Origin: Antiquaquibacter soli
Lineage (GTDB): Bacteria > Actinomycetota > Actinomycetes > Actinomycetales > Microbacteriaceae
Length of the DNA stretch: 64,000 nt
NCBI RefSeq assembly: GCF_030580675.1
Contig: NZ_JAUQUB010000001.1
Location: 186,001 to 250,000 of the forward strand
Direction: 5' to 3'
Shown here: positions 1 to 64,000 of the stretch, one piece after another
How positions within the stretch are numbered: position 1 is the stretch's first letter
Layout: the number at the start of each line of letters is the position of its first letter
Notes under the pieces: model-generated
Told to the model about the DNA's origin: nothing
The model's database searches: none
What the model saw: the letters and a program-made list of their open reading frames with translations, nothing else
Translations under genes and position numbers: made by a program

Positions 1-243
1 GATCAGGGATGCGCCCTCGAGCCGTGCTGGGGAGCGACGCCGCACGCCCAGTGGATCGCCGCGAACGCCTACCGCTTCGGCTTCATCGTCCGCTACCCGG
101 ACGGCAAAACCCCCATCACCGGTTACGAGTACGAGCCGTACCACCTCCGCTACGTGGGGGTGGAGCTCGCCACCGAGATGCACAACACCGGGGTCACGAC
201 CCTCGAGGAGTTCTTCGGGCTGCCGCCCGCGCCGACCTACTGA
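1..243 (+). CDS. D-alanyl-D-alanine carboxypeptidase, VanY/M15B type (C-terminal part)
   Basis: Only the last 80 residues lie in the window; the 5' end is outside. Peptidases of this family remove the terminal D-Ala from peptidoglycan stem peptides outside the membrane. The visible part has the family's typical end: HAQWIAANAYRFGFIVRYP followed by GYEYEPYHLRYVG, where the His of YHLRYVG is the expected last zinc ligand. The stop codon TGA is at 241-243. The upstream SxHxxGxAxD zinc motif cannot be checked here. The next gene is convergent and ends 3 bases downstream. Confidence 0.85.
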   Translation, partial: DQGCALEPCWGATPHAQWIAANAYRFGFIVRYPDGKTPITGYEYEPYHLRYVGVELATEMHNTGVTTLEEFFGLPPAPTY

Positions 244-246
244 CGG

Positions 247-1902
247 TCAGTCCGCGAGCGCCGCATCCACGATGCTCTTCGCCTCCGCCTGCACCTCTCG
301 CAAGTGCTCGACGCCCCGGAACGACTCCGCGTAGATCTTGTACACGTCCTCCGTGCCCGACGGGCGCGCCGCGAACCACGCGTTCTCGGTGACGACCTTC
401 ACCCCGCCGATCGCCGCGCCATTGCCGGGGGCATGTGAGAGCTTCGCCGTGATCGTCTCGCCGGCGAGGGTCGTCGCCGTGATCGCCTCGCCGCTGAGCT
501 TGCCGAGGCGCGCCTTCTGCTCCTTCGTCGCCGCGGCATCGACGCGCTCGTACGCCGGGTCGCCGAACTGGGCGACGAGCTCGGCGTAGAGCTGCGACGG
601 CGACTTGCCGGTGACGGCTCGGATCTCGCTCGCGAGGAGGGCGAGCAGGATTCCGTCCTTGTCGGTCGTCCAGGCCGAGCCATCCCGCCGCAGGAAGCTC
701 GCGCCCGCGCTCTCCTCGCCGCCGAAGCCGACGCTGCCGTCGACGACACCCTGCACGAACCACTTGAAGCCGACCGGCACCTCCCACAGCCGACGGCCGA
801 GGGATGCCGCGACCCGGTCGATCATCGAGCTCGACACGAGGGTCTTGCCGATCGCCGCATCCGGCCGCCAGTCGGGGCGGTGCGTGTAGAGGTACTGGAT
901 CGCCACCGCGAGGAAGTGGTTCGGGTTCATGAGCCCGCCGTCCGGGGTGACGATGCCGTGCCGGTCGGCGTCGGCGTCGTTGCCCGTGAGGATGTCGAAC
1001 TCGCCGGCCCGGGCGACGACCGACGCCATGGCGCTCGGCGACGACGGGTCCATGCGGATCTTGCCGTCCCAGTCGAGGGTCATGAAGCCCCACGCCGGGT
1101 CGACGAGCGGGTTGACGACGGTCAGCTGCGAGCGGCCGTCCGTGCCATCCAGCCCGTAGCGCTCCGCGATGAGCTGCCAGTAGTTGACGCTCGCCCCGCC
1201 CAGCGGGTCGGCCCCGATGCGGATGCCCGCACTCGCGATCGCGTCCATGTCGATGATGTTCTTCAGATCGTCGACATAGGCGGAGCGGTAGTCGTAGGTC
1301 TCCACGGCGCTCGGCTCGGACATCCGCACGTCCTTGTTGCCGGCCGCGATGAGCTCGTTGGCGCGGTTCGCGATCCACGTCGTCGCGTCGGAGTCGGCGG
1401 GGCCGCCGTGCGGCGGGTTGTACTTGAAGCCGCCGTCGCGGGGCGGGTTGTGGCTCGGGGTGATGACGATGCCGTCGGCGCGCTCGCTCTCGGCGGCATC
1501 CGCACCGAGCGCCGCGTTGTAGGCGATGATCGCGTGGCTGAGAGCCGGAGTCGGCACCCAGTCGTCGAATTCGTCGACCAGCACGCGCACGCCGTTCGCC
1601 TCGAGCACCTCGAGGGCGGTCGTCTCCGCGGGTCGCGAGAGCCCGTGCGTGTCCTTGCCGATGAAGAGCGGCCCCTGGATGCCCTGCCCCGCCCGGTACT
1701 CGACGATCGCCTGGGTGATCGCGGCGATGTGCGTTTCATTGAACGCCGTATCGAGGGAGGAGCCGCGGTGGCCGCTCGTACCGAACACGACGCGCTGCTC
1801 GGGGATCGAGACATCAGGCACCCCGCTGTAGTACGCCGCGACGAGCGCGTGCACGTCGATGAGGTCGTCTGAGGTGGCCGGCGTCCCTGCGCGATCGTTC
1901 AT
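247..1902 (-). CDS. pgm: Phosphoglucomutase, alpha-D-glucose phosphate-specific
   Basis: The enzyme interconverts glucose-1-phosphate and glucose-6-phosphate in the cytoplasm, linking glycolysis to glycogen, trehalose and sugar-nucleotide synthesis. The 551-residue length is usual for the bacterial glucose-specific form. Visible motifs are FGTSGHRG near residue 40, the phosphoserine loop TPSHNPP with Ser150, the magnesium loop GNDADADRHG at 307-316, the sugar-binding loop GFGGEESAG near 392-400, and the C-terminal phosphate loop RPSGTED. The ATG start at 1902 faces pheA, 37 bases away, so the two genes share a short divergent promoter region. No clear Shine-Dalgarno precedes the start. Confidence 0.96.
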   Translation of the reverse strand: MNDRAGTPATSDDLIDVHALVAAYYSGVPDVSIPEQRVVFGTSGHRGSSLDTAFNETHIAAITQAIVEYRAGQGIQGPLFIGKDTHGLSRPAETTALEVLEANGVRVLVDEFDDWVPTPALSHAIIAYNAALGADAAESERADGIVITPSHNPPRDGGFKYNPPHGGPADSDATTWIANRANELIAAGNKDVRMSEPSAVETYDYRSAYVDDLKNIIDMDAIASAGIRIGADPLGGASVNYWQLIAERYGLDGTDGRSQLTVVNPLVDPAWGFMTLDWDGKIRMDPSSPSAMASVVARAGEFDILTGNDADADRHGIVTPDGGLMNPNHFLAVAIQYLYTHRPDWRPDAAIGKTLVSSSMIDRVAASLGRRLWEVPVGFKWFVQGVVDGSVGFGGEESAGASFLRRDGSAWTTDKDGILLALLASEIRAVTGKSPSQLYAELVAQFGDPAYERVDAAATKEQKARLGKLSGEAITATTLAGETITAKLSHAPGNGAAIGGVKVVTENAWFAARPSGTEDVYKIYAESFRGVEHLREVQAEAKSIVDAALAD

Positions 1903-1939
1903 GCGCCCAGTCTGTCACCGGGGCCATAAACTCGACCAC

Positions 1940-2893
1940 ATGCCCGCAGCCTCCGACCCCGCAGAGACCTACTCCTACCTGGGTCCCGCGGGCACGTTCA
2001 CGGAGGCAGCGCTCAAGCAGGTGGAGGCCGCCGCGGGCAAGGCCTGGCGCCCGGTGAACAATGTCGGAGAGGCGCTCGACGACGTCACGTCGGGACGCAG
2101 TACCGCGGCCATGATCGCGATCGAGAACTCGATCGAAGGCGGGGTGAGCGCCACCCAGGACGCGCTCGCCACGATCCCCGACCTGCGGATCGTCGGGGAG
2201 TACCTCGTTCCCGTCAACTTCGTGCTCGTCGCGAGGCCGGGCACCGCGCTCGCGGACGTGAAGGTCGTGAACGCGCATCCGGTCGCCTACGCGCAGACGC
2301 ACCGCTGGCTCGAGCGCGAACTGCCGAGCCACGGGCACATCCCGGCGACGTCGAACGTCGCGGCCGCAGCATCCCTCCTCGACGGCTCGACGGCGGATGC
2401 CGCGGTCGCGCCGCCCGGCATCACCGACCACCACGACCTCACCGTGCTCGCCGAGGGCATCGGCGACAACCCCAACGCCGTCACGCGGTTCGTGCTCGTC
2501 TCGCGGACGACCGCGCTTCCGGAGCCGACGGGTGCCGACAAGACCTCCATCATCGCCGAGCTGCCGGATGACACGGCCGGCCGCCTGCTCGAGATGCTCG
2601 AGCAGTTCGCCACCCGCGGGGTCAACATGTCGCTGCTCGAATCGCGCCCGATCGGCGATGCGCTCGGACGCTACCGGTTCGTCATCGACCTCGACGGCCA
2701 CATCCTCGACGAGCGGGTCGCGGACGCCCTCCTCGGCCTCAAGCGTTTCTCACCCAACGTGGTGTTCCTCGGCAGCTACCCGCGCGCCGACAAGCAGGCC
2801 ATCACGGTGACGAACCGCTACTCGAACGAGTCGTTCGTGGAGGCGCGCGACTGGCTGCGCGGCCTCATCGCGGGCGAGCCTTCCGCGCACTAG
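1940..2893 (+). CDS. pheA: Prephenate dehydratase
   Basis: Converts prephenate to phenylpyruvate in phenylalanine synthesis. The 317-residue protein starts at ATG 1940 (MPAASDP); the frame is open further upstream, but that extension overlaps the divergent pgm start and is not family-like. The prephenate dehydratase domain begins YSYLGPAGTFTEAAL and contains the catalytic-site NAVTRF near residue 180. A C-terminal ACT domain follows, with the phenylalanine-binding ESRP motif (LLESRPIGDALGRYRF), so feedback inhibition by Phe is expected. It is a stand-alone dehydratase without chorismate mutase, as usual in Actinobacteria. Stop TAG is 18 bases before a large palindrome (2912-2969). Confidence 0.95.
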   Translation: MPAASDPAETYSYLGPAGTFTEAALKQVEAAAGKAWRPVNNVGEALDDVTSGRSTAAMIAIENSIEGGVSATQDALATIPDLRIVGEYLVPVNFVLVARPGTALADVKVVNAHPVAYAQTHRWLERELPSHGHIPATSNVAAAASLLDGSTADAAVAPPGITDHHDLTVLAEGIGDNPNAVTRFVLVSRTTALPEPTGADKTSIIAELPDDTAGRLLEMLEQFATRGVNMSLLESRPIGDALGRYRFVIDLDGHILDERVADALLGLKRFSPNVVFLGSYPRADKQAITVTNRYSNESFVEARDWLRGLIAGEPSAH

Positions 2894-2911
2894 CTGTCCC
2901 TGCCATACGCG

Positions 2912-2969
2912 CGAGTGTTCCGATTTGGTCGGAATAACGGCCCTCATTCCGACCAAATCGGAACATTCG
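2912..2969. repeat. 58-bp palindromic element, copy 1
   Basis: Two 24-base arms with one mismatch surround a 10-base loop; the core reads GTTCCGATTTGGTCGGAAT. It lies between the convergent ends of pheA and the DUF559 gene, whose stop codon is 4 bases away. A second copy lies at 3917-3974 in inverted orientation. No T-run follows the stem, so it is not a standard intrinsic terminator, though it could act as one. Confidence 0.9.
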
Positions 2970-2973
2970 CGAT

Positions 2974-3858
2974 TCAGCGGGCCAGCAGTGCCCGGATCCG
3001 CGTCACGAGCTCCGCGGGGTCCCTCAAGTCGTCGGCGTTGAGCTCGACGACCTTCCAGCCCTGTGCCTCGAGGCGGGTCCGACGCGTCATGTCCCGTCGC
3101 CACTGAGCCCGCGTGCGGTGATAGTCGCCCTGGTACTCGAGAATTACCTGTTGGTCGCGGAACAGGAAGTCCGGCCTCGTCTGCTGGCCGGTGTCGGTAT
3201 CCACCAGGACGTGGTTTATCTCCGCAGTCGGGAGGTCGGACCTGGCGAGGATGACCCGCAATAGCGACTCCGGGCGGGACTCCGCGCGTTCGCTCAGCAG
3301 CGCGAGCGCTTCCCGCGCGAGGCGGATACCGCGGGCGCCCTCAGACCGCGCGATGAGCCGTGCTAGCTCGACCCGATCGGTGAATGGGGCGCGGTGGTGG
3401 ATCAGGTAATCGCCCACGGCTACCAGGTCGCCGAGACCGAGTTGGGTCGCGAGATCAACCCAGGTCCGCGCCGGAGAGCTCAGTCGGAGACCGCCCCACG
3501 TCGTGACGTCGGAATCGACGATGTCGAGCCGGTGTCCGATCACGTCGCGCGAGTGGAGCCGGGCGGCTGGGCTCGCCACAGAAACGTGCACCTTCGGCTC
3601 CAACTCCAGACCCCACGGGAGGGGCGCTCCCCAGAGCAGTGCCGCTGTTGAGTGGCTGAAGAACCCGTGCGCGGGAATGCGCAGGGCGAGCATCCGGCAC
3701 TTTTCTTCCACGGTCGGGGGCCGCTCGCCCGCGTGACGGAGCCCGTGGAGGGAATGCAGATCCCGCGCTCGAAGGCGACGAGCCGAGACCCCGGACTCCA
3801 TCGCCGCAGACGTCGAGAACTGCTCGGGGAGGGGAGGGAGGGGCTGGGGTAGACGCAT
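2974..3858 (-). CDS. DUF559 (Vsr-like) endonuclease-fold protein with AbiEi-like N-terminal part
   Basis: The 294-residue protein ends in a DUF559-type restriction-endonuclease-fold domain: PES with Glu197, RPDF with Asp230, and ILEYQG with Glu241 and Gln243, followed by HRTRAQWRRDMTRRTRLEAQ and WKVVELNADDL. These fit the E, PD and ExQ/K positions of PD-(D/E)XK nucleases. The N-terminal half (FFSHSTAALLWGAPLP, SPARTWVDLA) resembles the type IV antitoxin AbiEi-like region often fused to DUF559 in Actinobacteria. The ATG is at 3858, with 58 bases between it and the right palindrome; the stop is 4 bases from the left one. Substrate and role are unknown. Confidence 0.75.
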   Translation of the reverse strand: MRLPQPLPPLPEQFSTSAAMESGVSARRLRARDLHSLHGLRHAGERPPTVEEKCRMLALRIPAHGFFSHSTAALLWGAPLPWGLELEPKVHVSVASPAARLHSRDVIGHRLDIVDSDVTTWGGLRLSSPARTWVDLATQLGLGDLVAVGDYLIHHRAPFTDRVELARLIARSEGARGIRLAREALALLSERAESRPESLLRVILARSDLPTAEINHVLVDTDTGQQTRPDFLFRDQQVILEYQGDYHRTRAQWRRDMTRRTRLEAQGWKVVELNADDLRDPAELVTRIRALLAR

Positions 3859-3916
3859 GGGTACACCCTGTCCGACCGGGCAGCCTCGCGAGGATTGCTC
3901 TGCACAGTTACCGCGC

Positions 3917-3974
3917 CGAGTGTTCCGATTTGGTCGCTATGAGGGCGACTATTCCGACAAAATCGGAACACTCG
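3917..3974. repeat. 58-bp palindromic element, copy 2 (inverted)
   Basis: Same architecture as the element at 2912-2969: 24-base arms, here with three mismatches, and a 10-base loop. It sits between the stop of the lipid kinase gene (4023) and the start of the DUF559 gene (3858), both on the minus strand. The loop half GCCCTC is shared with copy 1 when this copy is read as reverse complement. Confidence 0.9.
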
Positions 3975-4022
3975 TGGGCTGTGCGGTAGCGCGGGCTGAG
4001 CGGGCGCGGCACGTGCCCGCGC

Positions 4023-5012
4023 TCAGGAGCCCGCGGGCACCTTCACGGTGAGGGCCCCTGCATCCACCCACGTGCGCACGGTCTTCGCCTCGCCGAACTC
4101 GTCGCCGTCGAGCTGGAACTCCTGCGGCGTCGCGACGGTCATGGTGATGTCGCGGGTGCGCAGGTACGTGACATCCCGCGCGTCCTTGGAGAGGTCGATG
4201 AGCTTGCGGCCGAGGGCGGACTTGCGCAGCACCCCGTTCTCCCACGCGACCTTCTGCCACACCTTCGCCCAGCCGAACGGCCCCTGCGGGCGGAGGGCGG
4301 CGACGTCGAGCATCCCGTCGTCGGGCTCCGCGTCGGGCATGAGGAGGAAGCCGCCGGGCAGCACGCCGCAATTGCCGATGATGATCGTGTGCACGCTGAG
4401 GGCGCGCTGCGGCCCGCCGTCGAGGCTGTACTGCACGCGCACGGGCTTGAGCTCCGGGAGCGACCGCGCGATGCCGTCGATGTAGGCGAGCCAGCCGACC
4501 GCCTTCTTGAGCTTCGTCGACGTGTTCTTGATCATCTTCGCGTCGAGCCCCAGGCCCGCCATCACCAGGAACGCGTGCTCCTCGGTCGAGCCATCGGCCC
4601 GCGTGATCTCCGAGATGCCGAGGTCGATGACGCGGTCCTCACCGGTGAACGCGGCGGCGATCGCGGTGTCGAGGTCGGTGAGCGGCAGTTCCAGGTTGCG
4701 GGCGAGCAGGTTGCCGGTGCCGCTCGCGACGATGCAGAGCGGGATGCCCGTGTCCCGCAGTCCCTCGGCGACGGCTCGCACCGTGCCGTCGCCCCCCGCA
4801 GCGAGCACCACGGAGGCGCCGCGCCGCACCGCGGACGCGACGATGCCCTGGCCCGGGTCATCCTCAGTCGTCTCGAACCACGCCGTCTGACCCCAACCCG
4901 CGTCCTCCGCCGCCGACGTCACCGAGGCTTTGAGCTTCTCGGCGTCGACCTTGATGGGGTTGTAGACGACAGCGGCGATCGGCTTCTTCTGCCCGTCCTG
5001 AGGGTTCGCCAC
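4023..5012 (-). CDS. Diacylglycerol/lipid kinase family protein (DagK/YegS type)
   Basis: A 329-residue lipid kinase of the DagK_cat family, expected to phosphorylate diacylglycerol or a related lipid at the inner face of the membrane. The nucleotide-binding motif AAGGDGTVRAVAEGL is near residue 70, followed by GSGTGNLLARNLELP. A C-terminal YegS-like beta domain follows (GNCGVLPGGFLLMPDAEPDDGML split across the sequence). The only conventional start before this homology is GTG at 5012 (MANPQDGQKKP); a GGGAGG lies about 15 bases upstream, rather far. It is divergent from serS, with 38 bases between the starts. Confidence 0.9.
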   Translation of the reverse strand: MANPQDGQKKPIAAVVYNPIKVDAEKLKASVTSAAEDAGWGQTAWFETTEDDPGQGIVASAVRRGASVVLAAGGDGTVRAVAEGLRDTGIPLCIVASGTGNLLARNLELPLTDLDTAIAAAFTGEDRVIDLGISEITRADGSTEEHAFLVMAGLGLDAKMIKNTSTKLKKAVGWLAYIDGIARSLPELKPVRVQYSLDGGPQRALSVHTIIIGNCGVLPGGFLLMPDAEPDDGMLDVAALRPQGPFGWAKVWQKVAWENGVLRKSALGRKLIDLSKDARDVTYLRTRDITMTVATPQEFQLDGDEFGEAKTVRTWVDAGALTVKVPAGS

Positions 5013-5050
5013 GAACCTAACCGTAGTCCCTCCCTGGGTAGGCTGGGTGC

Positions 5051-6313
5051 GTGATCGACCCCCAGTTGCTGCGCGAGAATCCCGATGCTGTCCGGCGTTC
5101 GCAGGAGTTGCGGGGGGCATCCGTCGCCCTCGTGGATGACGCGGTCGCCGCCGACGCCGAGCGACGCGCGCGAATCGGCGAGTTCGAGTCGCTGCGCGCC
5201 GAGCAGAACGCGTTCGGCAAGACGGTCGCCGCCGCCCCCAAGGAGGAGAAGGCGGCGCTCGTCGCGCAGGCCCAGGAGCTCGCCGCGAAAGTGAAGGCGG
5301 CGCAGCAGGCGGTGACGGATGCCGAGGACGCGTTCTCGAGGATCGTCGGCGCCCTCGGCAACGTGCCCATCGACGGCGTTCCCGCGGGCGGCGAGGACGA
5401 CTGGGTGCTCGTCCGAGAGCACGGGAGCCCGGCATCCTTCGACTTCGAGCCCCGCGACCACGCGGAGATCGGCGAGCTCCTCGATGCGATCGACATCGCG
5501 CGGGGAGTGAAGGTCTCGGGCAGCCGCTTCTACTTCTTGAAGGGCCTCGGCGCGCGCCTCGAGCTCGCGCTCATGAACCTCGGCCTTGACACCGCCCTCC
5601 AGCACGGCTTCACCCCGCTCATCACGCCGACGCTCGTGCGCCCCGAGATCATGTCGGGCACGGGCTTCCTCGGCGAGCACGCCGACGAGGTGTACCACCT
5701 CGACAAGGGCGACGACCTCTACCTCACGGGCACGAGCGAGGTGGCGCTCGCCGGGTACCACTCCGACGAGATCCTCGACCTGAGCGACGGACCCCTCCGC
5801 TATGCGGGGTGGTCGACGTGCTACCGCCGCGAGGCCGGCTCCGCGGGCAAGGACAACCGCGGCATCCTGCGCGTGCACCAGTTCAACAAGCTGGAGATGT
5901 TCAGCTACGTGGGGCCGTCGGACGCGGAGGCGGAGCACGAGCGGCTCCTCTCCTTCCAGGAGGCGATGCTGCAGGCGTGCGGCCTCTCCTACCGCGTCAT
6001 CGACGTGGCGGCCGGCGACCTCGGCTCGAGCGCCGCCCGCAAGTTCGACGTCGAGGCGTGGGTGCCGACGCAGGGCACTTACCGCGAGCTGACGAGCACG
6101 AGCAACTGCACCACCTACCAGGCCCGCCGGCTCGACATCCGCTACCGCACCGAGAGCGGCAAGACCGCGCCCGTCGCGACCCTCAACGGCACGCTCGCGA
6201 CGACGCGCTGGCTCGTCGCGATCCTCGAGACGCACCAGCAGGCCGACGGCAGCGTGGTGGTGCCGGATGCCCTGCGTCCCTACCTCGGCGGCCTCGAGGT
6301 CCTCGCCCGATGA
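5051..6313 (+). CDS. serS: Seryl-tRNA synthetase
   Basis: Charges tRNA-Ser with serine; two tRNA-Ser genes lie downstream in this window. The 420-residue class II enzyme starts at GTG 5051 ([17 protein letters not shown]). The N-terminal coiled-coil tRNA-binding arm spans about residues 1-105, rich in Glu, Ala, Lys and Arg. Motif 2 is [20 protein letters not shown], and motif 3 is the C-terminal [15 protein letters not shown]. The HAD gene downstream overlaps its stop codon by ATGA. Confidence 0.97.
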
Positions 6314-7128
6314 GCAGCGCCGCCCCCGCCGCCGAGCGCTGGCTCATCGCCCTCGACATCGACGGAACGGTGCTCCGCGAGGACGGCAGCATGGGTGAGC
6401 CGGTGATCGATGCCGTCGCGCGAGTGCGGGATGCCGGGCACGAGGTCACCCTCGCGACGGGCCGCTCGGTCGCGATGACGCTGCCGATCCTCGAGAGGCT
6501 CGGCATCGAGCCCGAGTACGTGGTGTGCTCGAACGGCGCGATCACCCTGCAGCGGGACAAGGATGCGACGCTCGGCTACCGGCGGTTCCACGTCGAGACG
6601 TTCAACCCGCGCGAGGTGCTCTCGACGATCCGCGAGAACTTGGCGTCGGCGAACTACGCCGTCGAGGACGAGGAGGGCCACTACCGCTACACGGGGTACT
6701 TCCCGGATGGCGCGCTCGGGGCGGTCTCGCAGAAGGTCGAGTTCGACGAGCTCCTCACCGACACGGCTACCCGCGTCGTCGTGATCTCGCCCGAGCACGC
6801 GATCGAGGACTTCCTCTCGGTCGTGGAACGGATGGGACTCCACAAGGTCAGCTACAACGTCGGCTGGACGGCGTGGCTCGACATCGCCCCCGACGGCATC
6901 AACAAGGCCACCGCCCTGGAGCGCGTCCGCGGGCTCCTCGGCATCCCGCGCTCCCGAGTGCTCGCGATGGGCGACGGCCGCAACGACATCGACATGCTCG
7001 AGTGGGCGTCGGCCGAGGGGCGCGGCGTCGCGATGGGCCAGGCCCCCGAGGAGGTGCTCGCCGTCGCGAGCGAGGTGACCGGCACCGACCTCGACGATGG
7101 CGCGGCATCCGTTCTGGCAGCGTTCTAG
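6310..7128 (+). CDS. HAD superfamily hydrolase (Cof type)
   Basis: A 272-residue haloacid-dehalogenase-fold phosphatase. Motif I is [14 protein letters not shown] near residue 15, with the two catalytic Asp; the cap region is of the C2 Cof/YbiV type; motif IV is [14 protein letters not shown]. Such enzymes dephosphorylate sugar phosphates, FMN precursors or PLP; the substrate is not predictable. The start ATG at 6310 overlaps the serS stop by four bases, so translation is probably coupled. Pairing of serS with a Cof-type HAD gene is, as far as I recall, common in Microbacteriaceae. Confidence 0.9.
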
Positions 7129-7201
7129 CCGCTAACTCCCAGCCTCGACGGCTACCGTCGCTAGCTGCTTCGCGCGGATGCTTCGCGCGGGAGGGAGTGG
7201 C

Positions 7202-8434
7202 ATGAGCGACCTGCGGCCCCGGTCGGGGCGATCGGCGACGGACCCGTCGAAGACCCTCGCACGACACGGGCAGCTGCCGCGTTCGCGCGCGTGGGCGACG
7301 ATCCTGTCGATCGTCGGAGCCGCCCTCGCGGTCGTGCTCGTCAGCACGGCCGCGGTCGCGGGCGTCGTCGTGAACAGCCTCACCTCGAAGATCGACTCGA
7401 TCGTGATCAACCCCTCGGATGCCCCGCTGCCCCAGATCGGGGCGATCGAGGGCGGGTTCAACATCCTCATCGTGGGCTCCGACACTCGCCTCGGCCAGAA
7501 CGGCATCGGCGGCGACTTCGAGGACGACGAGGGCACCCTCAACGACGTCAACATCCTGCTGCACGTCTCGCAGGACCAGACGAACGCCGTGGCGGTCTCC
7601 ATTCCGCGCGACATGGTGGTGGGCATCCCCGAGTGCACCGACGACGACGGCTACACGAAGCCGTACTCGACGGAGCCGATCAACACCGCTCTCTCGTACG
7701 GCGGGCTGCCGTGCGCGGTGCAGACCGTGAGCGAGCTGACCGGCCTGCCGATCCAGTTCGCCGGCATGATCACCTTCACCGGCGTCATCGCGATGGCCGA
7801 TGCGATCGGCGGCGTGCCGGTCTGCTTCACGGGCGCCATCGACGACCCCAACACCGGCCTCGTCATCCCGCAGGCGGGCACCTACGATCTCACCGGCATC
7901 GACGCGCTCGCGTTCCTCCGCTCTCGAGCGGGGGTCGGGGATGGCTCGGACCTCACCCGCATCTCCTCGCAGCAGGTGTACCTCTCCTCCCTGGTGCGCA
8001 AGCTGCAGTCGGAGGGCACGCTCTCGGACCCGACGAAGATCTACAACCTCGCGAGCGCGGCACTGTCGAACATGCAGCTCTCGTCGACGCTCGGCAACAT
8101 CCCCACCATGACGTCGATCGCCCTCGCCCTGAAGGACATCCCGGTCGACAGCATCACGTTCGTCCAGTACCCGGGCTCGACGGGCGGGTCCGGGGTGTAC
8201 GAGGGCAAGGTGCAGCCGAACGAGGAGGCCGCGGCGCAGCTCATGGCGTACATTGCCGCCGACCAGCCGTTCGTGCTCTCCGACACCGAGAACGGGGGCT
8301 CCACGGCCGACCCGAACGCCCCCGCTCCCGACCCGAGCGCCCCGCCGGCGGACACGAGCGGACTCCCTGTTCTCGAGGGCGTGCACGGGCAGCCGGCGTC
8401 GGAGTACACCTGCTCGGTCGCCTACGACTTCTAG
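7202..8434 (+). CDS. LytR-CpsA-Psr (LCP) family protein, copy 1
   Basis: LCP proteins attach undecaprenyl-linked glycopolymers to peptidoglycan outside the membrane. This 410-residue protein has a short basic cytoplasmic tail, one transmembrane helix (about residues 28-52) and an extracellular LCP domain: NILIVGSDTRLGQNGIGG, then SIPRDMVVGIPEC with the conserved Arg-Asp, and FLRSRAGVGDGSDLTRISSQ. The C-terminal tail is Pro/Asp-rich. Start ATG 7202 follows GGGAGGGAG. The next LCP gene (8646) is a close paralogue over nearly its whole length, with a terminator and a tRNA gene between them. Confidence 0.92.
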   Translation: MSDLRPRSGRSATDPSKTLARHGQLPRSRAWATILSIVGAALAVVLVSTAAVAGVVVNSLTSKIDSIVINPSDAPLPQIGAIEGGFNILIVGSDTRLGQNGIGGDFEDDEGTLNDVNILLHVSQDQTNAVAVSIPRDMVVGIPECTDDDGYTKPYSTEPINTALSYGGLPCAVQTVSELTGLPIQFAGMITFTGVIAMADAIGGVPVCFTGAIDDPNTGLVIPQAGTYDLTGIDALAFLRSRAGVGDGSDLTRISSQQVYLSSLVRKLQSEGTLSDPTKIYNLASAALSNMQLSSTLGNIPTMTSIALALKDIPVDSITFVQYPGSTGGSGVYEGKVQPNEEAAAQLMAYIAADQPFVLSDTENGGSTADPNAPAPDPSAPPADTSGLPVLEGVHGQPASEYTCSVAYDF

Positions 8435-8471
8435 GAGCGAGCATCCGGATGCCCCGCTCTGGACGTTTTTT
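8435..8471 (+). terminator. Rho-independent terminator after LCP copy 1
   Basis: The outer stem GAGCG/CGCTC encloses the perfect palindrome GCATCCGGATGC, and six T follow shortly after. It starts directly at the LCP stop codon and separates the gene from the tRNA-Ser gene. Confidence 0.75.
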
Positions 8472-8495
8472 CAGAGTCGGGCTCAGCCCATCCGA

Positions 8496-8501
8496 TACAC
8501 T
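8496..8501 (+). promoter_or_regulatory. Likely -10 element of tRNA-Ser(TGA)
   Basis: TACACT, 19 bases before the tRNA, matches TATAAT at four positions. No convincing -35 hexamer was found at the usual spacing. Confidence 0.4.
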
Positions 8502-8520
8502 CGGACCTTGGTCTAGCCGG

Positions 8521-8605
8521 GGAGGGCTGTCCGAGCGGCCGATGGAGCCAGTCTTGAAAACTGGTGGGCAGAAATGTCTCGTGGGTTCGAATCCCACGCC
8601 CTCCG
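8521..8605 (+). tRNA. tRNA-Ser, anticodon TGA
   Basis: An 85-base type II tRNA. Acceptor GGAGGGC pairs with GCCCTCC (8598-8604), with discriminator G8605. The anticodon stem CCAGT/ACTGG encloses loop CTTGAAA with TGA at 8555-8557. A long variable arm and TTCGAATCC T loop follow. CCA is not encoded. It reads UCN serine codons. Confidence 0.96.
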
Positions 8606-8645
8606 CTGTACTGTCGCCCCGCCGCGGGGTACGAAGGGATGTGTC

Positions 8646-9881
8646 ATGAGCGAGTTGCGACCGAGGTCCGAGCTCCGTTCGGCGACCCCCGGACTCGCCC
8701 GGCACGGCCAGCTCCCCAAGCAGCGGGCGTGGCCGCTCGTGCTGCAGATCCTCGGCGCCGCGATCGTCGTGGTGCTCCTGAGCGGGGCATCCGTCGGCGC
8801 TGTCGTCGTCAACAGCCTCACGTCGAAGGTCGAGACCGTCACGATCATCGGCGAGACCGAGGGCCCGCCGCCGCAGATCGGCGCGATTGAGGGTGGCTTC
8901 AACATCCTCATCGTGGGCTCCGACACCCGCCTCGGCCAGAACGGCATCGGCGGCGACTACGAGGACGAGTCGGGCAACCTCAACGACGTCAACATCCTGC
9001 TGCACGTCTCGCAGGACCAGACCAACGCGGTCGCGATCTCCTTCCCCCGCGACATGGTCGTCGGCATCCCGGAGTGCCCGGACGAGGAGGGCGACACCAA
9101 GGGCTACTCGACGGAGCCCATCAACGTGGCTCTGTACTACGGCGGTCTCAACTGCGTCGTGATGACGGTGCAGGAGCTCACGGGACTGCCCATCCAGTTC
9201 GCCGGCATGATCACCTTCACCGGCGTCATCGCGATGGGCGACGCGATCGGCGGTGTCCCGGTGTGCTTCACGGGCCCGATCGATGACCCGAACACGGGTC
9301 TGCTCATCCCGCAGGCCGGCACCTTCGAGCTCCGCGGACTCGACGCGCTCGCGTTCCTGCGCTCCCGTGCCGGTGTCGGGGATGGCTCGGACCTCACCCG
9401 CATCTCGTCGCAGCAGGTCTACATGTCCGCCCTCGTGCGCAAGCTCCAGGCCGACGAGACTCTGTCTGACCCGACGCGCGTCTACAACCTCGCCAAGGCG
9501 GCGCTCACGAACATGCAGCTCTCGCAGGGTCTCGGCAACCTCGACACGATGGCGTCGATCGCCCTCGCGCTCAAGGACATCCCCGTCGAGCGCGTCACGT
9601 TCGTCCAGTACCCGGGCACGACCGGCGGCGACGGCGTGTACCTCGGCAAGGTGCAGCCCGACACCTACGCGGGCGAGCAGCTCATGGCCTACGTCCGCGC
9701 CGACCAGCCCTTCGTACTCACCGCCGCGGGCGACGACCGTGGCTCGACGGTCGACCCGAACGCGCCGGCGCCGGACCCGAACGCGACCACGCCGCCCGTC
9801 GACAACACGGGCCTCCCCGTGCTCGAAGGCGTGAGCGGTCAGACCGCCGCCCAGTACACCTGCTCGGTCGCGAACGAGTAA
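8646..9881 (+). CDS. LytR-CpsA-Psr (LCP) family protein, copy 2
   Basis: A 411-residue paralogue of the LCP protein at 7202, with the same layout: basic N-terminal tail containing LARHGQLP, one membrane helix, then the LCP domain with NILIVGSDTRLGQNGIGG, SFPRDMVVGIPEC and FLRSRAGVGDGSDLTRISSQ. The C-terminal tail is again Pro/Asp-rich and ends QYTCSVANE, like EYTCSVAYDF in copy 1. Start ATG 8646 (MSELRPRSE) is chosen because it aligns with MSDLRPRSG of copy 1; the frame is open further upstream but runs into the tRNA. The two copies may act on different glycopolymers or at different times. Confidence 0.92.
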   Translation: MSELRPRSELRSATPGLARHGQLPKQRAWPLVLQILGAAIVVVLLSGASVGAVVVNSLTSKVETVTIIGETEGPPPQIGAIEGGFNILIVGSDTRLGQNGIGGDYEDESGNLNDVNILLHVSQDQTNAVAISFPRDMVVGIPECPDEEGDTKGYSTEPINVALYYGGLNCVVMTVQELTGLPIQFAGMITFTGVIAMGDAIGGVPVCFTGPIDDPNTGLLIPQAGTFELRGLDALAFLRSRAGVGDGSDLTRISSQQVYMSALVRKLQADETLSDPTRVYNLAKAALTNMQLSQGLGNLDTMASIALALKDIPVERVTFVQYPGTTGGDGVYLGKVQPDTYAGEQLMAYVRADQPFVLTAAGDDRGSTVDPNAPAPDPNATTPPVDNTGLPVLEGVSGQTAAQYTCSVANE

Positions 9882-9966
9882 GCGGGCGGGACGCTCGCTC
9901 CCTGAGGCATGCCCCCTTCCCTCAGGCTCCCCAAGGGAGCAGTTCGCCCTCCCCGCGCCGACCGCA

Positions 9967-9972
9967 TATGAT
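9967..9972 (+). promoter_or_regulatory. -10 element of tRNA-Ser(GCT)
   Basis: TATGAT, 18 bases before the tRNA, matches the consensus at five of six positions. A weak TTCGCC lies 18 bases upstream as a possible -35. Confidence 0.5.
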
Positions 9973-9990
9973 GGCTGGTGGCTAACGCCA

Positions 9991-10081
9991 GGAGACGTCG
10001 CATAGTCCGGTCGAGTGCACCACCCTGCTAAGGTGGAGACCCCTTTATTGGGGTCCGAGGGTTCAAATCCCTCCGTCTCCG
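9991..10081 (+). tRNA. tRNA-Ser, anticodon GCT
   Basis: A 91-base type II tRNA. Acceptor GGAGACG pairs with CGTCTCC (10074-10080), with discriminator G10081. The anticodon stem CCACC/GGTGG encloses loop CTGCTAA with GCT at 10027-10029. A long variable arm (GACCCCTTTATTGGGGTC) is present. CCA is not encoded. It reads AGC/AGT codons. Confidence 0.96.
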
Positions 10082-10087
10082 CAGATC

Positions 10088-10122
10088 GAAACCCCCGGAG
10101 CCTCACTGCTTGCGGGGGTTTC
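10088..10122. terminator. Hairpin terminator between tRNA-Ser and a convergent hydrolase gene
   Basis: Perfect 10-base arms GAAACCCCCG and CGGGGGTTTC with a 15-base loop. It lies 7 bases after the tRNA and 18 bases before the end of the minus-strand gene, so it can serve both directions. Confidence 0.75.
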
Positions 10123-10139
10123 TCGCTGTCGCGCGACGG

Positions 10140-10937
10140 TCAGCTGAAGAAGTCCACGATGCGGGCGCCGAGCCCCCGCAGGTCGTCGGGCGTTCGCTGC
10201 ACCTCGAGCGTCGAGTTCGGCAGCAGCTCGTGCAGTCGCTCCGCCGTCGACACGGGATGCCCGGGGTCGCCGACCCACGGTCGAAGGAGCACGGGCTGCT
10301 GTATGCCGGCGACCGCGTCCGGGCTCGGGAAGTCAGCATCCGCCGCCCCGAGCATCACCTCGGCGGCGATGCTCTCGTCGATCTCCGACGGCGGCAGGAC
10401 CCAGCCGCCGGCGTCGAGGATCGGCAGGGGAGGGAGGGATGCCGCGGCCGCGGCGACCGCGGCGACGCCGTGCTCCCGCATGACGGAGGCGACCTGCCGG
10501 TAGTTCGCGGACTGGGCGGCCCGCGTCTCCCAGGCGGTCGGCGGGATGACGAGGGCGAGGCGGCGGAACCGGTCGGGCCGCGTGACGATGGCGTGCAGGA
10601 TCGTGCCCGCCCCCATCGATACTCCGATCGCGTCGACGGGCTCGTTCGGGGACACCACATCGAGCAGGGCCAGCAGGTCGTCGGCGAGCCGCGACCACCC
10701 GTAGTCCGCAGGCACCGGGCGGCCCGTGGAATGACCGTGCCCACGCGCGTCGTACCTCACGAGGCGGCGACCCCCGGCGGAGACGGGCGACCAGTCGAAC
10801 ACTCCGCCGGCCGCGTCGGCGGCTCGCGAGGAGGTCAGTCCATGCGCGGCGATCACGGCGGGACCCGAGCCCGGTCGATCGTCGTAGGCGAGTGTCGCGC
10901 CATCGCGGTCCAGGGTCCCTTCAAGGAGTTCGGCCAT
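10140..10937 (-). CDS. Alpha/beta hydrolase
   Basis: A 265-residue cytoplasmic alpha/beta-hydrolase-fold protein. The oxyanion region is VIAAHGLTSS, the nucleophile elbow GVSMGAG carries the catalytic Ser, VRYDARGHGHSTG is the typical strand-4 region, and the late GDPGHPVS holds the likely catalytic His. The substrate is unknown; esterase, lactonase and C-C hydrolase members share these motifs. The ATG at 10937 is divergent from the choloylglycine-hydrolase-like gene, 137 bases away. Confidence 0.85.
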   Translation of the reverse strand: MAELLEGTLDRDGATLAYDDRPGSGPAVIAAHGLTSSRAADAAGGVFDWSPVSAGGRRLVRYDARGHGHSTGRPVPADYGWSRLADDLLALLDVVSPNEPVDAIGVSMGAGTILHAIVTRPDRFRRLALVIPPTAWETRAAQSANYRQVASVMREHGVAAVAAAAASLPPLPILDAGGWVLPPSEIDESIAAEVMLGAADADFPSPDAVAGIQQPVLLRPWVGDPGHPVSTAERLHELLPNSTLEVQRTPDDLRGLGARIVDFFS

Positions 10938-11074
10938 GGTCCGACTCTACGGACAGCGGACCGACCTTCACCGCACGGAGGCCGCCGATGGGCCGAAAGC
11001 CCCTAATCGGGGATGCTCCGGGCGGTAGACCGGGGGGAGAAGCAACCAACGACCGGACGACGAGAGGGCGCTCC

Positions 11075-12046
11075 ATGTGCACCGCAGTCAGCTACACCAC
11101 TCAGGATCACTACTTCGGCAGAAACCTCGACCTCGAGATCTCGTACCACGAGACCGTCGTGGTGACGCCTCGCCAGTTTCCCTTCGAGTTCCGCCGGACG
11201 GAACCGCTCTCCAGCCACCACGCGATCATCGGCATCGCGACGGTCTCGGAGGGGTACCCGCTCTACTACGACGCGGTCAATGAGAAGGGCCTGGGCATGG
11301 CCGGGTTGAACTTCCCCGGTTCCGCGGACTACAAGCCCGAGTCGCCTGGCGGCACGAACGTCACCCCGTTCGAGTTCATCCCCTGGGTGCTCGGTCGCTT
11401 CGCATCGGTCGACGAGGCGGAGGAGGCCCTGGCAGATGTCACTCTCGTCGAGATCCCGTTCAGCGAGCGCTTCCCCCTCTCTCCGCTGCACTGGATCATC
11501 TCCGACAAGAGCCGCTCGATCGTGGTCGAGAGCGTGAAGGAGGGGCTGCGGGTGCACGACAACCCCTTCGGAGTTCTGACGAACAATCCCCCGTTCGACA
11601 TGCAGGCCTTCCGGATCAACGACTACGTGCACCTGTCGGTGGACCCGCCCGAGAATCGCTTGGCGCCGGGCATCCCGCTCGAGACCTACAGCCGGGGGAT
11701 GGGGGCCATCGGCCTCCCGGGCGACCTCTCGTCCGCGTCCCGGTTCGCGAAAGCGGTGTTCACGCGAGTGAACTCCGTGGCGGGCTCGTCGGAGTCGGAG
11801 TCGATCAGTCAGTTCTTCCACATCCTCGGCTCGGTCGCGCAACAGCGCGGCTGCGTTCGCGTCGGGGACGGCTTCGAGATCACGATCTACTCCTCGTGCT
11901 GCAACACAGATCGCGGGATCTACTACTACACGACCTACGAGAACAGCCAGATCACCGGAGTCGACATGCACAAGGAGGACCTGGACGCGACCGAGCTCGT
12001 CTCGTTCCCCCTCGTGATGGGCCAGCAGGTCAGCATGCAGAACTAG
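11075..12046 (+). CDS. Choloylglycine hydrolase / penicillin V acylase family protein
   Basis: A 323-residue Ntn-hydrolase of the linear amide C-N hydrolase family (C59). ATG 11075 gives MCTAVSY; removal of Met would expose the catalytic Cys2, which fixes the start despite an open frame upstream. Further family features are FGRNLDLE near residue 15, the NEKGLGMAGLNFPG segment, VLTNNPPFD with the conserved Asn, and a late RGIYYYTTYEN. Members cleave bile-salt conjugates, penicillin V or acyl-homoserine lactones; in a soil-type actinobacterium an acyl-amide substrate other than bile salts is more likely. No signal peptide is seen. Confidence 0.9.
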   Translation: MCTAVSYTTQDHYFGRNLDLEISYHETVVVTPRQFPFEFRRTEPLSSHHAIIGIATVSEGYPLYYDAVNEKGLGMAGLNFPGSADYKPESPGGTNVTPFEFIPWVLGRFASVDEAEEALADVTLVEIPFSERFPLSPLHWIISDKSRSIVVESVKEGLRVHDNPFGVLTNNPPFDMQAFRINDYVHLSVDPPENRLAPGIPLETYSRGMGAIGLPGDLSSASRFAKAVFTRVNSVAGSSESESISQFFHILGSVAQQRGCVRVGDGFEITIYSSCCNTDRGIYYYTTYENSQITGVDMHKEDLDATELVSFPLVMGQQVSMQN

Positions 12047-12067
12047 GCGGCCTTTCTCCCACACGGA

Positions 12068-12094
12068 TGTCGATTCCACCCCTGCCCGTTCGAC
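12068..12094 (+). promoter_or_regulatory. Candidate ECF42-type promoter
   Basis: TGTCGA (12068-12073), 17 bases, then CGAC (12091-12094), located 52 bases before the YciI-like gene and its ECF42 sigma gene. As I recall, published work on ECF42 in Streptomyces venezuelae gives TGTCGA and CGA/TC as the -35 and -10 signatures, so this fits autoregulation. Confidence 0.6.
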
Positions 12095-12145
12095 GTGTTC
12101 TATGACAGGGTCGAATCGCGGCCCCGCCGAACAGGGAGAACACTC

Positions 12146-12562
12146 ATGAAGTACATGCTGATCATGCGCACCACCGACGCTGCACTCGAGGCGAGCAAGG
12201 AGATCGACTTCGAGGAGGTCATCAACGCCATGGGCGCCTACAACGAGTCGATGATCAAGGCGGGCGTGCTCGCGGGCGGGGACGGGCTGGCGCCCGCGAC
12301 CGAGGGTGTCGTCGTCGACTTCTCCGGCGACAAGCCGATCGTCACCGACGGCCCCTACGGCGAGACGCACGAGCTGTTCAACGGCTTCTGGATCGTGGAT
12401 GTCTCGAGCAAGGAGGAAGCCGTGGAGTGGGCATCCCGCGCTCCTCTGGGGCCCGGCTCGAAGCTCGAGGTGCGGCGCATCACCGACGAGTCGGACTTCG
12501 AGTCGTTCGCCGACAACGAGTACATCCAGAAGGAAGCGGAGTGGCGGGCCCAGGGCCTCTGA
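12146..12562 (+). CDS. YciI/DGPF-family protein
   Basis: A 138-residue protein of the YCII-related family, whose members are small ferredoxin-like-fold proteins. It has the DGPF-type motif at TDGPYGETHELFNGFWIVD and begins MKYMLIMRTTD, typical of the family. ATG 12146 follows AGGGAGAA. DGPF proteins are the usual genomic partners of ECF42 sigma factors, and an ECF42-type gene follows 19 bases downstream. The molecular function is unknown; it is a probable target and partner of that sigma factor. Confidence 0.9.
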   Translation: MKYMLIMRTTDAALEASKEIDFEEVINAMGAYNESMIKAGVLAGGDGLAPATEGVVVDFSGDKPIVTDGPYGETHELFNGFWIVDVSSKEEAVEWASRAPLGPGSKLEVRRITDESDFESFADNEYIQKEAEWRAQGL

Positions 12563-12581
12563 GCCGCTCGGTTCCGAGACC

Positions 12582-13808
12582 ATGACCGACATCGCCCGCT
12601 CGGTCGACGCGGTGTGGCGCATCGAGAGCGCCCGCATCGTCGGCGCCCTCACGCGGATGACCGGCGACGTGGGTCTCGCGGAGGATCTCGCCCAAGAGGC
12701 GCTCGTCGATGCACTTCGCCAGTGGCCGGAGTCGGGTATCCCGCAGAATCCGGGAGCCTGGCTCACGGCCGTGGCGAAGCGCCGTGCGATCGACGGGTGG
12801 CGGCGGCGCGAGCGCCTCGACGATCGCTACCGCGCGCTCGCGCACGACCTTGAGACCCAGGGCGCCGAGGAGTGGCAGCCCATCGACGACGACGTGCTGC
12901 GCCTCGTGTTCACCGCGTGCCACCCGGTGCTGTCGCGGGAGTCGCAGGTGGCGCTCACCCTGCGCGTCGTCGGCGGGCTCACGAGTGAGGAGATCGCGCG
13001 GATGCTCCTCGTCCCCGTCGCGACCGTGCAGGCGCGCATCACCCGCGCGAAGAAGACACTCGCCGCCGCTCACGTGCCGTTCGAGGCGCCCGACCCCAGC
13101 GAGTGGGGGCCGCGGCTGGGCGGCGTGCTGGGCGTGGTGTACCTGATCTTCACCGAGGGGTATGCCGCGACATCCGGCGACCGGTGGATCCGCACCGACC
13201 TCGCGAGGGAGGCGCTGCGCCTCGGCCGCGTGATCGCGGAGCTGTTGCCGCGTGAGCCGGAGGTGCACGGGCTCGTCGCGCTCATGGAGTTCCAGTCGTC
13301 GAGGTTCGGCGCCCGCGTCGCGCGCGACGGCAGCCCGATCCTCCTCGCCGACCAGGACCGCACCCGCTGGGACCGCGCTCAGATCGCCCGTGGCGTAGCA
13401 GCGCTGCAGCGGGCGGATGCCCTGGGCCGCGGCCGCGGACCGTTCGCGCTCCAGGCCGCCATCGCCGAGTGCCACGCGGTCGCGCCGAGTGTCGAGGCGA
13501 CCGACTGGGAGCGCATCGTGCTGCTCTACGAGGCGCTCGGCCGCCTCGCTCCCAACCCGGTCGTGGAGCTCAACCGCGCCGTCGCCGTCTCGATGGCCAC
13601 CGGCCCGGCGACCGCGCTGCGGATCGTGGATGCCCTCGCCGACGCCGGCCAGCTGCGCGGCTCGCACCTGCTGCCGAGCGTGCGCGGCGAACTGCTGTCA
13701 CGGCTGGGGCGCACGGAGGACGCCCGGGCCGCACTGCTCGAGGCGGCGGCGCTCACGTCGAACACCCGTGAAGCCGCGGTGCTGCGGGGCAAGGCGCAGG
13801 CGCTCTAG
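12582..13808 (+). CDS. RNA polymerase sigma factor, ECF42 type
   Basis: A 408-residue sigma-70-family protein, about twice normal ECF length. Sigma region 2 is in AEDLAQEALVDALRQWP and NPGAWLTAVAKRRAIDGWRR; region 4 is LTLRVVGGLTSEEIARMLLVPVATVQARI split across the text. A long C-terminal helical region of about 220 residues (VYLIFTEGYAATSG, LYEALGRLAPNPVVELNRAVAV) is the DUF6596/TPR-like extension that marks ECF42. No anti-sigma gene is near, as usual for this group, where the extension is thought to control activity. The stop overlaps the convergent tetR stop within CTAG. Confidence 0.93.
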   Translation: MTDIARSVDAVWRIESARIVGALTRMTGDVGLAEDLAQEALVDALRQWPESGIPQNPGAWLTAVAKRRAIDGWRRRERLDDRYRALAHDLETQGAEEWQPIDDDVLRLVFTACHPVLSRESQVALTLRVVGGLTSEEIARMLLVPVATVQARITRAKKTLAAAHVPFEAPDPSEWGPRLGGVLGVVYLIFTEGYAATSGDRWIRTDLAREALRLGRVIAELLPREPEVHGLVALMEFQSSRFGARVARDGSPILLADQDRTRWDRAQIARGVAALQRADALGRGRGPFALQAAIAECHAVAPSVEATDWERIVLLYEALGRLAPNPVVELNRAVAVSMATGPATALRIVDALADAGQLRGSHLLPSVRGELLSRLGRTEDARAALLEAAALTSNTREAAVLRGKAQAL

Positions 13809-14380
13809 CGCTCCAGCCACCCGCGCTCGAGGATCGCGAAGCTCGCGTCGAGCATGTCGAACGGGCGCGGCGACTCCGCGATGAGGTTCTGCACCTGCAG
13901 CGCGAAGCGGGAGAACGCGCGCTGTTCGTCCGTGGGCTCGGGGATGCCGCGGTCGTCGGCGATGGCTTGGGCGAGGGCATCCTCGTATCGGATCCACATG
14001 CGCTGCGCGTACTCGCTCAACGCGGGGGTGGAGTCGACGAGGGCCCAGAAGCGCTTGACCTGGTCGTCGCGGTCGCCGTGCTCGAGGAGGCCCGCGCGGT
14101 AGTGCGCGTGGAGTGCCTGCAGGATGCTCGTGCCCTCCGCGCGGTCGCGCACGGCGGCCACGAGCTCGTCGCGCTGCTCGTCGTCCTCGTCGAAGACGAG
14201 CGCCTCCTTCTGCGGGAAGTGCGCGAACACGGTCGTGGGGGAGACATCGGCCTTGTCGGCGATCTCGCGGATCGACACGTTGTCGAAGCCGCGCTCGAGG
14301 AAGAGCTCGGTTGCGGCATTGGAGATCGCCTTGCGCGTCGCGGCTTTCTTGCGCTCGCGGCGGCCGGGCTGAGCATCCAT
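13805..14380 (-). CDS. TetR family transcriptional regulator
   Basis: A 191-residue repressor. The HTH is at about residues 10-55 (ATRKAISNAATELFLERG, VSIREIADKADVSPTTVFAHF), with a C-terminal ligand-binding domain. The frame stays open far upstream on this strand, but the ATG at 14380 (MDAQPGRRERKKAATRKA) is the only start matching the family. It is divergent from an MFS transporter, with 57 bases between the starts, so it likely represses that exporter and itself. Its TAG stop shares the CTAG palindrome with the stop of the ECF42 gene. Confidence 0.92.
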   Translation of the reverse strand: MDAQPGRRERKKAATRKAISNAATELFLERGFDNVSIREIADKADVSPTTVFAHFPQKEALVFDEDDEQRDELVAAVRDRAEGTSILQALHAHYRAGLLEHGDRDDQVKRFWALVDSTPALSEYAQRMWIRYEDALAQAIADDRGIPEPTDEQRAFSRFALQVQNLIAESPRPFDMLDASFAILERGWLER

Positions 14381-14403
14381 GCCCTCAGGATAGCAAACCT
14401 GGA

Positions 14404-14431
14404 TTGACAACAAAACTGGTACGAGTACAGT
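14404..14431 (+). promoter_or_regulatory. MFS promoter with candidate TetR operator
   Basis: TTGACA (14404-14409), 16 bases, TACAGT (14426-14431), then only 6 bases to the ATG at 14438. This implies a leaderless mRNA. An imperfect inverted repeat, AACTGGTACGAGTACAGTT (14415-14433), covers the -10, as expected for TetR-type repression. Confidence 0.6.
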
Positions 14432-14437
14432 TACGGT

Positions 14438-15697
14438 ATGACTCAAGACATTCGCACCGGGCGTCGGGCCTGGTTCATGCTCATCGCCATCACCATGCTC
14501 ACGACGGCGGGCATGACCGTCGTGCTCCCGGTGCTGCCGTTCGTCGTGCAGCGGTACGTGCCCGATCAGTCGCACCTCGCCGTCTGGGTGGGTGTGCTCG
14601 AGGCGGTCAACGCGCTGTGCGCGTTCCTCGTCGCGCCCTTCCTCGGCCGGCTCTCCGACCGCGTCGGACGCCGTCCCATCATCGTGATCGCCGCCTTCGG
14701 CGCCGTGGTCGGCTACCTCCTGTTCGGCATCGGCGGCTCGATCTGGGTGCTGCTCCTCGGCCGTGTCATCCAGGGCATCACGGCCGGCGACCTCCCGGCC
14801 CTGTTCGCGTACCTCGCCGACATCACTCCGCCGGAGCAGCGCGCCAAGCGCTTCGGGCTCCTGGGCGCGCTCGCGGGCATCGGCACCATGGTCGGTCCGG
14901 CCCTCGGAGGACTGCTCGCCGCGGTGGATGTCACGCTGCCCGTCTTCGCGACCGCGGGCTTCGCGGCCGTCATCGCCGTGCTCAGTCTCGTTCTGCTGCC
15001 CGAGAGCCTCGCCCCTGAGAACCGTGCCACGGAGCTGACGGTGCGCGACATGCACCCGCTCCGGGTGTTCCGCGAGGTGTTCGCGCGCCGCGAGCTGCGG
15101 CCGCTCATGCTCGCCCTCGTGTTCACGACCGTGCCTTTCCTGTTCTTCGTGAACAACTTCAGTGTGCTGGCGATCGACTCGATCGCCTGGACGGCCACCC
15201 AAGTCGGCCTCGTCACGGCTGCGGTCGGAATCATCGACATCGTCATCCAGGGGCTGCTGCTGGGCATCCTCGTCAAGCGCATCGGCGAGCGCGGCGTGCT
15301 CATCGCGGGAATCGCCGCCCAGGGCGTCGGGATGCTCGGGCTCGCGCTCGTGGCATCCGTGCTCGCCGAGCCGCTCGTGTTCATCGTGGGAACGCTCGTC
15401 CTCGCCGCAGGCCAGGGCGCCGCGACCGCGACCATGGACGCCGTGCTCTCCACCGCTGTCGGGCACGACGAGCAGGGGTGGATCGCGGGGGCCATCCAGT
15501 CCCTCAACTCGGGGCTCGGGGTTGTCGCGCCGCTGCTCGCGGGAGCCCTCTACGCGAGCATCGCGCACTCGGCGCCGTACTGGCTCGGGATCGCGCTCTT
15601 CGCGGTGGCGATCGTTCTCCTCGCGCGGGTGCGGACCACGGGGAGCGCGTCCGCAACCCTGGAACCCGCCGCCACGGAGCCAGCCGCTCGGCATTGA
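14438..15697 (+). CDS. MFS transporter, drug-efflux type
   Basis: A 419-residue membrane protein with about 12 hydrophobic helices. The MFS motif A is in FLGRLSDRVGRRPIIV between helices 2 and 3, and PVLPFVVQRYVPDQ in helix 1 is typical of TetA/MdtG-like drug:proton antiporters. The divergent TetR gene suggests induction by an exported compound. A short 3' region with ACTTGTTTTTTGCAAGT separates it from the VOC gene. Confidence 0.9.
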   Translation: MTQDIRTGRRAWFMLIAITMLTTAGMTVVLPVLPFVVQRYVPDQSHLAVWVGVLEAVNALCAFLVAPFLGRLSDRVGRRPIIVIAAFGAVVGYLLFGIGGSIWVLLLGRVIQGITAGDLPALFAYLADITPPEQRAKRFGLLGALAGIGTMVGPALGGLLAAVDVTLPVFATAGFAAVIAVLSLVLLPESLAPENRATELTVRDMHPLRVFREVFARRELRPLMLALVFTTVPFLFFVNNFSVLAIDSIAWTATQVGLVTAAVGIIDIVIQGLLLGILVKRIGERGVLIAGIAAQGVGMLGLALVASVLAEPLVFIVGTLVLAAGQGAATATMDAVLSTAVGHDEQGWIAGAIQSLNSGLGVVAPLLAGALYASIAHSAPYWLGIALFAVAIVLLARVRTTGSASATLEPAATEPAARH

Positions 15698-15748
15698 CGA
15701 TCTACTTGTTTTTTGCAAGTGTTAACGCACATCGTCGAGAGGAACCCC

Positions 15749-16183
15749 ATGGCCCAGATGTTCGTCAACCTGCCCGTCACCGACCTCGAGCGCGCGAAGA
15801 CGTTCTACACCGCGCTCGGCTTCACCATCAATCCGGCGTTCACCGACCACAACGCCGCGTGCGTCGTCGTCGACGAGGGCCACAACTACTTCATGATCCT
15901 CACCCGCGAGTTCTTCCAGACGTTCACCGACCTCCCGCTCGGGGACAACGCGACGTCGCCGTCGGTCGCGACCGCGATCTTCGTCGACTCCCGCGCCGAG
16001 GTCGACGCCGCCGCCGAAGCGGGTCTCGCCGCGGGCGGCACCGAGGCGCGCCCGGCCGCCGACTACGGCTTCATGTACCAGCGCCAGCTCACCGACCCTG
16101 ACGGCAACCTCATCGAGTTCGGCTGGATGGACCCCGTCGCCGCCGAGCAGGGTCCCGAGGCGTTCGCCGCCCAGCAGGCCTAG
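15749..16183 (+). CDS. VOC family protein (glyoxalase/bleomycin-resistance fold)
   Basis: A 144-residue protein with two beta-alpha-beta-beta-beta modules: MAQMFVNLPVTDLERAKTFY at the start and TDPDGNLIEFGWMDP near the end, the latter with the conserved Glu of the metal site. Start ATG 15749 follows GAGAGG. It is three bases upstream of an HxlR regulator, and the two likely form one transcript. It belongs to the lactoylglutathione-lyase-like group without a predictable substrate. Confidence 0.88.
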   Translation: MAQMFVNLPVTDLERAKTFYTALGFTINPAFTDHNAACVVVDEGHNYFMILTREFFQTFTDLPLGDNATSPSVATAIFVDSRAEVDAAAEAGLAAGGTEARPAADYGFMYQRQLTDPDGNLIEFGWMDPVAAEQGPEAFAAQQA

Positions 16184-16186
16184 CGC

Positions 16187-16828
16187 GTGGCGGCGCGTGA
16201 CTACGGTCAGTACTCGGGCATCACGCGAGCCCTCGAACTCGTCGGCGAGCGGTGGGCGATGCTCATCGTGCGCGACCTGCTCGTCGGCCCGCGCCGCTAC
16301 GGCGAGCTCGCCGCGAGCCTGTCGCGCATCCCCAGCAATATCCTCGCGTCGCGCCTCAAGGAGCTGCAGGCCGCGGGGGTCATCCGTCGGATGCCCCGCT
16401 CCCGAGTCATCGTGTACGAGCTCACCGAGTACGGCCGCGAACTGGAGCCCGTCGTCCTCGCGCTCGGCGCGTGGGGTTACCGCGCCCTCGACGACCCACG
16501 CGACGAGCAACTCATCACCCCCGAGTCGATGACGATCGACCTGCGGTCGGCGTTCCGCGCGTCGGTCGCGGCCGGCCTGCCTCCCACGGCCTACGCGGCG
16601 CGCGTCGGCGGAGCGGAGCTGCTGGTGCGAGTGGATGGCTCGCGACTGGATGTCTCGAGCGACGACGGACCCGCCGACCTCGGGTTCACGGCCGGCGCGG
16701 GCATCCGTCGACTCATCCTCGGGGAGCTGCCAGCCGATCGCGCCATCGCCAGCGGCGTCGTCGAGGTGACCCACGGGGAGGTCGCGCTGCTCGACCGGTT
16801 CGCGAGCACGTTCCGCCTCGCGGCGTGA
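16187..16828 (+). CDS. HxlR family transcriptional regulator
   Basis: A 213-residue protein starting at GTG 16187. The winged-helix domain covers about residues 5-100: YGQYSGITRALELVGERWAM, LLVGPRRYGELAASL, PSNILASRLKELQAAGVI. The C-terminal 100 residues form an SCP2-like domain (RVGGAELLVRVDGSRLDV), an extension seen in many actinobacterial HxlR proteins. It sits 3 bases after the VOC gene and probably controls that pair in response to an aldehyde, quinone or similar stress; the signal is inference. Confidence 0.9.
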   Translation: MAARDYGQYSGITRALELVGERWAMLIVRDLLVGPRRYGELAASLSRIPSNILASRLKELQAAGVIRRMPRSRVIVYELTEYGRELEPVVLALGAWGYRALDDPRDEQLITPESMTIDLRSAFRASVAAGLPPTAYAARVGGAELLVRVDGSRLDVSSDDGPADLGFTAGAGIRRLILGELPADRAIASGVVEVTHGEVALLDRFASTFRLAA

Positions 16829-17015
16829 GTCGGAGCTCGACGTTCTGAGTCTCATCCTGCAACTTTCGGCGGTATCCGTGTGCCGCGGCGCGCGGATCGC
16901 GCCGAACACCGCGGATGGCTGCGTTCGCTCCGCGGTGCCGAGAGTCAACCGGGGTGCGCCCGGACGTGACGAAACATAGACTCTCCTGACGACCTGCACC
17001 GAGGCGGGCGCGAGG

Positions 17016-20000
17016 ATGTGGGGGACGAGGGTGTCACTGTCGAGACTCCGTGGGAGCGCTCCCATGCTGGCGGCGATCGTGGCCGTCGTCGCGCTCCTGT
17101 GCGGGCTCTCCCTCGCCATGACCGTCTACATCGACCACCAGGGCACCGCCGGGCTGCGCGCGGAGCTCGAGACCCGGGCGGGCGCGGACCTCGCGCTGCG
17201 GGCATCCTTCGACCTGGCCGAGGATGCCGCGGCGCAGGATGACGCGGTGCGCGCCGCCCTCGACCGCACGTTCCAGCCCACGGGTATCGCGTTCGACGTC
17301 ACCCGCTCCATCGACACGGAGGCCTACTACCGGTTCGACGAGCTGGACGGACCCGCCCAGCTCGCCACGATCCCCGACCTTGCCGCTCGCGCGGAGTTCG
17401 GCAGCGGCGGCGCGCCCGAGGGCCCCGCGGAGGTGGCGGTGCAGGCCGTGGCCGCCGAGTCTCTCGGCATCGACGTGGGGGACTCGATCGTGCTCAACGA
17501 CGTCGGGTTCACGGTCTCCGGGACGTGGACAGCGCTCGACCCCCTCGACCCTCGGTGGTACGGCGACGACTCCGTGGTGACGGGCGGCGCCGAGCGCGCC
17601 GGACCCTTCGCCGTCGCCGAGGAGGCGTGGGAGCGGTTCGAGTCCGCGCCGACCGCGACCTGGACAGTCGTGCCGAGGTCGGTCGACGAGTTCACCGCGA
17701 CCAACAGCGACTCGGTCGTGATCTCCTGGCAGGGCGTCGAGCAGCAGTGGCGCGGCGAGGTCCCGGAATACCCGAGCCTCGTGGTCCAGGGACGGCTCAC
17801 CCGTACGCTCGGGGACTTCGCGGGGCGCATCCTGGGCCTGCGGGCCATCGAGCCGGTCGCGGCGGTGCTCGTCGCGGGAAGTGCGCTCGTGGTGCTGTCG
17901 CAGCTCGTGCAGTTGCTCGTCGCCACGCGCGAGCGGGAGAGCGCGCTCTACTGGGCGCGCGGCCAGTCGCCCCTCGGGATCGCGCGGCGAACCGCCGTCG
18001 AGGTTGGAGCGAGCTCCCTCCTCGGTGCGGCACTGGGCGTCGGCGCGGTCGCGGCGGGCTTCGCGATCGCGTCGGATGTGCGGGAGCTGCTCGCCGTGCG
18101 CTCGAGCGGCGTCATCGTGCCCGCGGTCGTGGTTCTCGGGGCGATCGTGTTCGCGGGGGCGGCCTCCTATCGCTCCGTCGTGAGCGTCACCACCCCGAGC
18201 AAGGGCGGTCGCGGGAGCGCCCGGGTCCGCCGCGCTGCGCTGCCCGGGGTTGTCGTTCTCGTCACGGTCGCGGCCGCGCTCGCCGTCTGGCAGCTGCGGC
18301 TCTACGGGTCGCCGGTCACTCCGAGTGCGACCGGCGCTCCGAGCATCGACCCCGTCGCGGTCGTCGCGCCCGCCGCCGCCCTCATCGCGATCGTGCTCGC
18401 CGCCCTCGCCGCGTTCCCGTGGATCGTGCGGCGGCTCGCGCGCCGTGCCGGGGCAACGGATGTCCCGGCCCACCTCGCCCTCCGGACCCTCGCGCGCTAC
18501 ACCGGCCGCGTCGCCGCCCCCCTCGTCATCGTCGCGCTCGCCGTCGGCTCGGCGACGTTCGCCGCCGCGTTCGCCGCCACCTGGGATCGCCTCTTCACGC
18601 AGACCGCCGACCTGCACGCCGGCTCCGACCTGCGGATCTCCTCGCGCTTCGACCCGCTCTCCGCGAGCGAGCTGGATGCGATCGCCGCAGCCGACGGCGT
18701 GCGCCGGGCCGCGCCCTTCGACGTGCAGAACCTCAGCATCGGCACGGTGACGGGCGTGACGCTCGGTGCCGCCCCGGACACGATCCGCGAGCTCGCGACG
18801 ACCGCGGGCGGGTCGTTCTCGCCGGACGATGCCGCCGACGCGATCGCCGTCGACCAGCCCGGGCCCGTCGTGCCGGAGGGCACGAGCGGTCTCGAGCTGC
18901 GGGTCGAGGCGATCGGCTTCGACGAGGCGCCGCGACTGACCGCGTGGGTCGCCGACTCGTTCGGGAGCCTGCGCTCGGTCGAGTTCGGCGAGCCGGAGGC
19001 AGAGCCGGACGGGGTGCTCGTGTATCCGGCGGACGCGAGCGGGGCATCCGGCACGCTCCTGTCGATCGACGTGCGGGCGGGGACCCCGTCGCTCGAGGAG
19101 CCCGCGACGTTCCGGCTGCTGTCGATGCAGGCGGACGGCACCGAGCTCGAGCTCGACCAGTACTGGATCACCGACTCTCTGCGCGGCCAGTTCTACCCGC
19201 CGATCCCCCTCCCCGACGGCGACGGGTTCACCCTCGAGTCGCCGCTGCCGATCGTGCGGATGACGGCCACGTTCGATGGGACCGGCGCCGACGTGCTGCG
19301 CCCGGGTGTCGTCGTGACCCAGCGGCTCGCCGACCTCCTCGAGCTCGAGAGCGGCGACCTCGTGGTGTTCGCCCTGCGCGACAGCCCGCAGAACGTGAAC
19401 GCCTTCGTGACCGGGATCGTGCCGTCGATCCCCGGGTCGCGCACCGACATGGCCCTGCTTATCGACCTCGCCGTCACCAACCACCTGCACCAGCGCAACA
19501 GCCAGAAGGCGCTCGAGCTCACCGACGCGTGGGTGACCACCGACGAGCCCGAGCAGGTGCGCGCCGAGTTGCGCTCCCTCCTCCCGGCCAACACGCGGAT
19601 CGACTCCCGGGCAGACCCCGTGGGACGCCAGGTGCTCGGCGCCGCGGCGATCGCCCTGTGGGCTGCCGCCGCGTGCTGCGTGATCATCGCAGTCGTCGCC
19701 GTCGGCTCCGCCTCCGGGTCGAGGCTGCGGTGGGGCCGCAACGACATCGCCTCGCTCCGTGCGATCGGCCTGAGCCCGCGCGAGCAGTCCGGGGTGCCGC
19801 TGAGGGAGCTCGGCATCGTGCTCGGAGTCGCGGCGGTGGCGGGCATCCTCGCGGGGGCGGCGGTCACCCTGCTCACCGTTGCCGAGCTCGCGCGCGCCGC
19901 CGTGGACCGCGCGTACCTCGCTCTTCAGTTCAGCGTCGCCCTCGACCTGGTCGGCTGGAGCGCCATGCTCGGCGCAGTGGCCGCGGGCATCGGCCTCGTG

Positions 20001-20069
20001 CTCCTCTCGCTCGCGCGCCGGGTGCGGTCGATCGCCGCAACGGCGCTGCCGGGGGAGGTGGGCGAGTGA
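17016..20069 (+). CDS. FtsX-like ABC transporter permease, subunit 1
   Basis: A 1017-residue membrane protein. After the first helix (about residues 17-37, MLAAIVAVVALLCGLSLAM) comes a large extracytoplasmic domain, then FtsX-type helix clusters near residues 275-380 and 405-475, a second outer domain, and C-terminal helices from about 870 on. This is the double-FtsX layout of MacB-like exporters. It heads a four-gene operon in which every junction is a four-base overlap, together with a second permease and two ATPases. ABC systems of this type export lipoproteins or peptides, or act as mechanotransmitters; the substrate is unknown. Confidence 0.88.
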   Translation: MWGTRVSLSRLRGSAPMLAAIVAVVALLCGLSLAMTVYIDHQGTAGLRAELETRAGADLALRASFDLAEDAAAQDDAVRAALDRTFQPTGIAFDVTRSIDTEAYYRFDELDGPAQLATIPDLAARAEFGSGGAPEGPAEVAVQAVAAESLGIDVGDSIVLNDVGFTVSGTWTALDPLDPRWYGDDSVVTGGAERAGPFAVAEEAWERFESAPTATWTVVPRSVDEFTATNSDSVVISWQGVEQQWRGEVPEYPSLVVQGRLTRTLGDFAGRILGLRAIEPVAAVLVAGSALVVLSQLVQLLVATRERESALYWARGQSPLGIARRTAVEVGASSLLGAALGVGAVAAGFAIASDVRELLAVRSSGVIVPAVVVLGAIVFAGAASYRSVVSVTTPSKGGRGSARVRRAALPGVVVLVTVAAALAVWQLRLYGSPVTPSATGAPSIDPVAVVAPAAALIAIVLAALAAFPWIVRRLARRAGATDVPAHLALRTLARYTGRVAAPLVIVALAVGSATFAAAFAATWDRLFTQTADLHAGSDLRISSRFDPLSASELDAIAAADGVRRAAPFDVQNLSIGTVTGVTLGAAPDTIRELATTAGGSFSPDDAADAIAVDQPGPVVPEGTSGLELRVEAIGFDEAPRLTAWVADSFGSLRSVEFGEPEAEPDGVLVYPADASGASGTLLSIDVRAGTPSLEEPATFRLLSMQADGTELELDQYWITDSLRGQFYPPIPLPDGDGFTLESPLPIVRMTATFDGTGADVLRPGVVVTQRLADLLELESGDLVVFALRDSPQNVNAFVTGIVPSIPGSRTDMALLIDLAVTNHLHQRNSQKALELTDAWVTTDEPEQVRAELRSLLPANTRIDSRADPVGRQVLGAAAIALWAAAACCVIIAVVAVGSASGSRLRWGRNDIASLRAIGLSPREQSGVPLRELGIVLGVAAVAGILAGAAVTLLTVAELARAAVDRAYLALQFSVALDLVGWSAMLGAVAAGIGLVLLSLARRVRSIAATALPGEVGE

Positions 20070-22744
20070 CCGACCTCCTCTCGACCGGTCGGCTGCTCGT
20101 CGACCACCTCCGCGCCGGCGTGCGCGCGTCGGCGCTCGTCGCCTTCCTCGTCACGCTCACCGTGCTCGTCGTCGCGCTCGTACCGCGCGCCTTCGCCGAG
20201 GTCGCGACCGCCGAGCTGCGCTACCAGCTCTCGCAGGAGGTGCCCGCCCAGCTCGACCTGCACGGGGAGGGTCGCATCGGCTGGCCCACCGCGGACACCG
20301 AGGGGGTGCCGCCGGAGGCCGTCTTCGGCCGCACCGACAAGGCCATCACCGGACTTCCCGCCTCGTTGCCCCGACCGCTGCGGGATGGCGCGGGCGACGC
20401 CACCTGGATCCTCAAGAGCACGAGCGGCACCGGGTCGATCGAGGGCAGCCCCTACGTGCTGAGCCTGCGGTTGGCGATGGATCTCGGCTGGACCGACCGC
20501 ATCCGCTTCGTGGAGGGGGAGGAGCCCGGCCCCTGGGCGTTCGACCCGGAGGTCGAGCCGGTCGACAACCCGATCCCCGTCGCCCTCTCGGTGAGCGCGT
20601 CCGAGACGATGGACGCCCCCGTCGGCACGGTCATCACCTACTCCGAGGGGCCGCTCCTCGTGACCGGTCTCTACGAGCCGGTCGACGAGTCCCTCAGCTA
20701 CTGGAGCCATGCCTACGACCTCGACCGCGCGGCCGTCATCCGCGTCACGGGGCAGCCGCCGCGAATCCAGTCGAGCGTGTTCGTGCCGCCCGAGACGGCC
20801 GTCGCCCTGCCCGAGCAGTTCGCTCTGGGCATCCTCACCGCGTGGGTGCCGATCGATCCGACCGTGTACGAGTTCGCCGACCTGCAGACGCTCGGCTCCC
20901 AGGTGCGCAACGCGACGGCGACGCCCGCGCCCCTCCCGGACTTCGGTGCACTCGCGCTCGACACGACCTTCACGGAGGTGCTCGACCGCACCGAGTCCTC
21001 GGTCGCGGCGATGACGGCCCTCGTGGCGCTCTCCGCCTCTGGCCTCCTCGGGGTGCTGCTCGCGAGCTATGCGCTCAGCATCCAGGCGCTCGTCCGTCGG
21101 CGTCGCTCCTCGCTCTCGCTCGCGGCGGCGCGCGGGGCATCCCTGCGCCAGCTGCGCGTCGTCATGGTGATCGAGGCGGCCGTGCTCGCACTGCCCGGCT
21201 CCGCGGTCGCCATCGTCGTCGCGGCGGCGCTCGTCCCGCAGCGCATCGGACTCGAGGGATGGCTCGCGCCCGTCGTCCTGGCGGTCGTCCCGGTCATCCT
21301 CGCCGCCGTCCTCGTGGCTCCCGGCAGCCTGCGCGAGGAGCGGCAGGACCTCGCGGTGCGGTCGAGCTCGCGCGGCCGCTGGGTGCTCGAGGCGGCCGTC
21401 GCGGGCGCCGCCGTCGTCTCCCTCGTGCTCCTGCAGCGGCGCGGTCTCGTCGCGTCCAGCGACGTCGTCGGAGTCGACCCGCTGCTCGCGGCTACGCCAG
21501 TGCTGCTCGCGGCGACCGTCGGGTTGATCGCCCTGCGGCTCTACCCGATCCCGCTGCGCGCGCTGCGGGGGGCGGTCCGCCGCGGTGCCGCCCCGGTCGC
21601 CGAGGTGGGCTCGGCTCGAGCCATCCGCGAGCCGGCGATCGGTGCCATCGCGAGCCTCGCGCTCGTCGTCGGCGTCGCCATCGTCGTCTTCTCGACGATC
21701 ATGGTGAGCACCGTCGGCACCGCCCTGCAGCGGGCAGCGGCCGAGGAGGTCGGAGCCGATGTGCAGGTGTACGCGCACGACCTCCCGCAGGAACTGCTCG
21801 ACGAGCTTCGCTCGATCCCTGGCGTCGACGGCGTCGTCGCCCTCACCTATCGGGCGAGCGTCACCCTCACCGACGACGCGGGGGGCACGAAGGTCGGCGT
21901 CGTGCTGGCCGACTCCGACGACCTCGCGGCGGTGCGGCCCGACCTGCCGCCGCTCGGGCCCGCGACATCCGGTTCGCTCCCGATCGCCGTGTCGCCCGAG
22001 CTCGCCGCGCGGCTGCAGGGCACCGATCTCCGGCTCGGCGATACGCCGGTCGCCGTGGCCGGCGTCGTGCCCGAGACCGCGATGCCCGGGATGCTCGGCC
22101 TCTGGCTCATCGCGGACGCCTCCGCCATCGACGCGCTCGACCTCGACGGCAAACCGCCCTCGCGGCTGCTCATCGACCTCGCCGACGACTCCCCACCGGA
22201 GACCGCCGACGCGATTCGCGCCGCCGTGCTCGCCGTGCAGCCGGAGCAGTTCGCGGGCTCCGCCGAGATCGTCGACATCGCGACCGAGCTCGGGCGGGCC
22301 CGGTCGGCGCCCATCACCTCGGGGCTCGAATGGTCCCTGCTCATCGTCGCCGGTGCGACGCTCGCCCTCACGATGCTCGTCGTCGCGCTCGCGGCGGCGG
22401 CCTCGGCGGCGACCCGCAACCGCGTGGTCGGCGTGCTGCGCATCCTCGGGATGAGCCCGCGCCAGGTGCGCGCCCTCGTCGCGTGGGAGTTCGGGCCGGT
22501 CGCGGTCGGGTCGATGCTCGTCGGCGTCGCCCTCGGCTTCGCCCTGCCGTACCTCGTGACCGCGGTGCTCGACCTCCGCGGCTTCTTCGGCGGCACGTCG
22601 CTGCCGCGACCGACGATCGACCCGCTGTGGATCATCGTCGCCGTCGGCGCTTACGCCCTCGCCGTGCTCGCCGCGGTGCTCGTGGCCACGGCACTCGGGC
22701 GGCGCTTCGCCCCGGCATCCACCCTGAAGATGGGAGACGCATGA
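20066..22744 (+). CDS. FtsX-like ABC transporter permease, subunit 2
   Basis: An 892-residue membrane protein starting at GTG 20066, overlapping the previous stop as GTGA. The start is fixed by that overlap and by the following helix (SALVAFLVTLTVLVVALVPR); the frame is open far upstream in the shadow of the first permease. It has the same arrangement as subunit 1: an N-terminal helix, an outer domain, FtsX helices near residues 310-490, a second outer domain and a C-terminal helix bundle ending LGRRFAPASTLKMGDA. Subunits 1 and 2 probably form a heterodimeric pore. Confidence 0.88.
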   Translation: MTDLLSTGRLLVDHLRAGVRASALVAFLVTLTVLVVALVPRAFAEVATAELRYQLSQEVPAQLDLHGEGRIGWPTADTEGVPPEAVFGRTDKAITGLPASLPRPLRDGAGDATWILKSTSGTGSIEGSPYVLSLRLAMDLGWTDRIRFVEGEEPGPWAFDPEVEPVDNPIPVALSVSASETMDAPVGTVITYSEGPLLVTGLYEPVDESLSYWSHAYDLDRAAVIRVTGQPPRIQSSVFVPPETAVALPEQFALGILTAWVPIDPTVYEFADLQTLGSQVRNATATPAPLPDFGALALDTTFTEVLDRTESSVAAMTALVALSASGLLGVLLASYALSIQALVRRRRSSLSLAAARGASLRQLRVVMVIEAAVLALPGSAVAIVVAAALVPQRIGLEGWLAPVVLAVVPVILAAVLVAPGSLREERQDLAVRSSSRGRWVLEAAVAGAAVVSLVLLQRRGLVASSDVVGVDPLLAATPVLLAATVGLIALRLYPIPLRALRGAVRRGAAPVAEVGSARAIREPAIGAIASLALVVGVAIVVFSTIMVSTVGTALQRAAAEEVGADVQVYAHDLPQELLDELRSIPGVDGVVALTYRASVTLTDDAGGTKVGVVLADSDDLAAVRPDLPPLGPATSGSLPIAVSPELAARLQGTDLRLGDTPVAVAGVVPETAMPGMLGLWLIADASAIDALDLDGKPPSRLLIDLADDSPPETADAIRAAVLAVQPEQFAGSAEIVDIATELGRARSAPITSGLEWSLLIVAGATLALTMLVVALAAAASAATRNRVVGVLRILGMSPRQVRALVAWEFGPVAVGSMLVGVALGFALPYLVTAVLDLRGFFGGTSLPRPTIDPLWIIVAVGAYALAVLAAVLVATALGRRFAPASTLKMGDA

Positions 22745-23625
22745 CCCCCCAGATCGACTGCTCCGACCTGGTCAAGATCTTCTCCGCCGAAGGGGTGGAG
22801 GTGCAGGCGCTCCAGGGACTCACCCTGCGGGTGGAGTCCGGGGAGCTCACCGCGATCGTCGGGGCATCGGGCTCCGGCAAATCGACGCTCCTCGCCATCC
22901 TCACCGGGCTCGAGATCCCGACCGCCGGACGGGCGAGCGTCGCCGGCCACGACCTGCTCACCATGACCGCCGCCCAGCGCACTCGCTATCGGCGCGAGAC
23001 CGTCGGCTTCGTGTGGCAGCAGACCTCCCGCAACCTGCTGCCGTACTACACCGCCGCGCAGAACATCGCGATGCCGCTCGCGCTCGCGGGGGTGCCTCGC
23101 GCCAAGCGGGCGGAGCGGGTTCAGTCGCTCATCGACCTGCTCGGCATCGGCGACTTCGCGGGTCGCCGACCGGCGCAGCTCTCCGGCGGGCAGCAGCAGC
23201 GGGTGGCGATCGCCGTCGCGCTCGTCAACCAGCCCGAGGTGCTCTTCGCCGATGAGCCCACGGGCGAGCTCGACGACGTGAACTCGCAAGTGGTCTTCGA
23301 CGCGCTCGGAGCGGTCAACCGGGAGCTCGGCGTCACGGTGCTCATCGTGACTCACGACGAGGAGGTGTCGTCGAAGGTGCGCCGCACCGTGCAGATCCGC
23401 GACGGCCGCCTCTCGACCGAGGTCCATCGCAGTACCGAGACCGACGAGTTCGGCGAGGAGCAGCACCGCTCCCAGGAGTTCGTCGTGCTCGACCGCGTGG
23501 GCCGGCTCCAGCTTCCCCAGGAGTACGTGAAGACCCTCGGGCTCGCGGGGCTCGTTCGAGTGGAGCTCGCGGATGATCACGCGCAAGTGCATCCGACGGA
23601 CCAGCAGAAGGGTGCCGAGCGATGA
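22741..23625 (+). CDS. ABC transporter ATP-binding protein with AbrB-like C-terminal tail
   Basis: A 294-residue MacB/LolD-type ATPase: Walker A GASGSGKST at 41-49, signature LSGGQQQRVAIAVAL, Walker B VLFADEPTGELDD, and the switch His in VTHDEEV. The normal fold ends near residue 225. The remaining ~70 residues (EFVVLDRVGRLQLPQEYVKTLG and LVRVELADDHAQV) look like an AbrB/MazE swapped-hairpin strand set. Starts by ATGA overlap with permease 2. The partner ATPase downstream lacks this tail, so the two ATPases are not interchangeable. Confidence 0.9.
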   Translation: MTPQIDCSDLVKIFSAEGVEVQALQGLTLRVESGELTAIVGASGSGKSTLLAILTGLEIPTAGRASVAGHDLLTMTAAQRTRYRRETVGFVWQQTSRNLLPYYTAAQNIAMPLALAGVPRAKRAERVQSLIDLLGIGDFAGRRPAQLSGGQQQRVAIAVALVNQPEVLFADEPTGELDDVNSQVVFDALGAVNRELGVTVLIVTHDEEVSSKVRRTVQIRDGRLSTEVHRSTETDEFGEEQHRSQEFVVLDRVGRLQLPQEYVKTLGLAGLVRVELADDHAQVHPTDQQKGAER

Positions 23626-24338
23626 GCGGCGACGTCGTACTCCGCTGCGAGGGACTCACCCGCACCTACGGGCGGGGCGAGACGGAGGTGCACGCACTCG
23701 TGGACGCCGAGCTGGAGGTGCACGCGGGTGAGCTCGTCGTGCTGCGCGGGCCGTCGGGCTCGGGCAAGACGACCCTCCTCAACCTCCTCGGCGGTCTCGA
23801 CACCCCGACCTCGGGCGCGGTGTGGCTGGGCGACAGGCAGGTGTCGGGCGCGAGCGAGCGCGACCTCGTCGAACTCCGTCGCCGGGACATCGGCTACATC
23901 TTCCAGACGTTCGCGCTGCTGTCGCCGCTCTCCGCGGCGGAGAACGTCGAGCTTCCGATGCGACTCGTGGGGTTGCCCGCCGCGGAGCGGGCCGAACGCA
24001 CCGCCGAGCTCCTCGCGGTCGTGGGGCTCGCCGACCACGCGCAGCAGCGGCCGGGGGAGCTCTCGGGCGGCCAGCAGCAGCGCCTCGGCATCGCCCGCGC
24101 GCTCGCCAACAGCCCGCGGGTGATCATCGCCGACGAGCCCACCGGCCAGCTCGACAGCCTCAACGCGGAGGCGATGATGTCGCTCATCTCGTCGCTCGTG
24201 CACGAGCGCGGGGTCGCGGCGGTGGTCTCGACCCACGACCCGCGGATGGCGGCGCACGCCGACCGCATCCTCGAGATCCGCGACGGGCGGCTCGGGCGCC
24301 GACACGGTCGGCACTCGTCGGGGGCGGAGCCGATCTAG
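23622..24338 (+). CDS. ABC transporter ATP-binding protein (MacB/LolD type)
   Basis: A 238-residue ATPase: RGPSGSGKTTLLNLLGG, LSGGQQQRLGIARAL, VIIADEPTGQLDS, and STHDPRM with the switch His. It overlaps the preceding ATPase gene as ATGA and closes the exporter operon. Two different ATPases with two different FtsX-type permeases suggest a fully heteromeric transporter, or two transporters sharing a transcript. Confidence 0.92.
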   Translation: MSGDVVLRCEGLTRTYGRGETEVHALVDAELEVHAGELVVLRGPSGSGKTTLLNLLGGLDTPTSGAVWLGDRQVSGASERDLVELRRRDIGYIFQTFALLSPLSAAENVELPMRLVGLPAAERAERTAELLAVVGLADHAQQRPGELSGGQQQRLGIARALANSPRVIIADEPTGQLDSLNAEAMMSLISSLVHERGVAAVVSTHDPRMAAHADRILEIRDGRLGRRHGRHSSGAEPI

Positions 24339-24346
24339 TCCCGGCC

Positions 24347-25390
24347 TCAGGCGGCCGCCGCCTCCGCCGTGAGCAGTTCGCGCACGCGCGGGGCGACCTC
24401 GGTGCCGAGGAGCTCGATGGTGCGCGATCGCGCGGCCACGTCGAGACCGAGCACGTCGTACTTGAGGTCGAAGCGGTTGAGGCGAAGCGACCGAGCGACC
24501 CGCGCGATCTTCTGCGCGACCGTCTCGGGCGAGCCCACGAACAGAGCGCCGGTCGCCACCTCGAGCTCGTAGCGCTCGCGGCTCGGCGGGTAGAACCCGC
24601 GCTCGCGCGACATCCTTTCCACCATCGGCTGCCATGAGGTCCACCAGGTCTCGACGGCTTCCTCGTCGGTGTCGGCGATGAGGCCGAGCGAATGCTGGCC
24701 GACCGGCTGGACCGGCATCCCGAACTGCTCGAGCGCCCGGAAGTACAGGTCCACGTGCCCCGCGAAGCGCTCGGGCTGCCCGCCGATGATCGCGAGCATG
24801 AGGGGCAGCCCGTAGCGCGCCGCGCGGATCACCGAGTTGGGGCTGCCGCCGACTCCGATCCAGGTCGGGATGCCCCCCTCCCGCATCCTCGGGTGCAGCG
24901 TCTGCGCAGCCAGGGGTGCCCGCGTGCTCCCCGACCAGGTGACGGACTCCTCGCGCTGGAGCCGGACGAAGAGCTCGAGCTTCTCCTCGAAGAGCTCCTC
25001 GTAGTCGGCGAGGTCGTAGCCGAACAGCGGGAACGACTCGGTCGCGGATGCCCGGCCGAGCACCACCTGGGCCCGACCGTTCGAGACCGCATCGAGTGTC
25101 GAGAACTCGTGGTAGAGCCGAACGGGGTCATTGGTGCTGAGGACGGTGACGGCGGTGCCGAGCCGGATGGTCGACGTCGCTGTCGCGATCGCCGCGAGCA
25201 GCACGGGCGTCGCCGAGTCGACGAATCCCTCGCGGTAGTGCTCTCCGACGCTGAACACATCGAGTCCGACGGATTCCGCTAGGCGCGCCTCGTCGACGAG
25301 CAGTCGCACGGTCTCGGCGTCGGTGATGAGTTGTCCGTCGCGGCTCGGCACGTCGCCGAACGAGTTGAGCCCGATCTCGAAGGTGCTCAC
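24347..25390 (-). CDS. LLM class flavin-dependent oxidoreductase
   Basis: A 347-residue luciferase-like TIM-barrel enzyme using FMN or F420. Characteristic segments are FSVGEHYREGFVDSATPVLL, TSTIRLGTAVTVLSTNDPVR and GRAQVVLGRASATESF. GTG 25390 (MSTFEIGLNSFGDVPSRDG) is chosen because GGAGGA lies just upstream; a longer frame to 25447 would run through the operator sites. It is divergent from a marR gene, with two operator-like palindromes between them, so it is probably repressed by that MarR. Substrate unknown. Confidence 0.88.
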   Translation of the reverse strand: MSTFEIGLNSFGDVPSRDGQLITDAETVRLLVDEARLAESVGLDVFSVGEHYREGFVDSATPVLLAAIATATSTIRLGTAVTVLSTNDPVRLYHEFSTLDAVSNGRAQVVLGRASATESFPLFGYDLADYEELFEEKLELFVRLQREESVTWSGSTRAPLAAQTLHPRMREGGIPTWIGVGGSPNSVIRAARYGLPLMLAIIGGQPERFAGHVDLYFRALEQFGMPVQPVGQHSLGLIADTDEEAVETWWTSWQPMVERMSRERGFYPPSRERYELEVATGALFVGSPETVAQKIARVARSLRLNRFDLKYDVLGLDVAARSRTIELLGTEVAPRVRELLTAEAAAA

Positions 25391-25406
25391 GGTGTCCTCC
25401 TCAGTA

Positions 25407-25448
25407 ATTGACGTGTCAATAATGCGCCGATATGATTGATATGTCAAT
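25407..25448. promoter_or_regulatory. Pair of MarR-type operators
   Basis: ATTGACGTGTCAAT (25407-25420) and ATTGATATGTCAAT (25435-25448): two similar 14-base inverted repeats, centres 28 bases apart, between the divergent LLM and marR starts. The spacing is close to three helical turns minus a few bases. Confidence 0.7.
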
Positions 25449-25463
25449 TAGTTAGGGGAGAGC

Positions 25464-25934
25464 ATGCGCCGATCGCCCACGAGCCGGGATCTCGTCGTCT
25501 GGCGGGAGTTCGTCGAGACCGGCGACCGGCTGCGGTCGCTGCTGTCGTCCCGGCTGCAGTCGCAGTCGCAGCTCTCCAGCGGCGACTACGCCGTGCTGCT
25601 CGCGCTCTCGGAGGCGGACGGCCGCAGCATCCGCTCGTCGGACCTGGCTGCCGCGATCGACTGGGAGAGAAGCCGCCTCTCGCACCACCTGGGCCGGATG
25701 GAGTCGCGGGGCCTCGTGCGTCGCGAGGCGTGCGCGACGGACAACCGGGGGGCCGAGGTCGTGCTCACCGAGACGGGTGCGTCGCTGTTCCGCGCCGCCT
25801 CGGTGCCGCACCTTCGGGCCGTGCGCGAGCTGTTCCTCGACGCCCTCTCGCCCGAGCAGCTCGACGCCATCGACGGCATCACTCGCGCGCTGCGGGAGCA
25901 CCTGGACGTCGAGCGGGGCTCGTCCGCCCGATAG
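25464..25934 (+). CDS. MarR family transcriptional regulator
   Basis: A 156-residue winged-helix regulator: SSGDYAVLLALSEADGR, SSDLAAAIDWERSRLSHHLGRM split over the recognition helix, and the wing ATDNRGAEVVLTETG. ATG 25464 follows AGGGGAGAG. It most likely binds the two palindromes upstream and controls both itself and the divergent oxidoreductase gene. Confidence 0.9.
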   Translation: MRRSPTSRDLVVWREFVETGDRLRSLLSSRLQSQSQLSSGDYAVLLALSEADGRSIRSSDLAAAIDWERSRLSHHLGRMESRGLVRREACATDNRGAEVVLTETGASLFRAASVPHLRAVRELFLDALSPEQLDAIDGITRALREHLDVERGSSAR

Positions 25935-26035
25935 CGGATGAGCCCGTCGCGCGTCAACGGGTGGTTGCGCGCCCCCGCAATCCGGTCGAATGAGAAGTGC
26001 ACCACCCCGACTGACCGAGTCAAGGAGGCGACGAC

Positions 26036-26203
26036 ATGACCACGTTCTCAGTACCGAGCCCGCGCCCCGCAGTGCGGAGGCGGGATGCCCTGGGCATTGC
26101 GCTGCCGAACCTCAAGCGCCGGTTCACTCCCGGCGCGGGGCCCCGGATCGCTCGATCGACGTTCGTGCCCCGCTCGCTCGGAGGCGAGCCGAAGCGCGCG
26201 TAG
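26036..26203 (+). CDS. Small basic protein (55 aa), LPxxKRRFxP family
   Basis: ATG 26036 follows a strong AAGGAGG. The 55-residue product is basic, without membrane segments, and contains GIALPNLKRRFTPG and a C-terminal SLGGEPKRA. It aligns with the 52-residue protein at 38584: LP, KRRF, P, spaced Arg residues and LGG-P are shared in the same order. I do not recognise the family. It is followed by a long GC-rich hairpin terminator, so it is probably transcribed alone. Confidence 0.7.
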   Translation: MTTFSVPSPRPAVRRRDALGIALPNLKRRFTPGAGPRIARSTFVPRSLGGEPKRA

Positions 26204-26220
26204 CGACGCAGTCCGGTCGT

Positions 26221-26255
26221 CGAGAGGCCCGCCCCCACCCGGGGCGGGCCTCTCG
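26221..26255 (+). terminator. Hairpin terminator after the 55-aa gene
   Basis: Perfect 15-base arms CGAGAGGCCCGCCCC and GGGGCGGGCCTCTCG with a 5-base loop, 17 bases after the stop codon. No T-run follows, which is common in high-GC Actinobacteria. Confidence 0.75.
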
Positions 26256-26314
26256 CGTGTACCGCCGCGGGGTGTGAGCGGTTAGGCTCGGGGTAACGAC
26301 GAGAGGAACTCATC

Positions 26315-27400
26315 ATCTCCACGACCGACCCGACCGAGCCCACGGACCCGACGCCGCAGGCCGAGTTCCCGCCGCCGGCATTCCCACCGCCTGCGGTTCC
26401 GCCCGCTGCGACCCCGCCGGTCGCGGCGCCCACGGCCACCCCCACCCCCGGCGTCGCCGATCCCGCCGCCGTTCCCGCCGCGCCGGCTGAAGCCGCCCCC
26501 GAGGCGGACACCATCGCCTCGGCCGACACCCCGCCTCCGGCGCCGCCGAAGAAGCGCCGCATCATCGGCTGGGTGATCGCGGTCGTGCTGCTCGTGATCG
26601 CCCTCATCGCGACGGGCGTCTTCCTCTACCTCGCGCTGCAGCGGCTCGAGGAGGCCCGCCAGGAGATCGAGGAGCAGCAAGAGCTCATCGATAAGAAGGA
26701 GACCTTCGCCTCGGCTGCCGAGGACTTGCAGGCGACGGCGGCGAAGTTCGACGGACTGCCGTACGCGACCCTCGTCACCCCCGACTACTACGCGAGCCTC
26801 ATCGGCCGCGGCTGGTCTCACCGCTGGAACGGTCCGGCCCTCGACAAGGACACCGAGGACGTGAAGGCGGCGACGGCCGAGCTCGAGGACACCCTCGCCG
26901 CGGCTGAGGCACAAGCATCCTCGAACGCCACGGGCACGATCTTCGAGTCCCTCACCGACTCGCTCGGTTCCGGCTTCGTCGCCACGTCGCTCGACACGGC
27001 CGACGCCGCGTGCGAGCAGGATGTCTGGGGCTGCGTGAGCGGCGAGGACCCGTTCACCATCCACTACGACAACGCCGAGACCGCTGGCCAGCCGTACATG
27101 AACGACTTCCTGCGCACCGGTCTCGCGTACCACGAGTACGCGCACGTCCTGCAGATGACCAACCCCGAGCCGACCGAGACGGCGGCCGAGGCGTTCGGCG
27201 GCGACTGGGAGACGATGGCCGACTGCTACGCCCTCACCTACCTGCCCGGCTGGACGCTCGACCACACGATCTGGGTGAGCGACTACGAGTACTGGGAGGT
27301 CAGCGTCGGCTACGGCTACACGTGCAACGCCGACCAGGCGCAGGTCGTGCGCGACTGGGTGTCGCAGCTCGGCTACCACCACGAGCCCATCTCGCAGTAG
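26315..27400 (+). CDS. Membrane-anchored zincin-like protein with Pro-rich N-terminus (ATC start likely)
   Basis: Read from ATC 26315, the protein has 361 residues: a Pro/Ala-rich cytoplasmic region (about 1-80), KKRR, one helix (about 84-108), a short coiled coil (LEEARQEIEEQQELIDKK) and an outer domain. That domain contains HEYAH near residues 273-277 and GDWETMADC about 22 residues later, fitting an HExxH plus E/D zinc-protease site. No ATG, GTG or TTG exists in frame between the upstream stop (26294) and GTG 26573, yet the proline-rich stretch looks coding and GAGAGG lies 8 bases before ATC 26315. GTG 26573 is the fallback start (275 aa, starting inside the helix). Substrate unknown. Confidence 0.65.
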   Translation: MSTTDPTEPTDPTPQAEFPPPAFPPPAVPPAATPPVAAPTATPTPGVADPAAVPAAPAEAAPEADTIASADTPPPAPPKKRRIIGWVIAVVLLVIALIATGVFLYLALQRLEEARQEIEEQQELIDKKETFASAAEDLQATAAKFDGLPYATLVTPDYYASLIGRGWSHRWNGPALDKDTEDVKAATAELEDTLAAAEAQASSNATGTIFESLTDSLGSGFVATSLDTADAACEQDVWGCVSGEDPFTIHYDNAETAGQPYMNDFLRTGLAYHEYAHVLQMTNPEPTETAAEAFGGDWETMADCYALTYLPGWTLDHTIWVSDYEYWEVSVGYGYTCNADQAQVVRDWVSQLGYHHEPISQ

Positions 27401-27416
27401 GCGGCGCAACGAAAAA

Positions 27417-27436
27417 GAGAGGACCGATGTCCTCTC
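27417..27436. terminator. Short hairpin after the zincin-like gene
   Basis: GAGAGGAC-CGAT-GTCCTCTC, perfect 8-base arms. Five A precede it, so the T-run would act on the minus strand; on the plus strand it is a weak terminator candidate. Confidence 0.45.
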
Positions 27437-27505
27437 CCTACTTAACACTATGAGGCAGGGAGGGGCTTGCCGCAAGGTCCCCCTCGTGGCGCAGAATCGA
27501 CGACC

Positions 27506-29599
27506 GTGTCTGCTGCCGCTTCCGTCTTCGCCCTGCCCGACCGCCTCTCCGAGAAGGCCGACCCCCGTCTCATCGCCGCTGACGAGCGGCATTTCGCCAC
27601 GATCGCGGCGACCCTCGACTCGTCGATCCGCACGGCGAGCGAGCGGCTCCAGCGACTGCTGAGCGCCCCTGGCGGCTGGGGCCAGCGCGCCCTGGAGCGC
27701 GACATCGAGGTCCACCGCGTGAGCGCTCGGCTGCGCACGCTGCAGCGGTTCGGCCTCGACGTGTGCCTCGGCCGCATCGTCTCAGGCAGCGGCACCGTGT
27801 ACATCGGTCGGATCGGGCTCACGGATGACTCGGGCGAGAGCATCCTCGTCGACTGGCGCTCGCCCGCCGCCGAGCCGTTCTTCGGGGCCACCCACGCGAA
27901 CCCGCTGGGCCTGTCGAGCCGCCGCCGCTACCGCTGGACCCTCGGCCGCATCACCGACTACTGGGACGAGGTGTTCACCGACGAGGTCGCCGGGCACGCC
28001 GCGCTCGACGACCAGTCCGCGTTCCTCGCGAGCCTCGGCGGCGCGCGGTCGTCACGAATGCGCGACGTGCTCGGCACGATCCAAGCCGACCAGGATGCGA
28101 TCATCCGCGCCGGCGCGCACGGCGCTCTCGTCGTCGACGGCGGGCCGGGCACTGGCAAGACGGTCGTCGCCCTGCACCGCACCGCGTACCTGCTGTACTC
28201 CGATCAGCGCCTCGCGCGCGGCGGAGTGCTCTTCGTCGGCCCCAATCCCGGGTACCTGGCCTACGTCTCGGACGTGCTGCCGAACCTCGGCGAGGACGGT
28301 GTGCAGATCTGCACCCTGCGGGACCTCGTGGCCGAGGGACGCTCGGCGGGGATCGAGGATGACCCGCGAGTGCGCGAGCTCGCGGCATCCGGCGCCCTGG
28401 TCGACGCGGTCGAGACCCTCGTCGCCCGCCGTGAGCAGCCGCCGACCCGGGGTCTCGTCGTGGAGACGGACTGGGCCGAGATCGAGGTGACGCCGGACGA
28501 GTGGGCCGACGCGTTCGACGCGGCGGATCGCTCGATTCCGCACAACGAGTCGCGCGAGCAGGTCTGGGACGAGCTGCTCGAGCTGCTCTCCTCGCGCAGC
28601 GGCGTGCCCGCGGACGCGATTGCCGAGGACGACGCGCTCCGAGCGGCGTTCGACCGGGCGTGGCCGCTGCTCGACCCCGTCGCGCTCGTCGCCGCCCTCC
28701 GCTCGGACCCCGCGCTCCTGCGCTCGATCCCGGGGTGGAGCGAGGCCGACATCCGGGCGCTGCAGCGGGAGGACGCCCGGGCCTGGACCGACGTGGACCT
28801 CCCCGTGCTCGACGCCGCCCGGCAGCGCATCGGCGACCCCCTCGCCGAGCGTCGCCGCGCCGAGCGCCGTGCCGCCCGAGCCGCCCAGGACGAGGGCTAC
28901 CAGCAGGTCATCGACACCCTCGTCGCCGCGGCGGACGACGGCGAGGACCTCATCTCGATGTTCCGCCCGGGCGACCTCAAGGAGGTGCTCATCGACGAGA
29001 CCGCCCTCCCGGTGTCGGCGCCCGACGAGCTCGCCGGCCCCTTCGCCCACATCGTCGTCGACGAGGCGCAGGAGCTCACCGATGCGGAGTGGGGGATGCT
29101 CGTGCGCCGCTGCCCCTCGCGCAGCTTCACGATCGTCGGCGACCGTGCCCAGTCCCGCCGTGGCTTCGGCGAGTCGTGGCAGGAGCGCCTCGCGCGGGTC
29201 GGCGTGGACCGGGTGACCGTGAGCGAGCTCACCATCAACTACCGCACGCCGGCCGAGGTGATGGCGGCGGCGGAACCGGTCATCCGGGCGGCTGTCCCCG
29301 ACGCGAACGTGCCGACATCGGTGCGCTCGACGGGGGTCGCGGTGCGGCACGGCTCGCCGGGCGAGTTGGCGGGCATCCTCGACTCCTGGCTCGCGACGCA
29401 CGCCGACGGCGTCGCGTGCGTCATCGGCGGGCAGGACGCCGGGCCGCGCCCCCGCGTGCGGTCGCTCACCCCGGAGCTGTCGAAGGGGCTCGAGTTCGAC
29501 CTCGTCGTCCTCGTCGATCCCGAGCGCTGGAGCGCCGTCGACCGGTACGTCGCGATGACCCGGGCCACGCAGGAGCTCGTGATCCTGACGACCCCGTAG
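27506..29599 (+). CDS. HelD/HelR-like RNA polymerase recycling ATPase (UvrD-like superfamily 1)
   Basis: A 697-residue superfamily 1 ATPase. Walker A is GGPGTGKT at 212-219; later motifs are IVVDEAQELTDAEWG (II), TIVGDRAQS (III), ELTINYRTPAEVM (IV), LSKGLEFDLVVLVDPE (V) and YVAMTRATQELVIL (VI). The N-terminal part (LERDIEVHRVSARLRTLQRF, VDWRSPAAEPFF) matches the coiled-coil arm and barrel of HelD-type proteins that pull RNA polymerase off DNA; in Actinobacteria the HelR form can protect from rifampicin. GTG 27506 is preferred; the frame is open a little further upstream. It has an insertion between motifs typical of HelD, not of UvrD helicases. Confidence 0.88.
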   Translation: MSAAASVFALPDRLSEKADPRLIAADERHFATIAATLDSSIRTASERLQRLLSAPGGWGQRALERDIEVHRVSARLRTLQRFGLDVCLGRIVSGSGTVYIGRIGLTDDSGESILVDWRSPAAEPFFGATHANPLGLSSRRRYRWTLGRITDYWDEVFTDEVAGHAALDDQSAFLASLGGARSSRMRDVLGTIQADQDAIIRAGAHGALVVDGGPGTGKTVVALHRTAYLLYSDQRLARGGVLFVGPNPGYLAYVSDVLPNLGEDGVQICTLRDLVAEGRSAGIEDDPRVRELAASGALVDAVETLVARREQPPTRGLVVETDWAEIEVTPDEWADAFDAADRSIPHNESREQVWDELLELLSSRSGVPADAIAEDDALRAAFDRAWPLLDPVALVAALRSDPALLRSIPGWSEADIRALQREDARAWTDVDLPVLDAARQRIGDPLAERRRAERRAARAAQDEGYQQVIDTLVAAADDGEDLISMFRPGDLKEVLIDETALPVSAPDELAGPFAHIVVDEAQELTDAEWGMLVRRCPSRSFTIVGDRAQSRRGFGESWQERLARVGVDRVTVSELTINYRTPAEVMAAAEPVIRAAVPDANVPTSVRSTGVAVRHGSPGELAGILDSWLATHADGVACVIGGQDAGPRPRVRSLTPELSKGLEFDLVVLVDPERWSAVDRYVAMTRATQELVILTTP

Positions 29600-29673
29600 C
29601 TGGGAAATCAAGCGGTAGCGCCGAGCCCGTCGCCGGTGCGAGCGTGGGAATCCCCGACCGAATGGAGCACCGC

Positions 29674-29859
29674 ATGAGCATCCAGGACCAGCCGGTCGAA
29701 GACGGCAGCACCGACGCGACAGACGATGAGAAGCGCGCCGGCATCGTCGAGCAGACGAAGCAGGATGTCTCGGTCGGCCACATCTCCGAAGCGGACTACG
29801 ACCGCGTTCTCGCCCAACGCCTCGCCGACGCCGGGCTCGAGGCTGAGGACGGCAGCTAA
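29674..29859 (+). CDS. Small acidic protein (61 aa)
   Basis: ATG 29674 gives [11 protein letters not shown]; an in-frame ATG at 29662 is an alternative. The product is acidic, soluble and ends with a likely helix pair ([37 protein letters not shown] split over two segments). The [15 protein letters not shown] part resembles short SHOCT-like helices. The stop overlaps the convergent nhaA stop. I do not recognise a function. Confidence 0.6.
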
Positions 29860-31127
29860 CTCGTCAGCCGCGCGTACCGCCGGTTGCGGATGCCGAGGAT
29901 CGCCGCACCGATGAGGGCGGCGATGAACGACCCGGCGAGCACCCCGACCTTGACGTGGTCGTCGCTCTCGCTCCCGGCGCCGAACGACAGCTCCCCCACG
30001 AGGAGCGACACCGTGAAGCCGATTCCGGCGACGAACGACATGCCGATGAGGTCGATCCAGCGCAGTGACGGATCGAGCCGGAGCCCCGGCAGCCTGGTCA
30101 TGAGGAACGTCGTCCCTGTGATGCCGATCGCCTTGCCGAGCACGAGCCCGACGATGATGCCGATCGCGATCGTGTCGGTGAACGATTCCCGCAGTCCCTC
30201 GAGTCCGCCGACCGAGACGCCCGCGGCGAAGAACGCGAACACGGGCACCGCGAACGCCGTCGAGACGACGCCCCAGCGGTCGGCGAAGTGCGCGGCCATC
30301 CCGTCGTACAGCGGCTCCCCGTCGGCATCCTTGCCCACCTCGACACGGGCCTTCTCGGTCGCCATGACCGGCACGACGAAGCCGAGCACCACCCCCGCGA
30401 CCGTCGCGTGGATGCCCGACGCGTGCACGAGCGCCCAGACGAGGATGCCGAGCGGCAGCAGCACCCAGATGCTGCGCACCCCGCGCCGGACGGCGATCGC
30501 GAACATCCCGAGAGGGACGATCGCGAGCAGCAGCGGCAGCGGGTCGAGGGAGTCCGTGTAGAAGATCGCGATGATCGAGATCGCGAGCAGGTCGTCCACG
30601 ACGGCGAGCGTGAGAAGGAACGTGCGCAGCGCCGGCGGCAGGAACCGCCCCACGACGGCGAGTACGGCGATCGCGAACGCGATGTCGGTCGCGGCGGGGA
30701 TCGCCCAGCCGCGGAGTGCGTCACCGCCCGCCGTGAGGTTGACGAGAACGTAGAAGAGGGCGGGCACGACGACGCCGCCGACCGCGGCCGTGATGGGCAG
30801 CGCCGCGGTGCGCGGATTGCGCAGGGCCCCCGCGACGAACTCCTCCTTCAGCTCGAGCCCGACGACGAAGAAGAAGATCGCGAGCAGTCCGTCCGCGGCC
30901 CACGCCCCGACGCTGAGGTTGAGGTGGAGCGGCTCCGGGCCGAACGTGAAGTCGCGCACCGCCTCGTACACGGGGGCCGCGGGCGTGTTGGCGAGCACGA
31001 GCGCGAGCAGCGTCGCCCCGAGGAGCAGCGCGCCGCCGATCGTGTCGCTCTGCAGTGTCTGGTGGATACCCCGCCATATCGAGTGCGGAGCCTGGTGCTG
31101 CGGCGTGGGGTCGGGCTTCGTGCTCAT
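29856..31127 (-). CDS. nhaA: Na+/H+ antiporter NhaA
   Basis: A 423-residue secondary transporter exchanging sodium for protons across the membrane. There are about 12 hydrophobic helices. The family hallmark is [14 protein letters not shown] near residue 75, with [16 protein letters not shown] and the two-aspartate ion site in the region [15 protein letters not shown] and [20 protein letters not shown] 31127 follows GGGAGG at 9 bases. It has no recognisable sodium-responsive regulator next to it. Confidence 0.95.
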
Positions 31128-31224
31128 GGTGCGGCCTCCCGGCACGGGTCGGTGGTCGGAGCCGCCGGACTGGGCGGCCCGCCGACCAGGCTTCCCGGCG
31201 CACCACTGCCCATTCTACCGGGGG

Positions 31225-32901
31225 CTAGCCGAGCCGCTTGCTCCCCGTGGGGAGCACCCGGAACCACCGGTAGCCGTACCCGTCGAGCGGGATGCTCAGC
31301 TTCCCGCCCTCGCCGGGGGTGAGCGTGCGGCCGTCCACCAGGAGGTCGACGAGCACGTCGTCGGGGCCGGAGTCCGGGAGCACGAAGGAGGTGGTGACGG
31401 GGTCGCCGGCGAGGTTGTGGAGGGCGAGCATCCGCCCCTCCCCTCCGCTGACCGTGTGCACGAGCACGGACGCCGAGCCCTGACGCAGGATCTCGAGCTC
31501 GCCCCAGCCGAGTTCGGCGGACGCCCGGTAGCGGTGGATGAGGAGCTTCATGAAATGGAGGAGCGAGTCCGGGTCGTGGCGCTGCTCGGAGGCGTTGACG
31601 TGGGCCGGGGAGAACCCGTCGTCGGGGATGGCGGCGGCGAGGGCACCCGGGTCGGCGTTGGAGAAGCCGCCGTTGGGGCCGTTCGTCCACTGCATCGGCG
31701 TGCGCACCGAGGTGCGGTCGTGCACGCGCGTGTCCTCGCCCATGCCGATCTCCTCGCCGTAGAACAGCACCGGGGTGCCGGGGAGCGAGAACATCAGGCT
31801 GTAGACCATGCGGATGCGGCGCGGGTCGCCGCCGAGCATCCCGGGCAGTCGGCGCACGATTCCGCGGCCGTAGACCTGCTGCTGCGGCTCGGGGCCGAAC
31901 GCGGCGAACACCTCCTGCCGCTCCTCGTCGCTCAGCTTGTCGAGGGTGAGTTCGTCGTGGTTGCGAACGAAGTTCGCCCACTGCGCCTCGACGGCGATGC
32001 GCGGGCGCCCGCGGAGCGCCTTCGTGAGGGGCCTCGCGTCGCCGCGCGCGAGCGACAGGTAGAGGTTCTGCATGGCGATGAAGTCGAACTGCATGGTCAG
32101 CCCATCGGCGTCGCGGCCGCCGAAGTAGCGCACCTGCTCGCGGTGCGGGAGGTTGGCCTCACCGAGCATGATGGCGTCGCCGGAGCGTCGGCCGAGGAAC
32201 GCGCGCAGCGACTTCAGGAAGTCGAGCGGGTCCTCGAGGGCGCCCTCCGCGTGCTCCACCCCCGTGGGGTCGATGAGGAACGGCACGGCGTCGACCCGGA
32301 ATCCCGACACCCCGAGCTCGAGCCAGAACCCCATGATCTTCGCGACCTCGTCGCGCACCTTCGGGTTGGTGACGTTGAGGTCCGGCTGGAACGAGTAGAA
32401 GTGGTGCAGGTAGTACTGCCCGGTCGTCTCGTCGAGCTCCCACACGCTGTCCTCGACGTCGGGGAAGACGACATCCTGCTTCCCGCGCGGCGGCGTGTCG
32501 CGCCAGACGTAGTAGTCGCGGTACGGGTTGTCCCGGCTCGAGCGCGACTGAACGAACCACGGGTGCTCGTCGGAGGTGTGGTTGACCACGAGGTCGATGA
32601 TGACGCGGATGCCCCGGTCCCGAGCCATCCGGATCATCTCCACGAAGTCGCCGAAGTTGCCCAGGCGCTCGTCGATCCCGTAGTACTCGGACACGTCGTA
32701 CCCGTCGTCGCGGCCCGGGCTCGGATAGAAGGGCATGAGCCACAGGCACGTGATGCCGAGCTCGTTGAGGTAGTCCATGCGGTGCGCGAGGCCCTCGAAG
32801 TCGCCGACGCCGTCGTCGTTCCAGTCCATGAAGGTCTCGACGTCGAGGCAGTACACGACAGCGGTCTTCCACCACAGGTCGCTCGTGTCGGTGATCCTCA
32901 C
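31225..32901 (-). CDS. Alpha-amylase family (GH13) enzyme, trehalose-synthase-like
   Basis: A 558-residue GH13 protein. It begins LWWKTAVVYCLDVETFMDWN, like trehalose synthase (maltose isomerising). Barrel motifs are IIDLVVNHTSDEHPWF near 101-116, GFRVDAVPFL with nucleophile Asp204, MLGEANLP with acid Glu248, and FVRNHDEL with Asp316, followed by a C-terminal beta domain. GTG 32901 overlaps the stop of the upstream flavin oxidoreductase as GTGA, so the two are made together. Trehalose synthase and alpha-glucosidase-type hydrolase remain alternatives; no maltokinase gene follows. Confidence 0.85.
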   Translation of the reverse strand: MRITDTSDLWWKTAVVYCLDVETFMDWNDDGVGDFEGLAHRMDYLNELGITCLWLMPFYPSPGRDDGYDVSEYYGIDERLGNFGDFVEMIRMARDRGIRVIIDLVVNHTSDEHPWFVQSRSSRDNPYRDYYVWRDTPPRGKQDVVFPDVEDSVWELDETTGQYYLHHFYSFQPDLNVTNPKVRDEVAKIMGFWLELGVSGFRVDAVPFLIDPTGVEHAEGALEDPLDFLKSLRAFLGRRSGDAIMLGEANLPHREQVRYFGGRDADGLTMQFDFIAMQNLYLSLARGDARPLTKALRGRPRIAVEAQWANFVRNHDELTLDKLSDEERQEVFAAFGPEPQQQVYGRGIVRRLPGMLGGDPRRIRMVYSLMFSLPGTPVLFYGEEIGMGEDTRVHDRTSVRTPMQWTNGPNGGFSNADPGALAAAIPDDGFSPAHVNASEQRHDPDSLLHFMKLLIHRYRASAELGWGELEILRQGSASVLVHTVSGGEGRMLALHNLAGDPVTTSFVLPDSGPDDVLVDLLVDGRTLTPGEGGKLSIPLDGYGYRWFRVLPTGSKRLG

Positions 32902-33842
32902 GACAGCACCTCCCGACCGTAGGCCTCGATGAATTCGCGCTGCTGCTGGCCGACGTGGTGCACGTACACGTCGTCGAAGCCCAGATCGAGGGCATCCCGG
33001 ATGGCTCGGGCGTGCACCTCGAGGTCGGCGGAGACGAGCACGCTCTCGCGCACCCGCTCGGGCGTGACGGTCTCGGACGCCGCGTCGAACCCCTCGACGG
33101 AGTCGATGTCCCAGCACAGCGGGGGAGGGAAGACGTTGCTGCGCCACTGGTCGAAGGCGATGTCGAGGGCCTCCTCGTCGCTGGCCGCGTAGCTCACGTG
33201 CAGCTGGAGGGCGACGCGGCCCGTGCCGCCGCTGCCGCGGTAGGCCGCAATGACCTCGCGGAGGGCATCCGGTCGCTGGTTCACGGTGATGAGCCCGTCG
33301 GCCCACCCGGCGGCCCAGCCTGCGGTCTCGGGGGAGACCGCGGCGGCGAGCAGGGCGGGCGGATGCTCCGGCAGGGTCCACACGCGGGCGCGGTCCACGG
33401 TCACGAGCCCGTCGTGGCTGACCTCCTCGCCGTTGAGCAGGGCGCGGATGACGGTCGCGCACTCGAGCAGTCGCCGGTTGCGCAGCTCCTTGCGCGGCCA
33501 GCCGCCACCGGTGACGTGCTCGTTCGCCGCCTCGCCGGAGCCGAGCGCGGCCCAGAAACGATCCGGATACATGGCGGCGAGGGTGCCGATCGCTTGCGCG
33601 GTTATCGCCGGGTGGTAGCGCTGGCCGGGGGCCGTGACGATGCCGAATCTCAGGCTCGTCGACTGCAGGGCGGCGCCGAGCCACGACCACGCGAACGCGG
33701 ACTCCCCTTGCCGCTCGCTCCACGGGGCGAGGTGGTCCGAGCACATCGCAGCCGCGAAGCCCGCTTGCTCGGCGCGCTGCACCGCCTCGAGGAGCGCGGT
33801 CGGATGCACTTGCTCATGCGACGCGTGGAAACCGATGGCCAT
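32898..33842 (-). CDS. Luciferase-like flavin oxidoreductase (flavin_revert/TIGR03885-like)
   Basis: A 314-residue luciferase-fold protein: MAIGFHASHEQVHPTALLEA, FAAAMCSDHLAPWSERQGES split, GIVTAPGQRYHPAITAQAIG and FWAALGSGEAANEHVTGGGWP. It resembles F420-dependent glucose-6-phosphate dehydrogenase relatives; I recall a family described as reverted to FMN use that co-occurs with GH13 genes, and the GTGA overlap with the GH13 gene fits this. Cofactor and substrate are not provable here. The ATG is at 33842, with a weak ribosome binding site. Confidence 0.8.
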   Translation of the reverse strand: MAIGFHASHEQVHPTALLEAVQRAEQAGFAAAMCSDHLAPWSERQGESAFAWSWLGAALQSTSLRFGIVTAPGQRYHPAITAQAIGTLAAMYPDRFWAALGSGEAANEHVTGGGWPRKELRNRRLLECATVIRALLNGEEVSHDGLVTVDRARVWTLPEHPPALLAAAVSPETAGWAAGWADGLITVNQRPDALREVIAAYRGSGGTGRVALQLHVSYAASDEEALDIAFDQWRSNVFPPPLCWDIDSVEGFDAASETVTPERVRESVLVSADLEVHARAIRDALDLGFDDVYVHHVGQQQREFIEAYGREVLS

Positions 33843-33906
33843 GTGGCTTCACGGTAGTTCCGCGCTCCCCGGTTGTCTCGGGGTTGAATCCTCAGGCGGT
33901 CGTGGG

Positions 33907-34875
33907 CTACGCGGTGCGGCGCGAGCGGCGCGCCAGGAGCACGACCGCGCCGCCGGCGAGCAGGAGCAGGGCCGAGCCGATCGCGACCGGGGCGACCTCC
34001 GAGCCGGTAGCAGCGAGGGCCGGGCCGGGCTCCGCACCCCAGATCGTGAGGGCTGCGACGAAGATCAGTGCCGCTTCCGTCGTGGTCGACACGTAGACGT
34101 CCGACGACGCAAAGGTGCCGGTGAACGGGTCGGCCACCGCCAGGGCGGGGAGCCAGATCTCGCCGAAGAGCTCCTCCGTGCTGACGAAGAGCTTTCCATC
34201 ACGGTCGAAGTCGGCGGCGAAGACGTCCTCGTCCATGAGGGCGACCTCTTCGACGACGTCGTTCTCGAGGTCGATCGTGAAGGAGTGCGTGGCGCCGCCG
34301 ATCTCGGCGAAGCCCCACAGCTGCGCGGTGACGACGTCGTTGGCGAGCGCATCGAACTCGATGTAGTCCTCGTCCGTGAGGGTGAGGAAGGGGATGAAGT
34401 CGCCGGTGGCGGGGTTGACCTGGCCGACGTAGCTCGTCCCCGGGTCGCCCGGCTGCACGCACGAGATGATGAACGTGCCATTGACGAGGTCGATGCCGCC
34501 GCACGAGTCGAGCACGTTGTCGCCGCCGAGGGTGATGGCCTGCGGGTTGCTCACGGTGCCGGTGTTGGCGTCGGCCGTCCAGATCGTGGACTCGCTGTCG
34601 AGCTGCCCGATGGCGGCTCCCAGCCCGTCGTCCCCCACCTCGAGGCCGATGATGACCTGGTCCGTCGCCGTGCCCACGGGGGTGGATGCGGCATCGGCCG
34701 GGTTCACACCGTAGAACTGGCCCTCCCCGGGGTCGGAGGAGTCGATGTACTCGACGATGGTGATCTTCTGTCCGCTCGCGATGGTTGCGGCGGCCACGGG
34801 GGCGGCGACGACGAGCGTTCCGAACGCGAGGGCGGTGGTACCGGCGAGGAGGCCGAGTCCGAGGGACGAGCGCAT
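33907..34875 (-). CDS. Secreted surface protein with C-terminal LAATG sorting signal
   Basis: A 322-residue exported protein. The signal peptide is about residues 1-30 (LLAGTTALAFGTLVVAAPVAAA). The middle is acidic and repeat-like, with segments such as VNPATGDFIPFLTLTDEDY and DEDVFAADFDRDGKLFVS, suggesting a beta-propeller or beta-sheet fold. The end has LAATG near residue 288, a helix (APVAIGSALLLLAGGAVVLL) and RRSRR, which is the class E sortase layout common in high-GC Gram-positives. No sortase gene is in the window. The ATG 34875 follows AAGGATCTCCT. Function unknown. Confidence 0.82.
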   Translation of the reverse strand: MRSSLGLGLLAGTTALAFGTLVVAAPVAAATIASGQKITIVEYIDSSDPGEGQFYGVNPADAASTPVGTATDQVIIGLEVGDDGLGAAIGQLDSESTIWTADANTGTVSNPQAITLGGDNVLDSCGGIDLVNGTFIISCVQPGDPGTSYVGQVNPATGDFIPFLTLTDEDYIEFDALANDVVTAQLWGFAEIGGATHSFTIDLENDVVEEVALMDEDVFAADFDRDGKLFVSTEELFGEIWLPALAVADPFTGTFASSDVYVSTTTEAALIFVAALTIWGAEPGPALAATGSEVAPVAIGSALLLLAGGAVVLLARRSRRTA

Positions 34876-35003
34876 AGGAGATCCTTCGAATGTGAGCGGA
34901 ATCCACACAGCCTAATGGAAGTGAGGCGGTTTCCCCTAGAAGCATCTGTCGCCCCCCGCTTGAGGGGTGTCGTGAGAACGCGCGAAGCTGATTCACTGTC
35001 GGA

Positions 35004-35411
35004 ATGCGCGGTGGGGTGGTCTGCGGTCCGATGCTCGCTGTCGTCGTGCTGCTCGGCGGCTGCTCCGGGGCGGCTCCCGTCACCGACGCCCAGGCCCGCA
35101 TCGTCGCGTCATCCTTGACCTCTGCGGCGAAGCTCGCCATCGAGTCGGATGACGACGATCGCCTGTGCGAGGTGCTCGCCGCCGACGTCGGCGTGTGCGA
35201 GAACTCGTGGGCGAGTTGGGAGATGCAGAACTCCCCGATGCCCGACCTCGACGCCGTCACGGTCGAGATCGAGGCGGTCGGGGATGGCACGCACCGCCTC
35301 ACCTTCTCCGGCACCTACGTCGACGGTACGCCCTTCACCAACGAGGTCACCGTGATCGGGACCGCCGACGGACCCCGTGCGGTCGACCCCGTGTTCTGGA
35401 TCGACGGCTGA
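35004..35411 (+). CDS. Putative lipoprotein (135 aa)
   Basis: ATG 35004 gives a signal peptide with lipobox LLGGC (MLAVVVLLGGC); an in-frame ATG at 35031 would give a shorter signal. The mature part has one conserved-looking Cys pair (RLCEVLAADVGVCENSW) and a beta-rich C-terminal domain (HRLTFSGTYVDGTPFTNEVTV). No family recognised. It stands alone, convergent with the radical SAM gene. Confidence 0.7.
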   Translation: MRGGVVCGPMLAVVVLLGGCSGAAPVTDAQARIVASSLTSAAKLAIESDDDDRLCEVLAADVGVCENSWASWEMQNSPMPDLDAVTVEIEAVGDGTHRLTFSGTYVDGTPFTNEVTVIGTADGPRAVDPVFWIDG

Positions 35412-35420
35412 CCCGAGCAG

Positions 35421-36425
35421 CTAGAACAGCGTCGGCTGAGGTGCCAACTTGAGGGCGGGCGCCGACCGCATCCGCTCGAACCCCGGCTTGCCGCTGAACC
35501 CGTGCCGTCTCTTGATCACCGACACCCGCTCCTTCAGCCACCGCCGGTAGGCCTCGGGTGCCGACGACGATGAGCGGTACATCGCGCGGTACCGCGCGGA
35601 GAGCTGCGGATGCTCGCGGTCGATCCACTGCAGGAACCACTCCTTCGCGCCGGGCCGCAAGTGCAGCGCGCCGTAGGTCACCGACGCGGCGCCCGCCTCC
35701 CTGATTGCCGCGAACGCGCGGTCGAGGTGGTCGACCGTGTCGGTGAGGTACGGCAGCAGGGGCATCACGAACACGTCGACGTCGAAGCCGGCGTCGGCCG
35801 CCGCTCGTACCGTGGCTAGTCGGGCAGCCGTCGTCGGGGTGCCGGGCTCCACCCGCTGCTGCAACTCGTCGTCGTAGACGGCGATCGACATCGCGAGGTG
35901 GACAGGCACGCGGTCCGCGGCGGCGACGAGCATCCCGAGATCCCGCCGCAGCAGCGTGCCCTTGGTGAGTATCGAGAATGGAGTGCGGCTGTCGGAGAGC
36001 GCCTCGATGATGCCGGGCATCAGCTGGTAGCGCCCCTCCGCCCGCTGGTACGGGTCGGTGTTGGTGCCGAGCGCGACGGGCTGCCGCGACCACTTCGGCT
36101 TCGACACCTCCGCGCGCAGCACCTCCGCGACGTTGACCTTGACCACGACCTGGCTGTCGAAATCCTTGCCCGCGTCGAGGTCGAGGTAGGTGTGCGTGTT
36201 GCGGGCGAAGCAGTACACGCACGCGTGCGAGCACCCGCGGTAGGGGTTCACGGTCCACTCGAACGGCATGGCGCTCGCCGCCGGCACGCGGTTGAGCGCG
36301 CTCTTGGCGAGCACCTCGTGGAACGTCATCCCCGCGAACTCGGGGGTGCGCACGCTGCGCACGAGCCCCGCCATCCCGAACAGACCGGGTGCTGCATCCC
36401 CTACCGACTGACCACTCCACCGCAT
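35421..36425 (-). CDS. Radical SAM protein, Rv2578c/SplB-like
   Basis: A 334-residue radical SAM enzyme. The iron-sulphur site is CSHACVYCFARNTH, with Cys at 65, 69 and 72, preceded by TVNPYRG. Further features are LGTNTDPYQRAEGRY and ILTKGTLLRRD. It belongs to the Rv2578c-type group, related to spore photoproduct lyase. ATG 36425 (MRWSGQSVG) is preferred over 36443 because an SOS-like box and a -10-like TCTAAT lie directly upstream; the mRNA would be leaderless. The activity of the family is not established; a DNA-repair role is inference from the SOS box and SplB resemblance. Confidence 0.85.
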   Translation of the reverse strand: MRWSGQSVGDAAPGLFGMAGLVRSVRTPEFAGMTFHEVLAKSALNRVPAASAMPFEWTVNPYRGCSHACVYCFARNTHTYLDLDAGKDFDSQVVVKVNVAEVLRAEVSKPKWSRQPVALGTNTDPYQRAEGRYQLMPGIIEALSDSRTPFSILTKGTLLRRDLGMLVAAADRVPVHLAMSIAVYDDELQQRVEPGTPTTAARLATVRAAADAGFDVDVFVMPLLPYLTDTVDHLDRAFAAIREAGAASVTYGALHLRPGAKEWFLQWIDREHPQLSARYRAMYRSSSSAPEAYRRWLKERVSVIKRRHGFSGKPGFERMRSAPALKLAPQPTLF

Positions 36426-36449
36426 GCGTTCATTAGAACACACGTTCGA
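36426..36449 (-). promoter_or_regulatory. SOS (LexA) box and -10 element of the radical SAM gene
   Basis: On the minus strand, TCGAACGTGTGTTCTA (36449-36434) matches the actinobacterial LexA consensus TCGAAC-N4-GTTCGA with one mismatch. It overlaps TCTAAT (36437-36432), which matches TATAAT at five positions and ends 6 bases before the ATG at 36425. Confidence 0.65.
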
Positions 36450-36475
36450 GAGTTAATCCACGGGTGCGAGGCCAG

Positions 36476-37360
36476 CTAGAGCCCCTTACCGCCCGTCACC
36501 GGCAGGATCGCGCCAGAGATGTACGACGCCTCGGCGGACGCGAGCAGCACGTACGCCGGCGCGAGCTCGGCGGGCTGCCCGGCGCGGCCGAGCGGAGTGT
36601 CCTGGCCGAACGTCGGCAGCTTGTCGGGCCAGCTCGTCGCGGGGATGAGCGGTGTCCAGATCGGCCCCGGTGCTACGGCGTTCACCCGGATTCCCTTCGG
36701 CCCGAGCTCCTCCGCGAGAGCCTTCGTGTAGGCGACCTGCGCCGCCTTCGTCATCGCGTAGTCGATGAGCCCGGGCGAGGGGTTGAAGGCCTGGATGGAG
36801 GTCGTCGAGATGATCGACGACCCGGGCTGCAGGTGCGGGATCGCCTCGCGACCGAGCCACATCATCGAGTAGATGTTCGTACGGAACACCCGGTCGAACT
36901 CCTCCGTCGGGATCGAGTCGAGCCCGTCGCGGTTCTTTTGATACGCGGCGTTGAGCACGAGGATGTCGAGACCGCCGAGGCCCTCGACGGTACGCGCGAT
37001 CACGTCGACGCAGAACTCCTCGTCGCGCACGTCGCCCGCGAGAGTGAGTGCGGTGCGGCCGGCGTCGGTGACGAGGGCGGCGGTGGACTGGGCATCCTCC
37101 TCCTCTTCGGGCATGTGGACGATCGCGACATCCGCACCCTCCCGCGCGAAGGCGATCGCGACGGCGCGACCGATGCCGGAGTCGCCGCCGGTGATGAGGG
37201 CGCGCTTGCCGCTCAGGCGGCCCGCGCCCACGTACGTCTCCTCGCCATGGTCGGGCGCCGGTTCGGTCGCCCCGGTGAGGCCGGGCTGCTCCTGCTCCTG
37301 CTTCGGGAACGCCTCCGAGCGGTAGCGGCTGCGCGGGTCATCATCGAGTGTCTTGGCCAT
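36476..37360 (-). CDS. SDR family oxidoreductase
   Basis: A 294-residue short-chain dehydrogenase of the YghA/general-stress type, with an N-terminal extension (DPRSRYRSEAFPKQEQEQPG). The cofactor loop is ITGGDSGIGRAVAIAF near residue 56, NAAYQ follows, then STTSIQAF and the catalytic YAMTK, and PGPIWTPLIP. The usual substrates are unidentified aldehydes or ketones. ATG 37360 follows AAAGGGG. It is divergent from the Rho-N gene (70 bases). Confidence 0.93.
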   Translation of the reverse strand: MAKTLDDDPRSRYRSEAFPKQEQEQPGLTGATEPAPDHGEETYVGAGRLSGKRALITGGDSGIGRAVAIAFAREGADVAIVHMPEEEEDAQSTAALVTDAGRTALTLAGDVRDEEFCVDVIARTVEGLGGLDILVLNAAYQKNRDGLDSIPTEEFDRVFRTNIYSMMWLGREAIPHLQPGSSIISTTSIQAFNPSPGLIDYAMTKAAQVAYTKALAEELGPKGIRVNAVAPGPIWTPLIPATSWPDKLPTFGQDTPLGRAGQPAELAPAYVLLASAEASYISGAILPVTGGKGL

Positions 37361-37430
37361 GAGTTCAAGCCCCTTTCGTGCGCCGGATGCCCGGCTTAAC
37401 GTGACGGTCTGAAGAAGGAAGGAGATCGGG

Positions 37431-37697
37431 ATGCCCGGACAACGCAACTCGACGCTGAAGGACCCGGAACTCTACGAGGAGCTCCGCGCCGACGGCGCCA
37501 GCAAGCAGAAGGCGGCCCGCATCAGCAACGCGGCCGCGAAACGCGGTCGGTCGGCCGTGGGTCGCAAGGGCGGTGAATCCGGTTCGTACGAGGACTGGAC
37601 CGTGCCCGAGCTGCGCAAGCGGGCCAAGGAGATCGGCCTCACCGGGTACTCGGGCAAGAAGAAGTCCGAGCTGGTCGAGGCGCTCCGAGAGAGCTGA
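37431..37697 (+). CDS. Rho-N/SAP-like domain protein (88 aa)
   Basis: ATG 37431 follows AAGGAAGGAGA. The N-terminal half is basic (KDPELYEELRADGASKQKAA, SNAAAKRGRSAVGRKGG), resembling stress-associated DUF7218-type proteins. The C-terminal 35 residues form a Rho termination factor N-terminal helix-extended-helix domain (YEDWTVPELRKRAKEIGLTG, KKSELVEALRES). Such proteins bind nucleic acids; the exact role is unknown. Confidence 0.85.
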   Translation: MPGQRNSTLKDPELYEELRADGASKQKAARISNAAAKRGRSAVGRKGGESGSYEDWTVPELRKRAKEIGLTGYSGKKKSELVEALRES

Positions 37698-37762
37698 CGC
37701 CGAGGCTGACGCCAAGCCACGGGAGGCGAGCAGTCTGGGAGGAGTCTGCCCGCCCCCGCGCC

Positions 37763-37957
37763 TCACCGATCCGGGGAACCCCCGGAGGCGGTGTCGGCCT
37801 CGACGTTGCCGCTGGCCTCGCCCGACGTGTTCGCGTCCTCGTCGGGCTGACCGGGCAGGTCGGGGTCGACCGGAGGGGGCGTGAGCGGGGAGTCCGGGTT
37901 CGTCGTCTGGTCCGGCTCCTCCGTCGTATCAGGGTCCTGCGTGAACGGGTCGCTCAT
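37763..37957 (-). CDS. Small acidic Pro-rich protein (64 aa)
   Basis: ATG 37957 follows AAAGGAAG. The 64-residue product is acidic, low-complexity and probably disordered: MSDPFTQDPDTTEEPDQ, then PPPVDPDLPGQPDED. Such short acidic proteins are frequent in Microbacteriaceae and have no assigned function. No membrane segment. Confidence 0.6.
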   Translation of the reverse strand: MSDPFTQDPDTTEEPDQTTNPDSPLTPPPVDPDLPGQPDEDANTSGEASGNVEADTASGGSPDR

Positions 37958-38072
37958 GATCGCTTCCTTTCCTGTAGTGCGTTCCACGCTAGGTCGGGGC
38001 GATCGGACGACACAGGGGTTGACCGCTGCCGGGGCAGGGGAGATACTCGCGACTCTGTGGCGCTGGATCGGT

Positions 38073-38099
38073 CTGGCACTCTCCTGGGCAGAGTGCTAA
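38073..38099 (+). promoter_or_regulatory. CIRCE operator (HrcA site) upstream of hsp20
   Basis: CTGGCACTC, 9 bases, GAGTGCTAA. The CIRCE consensus is TTAGCACTC-N9-GAGTGCTAA; the right arm matches fully and the left arm at 7 of 9. It lies 62 bases before the Hsp20 start, so the operon should be repressed by HrcA and induced by heat. Confidence 0.88.
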
Positions 38100-38161
38100 A
38101 ATTGACGTCGGGTCGCGCGGACCCGCGTGACTCTCTCTTCGGGAACGAAAGGAGATTGATC

Positions 38162-38587
38162 ATGTCCAATCCGTTCGATGTTCTGAGCCAGTTCGACCGT
38201 CTCGCGTCCAGCGTCTTCGACACTGCTCGAGCTCCTCGGCTGATGCCCGTCGACCTGTTCCGAGACGGCGACCAGTACGTCCTCAGCGCCGACCTGCCGG
38301 GCATCGACCCCGGATCGGTCGACCTCGATGTGGACGGCCAGCTGCTCACCATCCGGGCCGAGCGCACTGCGCCGACGAGCGACAACGTCCAGTGGCTCGC
38401 CCACGAGCGACCGCACGGGGCGTACATGCGGCAGTTCACCCTCGGCGACGGAGTCGACGTCGACAGGATCACCGCCAACTACGAGCACGGCGTGCTGTCG
38501 GTCATCATCCCCATGGCGGAGCGTGCCAAGCCCCGCAAGATCCACGTGGCGTCGTCGTCGGCGGCCCCGAAGGAGGTGAGCGCGTGA
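38162..38587 (+). CDS. Hsp20/alpha-crystallin family small heat-shock protein
   Basis: A 141-residue ATP-independent chaperone. The alpha-crystallin domain covers about residues 38-130: YVLSADLPGIDPGSVDLDVD, LTIRAERT, FTLGDGVDVDRITANYEHGV with the conserved A-x-x-x-N/D-G-V/L-L motif as YEHGVLSVIIP. ATG 38162 follows GGAGA. The CIRCE site upstream predicts HrcA control. A 52-residue basic protein gene starts inside its stop codon (GTGA), so both are co-expressed. Confidence 0.94.
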   Translation: MSNPFDVLSQFDRLASSVFDTARAPRLMPVDLFRDGDQYVLSADLPGIDPGSVDLDVDGQLLTIRAERTAPTSDNVQWLAHERPHGAYMRQFTLGDGVDVDRITANYEHGVLSVIIPMAERAKPRKIHVASSSAAPKEVSA

Positions 38588-38742
38588 CTGAATCGAACCG
38601 CACCCGTCGCGCGCGCCCGGCGGATCGCTCGGGCCTGCGTCTGCCGATGATCAAGCGGCGCTTCGTGCCAGACCGGCCGACGCGCGTGCGCCGTGCCGCT
38701 CCGAACCGGACGCTCGGGGGCCCTCCGCTCGCCGCCGCGTAG
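38584..38742 (+). CDS. Small basic protein (52 aa), LPxxKRRFxP family, coupled to Hsp20
   Basis: GTG 38584 overlaps the hsp20 stop by four bases, and AAGGAGGTGAG lies just upstream. The 52-residue product is strongly basic and contains LRLPMIKRRFVPDRP and TLGGPPLAAA. It is paralogous to the 55-residue protein at 26036. The coupling to a CIRCE-controlled chaperone predicts heat induction. Family and function are not recognised; binding of RNA, ribosome or an acidic partner is only a guess from charge. Confidence 0.72.
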   Translation: MTESNRTRRARPADRSGLRLPMIKRRFVPDRPTRVRRAAPNRTLGGPPLAAA

Positions 38743-38750
38743 CCACCGTC

Positions 38751-38781
38751 CGAGGCGGCCCGACGTAAGCCGGCCGCCTCG
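38751..38781 (+). terminator. Terminator of the hsp20 operon
   Basis: Perfect 10-base arms CGAGGCGGCC and GGCCGCCTCG with an 11-base loop, starting 8 bases after the stop codon of the 52-aa gene. Confidence 0.75.
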
Positions 38782-38805
38782 GCGGGCTGCTCACATGCGT
38801 CGAGC

Positions 38806-39042
38806 CTAGGACTCCGGCTCGTCGCGCTCGAGGTTCTCGGGGTCGCTCGCATCCACGAGTCCCACGGTCATCCCGGAGCTCACGAGGATGTCGGCGACCC
38901 GCAGCTCGGCTCGCCCGTGGTTGACCCGCAGCCAGCCCGGCGCGCCCGTCTCGAGGATGGCGTCCATGGCCGCTCGCACATCGTCGATGCTCAGGCCGAC
39001 GATGTACTCCTCGCCGTCGAGGTGGATGATCGTGCGCTTCAC
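38806..39042 (-). CDS. Small protein (78 aa) coupled to a DUF7882-like gene
   Basis: GTG 39042 overlaps the stop of the upstream gene as GTGA. The 78-residue product begins MKRTIIHLDGEEYIVGLSID and has a likely helix (DDVRAAMDAILETG) followed by a strand-rich part (WLRVNHGRAELRVADILVS). The tail is acidic. I do not recognise the family; translational coupling indicates joint work with the DUF7882-like protein. Confidence 0.65.
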   Translation of the reverse strand: MKRTIIHLDGEEYIVGLSIDDVRAAMDAILETGAPGWLRVNHGRAELRVADILVSSGMTVGLVDASDPENLERDEPES

Positions 39043-39353
39043 TTCTCGACCCCCGGGGGTGTCGGCTCGGGCGAGATGACGAGTCCGCCCGGCGAGTTCG
39101 CGAGAGCCATGAGCTCGTCGATCCAGAGCCGATTGATGGCCGGGGGCCGCCCGCCGAAGAACTTGAAGGAGATCGGGATGGCGGGGTGCACCCAGATCAC
39201 ACTGCGTCCGTCGCCAATGGACGCGTCGTCCTTCCAGCTGAAATAGAAGGACTCGTTGCGGCGCAGCTTCGCACCCATCACGATCTGTATGTGCGCGAGC
39301 GTGCGGTCGTCGAAGTCCGCGGCGAGCGTCGAGTCGTAGGTCAGGGTCCCCAT
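39039..39353 (-). CDS. DUF7882-like small protein (104 aa), copy 1
   Basis: A 104-residue protein: MGTLTYDSTLAADFDDRTLA, IQIVMGAKLRRNESFYFSW, GRSVIWVHPAIPISFKFFGG and PPAINRLWIDELMALANSPG. The same pattern (DDR/EDR-LAH, AKLRR-ES, GRS-IWxHPxIP, N-R-W, ANS) occurs in the gene at 39626. Such proteins are abundant in Microbacteriaceae, where databases often misname them ATP-dependent DNA ligase; there is no ligase motif. The ATG is at 39353. Role unknown. Confidence 0.75.
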   Translation of the reverse strand: MGTLTYDSTLAADFDDRTLAHIQIVMGAKLRRNESFYFSWKDDASIGDGRSVIWVHPAIPISFKFFGGRPPAINRLWIDELMALANSPGGLVISPEPTPPGVEK

Positions 39354-39625
39354 GGCAATCCATTCTTGCGTACCCCCCAGAGGAGGGGCGAGTCAACCCA
39401 CTGGTGAAGTTCGCGGGACTGGCTTACCGTCGAGTGAACCACAGAGCTCGGGGCGACGTTCCGGTCGCAGGGGAGCGGAGCGTCTCCTCGGGCTCTGTGG
39501 GGCGGAGCGGTCCCCCGAAACCCGCACTCCTGGAGCGTCCAAGGGTCGGCCTCTGAATGAGTCGGGTGGGATGCGCGGCGTCCGCGGGGTGGGGATGAAT
39601 CGGGCGTCCCCGCCCCGCATCATCG
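39354..39625. other. 272-base intergenic stretch between DUF7882-like genes
   Basis: No convincing gene on either strand. It contains a 9-base inverted repeat, CCACAGAGC (39439-39447) and GCTCTGTGG (39492-39500), with a 44-base loop, which may end transcription of the upstream pair or be an operator for the downstream pair. Confidence 0.5.
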
Positions 39626-39970
39626 CTACTTCTTCGACACCGAACCCGCGGGAACCGGCCCCGTCGTGACGTCCGGCGGTTCGGGCAGCAGCCGCAGCCC
39701 GTCGTTGCTGTTGGCCGCGACCACGAGGGTCTCGAGCCACGCGCGGTTGATCATCGGCTGCCGCGAGCCGAGGAAGTTGAACTGAAGCGGGATGGACGGG
39801 TGGAGCCAGATCGTCGAACGGCCGCTCCCGTCCGCCACGTCGTGCTCGAACGAGAGGGCGAAGCTCTCGTCGCGCCGCAGCTTCGCGAGGATCACGATCT
39901 TGACGTGGGCGAGGATGCGGTCCTCGATCTCGATCTCCTCCGCGGGTCGCCCGTACAACAGATATCCCAC
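39626..39970 (-). CDS. DUF7882-like small protein (114 aa), copy 2
   Basis: A paralogue of the protein at 39039: MGYLLYGRPAEEIEIEDRIL, VKIVILAKLRRDESFALSF, GRSTIWLHPSIPLQFNFLG, INRAWLETLVVAANSNDG. GTG 39970 shares one base with the stop codon of the upstream 80-aa gene (TAGTG), so translation is coupled. The tail (PPDVTTGPVPAGSVSKK) is variable. Function unknown. Confidence 0.75.
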   Translation of the reverse strand: MGYLLYGRPAEEIEIEDRILAHVKIVILAKLRRDESFALSFEHDVADGSGRSTIWLHPSIPLQFNFLGSRQPMINRAWLETLVVAANSNDGLRLLPEPPDVTTGPVPAGSVSKK

Positions 39971-40212
39971 TATGCGTCCTCCCAGCCGAAGTGGCTTCCC
40001 TCTCCGGTCGATGGCTTGGCCTTGATGCCGTGCTTATGGCCCGTGACGCGGTCGATCCCCAGTGCGAACTCGACAGTCTCCCCCGTGGGATTCTTCATCG
40101 TGACGTGCGCTGACATTCGAGCTGCCGCAAGCGCGACGGTGAGTCGCTCGAGCGCCTCCGCCACGTCGTTGTTCACGGAGAAGGCGCCGTCGTCGTGATG
40201 CAGTTCCTTCAT
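39970..40212 (-). CDS. Small protein (80 aa) coupled to DUF7882-like copy 2
   Basis: ATG 40212 (MKELHHDDGAFSVNND) is preferred, because AAGG lies about 8 bases upstream; ATG 40221 has it directly adjacent. The 80-residue product has a helix (VAEALERLTVALAAARMSA) then a beta part (HVTMKNPTGETVEFALGIDR) and ends HFGWEDA. The pair with the DUF7882-like gene mirrors the pair at 38806-39353. Not recognised further. Confidence 0.65.
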   Translation of the reverse strand: MKELHHDDGAFSVNNDVAEALERLTVALAAARMSAHVTMKNPTGETVEFALGIDRVTGHKHGIKAKPSTGEGSHFGWEDA

Positions 40213-40311
40213 TCTGGTCATCCTTGGGGGTCGCGGGTCCCGGGCGCAAGCCCTTGACATGCCCTCGTCTCCACTGCCTAGCGTGGGGGACCAGTCGACC
40301 CAGGAGGTCCC

Positions 40312-40929
40312 ATGCAGACCGGACTCACCGCACTCGCGCTCGTGTGCACTCTCACGCCGTCTCCGAAGCCGTCGAGCACGCAGCTCCTCGCCGACCAGTT
40401 GCTCGAGGAACTCGCCGCGTGGGGGGTGCAGGGCGACAGCATCCGCACCGTCGACCTCGACATCCGAGCGGGCGTGACCGCCGACGAGGGCGACGGCGAC
40501 CAGTGGCCGGGCGTGCGCACGCGCATCATCGACGCCGACATCCTCGTCGTGGCCGCGCCGATCTGGATGGGCCACTTGTCGAGCGAGGGCCAGCGGGTGC
40601 TCGAGCGACTGGACGCCGAGCTCGGCGTCTACGACGACGAGGGCCGCGCGATCCTCGCCGGCAAGGTCGCCGTCACCGCGATCGTCGGCAACGAGGACGG
40701 CGCGCACCACGCCACCGCGGAGCTCTACCAGGGCCTCAACGACGTGGGGTTCACGATCCCCTCGCAGGGCGGCACGTACTGGGTCGGCGAGGCGATGCAG
40801 AGTGTCGACTTCCGGGATCTCGACGAGGTGCCCGAGGCGGTGGCGAGCACCACGGCGCTCGTGGCGGCGAACGCGGCGCACCTCGCTTCGGTGCTGCGGG
40901 AGCATCCGTACAAGCCGTCTCGAGCTTGA
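40312..40929 (+). CDS. Flavodoxin-fold NAD(P)H-dependent oxidoreductase
   Basis: A 205-residue flavodoxin-like protein. The phosphate-binding region is LTPSPKPSSTQLLADQLLEE after the first strand, ADILVVAAPIWMGHLSS is the typical isoalloxazine loop, and AVTAIVGNEDGAHHATAELY is the second. ATG 40312 follows CCAGGAGG. Members reduce quinones or azo compounds or shuttle electrons. The promoter of the ABC-F gene overlaps its stop codon. Confidence 0.87.
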   Translation: MQTGLTALALVCTLTPSPKPSSTQLLADQLLEELAAWGVQGDSIRTVDLDIRAGVTADEGDGDQWPGVRTRIIDADILVVAAPIWMGHLSSEGQRVLERLDAELGVYDDEGRAILAGKVAVTAIVGNEDGAHHATAELYQGLNDVGFTIPSQGGTYWVGEAMQSVDFRDLDEVPEAVASTTALVAANAAHLASVLREHPYKPSRA

Positions 40930-40997
40930 CACCCGTCGCGGGGCGCGGCTAGCCTCGACGACGCTATGGAGAGATGAGCCCGTCCGTCCCGCGCTGA
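40926..40997 (+). promoter_or_regulatory. Promoter and short leader ORFs of the ABC-F gene
   Basis: TTGACA (40926-40931), 18 bases, TAGCCT (40950-40955). The short leader then holds ATG GAG AGA TGA (40966-40977) and, overlapping it, a 7-codon ORF MSPSVPR (40974-40997) that ends 4 bases before the GTG of the ABC-F gene. Leader peptides are frequent in front of antibiotic-resistance ABC-F genes; here regulation is inference. Confidence 0.45.
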
Positions 40998-41001
40998 GGC
41001 A

Positions 41002-42651
41002 GTGCCCGCGCGGGAGCCGCGTCACTACGACGGGACCCTCCTCTTGCGATCCACCTCTCATCTGCGCGCCACCGCGCTCACGCACGGCTACGCCGACCGC
41101 CGCCTCTTCGACGGGTTCGATCTCGTCGTCGACTCCACCGATCGACTCGGTCTCATCGGTGAGAACGGCGCAGGCAAGTCGACACTGCTGCGACTCCTCG
41201 CCGGCGCCGAGACCCCGGATGCGGGCACCGTCAGCCGCCCGGACGGCACCGCCCTGCTCTGGCAGGAGGTGCGGCATCCCGGCTCGACGACGGTCGCCGA
41301 GCTGCTCGAGTCGGCGCTCGCCGACGTGCGCGCGATCGAGGCCGAGCTCGCCCGAGCGGCGGGAGCCCTCGACGGCTCAGCCGCGGCCGACGACGCCTAC
41401 GCCCGCGCCCTCGAGTCCGCCGAGCTCGCCGACGTGTGGTCGGCCGATGCCCGCGTCGCCGAGACCCTCGCCGGGCTCGGCGTCGACGGCATCCCGCGCG
41501 AGACCACGCTCGACGAGGTGAGCGGCGGCCAGCGCTCGCGCCTCGCGCTCGCCGCCCTGCTGATCTCGCGACCGGCGGCCCTGCTCCTCGACGAACCGAC
41601 TAATCACCTGGATGACGCGGCCGTCGACTACCTCCGCCGCACCCTCGCCTCCTGGCCGGGGCCCGTCGTCTTCGCGAGCCACGACCGCGCGTTCCTCGAC
41701 GAGGTTGCGACGAGCCTGCTCGACATCGACCCGGCGCGCTCGGGTGTGACCCGCTACGGCGGCGGGTACTCGGCGTACCTGGAGGCGAAGGCCGCGGAGC
41801 GCGCCCGCTGGGAGCAGCAGTTCGCGCTCGAGGGCAAGGAGGTCGCCGCGCTCGAGGTCGCCATCGCCGACCTCCCTCGCACGTTCGGCGTCGACCGCGG
41901 GCCGCGCGACAACGACCGGATGGCCTACGGGGTCAAGGGGCACACGATCCAGAAGCAGGTGTCCCGGCGCATCCGCAACGCGCAGGGGCGGCTCGACGAC
42001 CTCGTCGAGAACCGGGTGGGGGAGCCGCCGCCCGTGCTCGCATTTGCGGGCATCCCCCGGGGCTCTCACGCGCTCGATGACGACGGAGCCGTGCTTGCGC
42101 TCTCGGGCGCCGTCGAGGGCCGGCTCGACGTCGACGGGCTCGAGATCGGCGCGAGCGAGCGGATGCTCGTGACCGGCCCCAATGGCGCTGGCAAGTCGAC
42201 CCTCCTGGGGGTGCTCGCCGGCCGCATCGCCCTCGACCGCGGGGAGCTCTCGCGCCGGCGCGGGCTGCGCGTGGCCATCCTCGACCAGGACGTGCGGTTC
42301 GCCGAGCCCCGTCGGTCGGCCAGGTCGACGTTCGAGCGCGCGGTGGGGGAGAGACGATCGGATGCCGTGAGCCTCACCGACCTCGGACTGCTCCCCGCCC
42401 ACGCCCTCGACCAGCCCGTGGGGGAGCTGTCCATCGGCCAGCAGCGCCGACTCGCTCTCGCCCTCGTCATCGCCCGGCCGCCGCACGTGTTCCTCCTCGA
42501 CGAGCCCACGAACCACCTGTCGCTCGCCCTCGCAACGGAGCTCGAGGATGCTCTGGGGTCGTACCCCGGCGCGGTGGTCGTGGCGAGCCACGACCGGTGG
42601 TTGCGGCGGAGGTGGGACGGTCGGGAGGTGCGGCTGGGGGCGGCGAGGTAG
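41002..42651 (+). CDS. ABC-F family ATPase
   Basis: A 549-residue soluble protein with two ATPase halves and no membrane part: Walker A LIGENGAGKSTLLRLL and VTGPNGAGKSTLLGVL; signatures VSGGQRSRLALAAL and LSIGQQRRLALALV; Walker B LLLDEPTNHLDD and FLLDEPTNHLSL. The linker between them includes FGVDRGPRDNDRMAYG and the basic IQKQVSRRIRNAQGRL, the ribosome-contacting region. The group protects ribosomes from macrolide-type drugs or rescues stalled ones. GTG 41002 is used; TTG 41044 (MRSTSHLRATALTHGYADR) is a serious alternative. Confidence 0.88.
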   Translation: MPAREPRHYDGTLLLRSTSHLRATALTHGYADRRLFDGFDLVVDSTDRLGLIGENGAGKSTLLRLLAGAETPDAGTVSRPDGTALLWQEVRHPGSTTVAELLESALADVRAIEAELARAAGALDGSAAADDAYARALESAELADVWSADARVAETLAGLGVDGIPRETTLDEVSGGQRSRLALAALLISRPAALLLDEPTNHLDDAAVDYLRRTLASWPGPVVFASHDRAFLDEVATSLLDIDPARSGVTRYGGGYSAYLEAKAAERARWEQQFALEGKEVAALEVAIADLPRTFGVDRGPRDNDRMAYGVKGHTIQKQVSRRIRNAQGRLDDLVENRVGEPPPVLAFAGIPRGSHALDDDGAVLALSGAVEGRLDVDGLEIGASERMLVTGPNGAGKSTLLGVLAGRIALDRGELSRRRGLRVAILDQDVRFAEPRRSARSTFERAVGERRSDAVSLTDLGLLPAHALDQPVGELSIGQQRRLALALVIARPPHVFLLDEPTNHLSLALATELEDALGSYPGAVVVASHDRWLRRRWDGREVRLGAAR

Positions 42652-42736
42652 CACGGCCGAGGCATCCGGAGCAACCTCCCAGCCATGATTTCCGGGCCGC
42701 TGGTACCCTTTAAGCCGCCTGAAACGCGACTCGCCT

Positions 42737-43420
42737 ATGCATATCTCTCTACCGCAGCTGTTCCGCTCCGAGCCCCGACCGCCCCAGTGGCCGAGTCGGG
42801 CGAAGGATCGCATCGCGGTATTCGCCGGCATTGCGGCCTTCTCGCTCATGGCCGTCGCGGCGCTCGCTCCTCCCCCGGGCCCGACCGCGGCTCAGGAGTA
42901 CCAGGCGTTCCTCGAGGCGAATGCACAGTCGCTCGACGTGCGCGACGGGGTGGTACAGCAGGAGGTCGTGCGCGACGGGTATTCGGCGACCCCGGGCATC
43001 CAGACGCTCGCCGCCAGCGGCACGAACTACGACTGGGCGAAGATGGTGCTCCTCATGGCGGGGCTGCCGATGTCGGAGAACAACGTCACGGTGTTCACCC
43101 GGTGGATGCGCCAGGAGAACTACGTCGACGCGTGGTGGAACCGTAACAACCCCCTCAACAACGGGTGGGGGTCCGGCGGGGGCGGCGGCCTCGGCAGCTA
43201 CGACTCCCTGGTGATCGCCGCGGAGAATGCGGCGGAAGCGCTGCTCACCAACGGGGGCTACTCGGGCATCGTGGCGGCGTTCGCGGCCGATTCCCCGACC
43301 TCGGTGACGGAGGCGGCGATCTGGGCCTCACCGTGGGCGACGGGCCACTACAACAACGGCGCGCACTGGTCGTACGCGGAGGTGCCGGTCATCACGGCGC
43401 CTGCCGACGCCTGGCAGTAG
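42737..43420 (+). CDS. Secreted lysozyme-like/glucosaminidase-like protein
   Basis: A 227-residue protein with a basic N-terminus and one helix at about 26-45 (IAVFAGIAAFSLMAVAALAP), a signal anchor or long signal peptide. The outer part contains TRWMRQENYVDAWWNRNNPL, with a likely catalytic Glu in RQENY, then GLGSYDSLVIAAENAAEALL and WASPWATGHYNNG. This order is typical of lysozyme-like folds in phage lysins and actinobacterial cell-wall enzymes. The Gly-rich loop GWGSGGGGGLG is unusual. Peptidoglycan as substrate is inference. Confidence 0.65.
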   Translation: MHISLPQLFRSEPRPPQWPSRAKDRIAVFAGIAAFSLMAVAALAPPPGPTAAQEYQAFLEANAQSLDVRDGVVQQEVVRDGYSATPGIQTLAASGTNYDWAKMVLLMAGLPMSENNVTVFTRWMRQENYVDAWWNRNNPLNNGWGSGGGGGLGSYDSLVIAAENAAEALLTNGGYSGIVAAFAADSPTSVTEAAIWASPWATGHYNNGAHWSYAEVPVITAPADAWQ

Positions 43421-43428
43421 CGGTCTGA

Positions 43429-43500
43429 TTAACGGCGGAAGCCGCCGCCGGAGCTGCCTCCGACGACGGCCTCCTGGGGTCCGTCCGTGTGCGTGCGCAT
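43429..43500 (-). CDS. Possible 23-aa Gly-rich ORF
   Basis: ATG 43500 starts 5 bases after the stop of the gene at 43506. It encodes 23 residues ending VVGGSSGGGFRR before TAA. No Shine-Dalgarno is seen, so translation would depend on coupling. The Gly-rich, Arg-ending tail is not random-looking, but the evidence is thin. Confidence 0.3.
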   Translation of the reverse strand: MRTHTDGPQEAVVGGSSGGGFRR

Positions 43501-43505
43501 TGCTG

Positions 43506-43757
43506 CTACCGCACCGGGGTGAGCAGTCGCAGCGACCGCTCGGCCTGACGCTCGCGAGCCAGTCGCGCGAGCTGCTGCTCGACACGGTTGGCCCGACGCT
43601 CGCGCGATTCGAGCGGGAGAGGCCGGCGGCCCCACTTGATGAGCGCGATGCCCACGTGCAGGGCGATCCGATCGACGAGGCCGACGCGGCGCGCGGGGCG
43701 CTCGGTTTGCTCCTCGACTATGGGCGGGTGGGTCGGACGAATCAACGTCTCGTTCAT
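43506..43757 (-). CDS. Small basic protein (83 aa)
   Basis: ATG 43757 (MNETLIRPTHPPIVEEQTER) has GAGGA 12 bases upstream. The 83-residue product has one short amphipathic or membrane-touching segment (VDRIALHVGIALIKWGRRP) and a strongly basic helix (ESRERRANRVEQQLARLARERQ). Comparable short proteins occur in Microbacteriaceae, without known function. Codon composition and the strand context (no overlapping gene) support it. Confidence 0.6.
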   Translation of the reverse strand: MNETLIRPTHPPIVEEQTERPARRVGLVDRIALHVGIALIKWGRRPLPLESRERRANRVEQQLARLARERQAERSLRLLTPVR

Positions 43758-43954
43758 GGTTGGTGTGTTCCTCACAGTGCAGTGCATCCGATGTGGGGAT
43801 GCACGAGCCGATGCCGCTCGTGGCGGCGGATGGGGGTCGACCCGAACAGGGTCGTGGGGTGGCTGGCCCGGGAACGCGCAGACGACTGCGCGGGGAGGGC
43901 CTGAGGCTTCGTGAGCGTCGCCACCGTCGTGATCGGTGGCTGTTCGCTAGCCGA
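43758..43954. other. Intergenic stretch with a hairpin
   Basis: No supported gene. GCCACCG (43920-43926) and CGGTGGC (43934-43940) form a 7-base hairpin that lies just after the 23-aa ORF at 43955 on the minus strand and may end its transcript. The rest holds the promoter region of the 83-aa gene. Confidence 0.45.
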
Positions 43955-44026
43955 TCAGGCGGTGAGGACGCCGACGAAGCCGGCGGGCGTAAAGCGGGTC
44001 ATTCCCGCGGTCTTGCGAATAAACAC
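43955..44026 (-). CDS. Micro-ORF (23 aa) with strong ribosome binding site
   Basis: GTG 44026 is preceded at 8 bases by GAAAGGAG, a near-perfect Shine-Dalgarno. The product has 23 residues: MFIRKTAGMTRFTPAGF then VGVLTA. It is short, basic at the front and hydrophobic at the end. A hairpin (43920-43940) follows about 15 bases downstream. The gene-like frame of signals at both ends argues for real expression; function unknown. Confidence 0.5.
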   Translation of the reverse strand: MFIRKTAGMTRFTPAGFVGVLTA

Positions 44027-44133
44027 GGCCGGTCTCCTTTCGTCTGTAGTGGCGTGAGCTACACCGTAGTGAAACCCGGGCGTGTCGCGCCACCGGGTCG
44101 CGGGGTGTCTGCGGCGTTCGTTACCGTGATGTT

Positions 44134-44523
44134 ATGCGGTGGGCGTGCGGGGTCGTGGCGGCGGTGGTCGTCGTGGGCTTGGCGGGGTGCATCCCCCAGC
44201 CCCGCGATGAGCAGGGCCGGCTCATCGTGCCGGTGAGCGTCGACTTCGCTGAGGTGTCGGACGGCTACTTGCGCGCCGGCGGCCAGGTGCTCGGGGTCAT
44301 CGAGGACGGCGGCACGTGCTCGTTCACGTTCTACGGTGCCGGGGGTGGGGCATCCCGGCTGACATCGTCGGGGCACGGGGGCGTGAGCAGCACGGAGTGC
44401 GACGACGTGGATGAGCCGATCGCGACGCTCTTCCCGGGGGAGTACGAGCTCGTGCTCCGGTACAGTTCGGAGGACTCGGTCGGCGAGAGCGAGCCGTTCC
44501 CGCTGACGATCCCGGAGCACTGA
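44134..44523 (+). CDS. Putative lipoprotein (129 aa)
   Basis: The signal peptide has lipobox GLAGC (VVAAVVVVGLAGC). The mature protein is beta-rich with two further Cys (GTCSFTFYG and STECDDVD) that could form a disulphide, and ends EYELVLRYSSEDSVGESEPF followed by PLTIPEH. It abuts the EamA transporter gene (TGAATG), so the two are probably co-transcribed. Family unknown. Confidence 0.7.
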   Translation: MRWACGVVAAVVVVGLAGCIPQPRDEQGRLIVPVSVDFAEVSDGYLRAGGQVLGVIEDGGTCSFTFYGAGGGASRLTSSGHGGVSSTECDDVDEPIATLFPGEYELVLRYSSEDSVGESEPFPLTIPEH

Positions 44524-45399
44524 ATGAACCCGTCCCGCGCCGCGGTCGGCGCGAGCGCCGTCGTCGTGCTCGGCCTGGTCTGCCAGGAGGTGGGTGCGGC
44601 GATCGCGGTGACGCTGTTCCCGGCGGTCGGGCCGATCGGCATGGTTACGCTGCGACTGGTGTTCTCGGCGGCGGTGCTGCTGATCGTGTTCCGACCGTCG
44701 CTGCGCGGCCGCTCGCGCGGCGACTGGATGACCGTGCTCGCGTTCGGGCTCGTGCTTGCGGCAATGAACGCGATGTTCTACCTGTCGCTCACGCGACTCG
44801 ACCTCGGGGTCGCCCTGACGCTCGAGATCCTGGGGCCGCTCGTGCTGTCCGTGGTGACGGCGCGGCGGGCATCCGCGTGGCTGTGGGCGGCGCTCGCGTT
44901 CGCGGGGGTGGCGATCCTGGGGCTCGCGGGGGCGAGCGAGCTCGACCCACTCGGCGCGGTGCTCGCGCTCGGGGCGGGCTCGGCGTGGGTGGCGTACATC
45001 CTGCTGTCGGCCCGCACGGGGGCGCGCTTCGGGCGGCTCGACGGGCTGGCGCTCGCGATGGCGGTCGGTGCGGTGGCGATCCTGCCGTTCGGGGCTGTCA
45101 CCACGGGGGCGACTCTCGTGCAGCCGGGCATCCTGCTGCTGGGCCTGGCAGTGGCGCTGCTGTCGTCGGCGATACCGTACGGGCTGGAGCTGCTCGCGCT
45201 GCGCCGGCTGCCGGCGTCGACGTTCTCTATCCTGCTGTCGCTCGCGCCGGCGCTCGCCGCGCTCGCCGGGTTGGTGATCCTCGGTCAGCAGCTGTCGCTG
45301 TGGGACTGGCTCGCGATCGTGCTCGTGGTGATCGCGTCGATGGGTGCGGTGAGGGCCGCGACGCGCGCCGCTCGACCGCCGGTCGACCCGACCCCCTGA
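44524..45399 (+). CDS. EamA/RhtA-type transporter
   Basis: A 291-residue protein with about ten helices in two EamA repeats. It resembles the threonine/homoserine exporter RhtA: LVCQEVGAAIAVTLFPAVGP, MNAMFYLSLTRLDLGVALTL, SSAIPYGLELLALRRLPAST. ATG 44524 follows the previous stop directly. The likely role is export of amino acids or related metabolites. The tRNA-Arg promoter begins within 10 bases of its stop. Confidence 0.9.
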   Translation: MNPSRAAVGASAVVVLGLVCQEVGAAIAVTLFPAVGPIGMVTLRLVFSAAVLLIVFRPSLRGRSRGDWMTVLAFGLVLAAMNAMFYLSLTRLDLGVALTLEILGPLVLSVVTARRASAWLWAALAFAGVAILGLAGASELDPLGAVLALGAGSAWVAYILLSARTGARFGRLDGLALAMAVGAVAILPFGAVTTGATLVQPGILLLGLAVALLSSAIPYGLELLALRRLPASTFSILLSLAPALAALAGLVILGQQLSLWDWLAIVLVVIASMGAVRAATRAARPPVDPTP

Positions 45400-45407
45400 C
45401 GTGCTGG

Positions 45408-45413
45408 TATAGT
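45408..45413 (+). promoter_or_regulatory. -10 element of tRNA-Arg
   Basis: TATAGT, 25 bases before the tRNA, matches five of six positions. A weak TCGACC lies 19 bases upstream. Confidence 0.55.
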
Positions 45414-45438
45414 AATCCGGTTGGCTTTTCGCCAGCAT

Positions 45439-45514
45439 GCGCCCGTAGCTCAATGGATAGAGCATCTGACTACGGATCAGAAGGTTAGGGGTTCGAGTCC
45501 CTTCGGGCGCACCA
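45439..45514 (+). tRNA. tRNA-Arg, anticodon ACG, CCA encoded
   Basis: Acceptor GCGCCCG pairs with CGGGCGC (45504-45510); discriminator A45511 and CCA 45512-45514 are encoded. The anticodon loop CTACGGA carries ACG, which after deamination reads CGU, CGC and CGA. T loop TTCGAGTCC is standard. Confidence 0.96.
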
Positions 45515-45559
45515 AACGAAAGAAGACCTCCGCACAGCGGGGGTCTTCTTTCGTTTGGT
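45511..45559 (+). terminator. Long hairpin terminator of tRNA-Arg
   Basis: Perfect 18-base arms (45511-45528 and 45542-45559; core AACGAAAGAAGACC / GGTCTTCTTTCGTT) plus an inner CCGC/GCGG stem. The left arm begins at the discriminator base, so the encoded ACCA is part of the hairpin. Confidence 0.85.
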
Positions 45560-45817
45560 GGCCCTACTGTGACCGGACCACCGGGGTCCCCGCCGCGCCG
45601 GTTCCGACGCGTCGCCCGGCGCGGCTGGCAGGATGCCGGTTCTCGAGTACGTCGTACCCGGGCCGCCTCGGCGGCCCGGCGATCTCACCGCGACGTGGTG
45701 GCCGTGCCGGTGGGGCGTCGAGTCCCTTCGGGCGCTCGGCTTCCGCGTTACCCCGAATTGGGGTGGCCGCAACATGAATACCTTCCACTATTCTCCCGGT
45801 AACCGGAGGGAGATGCG
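45560..45817. other. Gene-free stretch after tRNA-Arg
   Basis: No supported CDS in 258 bases. It contains a near-perfect palindrome (45658-45679: CCGGGCCGCC-TC-GGCGGCCCGG) and an 18-base copy of the tRNA-Arg 3' end (45718-45735). The end holds the ribosome binding site CGGAGGG of the next gene. Confidence 0.6.
45718..45735 (+). repeat. 18-base copy of the tRNA-Arg 3' end (att-like)
   Basis: TCGAGTCCCTTCGGGCGC is identical to 45493-45510 in the T arm and acceptor of tRNA-Arg. Such partial copies usually mark an attachment site left by integration at the tRNA. Only 225 bases separate the two, without an integrase gene. Confidence 0.7.
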
Positions 45818-46708
45818 ATGGCGAACGAACCCGGATGGCTGCCCGATCCCTACGACAGCACCCGGCTCCGCTGGTGGGACGGCGAGCGATGGTCCCTCCA
45901 CGTTGCCCGAGGCCGCACGGTGACCACCGCTCCTCTCGAGGTTGTGCCCGCTCCGCCCCGTCGACGCATCCCCGTCTGGGGCTGGCTGCTGATCATCCTC
46001 GCTGCGCTCATCGTCGTCTTCGGGATCCCGCGGCTGGGGCTCGCGGTCGCCCTCGTCGTTCTCGTCACGGCGCTCATCGCCCTCGGGAGGTCCACCCCTA
46101 CGTGGCTGCGCCTTCGTTCCCGCACGGCGGCGGGAGCCGCAGTCGCCGGCGCGGCCGCGGTCGCCCTGGTGACCTTCGCTCTCATCGCCACGCCAGGACC
46201 GAGTCAGCAGCAGGCGACCACCGGTGCGGTCCCGTTGGTATCGAGTGACGACGGCGCGGACACGGCGGAACCAGAGTCCACGTTCCGCGAGGAGACCGTG
46301 ACGGAGACAATCCCTTTCGGCGCCTCGACGGTCGAGGACCCGAATCTCCCGAGTGGCCAGAGCCAGGTCACGACGGCCGGACAGGCGGGCGAGCGCACAC
46401 TGACCTACCGCGTCGAGTACATCGACGGACGCGAGGTCGACCGCGAGCTCGTCTCGGACGTCGTCACCCGCGAGCCGGTCACTGAGGTCACGGCTGTCGG
46501 CACCTATGTCGCGCCGCCTCCGCCCGCTTATGAGGCGTCTGGCTGCGATCCAAACTACGCCGACGCATGCGTTCCTCTCTCCAGCGATGTCGATTGCGCG
46601 TGGGGCACGGGCGATGGGCCGGCGTACTTCGACGGCGTCGCGAGGGTCGTCGGTACCGACGTGTACGACCTCGACCGTGACAACGACGGGTACGCGTGCG
46701 AGCAGTAG
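45818..46708 (+). CDS. DUF2510 membrane protein with C-terminal Excalibur domain
   Basis: A 296-residue protein. The N-terminal DUF2510 motif is GWLPDPYDSTRLRWWDGERW; two or more helices follow near residues 45-80 and 100-120; then an outer Thr/Glu-rich region. The middle contains a G5-like stretch (RTLTYRVEYIDGREVDRELV, RVVT-type EPVTEVTAVGTY). The C-terminus is an Excalibur calcium-binding motif, DVYDLDRDNDGYACEQ. ATG 45818 follows CGGAGGG. It is probably a cell-surface protein; partners unknown. Confidence 0.85.
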   Translation: MANEPGWLPDPYDSTRLRWWDGERWSLHVARGRTVTTAPLEVVPAPPRRRIPVWGWLLIILAALIVVFGIPRLGLAVALVVLVTALIALGRSTPTWLRLRSRTAAGAAVAGAAAVALVTFALIATPGPSQQQATTGAVPLVSSDDGADTAEPESTFREETVTETIPFGASTVEDPNLPSGQSQVTTAGQAGERTLTYRVEYIDGREVDRELVSDVVTREPVTEVTAVGTYVAPPPPAYEASGCDPNYADACVPLSSDVDCAWGTGDGPAYFDGVARVVGTDVYDLDRDNDGYACEQ

Positions 46709-46737
46709 ATGCCCGAATGCTGTGACCCGGCTCGTCC

Positions 46738-47193
46738 CTAGCCCAACCCCAGCAGCTTTCCGTTCTTCGCGAGCTCCGGGTCGGTGCACGAGGTCAGGTC
46801 GAAGCAGCAGGGTCGACGGCTGCCCTTGCGGAGCTTGTCGATGGAGACCTCGATGCGCTTGGCCCGCGTCTCGGGGTTCTTCGTGGCACCTACCCAGCGC
46901 ACACACTCCCAGCGGGCCATGGGGGTGATGTCGTGCCAGTCGTCGTCGATGTCGGGTGCGGCGGCGAGGGCGGCCGCGAGGTCGGCAGGAATGGATGGCT
47001 CGGGCCACTCCGCTGCCGCCCGCAGCGACACGGAGACTCGGTCTCCCTCGGCGAACGCCGGCAGCGCAAGCCAGTGCCCCTTCGCCCCGTCCGGTTCGAT
47101 GACGGTCGTGATTGGGGTGCCGTTGAGCGTGCCCGTGGCAGCCACCTGGCCGCGCGACGGGAGCGACGCGCTCGCGGCATCCGTCAATCTCAC
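46738..47193 (-). CDS. YdeI/OmpD-associated family protein (DUF1905 plus OmdA)
   Basis: A 151-residue protein. The N-terminal half is a DUF1905-like beta domain (VAATGTLNGTPITTVIEPDG, HWLALPAFAEGDRVSVSLRA) and the C-terminal half an OmdA-type helical part (MARWECVRWVGATKNPETRA, RIEVSIDKLRKGSRRPCCFD). Its cellular function is not settled. It ends near 46738 with LLGLG. It lies 50 bases from the toxin gene, probably as an independent unit. Confidence 0.85.
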   Translation of the reverse strand: MRLTDAASASLPSRGQVAATGTLNGTPITTVIEPDGAKGHWLALPAFAEGDRVSVSLRAAAEWPEPSIPADLAAALAAAPDIDDDWHDITPMARWECVRWVGATKNPETRAKRIEVSIDKLRKGSRRPCCFDLTSCTDPELAKNGKLLGLG

Positions 47194-47242
47194 GAGGGGC
47201 CGACCCGCGACCTACGTTTCTCGGGCGCTCGCGGGCAGGGGC

Positions 47243-47503
47243 TCAGTAGTGGTCGCGGGCCTGCAGGATGACGATGTGGTTGTCGGTCACGAGGTAGACG
47301 AGTCGGTTGGCGTCGTCGATGCGGCGAGACCACGCGCCCGAGAGGATGTGCTTGAGCGGTTCGGGCTTGCCGGGTCCGGTGAACGGGTCTCGCAGGACAT
47401 CCTGAATCAGGGCGTTCACGCGACGCAGGGTCTTGCGGTCCTGTGTCTGCCAGTAGGTGTAGTCCTCCCACCCGTCGCGGTCGAAGGCGAGCTGGCGGCT
47501 CAC
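47243..47503 (-). CDS. yoeB: Toxin of YoeB/Txe family (ribosome-dependent mRNA interferase)
   Basis: An 86-residue RelE-superfamily toxin very close to YoeB in pattern: WEDYTYWQTQDRKTLRRVNA, GKPEPLKHILSGAWSRRID, RLVYLVTDNHIVILQARDHY. The conserved Glu (KPEP), Arg (WSRR) and the terminal His-Tyr are present, so it should be active. GTG 47503 overlaps the antitoxin stop as GTGA. YoeB cleaves mRNA at the start codon within the ribosome. Confidence 0.94.
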   Translation of the reverse strand: MSRQLAFDRDGWEDYTYWQTQDRKTLRRVNALIQDVLRDPFTGPGKPEPLKHILSGAWSRRIDDANRLVYLVTDNHIVILQARDHY

Positions 47504-47751
47504 GCCTCGAGCAGGTCGTGAGACTCGAACTCGCCGCGCCGGGCGCGCTCGAGCGCGGCGAGGAGGCGCTCGGCGCCCTTCGCGTTGCGCAGCAGGTAGG
47601 CCGTCTCGGTGATGGCGTCGAAGTCGTCCTTCGAGATGAGAACTGCGTTGCCGTGCTTGGACACGACCTCGACCGGCGCGTGGTCCTCGTTGACTTGCTG
47701 GATGAGCCCGAAGAGGTTCTTCCGGGCGTCCGTCGCGGTGATCGCGGCCAT
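47500..47751 (-). CDS. yefM: Antitoxin of YefM/Phd family
   Basis: An 83-residue antitoxin: MAAITATDARKNLFGLIQQV at the DNA-binding end, PVEVVSKHGNAVLISKDDFD, and the toxin-wrapping C-terminus LLAALERARRGEFESHDLLE. ATG 47751 follows GAAGGAG. It precedes the toxin and overlaps it. It should bind the palindrome just upstream and autoregulate the operon. Confidence 0.95.
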   Translation of the reverse strand: MAAITATDARKNLFGLIQQVNEDHAPVEVVSKHGNAVLISKDDFDAITETAYLLRNAKGAERLLAALERARRGEFESHDLLEA

Positions 47752-47765
47752 GCGGACTCCTTCAT

Positions 47766-47789
47766 AGTGGTACGGGATAGCGTACCACT
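47766..47789 (-). promoter_or_regulatory. Operator palindrome of the yefM-yoeB operon
   Basis: AGTGGTAC and GTACCACT, perfect 8-base arms, 8-base spacer, 15 bases upstream of the yefM start. The position and GTAC cores fit autoregulation by the YefM/YoeB complex. Confidence 0.75.
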
Positions 47790-47825
47790 GTGCGCCTGGT
47801 CGACAGGCCGGTCTAACTGGCCCCG

Positions 47826-49562
47826 TCAGCTGACCACCATCGAGCACCCCGGCGCGACGCTCCCGTCGAACGCTTCCGAGAAGAACCGCTGCAGCGGCGA
47901 CCCCTCGAAGACGAGCTCGTCGCCGGCGATCGACTTCGCCGCGATCTCGCCCGGGATGGAGAAGTGGGTGGCGGGTGAGTCCACCCCGCCGATGCCGGCC
48001 GCGGCGACGCCGTGCAGCGTCAGCGACGAGGTGCCGTCGATGCAATACAGCGGCTCGAGCGAGTCGTAGAGGGCACGGGTCATGCAGTTCGCGGCATCCG
48101 GGATATGGTCGCCGGCGCCGCCCGCGGGCTGGCAGTGGATGATGTCATCCGCGAGTCCCTGGGCGAGGAACAGCGGCACGGGCTGGCCGTCGGAGAGGGG
48201 CACCTTCGGGAAGGGGTTGCTGCCGAGCGGGCCGGGCAGGTTGTAGAGCATCCACGCGCACCACGTCGCGAGGCCCTCGGTGGGCGGCGCCGCGCACGTC
48301 GCGTCGAGGCCGCCGCGGAAGAACTCGCCCGAGCGGTAGCCGGCGGGCAGGTTCCAGATCTCGGGCACCACCATCGGGTTCGCGGACGCGTCGCCGTACT
48401 TCTCCACCGCCGACTGAACGGCCCCCGCGGATGACCGGCGCAGGCACAGCTCCTTGACGGTCGCGACGGTCTGCGCGCCCTCCGCGGTAGCGATCGCGTC
48501 GAGCTGCACCCCGCCCGCGGTCAGCGGGTACGCGGGGAACGCGGCGTCGGCGGCGGGCGCGGGGCCGTCGGCGAGGGCATCCCACGCACCGAAGATGTAG
48601 GAGAACAGGGCCGGCCCGATCTGCATCTGCAGGGCCGCCACGGGCAGGTCGAGCCCGATGTTCTTGTGCATCTCCCAGTCGGCGAGGCCGTCGCCCGCCA
48701 CCACGCCGGGCTGCCCGGGCTGGGTGATGAAGTTGCTCGCCGGGGCGAGGGCGGCGACCCCGCGCAGGGTCAGGTCGGCGACCGGGCCGCTCGGGTGCGT
48801 CGCCGCGAGGTAGCTGTCGAAGAGCTGGCCGGCCCAGAGGGCGGCGTGCCCGCCCTGCGAGTGGCCCCAGATCACGGCGTCGTATTTCGTCGGGGCATCC
48901 GCGAACGTCGAGTCGACGAGCTGGGTGGCGGCGCGCGCCGCATCCAGGATCGCGGATGCCTCCGTCTTGCCGACCACGTACGTCGAGTCGGGCGCGTAGT
49001 CGGCGGCGGCGACGACCCACCCCTGGTCGACCGCGAACTGCAGGAGACCGTCGGATGCCTCGCCCTCGCGCTTGCTCAGGTCGGCACCCCACGCGACCGC
49101 ACCGATGCCTCCGGGCATGGGACCCCACAGGCCGACGGCGGGGTCGCTCGAGGGCAGGCAGTCCTGCGCGATGCCGACGGTTCCGTGCGACCAGTTCAGG
49201 ATGCGCGCCCTCCCGTCGACCACGGCGGGACCGGCAGCGGGTGCCGTGACGGTGCCGCAGACGAGCTGCAGGTCGGTCTCGTCGACGCCGGTGGTGACGT
49301 AGAGGATGCGCCACGAGCGCGCGCCAACCGGGTAGCTGGCGTCGCCGGTGGGGGTGATCTCGAGCGAGTCGACGACGTCGCCGGGGCCGAGTCCATCGGG
49401 CACGGCGGTGCCGACGCGGTTCTCGCACGGCTGGGTGCTCGCGGCGGTGGGCGTGGGGCTGGGCGTCGGGGCGGGCGGTGCCGTGCACGCGCCGAGGCTC
49501 ACGGCGAGCACGGCGGCGAGGGCGAGAGCGGGGCCGAGGAGTTCGGGTCTCCGGCGGGTCAT
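47826..49562 (-). CDS. Secretory-lipase-like lipoprotein
   Basis: A 578-residue alpha/beta hydrolase. The signal peptide has lipobox SLGAC, followed by a Pro/Thr linker (PTPSPTPTAAST). The nucleophile elbow is IWGHSQGGHAALWAG; the loops SHGTVGIAQDCLPS and FLAQGLADDIIHCQPA fit the Asp and the acid-base region, with many Cys as in the secretory lipase (LIP) family. Start ATG 49562; the frame is open further upstream but lacks signal-peptide features. It probably hydrolyses esters or lipids outside the membrane. Confidence 0.82.
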   Translation of the reverse strand: MTRRRPELLGPALALAAVLAVSLGACTAPPAPTPSPTPTAASTQPCENRVGTAVPDGLGPGDVVDSLEITPTGDASYPVGARSWRILYVTTGVDETDLQLVCGTVTAPAAGPAVVDGRARILNWSHGTVGIAQDCLPSSDPAVGLWGPMPGGIGAVAWGADLSKREGEASDGLLQFAVDQGWVVAAADYAPDSTYVVGKTEASAILDAARAATQLVDSTFADAPTKYDAVIWGHSQGGHAALWAGQLFDSYLAATHPSGPVADLTLRGVAALAPASNFITQPGQPGVVAGDGLADWEMHKNIGLDLPVAALQMQIGPALFSYIFGAWDALADGPAPAADAAFPAYPLTAGGVQLDAIATAEGAQTVATVKELCLRRSSAGAVQSAVEKYGDASANPMVVPEIWNLPAGYRSGEFFRGGLDATCAAPPTEGLATWCAWMLYNLPGPLGSNPFPKVPLSDGQPVPLFLAQGLADDIIHCQPAGGAGDHIPDAANCMTRALYDSLEPLYCIDGTSSLTLHGVAAAGIGGVDSPATHFSIPGEIAAKSIAGDELVFEGSPLQRFFSEAFDGSVAPGCSMVVS

Positions 49563-49617
49563 GGGTTCATCGTAGGGGCGGGCGCGGCGCAGGAGCATCC
49601 CCGGTGCGGGGGGGGGG

Positions 49618-50796
49618 CTAGAGCTGACGCCGTCCCGCTCGCTCAGCGAATCGATCGACGGCATCGAGGATCTCGTTGCTGCGCCAGAAGGGTCCGAGCC
49701 GGTGCTCCGACTTCGCGGCGAGGATGCCGGCATCGGTCAGCGTCGCGAGCGGGGGGTACACATTGGGTACGCTCACGCCGAGCTCTGCGGCGGCGCTCGC
49801 GGCATCGAGAACAGGACGTCGCGCGACCACGTCGAGGAGCCGCCACGCGTTGCTGCTGCGCCGAACGGTCAGGCGATCATCCCACTCCGTACGGATGCTC
49901 GTGAGCTCGTCGACGAGGATGCGGGCATTGGCCACCGCGCGCAGTGCCGCGTTCGCGAAGGCCGTGACGAGCGGATCCAGATCGCCTTCCCGATAGGACG
50001 TGAGCGCCCGGTGGTACCCCTCGACATCCGCGAGCAGACCCGCGGAGACAGGCACGGCGACGTTGCGGGTCACTCCGCGATGACGGAGCAAGGACTGCGC
50101 GAGTGCCCTGCCGGTTCGGCCGTTGCCGTCGCTGAACGGGTGGATGGTCTCGAACTGGGCGTGGGCAACCGCGACGTGGGTGAGCGGCGGCAGGTCGAGC
50201 CTCCTCGAGAAGGCGACGAGGTCGTCGATGAGCTCGGGGACTCGGTGGTGGTCGGGTGCCACATACTCGGCACCGACGGGGCTGTCAGATCGGGTACCGA
50301 TCCAGACCGGCTCATCCCGCCACTCACCGGGGGTGTGCCGGGACTGCCCCGACATCAGGGTGCGGTGCATCTCCAGGATCGACTCGGCGGAGATGTCGTC
50401 TGCGAGTGCGACCGCCGCCTGCATCGCTCGAGTGTTGCCGACGATCTCTTCGGCGTTGCGCCCGGTTCGCGCCCCGAGCTCCGCGCTGAAGATGGCGCGC
50501 GCGCTCGCGGTGAGGTTCTCGATCTGCGAGGACGATGCCGATTCGGAACGCAGCAGCACAGGGGCGAAGGCGGCCACGCGGTCGCCGAGTTCTGCGTCGA
50601 AACGGCCGAGCTCGTGGGCGGCCAGCTCAGCGAGCGCTGCCGTGTCCGGCTGGGCGCGAGGGCTCAGGCCTGCAATGAACGGGGGCACCGCTGCGTCGTA
50701 GTACCGCACGAAGTGCTCGTTGCGAGCGGCCGTCGCGCCCCAGCCGGGAGGCTCCAGCCACTCCAACTTCTCTGCGCCGATGCTCGGCCAGTCCAT
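49618..50796 (-). CDS. Fic family protein with C-terminal winged helix
   Basis: A 392-residue class II Fic protein, which transfers AMP (or another nucleotide moiety) onto target hydroxyls. The catalytic motif is HPFSDGNGRTGR at 219-230, complete. The N-terminal inhibitory helix carries SSQIEN (Ser89, Glu93), predicting auto-inhibition. The C-terminal ~70 residues look like a winged helix (LDAASAAAELGVSVPNVYPP), so it may bind DNA. ATG 50796 follows GGGAGGAG. Upstream lies a tandem palindrome array it may recognise itself. Confidence 0.92.
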   Translation of the reverse strand: MDWPSIGAEKLEWLEPPGWGATAARNEHFVRYYDAAVPPFIAGLSPRAQPDTAALAELAAHELGRFDAELGDRVAAFAPVLLRSESASSSQIENLTASARAIFSAELGARTGRNAEEIVGNTRAMQAAVALADDISAESILEMHRTLMSGQSRHTPGEWRDEPVWIGTRSDSPVGAEYVAPDHHRVPELIDDLVAFSRRLDLPPLTHVAVAHAQFETIHPFSDGNGRTGRALAQSLLRHRGVTRNVAVPVSAGLLADVEGYHRALTSYREGDLDPLVTAFANAALRAVANARILVDELTSIRTEWDDRLTVRRSSNAWRLLDVVARRPVLDAASAAAELGVSVPNVYPPLATLTDAGILAAKSEHRLGPFWRSNEILDAVDRFAERAGRRQL

Positions 50797-50809
50797 CGGC
50801 GCTCCTCCC

Positions 50810-50886
50810 GTTACTCATAATGATATCCGCAAAAATTATGAGTAACCGAGTTACTCATAATTTTCGAGCGAGCGATTATGAGTTCG
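50810..50886. repeat. Tandem palindromic operator array upstream of fic
   Basis: Two 40-base units. Unit 1: GTTACTCATAAT (50810-50821) and ATTATGAGTAAC (50835-50846), perfect 12-base arms. Unit 2: GTTACTCATAAT (50850-50861) and ATTATGAGTTCG (50875-50886), the last bases diverged. The array starts 14 bases before the fic ATG and ends inside the last codons of the next gene. Confidence 0.8.
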
Positions 50887-51604
50887 CGAGAAGGAAGTCC
50901 ACCGTCATGCCCTCGATGTCGGTGCCGTAGGTGAACGCGTGGTTCTCGTGCTCCAGGATGCGCAGCTCCCCGCCCTCGAACGCGCGCAGGTACCGCTCCG
51001 CGACCTGCACGGTGACGAGCTCGTCGGAGTCGCCCTGGAGGATAAGCACCGGCCCGTCGAACTGCTCCGCGGCCTGGTAGGCGGGCGAGTACACCCCGTA
51101 CGGCGGTGCGGGTGCGAGCAGCACGAGCGCGGAGATGTTGTCGGGATGCTCGCCCGCGAACACCGAGGCGACGAGCCCGCCGAGCGAGTACCCCACGAGG
51201 CTGATGTCGGTCACGAAGTCGAGGCCGCGCGCGAAGTCGTAGATGACCTGCGTGTCCTCGAGCTCGACGGGCACCGCCGAGCGCATGTCGGCGACGTCGC
51301 CCCCGCTCGTGCCGTGCCCGGTGAAGTTGACGCGCAGCGACGCGATGCCGACGGCGGCGAGCTGCTCGGCCCCGCGCTTCAGGTGGGCGTCGTCGTTCCA
51401 CCCGGTCCACCCGTGCATGAGGATGGCAAGCGGCACGCGCTCGCCCAGCTGGAGGGCCGGGACTTCGAGGATGCCCGTGAGTGTGACATCCCCGCTCTGC
51501 AGTTCCACGGCCTCGGTGCGCGCGGGCCCCCCGGGCAGGGGAGCGGAGCATCCCGCGAGCAGCACCGCACCCGCGAGCACGAGCACCAGCGCGCGCAGCC
51601 TCAT
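50876..51604 (-). CDS. Alpha/beta hydrolase lipoprotein
   Basis: A 242-residue hydrolase with lipobox LLAGC. The oxyanion region is LMHGWTGWNDDAH, the nucleophile elbow GYSLGGLVASVFAG, the acid LQGDSDELV, and the His HENHAFTYGTD. The fold matches serine aminopeptidase/lipoprotein esterases of the S9-like Hydrolase_4 group. Its stop codon TAA lies within the palindrome array of the fic gene. Substrate unknown. Confidence 0.87.
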   Translation of the reverse strand: MRLRALVLVLAGAVLLAGCSAPLPGGPARTEAVELQSGDVTLTGILEVPALQLGERVPLAILMHGWTGWNDDAHLKRGAEQLAAVGIASLRVNFTGHGTSGGDVADMRSAVPVELEDTQVIYDFARGLDFVTDISLVGYSLGGLVASVFAGEHPDNISALVLLAPAPPYGVYSPAYQAAEQFDGPVLILQGDSDELVTVQVAERYLRAFEGGELRILEHENHAFTYGTDIEGMTVDFLLANS

Positions 51605-51622
51605 GCTGCGACGGTAGCAGCG

Positions 51623-51997
51623 CTACCCGTAGTAGTCCGCGATGAGGGCGGCGATGCACAGCGCGGGCGAGAACAGGAACAGCAGGATGCCCGCGCGCAG
51701 CATCCACCGCACCCGACGGGTGGTGCGCACGTCGTCGTCGCCCCCGGGCAACGCGGCGAGCCCGAGGATCACGATCGCCACGAAACCGAGGATCGCGCCC
51801 GCCCAGAAGAAGCGTTCGGCGCGGTCGTCGATGACCCCCGCGAACCAGCCGGCCACGATGATCGCGCCGCAGAGGATCGACATGACGAGGGCGCAGCCGA
51901 CGAAGGCGTGCGCGGCGGTGCGCTCGACGTGGCGGCGCAGGGATGCGGCATCCGGTCGCGTGCGATCGAGGTCCTCGTCGTGGGTGATGGCGCTCAT
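51623..51997 (-). CDS. Small membrane protein (124 aa)
   Basis: A 124-residue protein with three hydrophobic helices: FVGCALVMSILCGAIIVAGW, FFWAGAILGFVAIVILGLAA and WMLRAGILLFLFSPALCIAA. The N-terminal 25 residues are acidic and soluble. The ATG at 51997 has no strong ribosome binding site. It is 18 bases upstream of the hydrolase lipoprotein gene, so the two may be co-transcribed. No family recognised. Confidence 0.7.
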   Translation of the reverse strand: MSAITHDEDLDRTRPDAASLRRHVERTAAHAFVGCALVMSILCGAIIVAGWFAGVIDDRAERFFWAGAILGFVAIVILGLAALPGGDDDVRTTRRVRWMLRAGILLFLFSPALCIAALIADYYG

Positions 51998-52031
51998 CCC
52001 GACCCCCTCTCGAGTGCTGTCGAGACAGGTC

Positions 52032-52086
52032 TACTCCTCCCGCGTGCGCGTGGCGAAGGCCTTGATCGCGCGGAGCGGGAGGAGTA
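52032..52086 (-). terminator. Possible terminator of the siderophore operon
   Basis: TACTCCTCCCG (52032-52042) and CGGGAGGAGTA (52076-52086) are perfect 11-base arms, with further CG pairing inside the 33-base loop. It begins 14 bases after the stop of the siderophore-interacting protein gene. Confidence 0.55.
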
Positions 52087-52099
52087 CAAGCGGGTGCTT

Positions 52100-53011
52100 C
52101 TACCCCCGCATCGCCACCCCGCGCCGCCAGTACCCCATGAACGCGACCTGCGCGCGGTCGATGCCGAGGTCCTTGACGAGGTGGCGCCGGAGTGTCGTGA
52201 CGACACCGCTCTCGCCGGCGATCCAGAAGTACCGGTCGGCGTGGTTCTCCGCCGCCCCGAGCTCCTCGCCGAGGGTCGACCAGACGGGGGTCTCCCACAG
52301 CGGGTCCGGGGTGTCGGCGTCGCTGATGCCCTCGACGGCGGGGGAGGCACCGAGGTAGTCGAGCACCGCCGGGACGAGGGCCTCGCCGTGCGCGCGGCCG
52401 GCGCGGGGCATCCAGTGCACCTGCACCCCAGCCGGCGCATCGATAGCGAGCGCATCGCCCTCCTTGGGCACCTCGATGAACGCGGCACCTGACACGTCGC
52501 GATCGACGTCTTCGAGGATGCGCGCGATCGCCGGCGCGGCCGTCTCGTCGCCGGCGAGCAGGATGCGGCGCGCATCCCCGGGGGCGTACTCGATGCCGCC
52601 CCACTCCCGACCGCGCCGCGGACCGAGGAGCAGTATCGCGTCGCCGACCTGGGCGCCGCTCGCCCACAGCGAGGCCGGACCGGTGAGACCCGGGGCGAGA
52701 TGCAGCACGAAGTCGACGACGACGCTGCCGGTCGAGTACGACCGCACCGAGTAGGTGCGCATGGCACCGCGCTCTTCGTCGGGCAGCGCGAGCCACGACT
52801 GGTACCAGTCGGCGTCGGGGCTGAGCGCCGGCAGGGTGCCGGCCGCTCCGGGGAAGATGAGCTTGATGCGCTGGTCGAACAGGGGCTGTGCGCTGCCGAA
52901 CTCGGCGAGCTCGTCGCCGCCGAACGTGATGCGCACGAAGCTCGACGAGAGCGGCTCGATCCGGGTCACGATCGCGCGCGCGAGGAGGAACGGCGACTCA
53001 GGCCTGGACAT
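52100..53011 (-). CDS. Siderophore-interacting protein (ferric-siderophore reductase)
   Basis: A 303-residue flavoprotein of the SIP/ViuB family that reduces ferric siderophores in the cytoplasm with NAD(P)H. FAD-binding: MRTYSVRSYS, the RxYSxR pattern, then VDFVLHLAPGLTGPASLWA and GPRRGREW. The nucleotide-binding part contains LLAGDETAAPAIARIL and FWIAGESGVVTTLRRHL; the end is GYWRRGVA, a family mark. It overlaps the ATPase gene by 14 bases and is last in the iron operon. Confidence 0.94.
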   Translation of the reverse strand: MSRPESPFLLARAIVTRIEPLSSSFVRITFGGDELAEFGSAQPLFDQRIKLIFPGAAGTLPALSPDADWYQSWLALPDEERGAMRTYSVRSYSTGSVVVDFVLHLAPGLTGPASLWASGAQVGDAILLLGPRRGREWGGIEYAPGDARRILLAGDETAAPAIARILEDVDRDVSGAAFIEVPKEGDALAIDAPAGVQVHWMPRAGRAHGEALVPAVLDYLGASPAVEGISDADTPDPLWETPVWSTLGEELGAAENHADRYFWIAGESGVVTTLRRHLVKDLGIDRAQVAFMGYWRRGVAMRG

Positions 53012-53801
53012 GGTGCCTCCCCCTCGGCAGGACGATCGGCGTGTCGGACAGGGGGTCGGGGATGACTCGGCTCTCGAGCCCGAATACCTCGCGCACGAGC
53101 TCCGCGGTGACGACCTCGACGGGCGCCCCGACCGCGTGAATGCGGCCGTCGCGCATGGCCACGAGCTGATCGGAGTACCGCGACGCGAGGTTCAGGTCGT
53201 GCAGCACCATCACGATCGTCGTGCCCCGTGACCGGTTGAGGTCGGTGAGCAGGTCGAGCACCTCGATCTGGTGGGCGACGTCGAGGAACGTCGTCGGCTC
53301 GTCGAGCAGCAGGATGTCGGTCTCCTGGGCGAGCGCCATCGCGATCCACGCCCGCTGGCGCTGCCCGCCGGAGAGCTCGTCGACGGCGCGGTCGGCGAGG
53401 TCGGCGATCCCGGTCGCCTCGAGGGCGGAGGCGACGGCCTCGTAGTCGTGGGAGGTCCAGGTCGCGAGCAGTCGCTGGTGGGGATGCCGCCCCCGGCCCA
53501 CGAGGTCGGCGACGGCGATGCCCTCCGGAGCGACGGGGCCCTGCGGCAGGAGCCCGAGGGTGCGGGCGACCTGCTTGGGCGGCATCCGGTGGATGTCCGC
53601 CCCGTCGAGGAGCACGCGGCCGGAGCGGGTCGGGATGAGCCGCGCGAGCGCCTTGAGGAGCGTCGACTTGCCGCTGCCGTTCGCCCCGACGATCGCCGTG
53701 ATCGCCCCGGGGGCGACGGCCAGGTCGAGTGAGTCGACGACGGTGCGGTCGCCGTAGCCGAGCGATACCGCCTCCGCGGCGAGGGTGTGATGGTCGGTCA
53801 T
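52998..53801 (-). CDS. Iron-siderophore ABC transporter, ATP-binding protein (FecE/FepC type)
   Basis: A 267-residue ATPase: VGANGSGKSTLLKALAR, GLLPQGPVAPEGIAVADLVG typical of the Fec group, ELSGGQRQRAWIAMALAQ, ILLLDEPTTFLDVAHQ, and the switch VLHDLNLASRY. It overlaps the FecC-type permease at one end (GTGA-like, 53798-53801) and the siderophore-interacting protein at the other, so the operon is tightly coupled. Confidence 0.96.
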   Translation of the reverse strand: MTDHHTLAAEAVSLGYGDRTVVDSLDLAVAPGAITAIVGANGSGKSTLLKALARLIPTRSGRVLLDGADIHRMPPKQVARTLGLLPQGPVAPEGIAVADLVGRGRHPHQRLLATWTSHDYEAVASALEATGIADLADRAVDELSGGQRQRAWIAMALAQETDILLLDEPTTFLDVAHQIEVLDLLTDLNRSRGTTIVMVLHDLNLASRYSDQLVAMRDGRIHAVGAPVEVVTAELVREVFGLESRVIPDPLSDTPIVLPRGRHHVQA

Positions 53802-54844
53802 GGCGTTCCTCCGGAGCGGTTCGACCTGATGAGCAGGAGCACGAGGTAGGGGGCGCCGATGACCCCCGTGATGACGCCGACCGGATAGCGGGTGCCGAGC
53901 GCGAACTGCCCGATGAGGTCGGCGACGAGCACGAGGAGCGCGCCGACGAGTCCGGCGGCGAGGAGCGGCGAGCCGCCCGCTCCGACGAGCCGGGCGGCGA
54001 TGGGGCCGGCCATGAATGCGGCGAACGCGATCGGCCCGGTCGCGGCGGTCGCGAACGCCAGCAGGGCCACAGCGCCGAGGATGAGGGCGACGCGGGTCCA
54101 GCGCACCCGCACTCCGAGGGCGGCGGCCGTGTCATCCCCGAGCCGCAGCGCACCGAGGGAGCGGCCCTCGATAAGGAGGAGGGGCACGAGCACGGCCGTC
54201 GCGATGGCGAGCGGGGCGACGCGCTCCCACGTGGCGCCGTTGAGCGAGCCGGTGAGCCACTGCATCGCGGTCTGCAGATCCCACGCGGCGGCCTTCGATA
54301 GCACGTAGTTGACGACGCTCTGCAGCATCGCGGCGACCCCGATGCCGATGAGGATGAGGCGGGCGCCGGCGAACCCGCGGCGCAGCGCGAGCAGGTAGAT
54401 CGCGGCGGCGGTTGCGAGCGCGGCGGCGAGGGCGAGGAACGACACCGCTGTCTCGCCGAGGCCGAGCACGACGATGCCGACGACGGCCGCGGCGCTCGCG
54501 CCAGTCGAGATGCCGATGATGTCCGGGGATGCGAGCGGGTTCCGCAGCAGCGTCTGGAACGTGGATCCCGCGATGCCGAAGGCGAACCCCGCAAGGAGGC
54601 CGAGGGATGCCCGGGGCAGGCGCAGCTCCCCGACCGTGAACGACGCTCCCGGCACCGGCTGGCCGAGGATCACCCGCACGACCTCGTCGAGCGGGTAGAA
54701 GGTGTTGCCGACCATCAGGGTGACCGCGAAGACGAGCAGGGCGGCGAGCGCGAGGCTGCCAGTGATGAGCGCGCGGCGGCGGCGACGTCGCATCCGGCCG
54801 GCCACGACCGCGTCGAGGGCGGCGACCGCGGGCGTGGCGTTCAC
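53798..54844 (-). CDS. Iron-siderophore ABC transporter, permease (FecCD family)
   Basis: A 348-residue permease with about ten helices. Family segments: GELRLPRASLGLLAGFAFGI, TLLRNPLASPDIIGISTGA, and the ATPase-contact loop LGDDTAAALGVRV. GTG 54844 overlaps the stop of the other permease gene as GTGA; the longer open frame upstream is a shadow. It forms the channel with the gene at 54841. Confidence 0.94.
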   Translation of the reverse strand: MNATPAVAALDAVVAGRMRRRRRRALITGSLALAALLVFAVTLMVGNTFYPLDEVVRVILGQPVPGASFTVGELRLPRASLGLLAGFAFGIAGSTFQTLLRNPLASPDIIGISTGASAAAVVGIVVLGLGETAVSFLALAAALATAAAIYLLALRRGFAGARLILIGIGVAAMLQSVVNYVLSKAAAWDLQTAMQWLTGSLNGATWERVAPLAIATAVLVPLLLIEGRSLGALRLGDDTAAALGVRVRWTRVALILGAVALLAFATAATGPIAFAAFMAGPIAARLVGAGGSPLLAAGLVGALLVLVADLIGQFALGTRYPVGVITGVIGAPYLVLLLIRSNRSGGTP

Positions 54845-55884
54845 AGCGCCCTCACCTTCTGCCGCCGCACGATCCAGATGAACACGGGCGCCCCGATGAC
54901 CGCCGTCACGATGCCGACCTCGATCTCCTCGGGCCGCGCGACGACGCGGCCGAGAACGTCGGCGGCCACGAGCAGCCCGGCGCCGACGATCGCGGAGAAG
55001 GGCAGCAGCCACCGGTGGTCGGTGCCCACGAGGAGGCGGCACAGGTGCGGCACGACGAGCCCGACGAAGCCGATCGGACCGGCGATCGCCGTGGCCGCGC
55101 CGGCGAGCACAACCGCTCCCGCGGTGGCGACGAGCCGGGTGCGGAAGACGCGCTCGCCGAGTCCTGTCGCGACATCGTCGCCGAGCGCGAGCGAGTTCAT
55201 CCCGCGCGCGGTCACGGCGCAGAGGAGCGCGCCCGCGACGAGGAAGGGGGCGACGATGCCGATGCGGTCCCACGTCGCACCGCCGACGCCGCCGACCTGC
55301 CAGAACCGGAACGTCTCCAGGATGTCGACCCGCGGAAGCAGGATCGCGCTCACGAGCGAGATGCACGCGGCCGTCGTTGCCGCCCCCGCGAGCGCGAGGG
55401 TGAGCGGCGTCGCGCCGCCCCGACCGAGTGAGCCGACCGTGTAGACGAAGACGGCGGCGGCCGCGGCGCCGAGGATGCCGAGCGCGATGTAGGCGTAGGG
55501 GTTCGCCAGCCCGAGGAACGCGATGCTCGAGACGACAGCGAGGGATGCCCCGGCGGAGACGCCGAAGATGCCCGGGTCGGCGAGCGGGTTGCGGGTCACC
55601 GCCTGGAGTCCCGCGCCCGAGAGCGCGAGCCCCGCGCCCACGACGATCGCGAGCACCGTGCGCGGCAGCCGCGCGACGACGGCCGCGGTCGAGACCGTGC
55701 TGACGTCACCGGAGAGCGCGGCGACGATGTCGCCGAGGCTGACGTCGCGAGCGCCGAACGCGATCGACGCGATGACGAGGAGCGCGAGCATCCCGAGCCC
55801 GGCCATCAGCCACGCCAGTCGCGCCACCGCCGGGCGCCGCAGCGAGGCGGCGTCCGGCGGGAGCAGGCTGGAGCGCGAGGTCAC
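54841..55884 (-). CDS. Iron-siderophore ABC transporter, permease (FecCD family)
   Basis: A 347-residue permease, paralogous to the next gene: RLPRTVLAIVVGAGLALSGA, AVTRNPLADPGIFGVSAGAS, NSLALGDDVATGLGERV and GPIGFVGLVVPHLCRLLVG. GTG 55884 starts 1 base after the stop of the substrate-binding protein gene. The two permeases form a heterodimer, as in FecC/FecD. Confidence 0.94.
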   Translation of the reverse strand: MTSRSSLLPPDAASLRRPAVARLAWLMAGLGMLALLVIASIAFGARDVSLGDIVAALSGDVSTVSTAAVVARLPRTVLAIVVGAGLALSGAGLQAVTRNPLADPGIFGVSAGASLAVVSSIAFLGLANPYAYIALGILGAAAAAVFVYTVGSLGRGGATPLTLALAGAATTAACISLVSAILLPRVDILETFRFWQVGGVGGATWDRIGIVAPFLVAGALLCAVTARGMNSLALGDDVATGLGERVFRTRLVATAGAVVLAGAATAIAGPIGFVGLVVPHLCRLLVGTDHRWLLPFSAIVGAGLLVAADVLGRVVARPEEIEVGIVTAVIGAPVFIWIVRRQKVRAL

Positions 55885-55885
55885 C

Positions 55886-56908
55886 CTACGAGAGCGCGCT
55901 CGCGAGGAGGGCGAAGTAGTCGTGGATGCCCCACCCGATCGACAGCGGCGACGGGTTCGCCGAGGCGGCGAGAGGAGTGGAGTTCTCGAGGACCGCGATC
56001 GAGCCGCTCGCGATCGCCGGGATCTGCGAGAGCAGCGGATCGGCCTGCAGCTGACCGACGATCGCGCCGTCGGCCTCGCCGTACGTCACGAAGACGTCGA
56101 CGTCCGAGAAGCGGTCCGCTTCCTCGGAGCTGATGCTCACATAGAACTCGTCGGTCGTGGCGGACTCGTCGGCGACGACCTGCGGCGTCGGCAGGCCGAT
56201 CGACTCGAGGAAGCCCGGTCGTGTGTCGTGGCTCGTGTAGAAGCCGATCTGGCTGAAGTCCGCGGGATCGATGTAGGAGAAGAGGATCTTCTTGCCGTCG
56301 AGTTCGGGGAAGTCGGCGAGTGCGGCATCCACCTGGGCGTGCAGGTCGTCAATGAGCGCGTCGCCCTCGGCAGAGAGCCCCAGGGCGGCGGAGTCGAGGC
56401 GGATCATGTCCTCGAGCGACGTGCCCCACGCGACATCCGGGTAGGCGACGACGGGGGCGATCTTAGAGAGGGTGTCGTACTCCTCCTGCGTGATACCGGA
56501 GTAGGCGGCGAGGATGACGTCGGGGTCGGTGTCGGCGACGGCCTCGAAGTCGATTCCGTCGGTCTCGTCGAAGAGCACGGGCGTCTCGGCGCCGAGCTCC
56601 TCGAGCTTGTCCTCCACCCACGGCAGCACGCCGTCGTTGTCGTCGTCGCCCCACGTCGCCTTGCTCATGCCGACGGGCACGATGCCGAGGGCGAGCGGCA
56701 CCTCGTGGTTGGCCCACGCGACCGTGGCGACGCGCTCGGGCTTCGACTCGATGACCGTCTCGCCGTAGGCGTGCTCGATCGTCACCGGGAAGGTGCCGTC
56801 GCCGGTCGCGTCCGGCGCGGGGCCGGGGTCGGCGGGAGCGGCGCACGCCGCGAGGGAGAGGGCCAGGGCGGTGGCGGCGGCGAAGCCGACGACGCGCGAG
56901 CGTGCCAA
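55886..56908 (-). CDS. Iron-siderophore ABC transporter, substrate-binding lipoprotein
   Basis: A 340-residue lipoprotein with lipobox SLAAC. The periplasmic-binding-protein class III core begins FPVTIEHAYGETVIESKPER followed by VATVAWANHEVPLALGIVPV, and ILAAYSGITQEEYDTLSKIA is typical. The start is TTG 56908. A 19-base iron box lies 41 bases upstream, so this gene heads the IdeR/DmdR-controlled uptake operon of five genes. Confidence 0.95.
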   Translation of the reverse strand: MARSRVVGFAAATALALSLAACAAPADPGPAPDATGDGTFPVTIEHAYGETVIESKPERVATVAWANHEVPLALGIVPVGMSKATWGDDDNDGVLPWVEDKLEELGAETPVLFDETDGIDFEAVADTDPDVILAAYSGITQEEYDTLSKIAPVVAYPDVAWGTSLEDMIRLDSAALGLSAEGDALIDDLHAQVDAALADFPELDGKKILFSYIDPADFSQIGFYTSHDTRPGFLESIGLPTPQVVADESATTDEFYVSISSEEADRFSDVDVFVTYGEADGAIVGQLQADPLLSQIPAIASGSIAVLENSTPLAASANPSPLSIGWGIHDYFALLASALS

Positions 56909-56949
56909 GAGAGAGTCCTTCCGCAGGGGATGTCGCGCGATTGCGCTGG

Positions 56950-56968
56950 GAAGGTAAGCCTAACCTTA
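56950..56968 (-). promoter_or_regulatory. IdeR/DtxR iron box
   Basis: On the minus strand the core AGGTTAGGCTTACCT matches AGGTTAGGCTAACCT at 14 of 15 positions (15 of 19 over the full consensus). It sits upstream of the siderophore-binding protein gene and predicts repression in iron-rich conditions. Confidence 0.88.
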
Positions 56969-57004
56969 ACTACTCGGGTCGCGTCAAACGAGGGTTGCGC
57001 TCAG

Positions 57005-57361
57005 CTACTGCCCGCGATCGGCCGCCAACTGCTCCCGCCAATCGCGGGGCAACCGGTCCGCCGGCCCCGGCACGGATTGCGATTCGGGATGCGCGTGCGG
57101 CGGTGCCAGCGTCGGACCGTCGGCCCAGTCATCCCGCTCGTAGTCCCAGAACCAGTCCTCGCCCGGCTCGAAGCTCTGGATGATCGGATGCCCGGTCGCC
57201 CGCCAGTGCGCCGTGGCGTGCTTGTTCAGCGAGTCGTCGCAGCACCCGATGTGACCGCACTGGGCGCATCGGCGCAAGTGGACCCACCACGACCCCGTCG
57301 AGTCGCACTCGACGCAGCCGGTACCGCTCGGAGGGACTGCGGGATCGATGCCGGTCGTCAC
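57005..57361 (-). CDS. UBP-type zinc finger protein
   Basis: A 118-residue protein from GTG 57361. The zinc finger carries the ordered ligands CVECDSTG, CAQCGHIGCC, KHATAHWRATGHP and follows the ZnF-UBP pattern C-x2-C, C-x2-C, H-H-H. In bacteria such fingers occur alone and have no known ubiquitin partner. The C-terminal tail (ESQSVPGPADRLPRDWREQL) is polar. Confidence 0.88.
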   Translation of the reverse strand: MTTGIDPAVPPSGTGCVECDSTGSWWVHLRRCAQCGHIGCCDDSLNKHATAHWRATGHPIIQSFEPGEDWFWDYERDDWADGPTLAPPHAHPESQSVPGPADRLPRDWREQLAADRGQ

Positions 57362-57365
57362 GCTT

Positions 57366-57383
57366 CGAGGGTACTAGCCCTCG
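57366..57383. other. Short hairpin in the gap before ald
   Basis: CGAGGG-TACTAG-CCCTCG, perfect 6-base arms. The 166-base gap between the zinc-finger gene start and the ald stop otherwise shows no gene; the hairpin could end ald transcription, although it lies about 145 bases after the ald stop. Confidence 0.3.
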
Positions 57384-57527
57384 AGTAGCGCCCCGAAGCT
57401 CGTAGTCGAGGGCGGTTCCCGGTCGTCCGATTCGGTCGCGCGGGAGTTACTGCCGCGCGCGGGTGCTGCAACTCGGGCGGGCGGCCGCAGCTCCCGCGCT
57501 CGGGAAGACGAGAGCGCCGAGCGTTCG

Positions 57528-58619
57528 TCAGTCGGCGAGTCCGTGGGCGGCGCGCACGGCGGCGTTGGTGACGTGGCCGTCGCGCACGTTGAGCCCGCCC
57601 GCCAGGGCGGCGTCGGCGGCTGCCGCAGCATCCCAGCCCTTGTCGGCGAGCGCGAGGATGTAGGGGGTCGTCGCGTTGGTGAGCGCCCGGGTCGAGGTCA
57701 CCGGAACCGCGCCCGGCATGTTCGCAACGCAGTAGTACACGGTGTCGTGCACCGCGAAGGTGGGGTTGTCGTGGGTGGTGGGGTGCGAGCCCTCGAAGCA
57801 CCCGCCCTGGTCGATCGCGATGTCGACGAGCACCGAGCCGGGCTTCATCGTCGAGACCATCTCGTCGGTGACGAGCTTGGGCGCGGCGGCGCCCGGCACG
57901 AGCACCGAGCCGATCACGAGGTCGGCGTCCCTGACCGCGCCCGCGATCGCGTAGCGGCTCGAGACAAGGGTCTTGATGCGGCCGTCGAAGCGGCGCTCGA
58001 GGTCGCGCAGTCGGGGGAGGGACAGGTCGATCACGGTGACGTCGGCGCCGAGGCCGAGCGCATTGGCCGCCGCGTGCTCGCCCGCGACACCGCCGCCGAT
58101 GACGACGACAGACGCCTTGTCGGTGCCCGCGACTCCGCCCAGCAGCGTTCCGCGTCCGCCCGCGGCGCTCATGAGGGATGCTGCACCCACGGTCACGGAG
58201 AGGCGACCGGCGACCTCGCTCATGGGGGAGAGCAGCGGCAGGCTGCGGTCGGGGAGCTGCACGGTCTCGTAGGCGACGGCGGTCGTGCCCGCGGCGACGA
58301 GTGCGTCGGTGAGGGGCCGGTCGGCGGCGAGGTGGAGATAGGTGAAGAGCACCTGGTCGGAGCGCAGGTAGCCGTACTCGGAGGCGATCGGCTCCTTCAC
58401 CTTCACCAGCAAGTCCGCGGACCCCCAGACGTCGGCCGCCGAGTCGACGAGCGTGGCGCCCGCGGCGCGGTACTGCTCGTCGGGGATGTGGGAGCCGAGA
58501 CCGGCACCGGACTGCACGAGCACGTCGTGCCCGCGCGCGACGAGCGCGTCGACTCCGGCCGGCGTCATGGCGACGCGGCGCTCGTTGTTCTTGACCTCAC
58601 TGGGCACACCGACTCGCAT
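57528..58619 (-). CDS. ald: Alanine dehydrogenase
   Basis: A 363-residue NAD-dependent enzyme that converts alanine to pyruvate and ammonia and the reverse. Features: [20 protein letters not shown] with the substrate Arg and Lys, VKVKEP with the catalytic Lys ([14 protein letters not shown]), [10 protein letters not shown] with the active-site His, the Rossmann [20 protein letters not shown], and [11 protein letters not shown]. It is divergent from an Lrp/AsnC gene that is its likely activator. Confidence 0.97.
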
Positions 58620-58648
58620 GTCGCACTCCTCCTGACGGTTGTGGTCGA

Positions 58649-58664
58649 GAATTGCAGAAAATTC
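58649..58664. promoter_or_regulatory. Candidate Lrp-type site between ald and its regulator
   Basis: GAATT-GCAGAA-AATTC, perfect 5-base arms, in the 129-base divergent region, 30 bases from the ald start. AT-rich against the local GC, as expected for an Lrp/AldR site; a single site only, so tentative. Confidence 0.4.
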
Positions 58665-58748
58665 GCTGGACAGGAATGGCTTCGACGAATCTTCGGTCAG
58701 AAGTGCCAGAGCGCTAGGATGCTTCGAGAAAGCGGGAGGAACGTGGCG

Positions 58749-59237
58749 ATGCAGTCGAACGGGATTCGGTCAGCCGACCTCGACGAGGTCGATCGGCGCC
58801 TCGTCGACCTCCTCTCCCGCGACGGACGGATGACGAACGCTGAACTGGCGGCCGCGGCCGGAGTCGCTCCCTCCACCGCTCACGTGCGGCTCAAGTCCCT
58901 CCTCGAGCGCGGCGTCGTCACGGGCATCCACGCGAGCGTCGACCACCGGATGCTCGGCCGGGGGCTGCACGCGATGATCGGTGTGACCCTCCGCCCCGGG
59001 TCGCGGCAGGAGAGCATCCGGGAGTTCGCGGAGGAGGTCCGGCGGCTGGAGCCGGTCATCCAGGTGTTCTTCCTCGGTGGCGCCGACGACTTCATGATCC
59101 ACATCGGGGTCGCGGACAGCTCGGCGCTGCGGCAGTTCGTCGTCGAGCACCTGTCGGGTCAGCGCAGCGTCGCATCCACCCGCACGAGCATCATCTTCGA
59201 CTACCACCGCAACGAGGTCGCGGCGTCGTTCCAGTAG
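58749..59237 (+). CDS. Lrp/AsnC family transcriptional regulator (AldR-like)
   Basis: A 162-residue feast/famine regulator. The HTH is at about residues 9-55: LDEVDRRLVDLLSRDGRMTN, AELAAAAGVAPSTAHVRLKS. The RAM domain follows (VTLRPGSRQESIREFAEEVR, PVIQVFFLGGADDFMIHIGV). ATG 58749 has GGAGG 9 bases upstream; GTG 58743 is too close. Its position opposite ald fits an alanine-responsive regulator. Confidence 0.93.
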   Translation: MQSNGIRSADLDEVDRRLVDLLSRDGRMTNAELAAAAGVAPSTAHVRLKSLLERGVVTGIHASVDHRMLGRGLHAMIGVTLRPGSRQESIREFAEEVRRLEPVIQVFFLGGADDFMIHIGVADSSALRQFVVEHLSGQRSVASTRTSIIFDYHRNEVAASFQ

Positions 59238-59250
59238 CGGTGACCCGCCC

Positions 59251-59718
59251 CTACTGCTCGCACTTCGACAGGTCGGTCTCGGCGAGCGGCTTGCCCTCGG
59301 GGGTGATGTAGGTGACCCACAGCACGACGTCCTCGTCGCCCTCGTTGACTCCCTCGTGCACGTATTCGGCCCCCTCGACGATCGACTCGCCCGTGCGATA
59401 CACGTGGACGCCCTCGGGGTAGATGTCGGCGTAGTGGGTGAGCTCGCCCTGCGCCACCACGGCGATGAGCTGTCCGTAGTGGCAGTGCAGCCCGGTGCCG
59501 GCCCCTGGCTCGATGGTGATCTCGCGGTAGTTCACCTGCGTGGGCCCGGGCACGCTCACGTCGACACCATCGGCGCGGTCGCCCTCCGCGATCTCCGCGA
59601 CGGCGACGGGCGGGGCGGATGCCTCGGGGGTGGGGCTCGCAGTGTCGGTCGGGGTGGGAGCGCTCGAGCATCCCGCGAGCAGTCCGACGACGAGCAGGGC
59701 GGCGGCAAGGGGTCGCAT
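59251..59718 (-). CDS. Cupin-fold lipoprotein
   Basis: A 155-residue lipoprotein: lipobox LLAGC, Thr/Pro linker, then a cupin domain with TIEPGAGTGLHCHYGQLIAV (the HxH-type motif) and HEGVNEGDEDVVLWVTYI. It is convergent with the Lrp gene (13 bases between stops). Binding of a metal or small ligand at the cell surface is expected; substrate unknown. Confidence 0.82.
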   Translation of the reverse strand: MRPLAAALLVVGLLAGCSSAPTPTDTASPTPEASAPPVAVAEIAEGDRADGVDVSVPGPTQVNYREITIEPGAGTGLHCHYGQLIAVVAQGELTHYADIYPEGVHVYRTGESIVEGAEYVHEGVNEGDEDVVLWVTYITPEGKPLAETDLSKCEQ

Positions 59719-59809
59719 GCGCCCACAGTACCGGGATGCGACCCGGCGGCAGACGGAAGCCCCGCGGCATGGGCTCCGCGGGGCTTCCAGTCGGGGACGG
59801 CTCGGGCGA

Positions 59810-60244
59810 TTAGTCGAACATGCCCTCGAGGCCGAGGTCGATGCCGCTCGTGATGTCGTCCACGAGGCCGTCGACGTCGAGGTCGCCCGTGATGTCGCCG
59901 ACGCTGCTGTCGACGATGTCGGAGACGTCGCTGTCGACGACGTCGGTCACCACGGTGGTGGTGTCGTTGCCCGAGAGCACCGGCGCGTTCACGTCGTTGC
60001 CGTTGGCGATGTCGCCGTTCAGCACACCGCCGTCGAGCACGCCGCCGTCGAGAACCGAGATGTCACCGATCTCCGGGGTGATGACGACGGGGATGTCGGT
60101 TGTCTGCTGCGAGGAATACGAGTACGAGTACCCCTTCGAGTAACCGTGGTCGTCGGCCGTCGCCGGCGCGGCGATTCCCACCACCACGAGTGCAGCGGCG
60201 GCTGCGGTCGCTCCGAATGCGGTCTTCGTGCTGATCGTGTTCAT
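59810..60244 (-). CDS. Small secreted acidic repeat protein (144 aa)
   Basis: ATG 60244 follows AGAGGAG at about 8 bases. The signal peptide ends near ATADDHG. The mature protein is acidic and low-complexity: a Tyr/Ser stretch (GYSKGYSYSYSSQQ), then the near-repeats VLDGGVLDGGVLNGD and TDVVDSDVSDIVDSSVGDIT, then GLVDDITSGIDLGLEGMFD. No Cys. The alternating hydrophobic/Asp pattern may fold as a beta helix or bind calcium. Family not recognised. Confidence 0.7.
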   Translation of the reverse strand: MNTISTKTAFGATAAAAALVVVGIAAPATADDHGYSKGYSYSYSSQQTTDIPVVITPEIGDISVLDGGVLDGGVLNGDIANGNDVNAPVLSGNDTTTVVTDVVDSDVSDIVDSSVGDITGDLDVDGLVDDITSGIDLGLEGMFD

Positions 60245-60396
60245 GGTTGAACTCCTCTTCACTTCGCGATCCGGGGATGTCCCGGTCGTGGGAGGGGTCC
60301 GGAGGGCGGCACCGCACGGTTTGGTCGAGCCACCCCCGTTCGGGGGCCAGAGCGGGACGAAACGCCGCGCTCACCAGGCTCTCTGGGAAAGCCCTG

Positions 60397-60762
60397 TCAG
60401 TGCCCGAGTGCCGCGTCGATCTCCGCGATCCGCGCCGCCACGAGGGCATCGAAGGCGGCGTCCGGGATGACCCGCTCCGCCGTGAACCGGATGCCGCCCT
60501 TCGTCGAGCCGAACCCCTCGACGAGGGGCAGCACGGTCGCCACGACCTCCGCGCTGAACGGGTAGACGGAGTAGCCCGCCTTCGTCGGCATCACGCTCAC
60601 GAGCGGTCGACCGCGGTACCGCAGCGCGGGCATGCCGTAGCTCGTGCTGTCCTCGGCGGTGGGTGCGAGAGCCCGGGCGCGGTCGTACAGGCGCTCGAGC
60701 ATCCCGCGATCCGACTCGTCGGCGGTCGCGATCTGCTCACTCGGGGGTACGGCTGATCTCAC
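60397..60762 (-). CDS. DUF1801/YdhG-like protein
   Basis: A 121-residue protein of the YdhG (iron chaperone-like) fold: EDSTSYGMPALRYRGRPLVS, KAGYSVYPFSAEVVATVLPL and GSTKGGIRFTAERVIPDAAF with the KG-x-hydrophobic-F motif. The name iron chaperone comes from frataxin-like similarity and is not function here. GTG 60762. No operon partner. Confidence 0.82.
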   Translation of the reverse strand: MRSAVPPSEQIATADESDRGMLERLYDRARALAPTAEDSTSYGMPALRYRGRPLVSVMPTKAGYSVYPFSAEVVATVLPLVEGFGSTKGGIRFTAERVIPDAAFDALVAARIAEIDAALGH

Positions 60763-60809
60763 AAGTCCATCCTGCTCGCGAGCGGCTCACCCGACCAGGG
60801 GCCTTGGTC

Positions 60810-62075
60810 CTAGAACTCGGCGACCACGGGTCTGCCCTCGAGGTACGCGATCATCTGCAGCACGAGGAAGTTCCAATTCTGGAACCCCTTCGTCATGATC
60901 GGCTCGCCCGAGTCGGGGTGGTAGTACTCGTGGAGGCTGCCGGTGGCCTCGAGGTCCTGGCCGAACAGCCGCACGGTCTTCTCGGCGAGCTCGCGGGCAT
61001 CCTCGACGAACCCGTACTTGGCGAGGCCGCGGAAGACGAGGTAGTTGCTGATGCCCCAGATCGGGCCGAGCCAGTTGGACGGGTTGTTCGACGCGCGCAG
61101 GTCGTACTGCTTCTCGAGCCTCGAGAGGGTCCGCACGCCGTACTGGGCGGAGAAGGTGCGCGTGTCGCGATAGCGCTCGACCATGCGCTCCGCCTGCTCC
61201 TGGGAGGCGAAGCCGGCCCACAGGGGCAGGAAGCTCGACCAGTTGTCGATGCGGTGGATGATCGACGACCAGTGCCGCGGGGCTCCCGCGTGCAGCCAGT
61301 CGTCCCCGTCGATGGGCCGCAGGTTGAGGTCGGCGGAGTAGAAGGTGCCGTCGCGCTCGTCCCACAGGTGCTCGTTCGCGGCATCCGCGAGGTCCTGGGC
61401 GCGGCCTCGCCACACGTTCGCCTCGCTCTTGCGACCGAACTCCTCGAGCAGGTAGCCGTAGGCGAGGAGCTCGCGGTAGAGCAGCGAGTTGAGGTAGACG
61501 GCGGCGCTCGACTTGTTCGGGCGGTAGTACACGGAGGGGTCGTTGTCGACGCCGACGGCGAAGTCGCTCTGCCAGTAGGCGAGTCCCGTTTCGGGGTGGA
61601 TGTGGCTCTCGAGGTAGCGGGAGAGGAAGCGCTCGAGCGCGGGCAGGTGCGGCTCGATGAAGCTCGCGGTGCCCGCGCGCCGCGTGAGGTTCGCGGCCTG
61701 CTGGGCGATCACGGGCTTATGCATGTTCTCGCTGAAGCCGCCAGCGCGCGACGGGTCGCCGTGCAGCATGGGCCCGTCGGGCTTGAGCAGGATGGGCATG
61801 ACGCCGTCGTCGTCGGTGTGCTCGAGGAAGTTGAGGATGACGCCTTCCTCGTACTTGCGGAAGCGCCCGGGCTGCTCGGTGTCGGCCTCGACCTGCCCGA
61901 GCGCCACGGTCGTGAACCACGAGTCCCAGTCCCACAGCGTCGACGAGTAGTAGGGCGAGTCGGGGCTCGACGGCACCGTGTACGGGTGGCGGAGGACACC
62001 CGAGGGCTCCCTCATCATCTGCTCGGCGTTCGTGTGGATGTAGTTCTCGAGCAGGCGCGTCCAGCGGTCCAGCAT
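60810..62075 (-). CDS. Trehalase/GH63-like glycoside hydrolase (alpha/alpha toroid)
   Basis: A 421-residue (alpha/alpha)6-barrel glycosidase of the GH37/GH63 clan. Hallmarks: LWDWDSWFTTVALGQVEADT, a WDWDS-type motif with the catalytic acid Asp region, DNDPSVYYRPNKSSAAVYL, SNWLGPIWGISNYLVFRGLA and HEYYHPDSGEPIMTKGFQNW. Related enzymes act on trehalose, mannosylglycerate or glucosylglycerate. ATG 62075 (MLDRWTRLL) has GAGGAG at 7 bases. It shares a divergent control region with psuG, containing a LacI-type palindrome. Confidence 0.85.
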   Translation of the reverse strand: MLDRWTRLLENYIHTNAEQMMREPSGVLRHPYTVPSSPDSPYYSSTLWDWDSWFTTVALGQVEADTEQPGRFRKYEEGVILNFLEHTDDDGVMPILLKPDGPMLHGDPSRAGGFSENMHKPVIAQQAANLTRRAGTASFIEPHLPALERFLSRYLESHIHPETGLAYWQSDFAVGVDNDPSVYYRPNKSSAAVYLNSLLYRELLAYGYLLEEFGRKSEANVWRGRAQDLADAANEHLWDERDGTFYSADLNLRPIDGDDWLHAGAPRHWSSIIHRIDNWSSFLPLWAGFASQEQAERMVERYRDTRTFSAQYGVRTLSRLEKQYDLRASNNPSNWLGPIWGISNYLVFRGLAKYGFVEDARELAEKTVRLFGQDLEATGSLHEYYHPDSGEPIMTKGFQNWNFLVLQMIAYLEGRPVVAEF

Positions 62076-62134
62076 CGTTGCTCCTCGGCGCCCCACGGCA
62101 TCGGCCCGCGGCTTTGTGGTCGGCGGCAACTATT

Positions 62135-62148
62135 TTGACACGTTTCAA
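62135..62148. promoter_or_regulatory. LacI-type operator
   Basis: TTGACACGTTTCAA, an imperfect CG-centred palindrome matching its own complement at 12 of 14 positions. It lies 60 bases from the glycosidase start and 31 bases from psuG. TTGACA within it may also serve as a -35. No lacI gene is in the window. Confidence 0.6.
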
Positions 62149-62178
62149 TGTCGACGCGCGACATAGGCTGGTCGCACC

Positions 62179-63090
62179 ATGTCACAGCCCTTCGTCGTCT
62201 CCGACGAGGTCGCCGCCGCGCTCGCCGACAAGCGCCCCGTCGTCGCCCTCGAGTCCACCATCATCAGCCACGGCCTGCCCCGCCCGCGCAACCACGAGGC
62301 CGCGATCGAGTTCGAGCAGATCCTCCGCGAGCAGGATGTCACGCCCGCGACGATCGCGATCCTCGACGGGGTCCCGCGCATCGGCCTCGATGGGGAGGGC
62401 GTGCGCCGCATCGCCGAGGACGACCTCGCCAAGGCGAGCGTGCGTGACATCCCGATCCTCGCCGCGCGGGGCGCGAGCGCCGCCACCACCGTCGCCGCCA
62501 CGAGCCACCTCGCCGCTCTCGCCGGCGTCCGTGTCTTCGCGACCGGCGGTCTCGGCGGCGTGCACAAGGGGGCGAGCGAGTCGTTCGACGAGTCCGCCGA
62601 CATCGACACGATCGCCGTCACCCCCATCACCGTCGTGAGCGCCGGGGTCAAGTCGGTGCTCGACATCGCCGCGACCCTCGAGCGGCTCGAGACCCTCAGC
62701 ATCCCCGTGCTCGGCTTCGGCACTCGGGTGTTCCCGAGCTTCTGGCTGCGCGAGTCGGCGTACACGCTCGACTGGTCGGTCGACTCCGCCGAGGAGGTCG
62801 CCGCAGTGATGAAGGCGCAGGACCAGCTCGGCCACGGCCAGGGCATCGTCGTCGCCAACCCGATACCCGCCGACCAGGCGTGGGAGCCCGAAGAGCACGA
62901 CCGCGTGATCTCCGAGGCCTTCGAGCTCGCGGCCGCGGCGGGCGTCACCGGCAAGGCGGTGACCCCGTTCCTGCTCCTCAAGATCGTGGAGCTCTCCGGC
63001 GGTCGCAGCCTCGAGGTCAACCTCGACCTCGCGCGCAACAACGTGCGCGTCGCGGGACGCATCGCGACGGCCTGGAGCGCGATTGCCTGA
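62179..63090 (+). CDS. psuG: Pseudouridine-5'-phosphate glycosidase
   Basis: A 303-residue enzyme that splits pseudouridine 5'-phosphate into uracil and ribose 5-phosphate. Family features: VALESTIISHGLPRPRNHEA near residue 22, IAILDGVPRIGL, RGASAATTVAATSHLAALAG, FATGGLGGVHKGA and the C-terminal GRSLEVNLDLARNNVRVAG. It overlaps the kinase gene by 8 bases, giving the usual psuG-psuK degradation pair. Confidence 0.96.
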   Translation: MSQPFVVSDEVAAALADKRPVVALESTIISHGLPRPRNHEAAIEFEQILREQDVTPATIAILDGVPRIGLDGEGVRRIAEDDLAKASVRDIPILAARGASAATTVAATSHLAALAGVRVFATGGLGGVHKGASESFDESADIDTIAVTPITVVSAGVKSVLDIAATLERLETLSIPVLGFGTRVFPSFWLRESAYTLDWSVDSAEEVAAVMKAQDQLGHGQGIVVANPIPADQAWEPEEHDRVISEAFELAAAAGVTGKAVTPFLLLKIVELSGGRSLEVNLDLARNNVRVAGRIATAWSAIA

Positions 63091-63964
63091 GGTCGGGGCG
63101 GTGGCGGGCTCCGCCCGGCGCATCGTCTGCTTCGGAGACGTCATCGACGACATCGTCGTCGTGCCCCGCGGTCCCATCCGGGACGACACCGACACCCCGT
63201 CGAGGATCGAGCAGAGCCCCGGCGGCTCGGCCGCCAACACCGCGGCGTGGCTCGGGCACCTCGGCGCACCCGTCGACTTCGTGGGCATCGTCGGTCGCGG
63301 CGATGCGACCCGGCACGCCGACCGGCTGCCCGGGGTCGAGGTGCACCTCGCCGAGCATCCCGAGCTGCCGACGGGCACGATCGTCGTTCTCGTCGACGGG
63401 CAGCGCCGGCACATGCTCACCGAGCGGGGCGCCAACGCCGCCCTCACCGGCGAGCACGTGACGGATGCCCTGCTCGCCCACGCCGGAGTGCTGCACTTCA
63501 CCGGTCACACCCTCCTCAACGGCCCGGGCATCCCGCAGCTCGTAGACCGCGCCCGATCCGCGGGCGTCGACGTGTCGGTCTCGCCCGGTTCGGCCGGCTT
63601 CATCGCCGACTACGGGGTCGAGGAGTTCTCTCGAGCCATCGCGGGGGCGACGATCGTGTTCGCGAGCCTCGACGAGGGCCGGCTGCTCACCGGGCTCGAA
63701 TCGCCCGAAGAGGTCGCCGCGGCCCTGCCGTTCGACCACGTCGTGCTCACCCTCGGCACCGACGGCGTCATCGTGTCGCTCGGCGGCTCGTCGTTCGCGG
63801 TGCCCGCGGTGCTCGTCGACGTCGTCGACCCGACGGGAGCGGGCGACGCGTTCTGCGCCGGCTACCTTGCCGAGTGGACGCGGTCTCGGGATGCCCGTGC
63901 TGCCGCGGTCGCAGGAACCGAGGTGGCGGCGCGCGCCGTGGGCGCCATGGGCGCCCGGCCCTAG
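63083..63964 (+). CDS. psuK: PfkB family carbohydrate kinase (likely pseudouridine kinase)
   Basis: A 293-residue ribokinase-like kinase: CFGDVIDDIVVVPRGPI, SPGGSAANTAAWLGHLGAPV, and the C-terminal VDVVDPTGAGDAFCAGYLAE with the catalytic Asp and anion hole. The overlap with psuG by 8 bases suggests pseudouridine as substrate, making the phosphate that PsuG cleaves; other sugars are possible. TTG 63083 is used; GTG 63101 is an alternative that avoids the overlap. Confidence 0.88.
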   Translation: MPEVGAVAGSARRIVCFGDVIDDIVVVPRGPIRDDTDTPSRIEQSPGGSAANTAAWLGHLGAPVDFVGIVGRGDATRHADRLPGVEVHLAEHPELPTGTIVVLVDGQRRHMLTERGANAALTGEHVTDALLAHAGVLHFTGHTLLNGPGIPQLVDRARSAGVDVSVSPGSAGFIADYGVEEFSRAIAGATIVFASLDEGRLLTGLESPEEVAAALPFDHVVLTLGTDGVIVSLGGSSFAVPAVLVDVVDPTGAGDAFCAGYLAEWTRSRDARAAAVAGTEVAARAVGAMGARP

Positions 63965-64000
63965 CCGCGGGACGCAGCCGCCGCCTTCACCGCCTCGTAC
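63961..64000 (-). CDS. C-terminal end of an unidentified minus-strand gene
   Basis: Reading in from the right edge, the frame encodes YEAVKAAAASRG and stops at TAG (63963-63961), overlapping the psuK stop as CTAG. The short tail is Ala/Lys-rich like many protein ends. Too little is visible to name it. Confidence 0.4.
   Translation of the reverse strand, partial: YEAVKAAAASRG

Follow-up and report, generated by a model that had tools for sequence, protein, structure and literature searches.

Between pheA and dagK, the window (the entire 64,000-nt stretch of Antiquaquibacter soli DNA that was analysed) carries a single gene enclosed by two palindromes. The features of the locus are as follows.

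2912..3974, no strand: whole unit of palindrome, gene and palindrome; missing at the orthologous pheA-dagK gap in 17/27 congeners
2912..2969, no strand: downstream palindrome, 58 bp with core CGAGTGTTCCGATTTGGTCGGAAT, where pheA and the nuclease gene end convergently
2974..3858, minus strand: gene for a 294-aa AbiEi-like + DUF559 (EDxHD/Vsr-like) protein
2977..3282, minus strand: EDxHD/Vsr-like nuclease domain, residues 193-294, with E197, D230, E241, H247 and D256
3292..3849, minus strand: AbiEi-like part, residues 4-189; PADLOC AbiEi E 1.8e-8, VIA-align Z 10.8 to 6y8q
3917..3974, no strand: upstream palindrome, 58 bp, in the gap from the nuclease gene start to the dagK stop

Since the nuclease gene (2974-3858) lies on the minus strand, the palindromes stand 4 nt past its stop and 58 nt ahead of its start, and the arrangement given in the original prediction (two 58-bp palindromes with 10-base loops boxing one gene at these gaps) was reproduced in both coordinates and gaps. 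Their 24-nt arms are paired at 23/24 positions in the downstream copy (2912-2969) and at 21/24 in the upstream copy (3917-3974), each around a 10-nt loop, and folding as single-stranded DNA gave z-scores of -8.8 and -6.4 against dinucleotide shuffles, with 0/200 shuffles equal. Compared with each other, the two copies are identical at 51/58 positions (88%) when one is inverted, as had been counted before, and at 48/58 (83%) in direct reading, where the earlier count had been 47. The core of the downstream palindrome (CGAGTGTTCCGATTTGGTCGGAAT) is also dispersed elsewhere in the genome. Searches for a known RNA family returned only sub-threshold matches to unrelated families, and a phage origin was rejected as well, the protein having no phage or viral-contig match and the palindrome no viral-contig match.

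In Pfam, PADLOC and NCBIfam the encoded protein matched DUF559 (Pfam, E 1.3e-5), AbiEi (PADLOC, E 1.8e-8) and, below the cut-off, MTES_1575, a family described earlier as a Vsr-fold REase (PMC3710099), and nothing else. An AlphaFold2 model (pLDDT 91.6, pTM 0.85) aligned over residues 194-294 with the catalytic domain of the homing endonuclease I-Bth0305I (3r3p; Z 12.6, rmsd 2.3, 92 residues aligned) and with Vsr (1cw0; Z 10.8), so that the Vsr-like nuclease domain proposed from the letters alone is borne out by the fold. Residues 4-189 aligned with AbiEi (6y8q; Z 10.8, rmsd 6.7, 173 residues aligned), and this is the presumed palindrome-binding part. The catalytic residues E197, D230, H247 and D256 are all retained in 80/81 homologues, which indicates that the predicted enzyme is probably active.

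These 81 intact homologues, collected within the genus and the order and by scanning GTDB genomes, are spread across Micrococcales and were compared with 125 control genes taken from the homologue loci and the window. A matching pair of ~58-bp palindromes was found at no fewer than 52/81 homologues and at 1/125 control genes; the boxing is thus not due to chance. The count of 52 is a lower bound, as one locus (L113) is boxed on inspection yet was missed by the automatic criterion; the 29 homologues below the criterion include such cases together with others that are unboxed. Boxed genes are distributed over the entire protein tree, with the palindromes at a median of 62 nt ahead of the start and 3 nt past the stop. 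Cores differ from unit to unit while the two palindromes of one unit match each other: 96% of pairs within a unit reach an arm match of at least 0.75, as against 1.7% of pairs between units. Units with more similar proteins also have more similar palindromes (Mantel r 0.37, p 0.0005), and co-evolution of protein and palindrome would have left each lineage with its own core. The inverted orientation of the ends, which the original prediction had treated as a defining feature, did not generalise, since 16 of the 52 boxed units match better inverted and 29 direct, with 7 tied. Target-site duplications were not found at the units (flanking direct repeats 2.63 nt, compared with 2.51 nt in the control). 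A classical insertion sequence was therefore rejected as an identity, both terminal inverted repeats of fixed orientation and target-site duplications being absent.

In the genome from which the window comes (G000; 3.2 Mb in 14 contigs) there are further intact full-length paralogues, each with at least one palindrome and each with its own core: those at C1:315317, C1:320058 and C8:68867 have palindrome pairs and that at C9:19828 a single palindrome. At G000:C10:74649-75466 (L014, L018) lies an AbiEi-DUF559 paralogue whose frame is broken and whose palindromes have decayed, a state that would be expected of a selfish element dying out. Relatives of the gene also occur on three Arthrobacter megaplasmids, one of which (L284) has a matching palindrome pair.

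Palindromes of this type also occur alone. In G000, exact TTCCGA..TCGGAA boxes with a constant inner length of 46 bp are present at 16 places and a covariance model finds ~20 palindromes; in three species, about 10-20 solos are dispersed over each genome. An uptake signal was ruled out, as all 30 exact 12-mers CGAGTGTTCCGA in G000 fall inside palindromes. Within the G000 family there is almost no variation in the outer arms and a GYCG box; at four inner positions the two arms fail to pair in about 40% of cells, which suggests that the arm sequence is recognised and not pairing alone. Related genomes share the geometry and have cores of their own (window-like in G023, GTTGCCA in G022, TTCGCCA in G003, TTGCCCAC in G015 and TTGCGCAAAC in G024). 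The protein is encoded by 14/27 congeners, and matches to the palindrome model were obtained in 8, all among these 14, and in 0/13 congeners without the protein, a comparison limited by the model having been built from G000.

The best match of 57 solos was a unit of their own genome in 42 cases, a unit of another genome in 12 and tied in 3. Those of G024 match its second unit and not its pheA-dagK unit. Solos that depart from the resident unit mostly belong to a AAGTGCCG inner-arm subfamily in G000 and G023, members of which (e.g., G000:C1:131589 and G023:C1:2918896) are nearer in their inner arm to a unit in another family (G029, CGAGTGCTCCGTAAGTGCCG) than to the resident one and are possibly relics of a lost unit. 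Solos have 41 gene ends at a distance of up to 60 nt, 34 of them 3' and 7 of them 5' ends, and 19/42 solos lie between convergent genes and 3/42 between divergent genes; this bias could reflect an insertion preference or the loss of other insertions. Palindromes less than 5 kb apart exceed expectation in G000 (3 observed, 0.43 expected, p 0.009), G023 (6, 0.68) and G022 (4, 0.22). Some solo pairs 0.7-0.9 kb apart box single ordinary genes, namely an SDR, a 195-aa protein and a 202-aa YajQ-like protein (G000:C1:131589/C1:132491, L035; G023:C1:716708/717588; G023:C1:918377/919121).

Orthologous loci were compared in the genus, where all 27 congeners have dagK with an adjoining convergent pheA. 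Seven of them (G000, G022, G023, G007, G020, G015 and G024) carry an insert of 1.07-1.18 kb in this gap, always composed of palindrome, gene and palindrome, with differing cores. In 17/27 the gap is empty: the stops overlap or are at most 176 bp apart, and the nuclease gene and boxing pair are absent. The block is thus present in some relatives and absent from others, as had been proposed as a check, and the empty sites could in part represent losses. One gap counted as empty (G009, L147) contains a 19-nt half-palindrome, GGCAGAAGTGGCGAACTCG, with the same sequence as one arm in the G003 unit. G009 yielded no homologue of the protein at E 1e-20, and the half-palindrome is a probable scar. Other inserts of 0.7-1.1 kb, in which the nuclease gene was undetected, occupy the gap in G008 (L143), G004 (L146) and G002 (L164) and suggest that it is prone to insertion.

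The unit of this clade in G003 is located at C23:78649, while dagK of that genome is at C1:422122. In the protein tree the G003 unit branches from within the pheA-dagK units (support 99/89); a unit has therefore relocated, either by transposition or through transfer. Between lexA and metE, G000 has a solo that its nearest relatives G022, G023, G008 and G013 lack, their gene ends there being about 16-35 bp apart. The original prediction had held that palindromes standing alone at many unrelated loci as ordinary terminators would refute a mobile unit. They do stand alone at many loci, but that consequence does not follow, since lexA-metE, the one solo site compared among relatives, holds an insertion specific to one lineage, and most solos match the unit resident in their genome. 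A search for an empty site in Cryobacterium met a non-syntenic left flank and gave no junction, and an empty junction at high nucleotide identity was not obtained. The unit is shared by three Plantibacter strains; in one, Plantibacter sp. VKM Ac-1784 (L191, 3936-5430), an extra 1.5-kb segment with SDR and TetR genes adjoins it and is closed by a third palindrome, and this segment is absent from L190, a relative 95% identical to L191.

The recurrence across actinobacteria, the scattered solos and the clean absence from relatives make the unit look like a small mobile element that has not been described. We consider it probable that it is a minimal selfish element whose nuclease recognises its own palindromes, with movement deduced from comparative genomics. 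The AbiEi-like part would bind the cognate palindrome of its own element, and the C-terminal EDxHD (Vsr-like) domain would nick or cut the DNA at or beside it; breakage and host repair would then copy either a solo palindrome or the whole palindrome-gene-palindrome unit, and new copies would land in intergenic sites, mostly beside gene 3' ends. What the computation shows is the boxed anatomy, the cognate cores, the scattered solos, a presence or absence that differs by lineage, and the fold; from these we infer that the protein binds the palindrome, where it cuts and that copying proceeds through repair. The recognition step is consistent with matched cores, solos and co-evolution, cutting with the modelled fold and conserved residues, and for copying it is the presence/absence patterns that are suggestive. 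The arm pattern expected from units homing into a centrally cut solo was absent. The minimal mobile unit of nuclease gene and hairpin ends that had been predicted gains support from the pheA-dagK comparison and from solos mostly bearing the resident core.

Alternatively, the palindromes might be operators through which the AbiEi-like part regulates its own gene, with the dispersed copies as a regulon and the nuclease domain acting elsewhere. AbiEi, an antitoxin, binds inverted repeats in the promoter of its own gene, and the AbiEi fold of the N-terminal part and the upstream palindrome, at a median of 62 nt ahead of the start codon, would fit such a role. A second matching palindrome just past the stop codon in each unit would not, nor would the predominance of 3' over 5' gene ends near solos, with so few solos in divergent gaps, or the clean absence of units and one solo from orthologous sites, and we regard autoregulation as unlikely. 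Less probable still are terminators or structural gene-end hairpins whose mutual likeness arose by gene conversion or chance. The palindromes fold as strong hairpins, and the solos sit at gene 3' ends, often between convergent genes; yet there is no T-tract signal (0 terminators of G+C-rich hairpin and T-run type in 2800-4100), the upstream palindrome precedes the gene, and cores are specific to the protein lineage while control genes at the same loci had matching pairs in 1/125 cases. Ordinary terminators were rejected on the lack of a T-tract signal and on the protein-specific cores, and a terminator role may have been acquired after insertion of a palindrome.

A defence nuclease that attacks foreign DNA, with palindromes marking or protecting the host genome or restraining the enzyme, would agree with the patchiness of the gene among relatives and with the occurrence of AbiEi and Vsr-like domains in defence contexts (PADLOC AbiEi match; PMC3710099). 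Solos are, however, few and clustered, unlike an evenly spread protective mark, no defence partner gene adjoins the window unit, and the entire unit is inserted between core genes, which leaves this reading improbable. We give equally little credence to passive spread by homologous recombination between palindromes and gene transfer, with the nuclease uninvolved. The palindrome-bounded 1.5-kb segment by which the Plantibacter strains L191 and L190 differ could be a product of such repeat recombination, but passive spread leaves unexplained why it is this nuclease family that has the boxes and solos, why protein and palindrome covary and why the active site is universally conserved.

A selfish element with a palindrome-recognising nuclease remains our preferred reading, and the boxed unit is real, widespread and, as judged by genome comparison, apparently mobile. 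With somewhat less confidence, we favour the view that it represents a class of prokaryotic mobile element not described before and frequent in Micrococcales: an AbiEi-like DNA-binding domain fused to a homing-type EDxHD nuclease would spread its gene and cognate ~58-bp solos, and co-evolution would rewrite target specificity. In searches of open-access PMC texts, no paper was found that ties DUF559 or AbiEi-nuclease genes to palindromes. REP palindromes have so far been tied to a single enzyme class, the HUH transposases; if our reading is correct, an unrelated homing-type nuclease independently evolved a lifestyle of gene plus dispersed palindromes in Actinobacteria. It would also hint at what a widespread "domain of unknown function" (AbiEi-DUF559 proteins) does, account for a class of hairpins scattered at the ends of actinobacterial genes, and provide a natural series of protein-palindrome pairs with differing specificities, useful for studies of sequence recognition.

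Among known systems, EDxHD homing endonucleases (I-Bth0305I) and Vsr share fold and catalytic residues with the C-terminal domain, and the window protein has both. Known examples act in introns or as the nicking enzyme of mismatch repair and, unlike the unit, have neither an AbiEi-like part nor flanking palindromes and dispersed solos. The AbiEi of type IV toxin-antitoxin systems shares its fold and a sequence match with the N-terminal part of the protein, whereas the window gene is fused to a nuclease and has palindromes on both sides; the AbiEii nucleotidyltransferase toxin is absent beside it, the neighbours being pheA and dagK. Neither system has palindrome boxing accompanied by solos. A comparable arrangement is found in REP/RAYT systems (REPtrons; TIRtrons/TIRYT; PMC3733652, PMC8266576), where, as here, an enzyme gene stands between palindromes of its own, solo extragenic palindromes are numerous and lie mostly downstream of coding regions, and enzyme and repeat form repeat-specific pairs. 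RAYTs are HUH tyrosine transposases with GTAG-tagged repeats of 20-40 bp (PMC3733652, PMC8266576), and GTAG repeats have been reported from Proteobacteria, Cyanobacteria, Chloroflexi and the PVC group (PMC3733652). The window protein, by contrast, is AbiEi-like and EDxHD/Vsr-like and no HUH transposase, and its palindromes measure ~58 bp with a ~10-nt loop, end in CGAG..CTCG and carry no GTAG tag. The REP/RAYT-like logic with a different enzyme that the original prediction had proposed is thus what we find: flanked by its repeats and accompanied by dispersed solos, the unit works like a REPtron but is not one, since its enzyme is an AbiEi-like protein with an EDxHD nuclease domain in place of an HUH transposase and its repeats are of another kind.

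Follow-up and report, generated by a model that had tools for sequence, protein, structure and literature searches.

A narrow family of small basic proteins encoded behind one clade of Hsp20 genes in Microbacteriaceae

Two small basic genes and their local signals

Two short open reading frames in Antiquaquibacter soli encode basic proteins with an LPxxKRRFxP core, which raises the question of whether they represent a real small-protein family and, if so, what such a family does. Both lie in the window analysed here, a 64,000-nucleotide stretch of contig NZ_JAUQUB010000001.1. P1 (26036..26203, + strand) has its own ribosome site and encodes 55 amino acids (MTTFSVPS...SLGGEPKRA) with a net charge of +10 and a predicted pI of 12. 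P2 (38584..38742, + strand) encodes 52 amino acids (VTESNRTR...TLGGPPLAAA) with a net charge of +11, and its GTG start overlaps the stop codon of an Hsp20 gene (GTGA). Re-reading of both frames confirmed the coordinates, lengths and motifs reported in an earlier sequence-only reading. The strong ribosome sites claimed there were also found as good sites, caAGGAGGcgacgacATG for P1 and gAAGGAGGTGAgcgcGTG for P2; the P2 site, AAGGAGGTGA, falls inside the last codons of hsp20.

Hairpin terminators had likewise been proposed for both genes, and the hairpins themselves are present. Downstream of P1, a GC-rich hairpin at 26221..26255 (+ strand) has a 15-bp stem (26221-26235/26241-26255; -48 kcal/mol, z -3.5 for the stretch), and downstream of P2 another at 38750..38782 (+ strand) has an 11-bp stem (38750-38760/38772-38782; -35 kcal/mol, z -3.1). 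No T-run is visible after either, and a role as terminators is therefore only likely. A terminator scan of 25380-26330, which covers the P1 region only, found none.

Homology of P1 and P2

By sequence comparison, P1 and P2 are homologous. In a pairwise phmmer search with P1 as query, P2 scored 20.5 bits, whereas none of 5000 P2 shuffles exceeded 16.1. A profile built without P1, from five members (P2 and four relatives from outside the window), gave P1 36.8 bits, the highest score among 2000 P1 shuffles being 14.1; run against the 889 open reading frames of the window, the same profile recovered only the frames of P2 and P1 themselves among the matches listed. Nine columns (R, R, G, L, P, R, P, G, P) are invariant in the alignment of all six members. 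Every member carries L-P followed further on by R-[F/L/Y]-[T/V]-P, and five of the six have GG-x-P near the C terminus; the exception is the protein of Salinibacterium metalliresistens, from which the GGPPLRAA tail is missing. All six have a net charge of +7 to +11, a basic core and a predicted pI of 12.

The hsp20 operon

P2 belongs to an operon with hsp20, of which it is the second gene. The first gene (38162..38587, + strand) encodes a small heat-shock protein of 141 aa (PF00011, E 1.3e-19), and upstream of it lies a CIRCE inverted repeat of the HrcA operator type (38073..38099, + strand; perfect match). The overlap of P2 with hsp20 was absent from the sequence-only reading. An intact small gene stands directly 3' of hsp20 in five species, coupled through GTGA, ATGA or TGATG, and the ribosome site within the last Hsp20 codons recurs in the relatives. 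The start codon thus overlaps or touches the hsp20 stop codon in P2 and the four outside relatives, and does not do so in P1. When the flanks of the six loci (about 3 kb) were compared at E 1e-6, no flanking gene was found in common; therefore, the hsp20-small gene pair is itself the conserved unit.

CIRCE was found 5' of hsp20 at all seven loci with a high-identity Hsp20. A genome-wide scan gave seven CIRCE sites against none for the reversed control, and further sites lie upstream of a GroEL-like gene and a ClpB/ClpC-like gene (both named by eye from translations) and of a second hsp20. Within the window, no CIRCE with up to 2 mismatches was found besides 38073-38099, and hence none at P1; the operon of P2 has the operator upstream and P1 does not. 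Many Hsp20 genes that have no small gene are likewise preceded by CIRCE, and the operator is for this reason not specific to the small gene. The second Hsp20 of the same genome (L155, G000:C13:45194) has its own CIRCE and is followed by an unrelated gene, with no small basic protein.

Relatives and distribution

A search of 60 related genomes, with P1 and P2 each as query, returned mostly chance matches, although one of them (G035) sits directly behind an Hsp20 gene, as P2 does. The window Hsp20 was then used to scan named genomes, which gave 42 loci, and downstream frames were read. Intact small genes were found in S. metalliresistens (L061), Schumannella sp. RYN_68 (L062), Pseudolysinimonas yzui (L063) and P. 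kribbensis (L064). In Leifsonia sp. SCN 70-46 (L065), only MTLRNTGGPPLRAA follows hsp20, that is, the C-terminal motif without the core. This remnant, after the hsp20 stop at 3423, comprises 14 codons with a start, a ribosome site and the last eight residues GGPPLRAA, which suggests either an internal deletion or a 14-aa peptide. Since this strain keeps the Hsp20 and only a remnant behind it, the small gene can be lost.

Downstream scanning was extended to 84 Hsp20 loci, of which 79 were distinct after removal of five fetched twice. Where Hsp20 identity was at least 82%, an intact small gene was present at five of seven distinct loci (62.6-88.5 bits); the other two were the Leifsonia remnant (10.7 bits) and L098, which matched over 76 residues and whose contig runs into N. 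Where identity was 74% or less, the small gene was present at none of 72 loci, the best score being 7.4 bits. Those five genes went into the profile and their scores are thus not independent evidence, whereas the contrast with the 72 loci is. The small gene behind hsp20 is restricted to a single Hsp20 clade; the majority of Hsp20s have no such partner gene.

Wider searches showed the family to be narrow. Among 398 Microbacteriaceae genomes, a profile search at E < 1e-10 matched four (the source genome with two matches, G035, G085 and G161), beyond which S. metalliresistens provides a further strong member. Four more of the 398 matched at E 0.00097-0.0035 and were rejected after reading. Among 297 genomes from the order, searched at E up to 0.001, only the source genome and G634 matched, and the latter was rejected because the core is missing. 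In a six-frame profile rescan of 96 loci preselected by likeness (L001-L060, L103-L137, L197), nothing stood out except the hsp20-linked genes (59.9-86.5 bits) and P1 (36.6 bits); the next best were L114 (18.3 bits), L136 (18.0) and L135 (17.4), with the rest lower. Several candidates were discarded on inspection: L109 is an unrelated intergenic stretch beside an iron-uptake-like gene, L113 is antisense to a long open reading frame, L035 runs across an unrelated gene, L135 (THSGIHLPRLTRR) lies between genes without a ribosome site, and L134, L136, L137 and L197 share neither core nor context. Tallies at loose E-values (54/60, 51/60 and 110/299) consisted mostly of chance matches and for that reason were left out of the evidence. 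A plasmid search with P2 and a phage search with P1 gave no match.

Protein-coding evidence and family status

Conservation among the members is specific to the reading frame. The in-frame mean BLOSUM62 score of all six was 1.93, compared with 0.50 and 0.90 out of frame, and none of 500 column shuffles reached it; for the five hsp20-linked genes it was 2.48 against 0.71 and 1.12, a value reached by 2 of 500 shuffles. Divergence among members is too high for a proper dN/dS. Identity in the five linked genes was 0.56, 0.68 and 0.46 at codon positions 1, 2 and 3, the third being the least conserved.

These results bear on the view that there is no separate protein here; the frames would then be open by chance in GC-rich DNA, or would be the tail of Hsp20 after a frameshift. 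Long open frames are frequent in GC-rich DNA, and the frame of P2 is open for 203 codons through hsp20. Against this view, P1 matches as a free-standing open reading frame and the conservation follows one frame; moreover, the small frame in L061 and L063 has a stop a few codons 5' of its start, and a start codon is found at the coupled position in each. Taken together, this makes the view very improbable.

Profile libraries hold no counterpart. P1 and P2 had no match in Pfam or NCBIfam at E up to 10. When all six members were searched, NCBIfam and PHROGs gave no match at E up to 1, and in Pfam the Schumannella protein alone gave a sub-threshold match to PF12573 (17.1 bits, where the cut-off is 25). 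No matching chain was found in the PDB. None of the titles and first parts of abstracts found describes an LPxxKRRFxP family, which may nevertheless have been published elsewhere.

The sequence-only reading had argued for a real, unnamed small-protein family from the presence of two copies in 64 kb. The family itself is upheld, by homologues in other genera (the genome set labels four genera within the bacterial family), the coding signal, the conserved operon place and the lack of a library profile; the evidence for it comes from the hsp20-linked relatives and not from the pair of copies. It had also named two findings that would speak against a family, namely homologues restricted to very close strains, and synonymous and nonsynonymous sites evolving alike. 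Neither was seen, as homologues occur beyond close strains and the codon positions evolve unequally. The family is thus real, narrow and unnamed; what is new is its constant position downstream of hsp20 in a single Hsp20 clade. Genuine short genes that overlap a well-known stress gene can, on this showing, escape all current family-library profiles.

Proposed role and alternatives

According to the general view, small heat-shock proteins act either on their own or together with the Hsp70 and Hsp100 machines. The distribution reported here suggests that the family is a dedicated helper of one kind of small heat-shock chaperone. The best joint explanation, to which we would give about an even chance, is that P2 is the HrcA-controlled second cistron of the operon and encodes a disordered accessory of this Hsp20 clade, with P1 as a diverged paralogue. 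The arrangement of the two cistrons behind the operator is plain; from it we infer that HrcA controls the P2 operon and that translation of P2 is coupled to hsp20 in practice. Ribosomes ending hsp20 would restart at the overlapping start codon, and P2 would therefore be made in step with Hsp20 on heat or other unfolding stress. The product would be short, rich in Arg and Pro and largely disordered, and would act on or together with one Hsp20 clade, either modulating Hsp20 oligomers or linking loaded Hsp20 to other partners. Richness in Arg and Pro, together with a pI of 12, suggests disorder. AlphaFold2 gave P2 a mean pLDDT of 64.8 and a pTM of 0.14 with no secondary structure, from a six-sequence alignment that is too thin to prove disorder. 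An action of P2 on Hsp20 through physical binding would follow from their exclusive co-occurrence and from the operon place, although co-occurrence within one Hsp20 clade may reflect shared descent rather than function. P1, which stands outside the operon and has a ribosome site of its own, probably performs the same function when conditions differ.

Other functions would fit part of the evidence. The protein could be a disordered stress peptide that binds RNA or ribosomes in heat shock and is merely co-expressed with Hsp20; the charge, basic core and pI shared by all six members are what such a peptide would have, and co-regulation alone would account for the operon. This is nevertheless unlikely, as it leaves the restriction to one Hsp20 clade (5/7 against 0/72 loci) unexplained, and Gly, Leu and Pro are invariant besides Arg. 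A regulator of proteostasis that is not an Hsp20 partner, such as an adaptor or inhibitor of HrcA or a Clp protease, perhaps short-lived by virtue of an Ala-Ala-like C terminus, is improbable. Four of the six members end in LAAA, LRAA or VRTA, which may resemble an ssrA-type tail, and GGPPLRAA is present even in the 14-codon remnant, yet P1 (KRA) and the S. metalliresistens protein (RRTG) end differently.

The boldest reading gives the helper a specific mode of action, in which the core G-[I/V/L]-[R/A]-L-P acts in trans as a docking motif that binds the beta4/beta8 groove of Hsp20 and caps or remodels its oligomers in the manner of the IPV motifs of BAG3. This groove normally takes Hsp20's own C-terminal I-x-V, which is KIHV in the window Hsp20; binding of a C-terminal (I/V)-X-(I/V) motif in such a groove is described for a bacterial sHsp (PMC8155344, available in part), as is binding of HSP27 by BAG3 through IPV motifs (PMC8047445, available in part). 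All six members have hydrophobic-x-L-P, and His109, at the turn that leads into the last long predicted strand (111-118) of the alpha-crystallin domain, is found in 6/6 linked Hsp20s and 0/38 unlinked ones. It occurs also in the Leifsonia Hsp20 with the remnant gene, however, and may mark no more than the clade. At the core position, all six lack the strict [IV]x[IV] motif expected of a groove ligand and have only the relaxed [ILV]-x-L; when the same proteins are shuffled, 65-83% of the shuffles contain a relaxed [ILV]x[ILV]. The BAG3 variant P209L, which changes IPV to ILV, binds more weakly according to the part of PMC8047445 available, and this too counts against docking. Contact through the [I/V/L]-x-L-P core is thus faintly suggested by the sequences, and docking is kept as a minor reading because the strict motif is absent and the relaxed one common in shuffles. 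Its fullest form is quite unlikely: a coupled, disordered 6-kDa co-chaperone that docks by G-[I/V/L]-x-L-P and tunes oligomer opening, a counterpart of the BAG3 type, with P1 uncoupled from heat shock. A dedicated 6-kDa partner encoded with one Hsp20 clade, by whatever mode it acted, would offer a simple bacterial system for testing how a second polypeptide controls the assembly of an sHsp.

Comparison with known systems

The family is functionally nearest to small HrcA-regulated or temperature-linked proteins of the Ruc and CrsL type, and by the features tested it is a member of neither. Ruc (Rv0991c) of Mycobacterium tuberculosis is described as small, partly disordered, HrcA-repressed, heat-induced and active alongside chaperones, as is proposed for P2; it differs in an N-terminal zinc-binding domain with four cysteines, whereas P1 and P2 have no cysteine, and coupling to hsp20 is not described in the part of the text available (PMC7448276). 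CrsL (MSMEG_5890) of mycobacteria, a disordered protein of 5.7 kDa, also comes from actinobacteria and is reported to be linked to temperature adaptation, but it shares an operon with otsA, has a conserved MLGIGP stretch and binds CarD and RNA polymerase (PMC12709188, available in part). The MLGIGP stretch is absent from P1 and P2, whose neighbours are hsp20 and MarR genes and not otsA. With the IPV motifs of BAG3 and human sHsps, the possible likeness is one of mode, a short motif docking in the sHsp groove (PMC8047445, available in part); BAG3 is a human co-chaperone without homology to the small family, which has the relaxed motif only. CbpM resembles the family in the role proposed here, as a small protein that modulates one dedicated chaperone, the co-chaperone CbpA, although it acts on a J-protein in gamma-proteobacteria and no sequence similarity is claimed (PMC4063869, available in part).

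The P1 locus and other features of the window

P1 sits between a MarR gene and an uncharacterised gene. It is a solo copy found in this genome only, with neither a neighbouring hsp20 nor a CIRCE; a search of 27 genomes of the genus, the source included, found P1 nowhere else, and the loci kept from that search contain, within the genus, no other member than P1 and the hsp20-linked gene of S. metalliresistens. The MarR gene was tried and rejected as an anchor for P1, as its two best relatives (in G004 and G015) have no P1 downstream. What follows the MarR relative, by eye, is an amidase-like gene on the other strand in G004 and an ABC-transporter-like gene in G015.

Near-palindromic 12-mers, TTGACGTGTCAA and TTGATATGTCAA, lie over a promoter-like site at 25408-25447, between a luciferase-like monooxygenase gene and the MarR gene. 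No repeat of the 12-mers at 25408 and 25436 was found before P1. The two are likely MarR operators, and similar repeats stand 5' of the 66%-identical MarR gene in G004. Elsewhere, the window contains tRNA-Ser (tga) at 8521-8606, tRNA-Ser (gct) at 9991-10082 and tRNA-Arg (acg) at 45439-45514.
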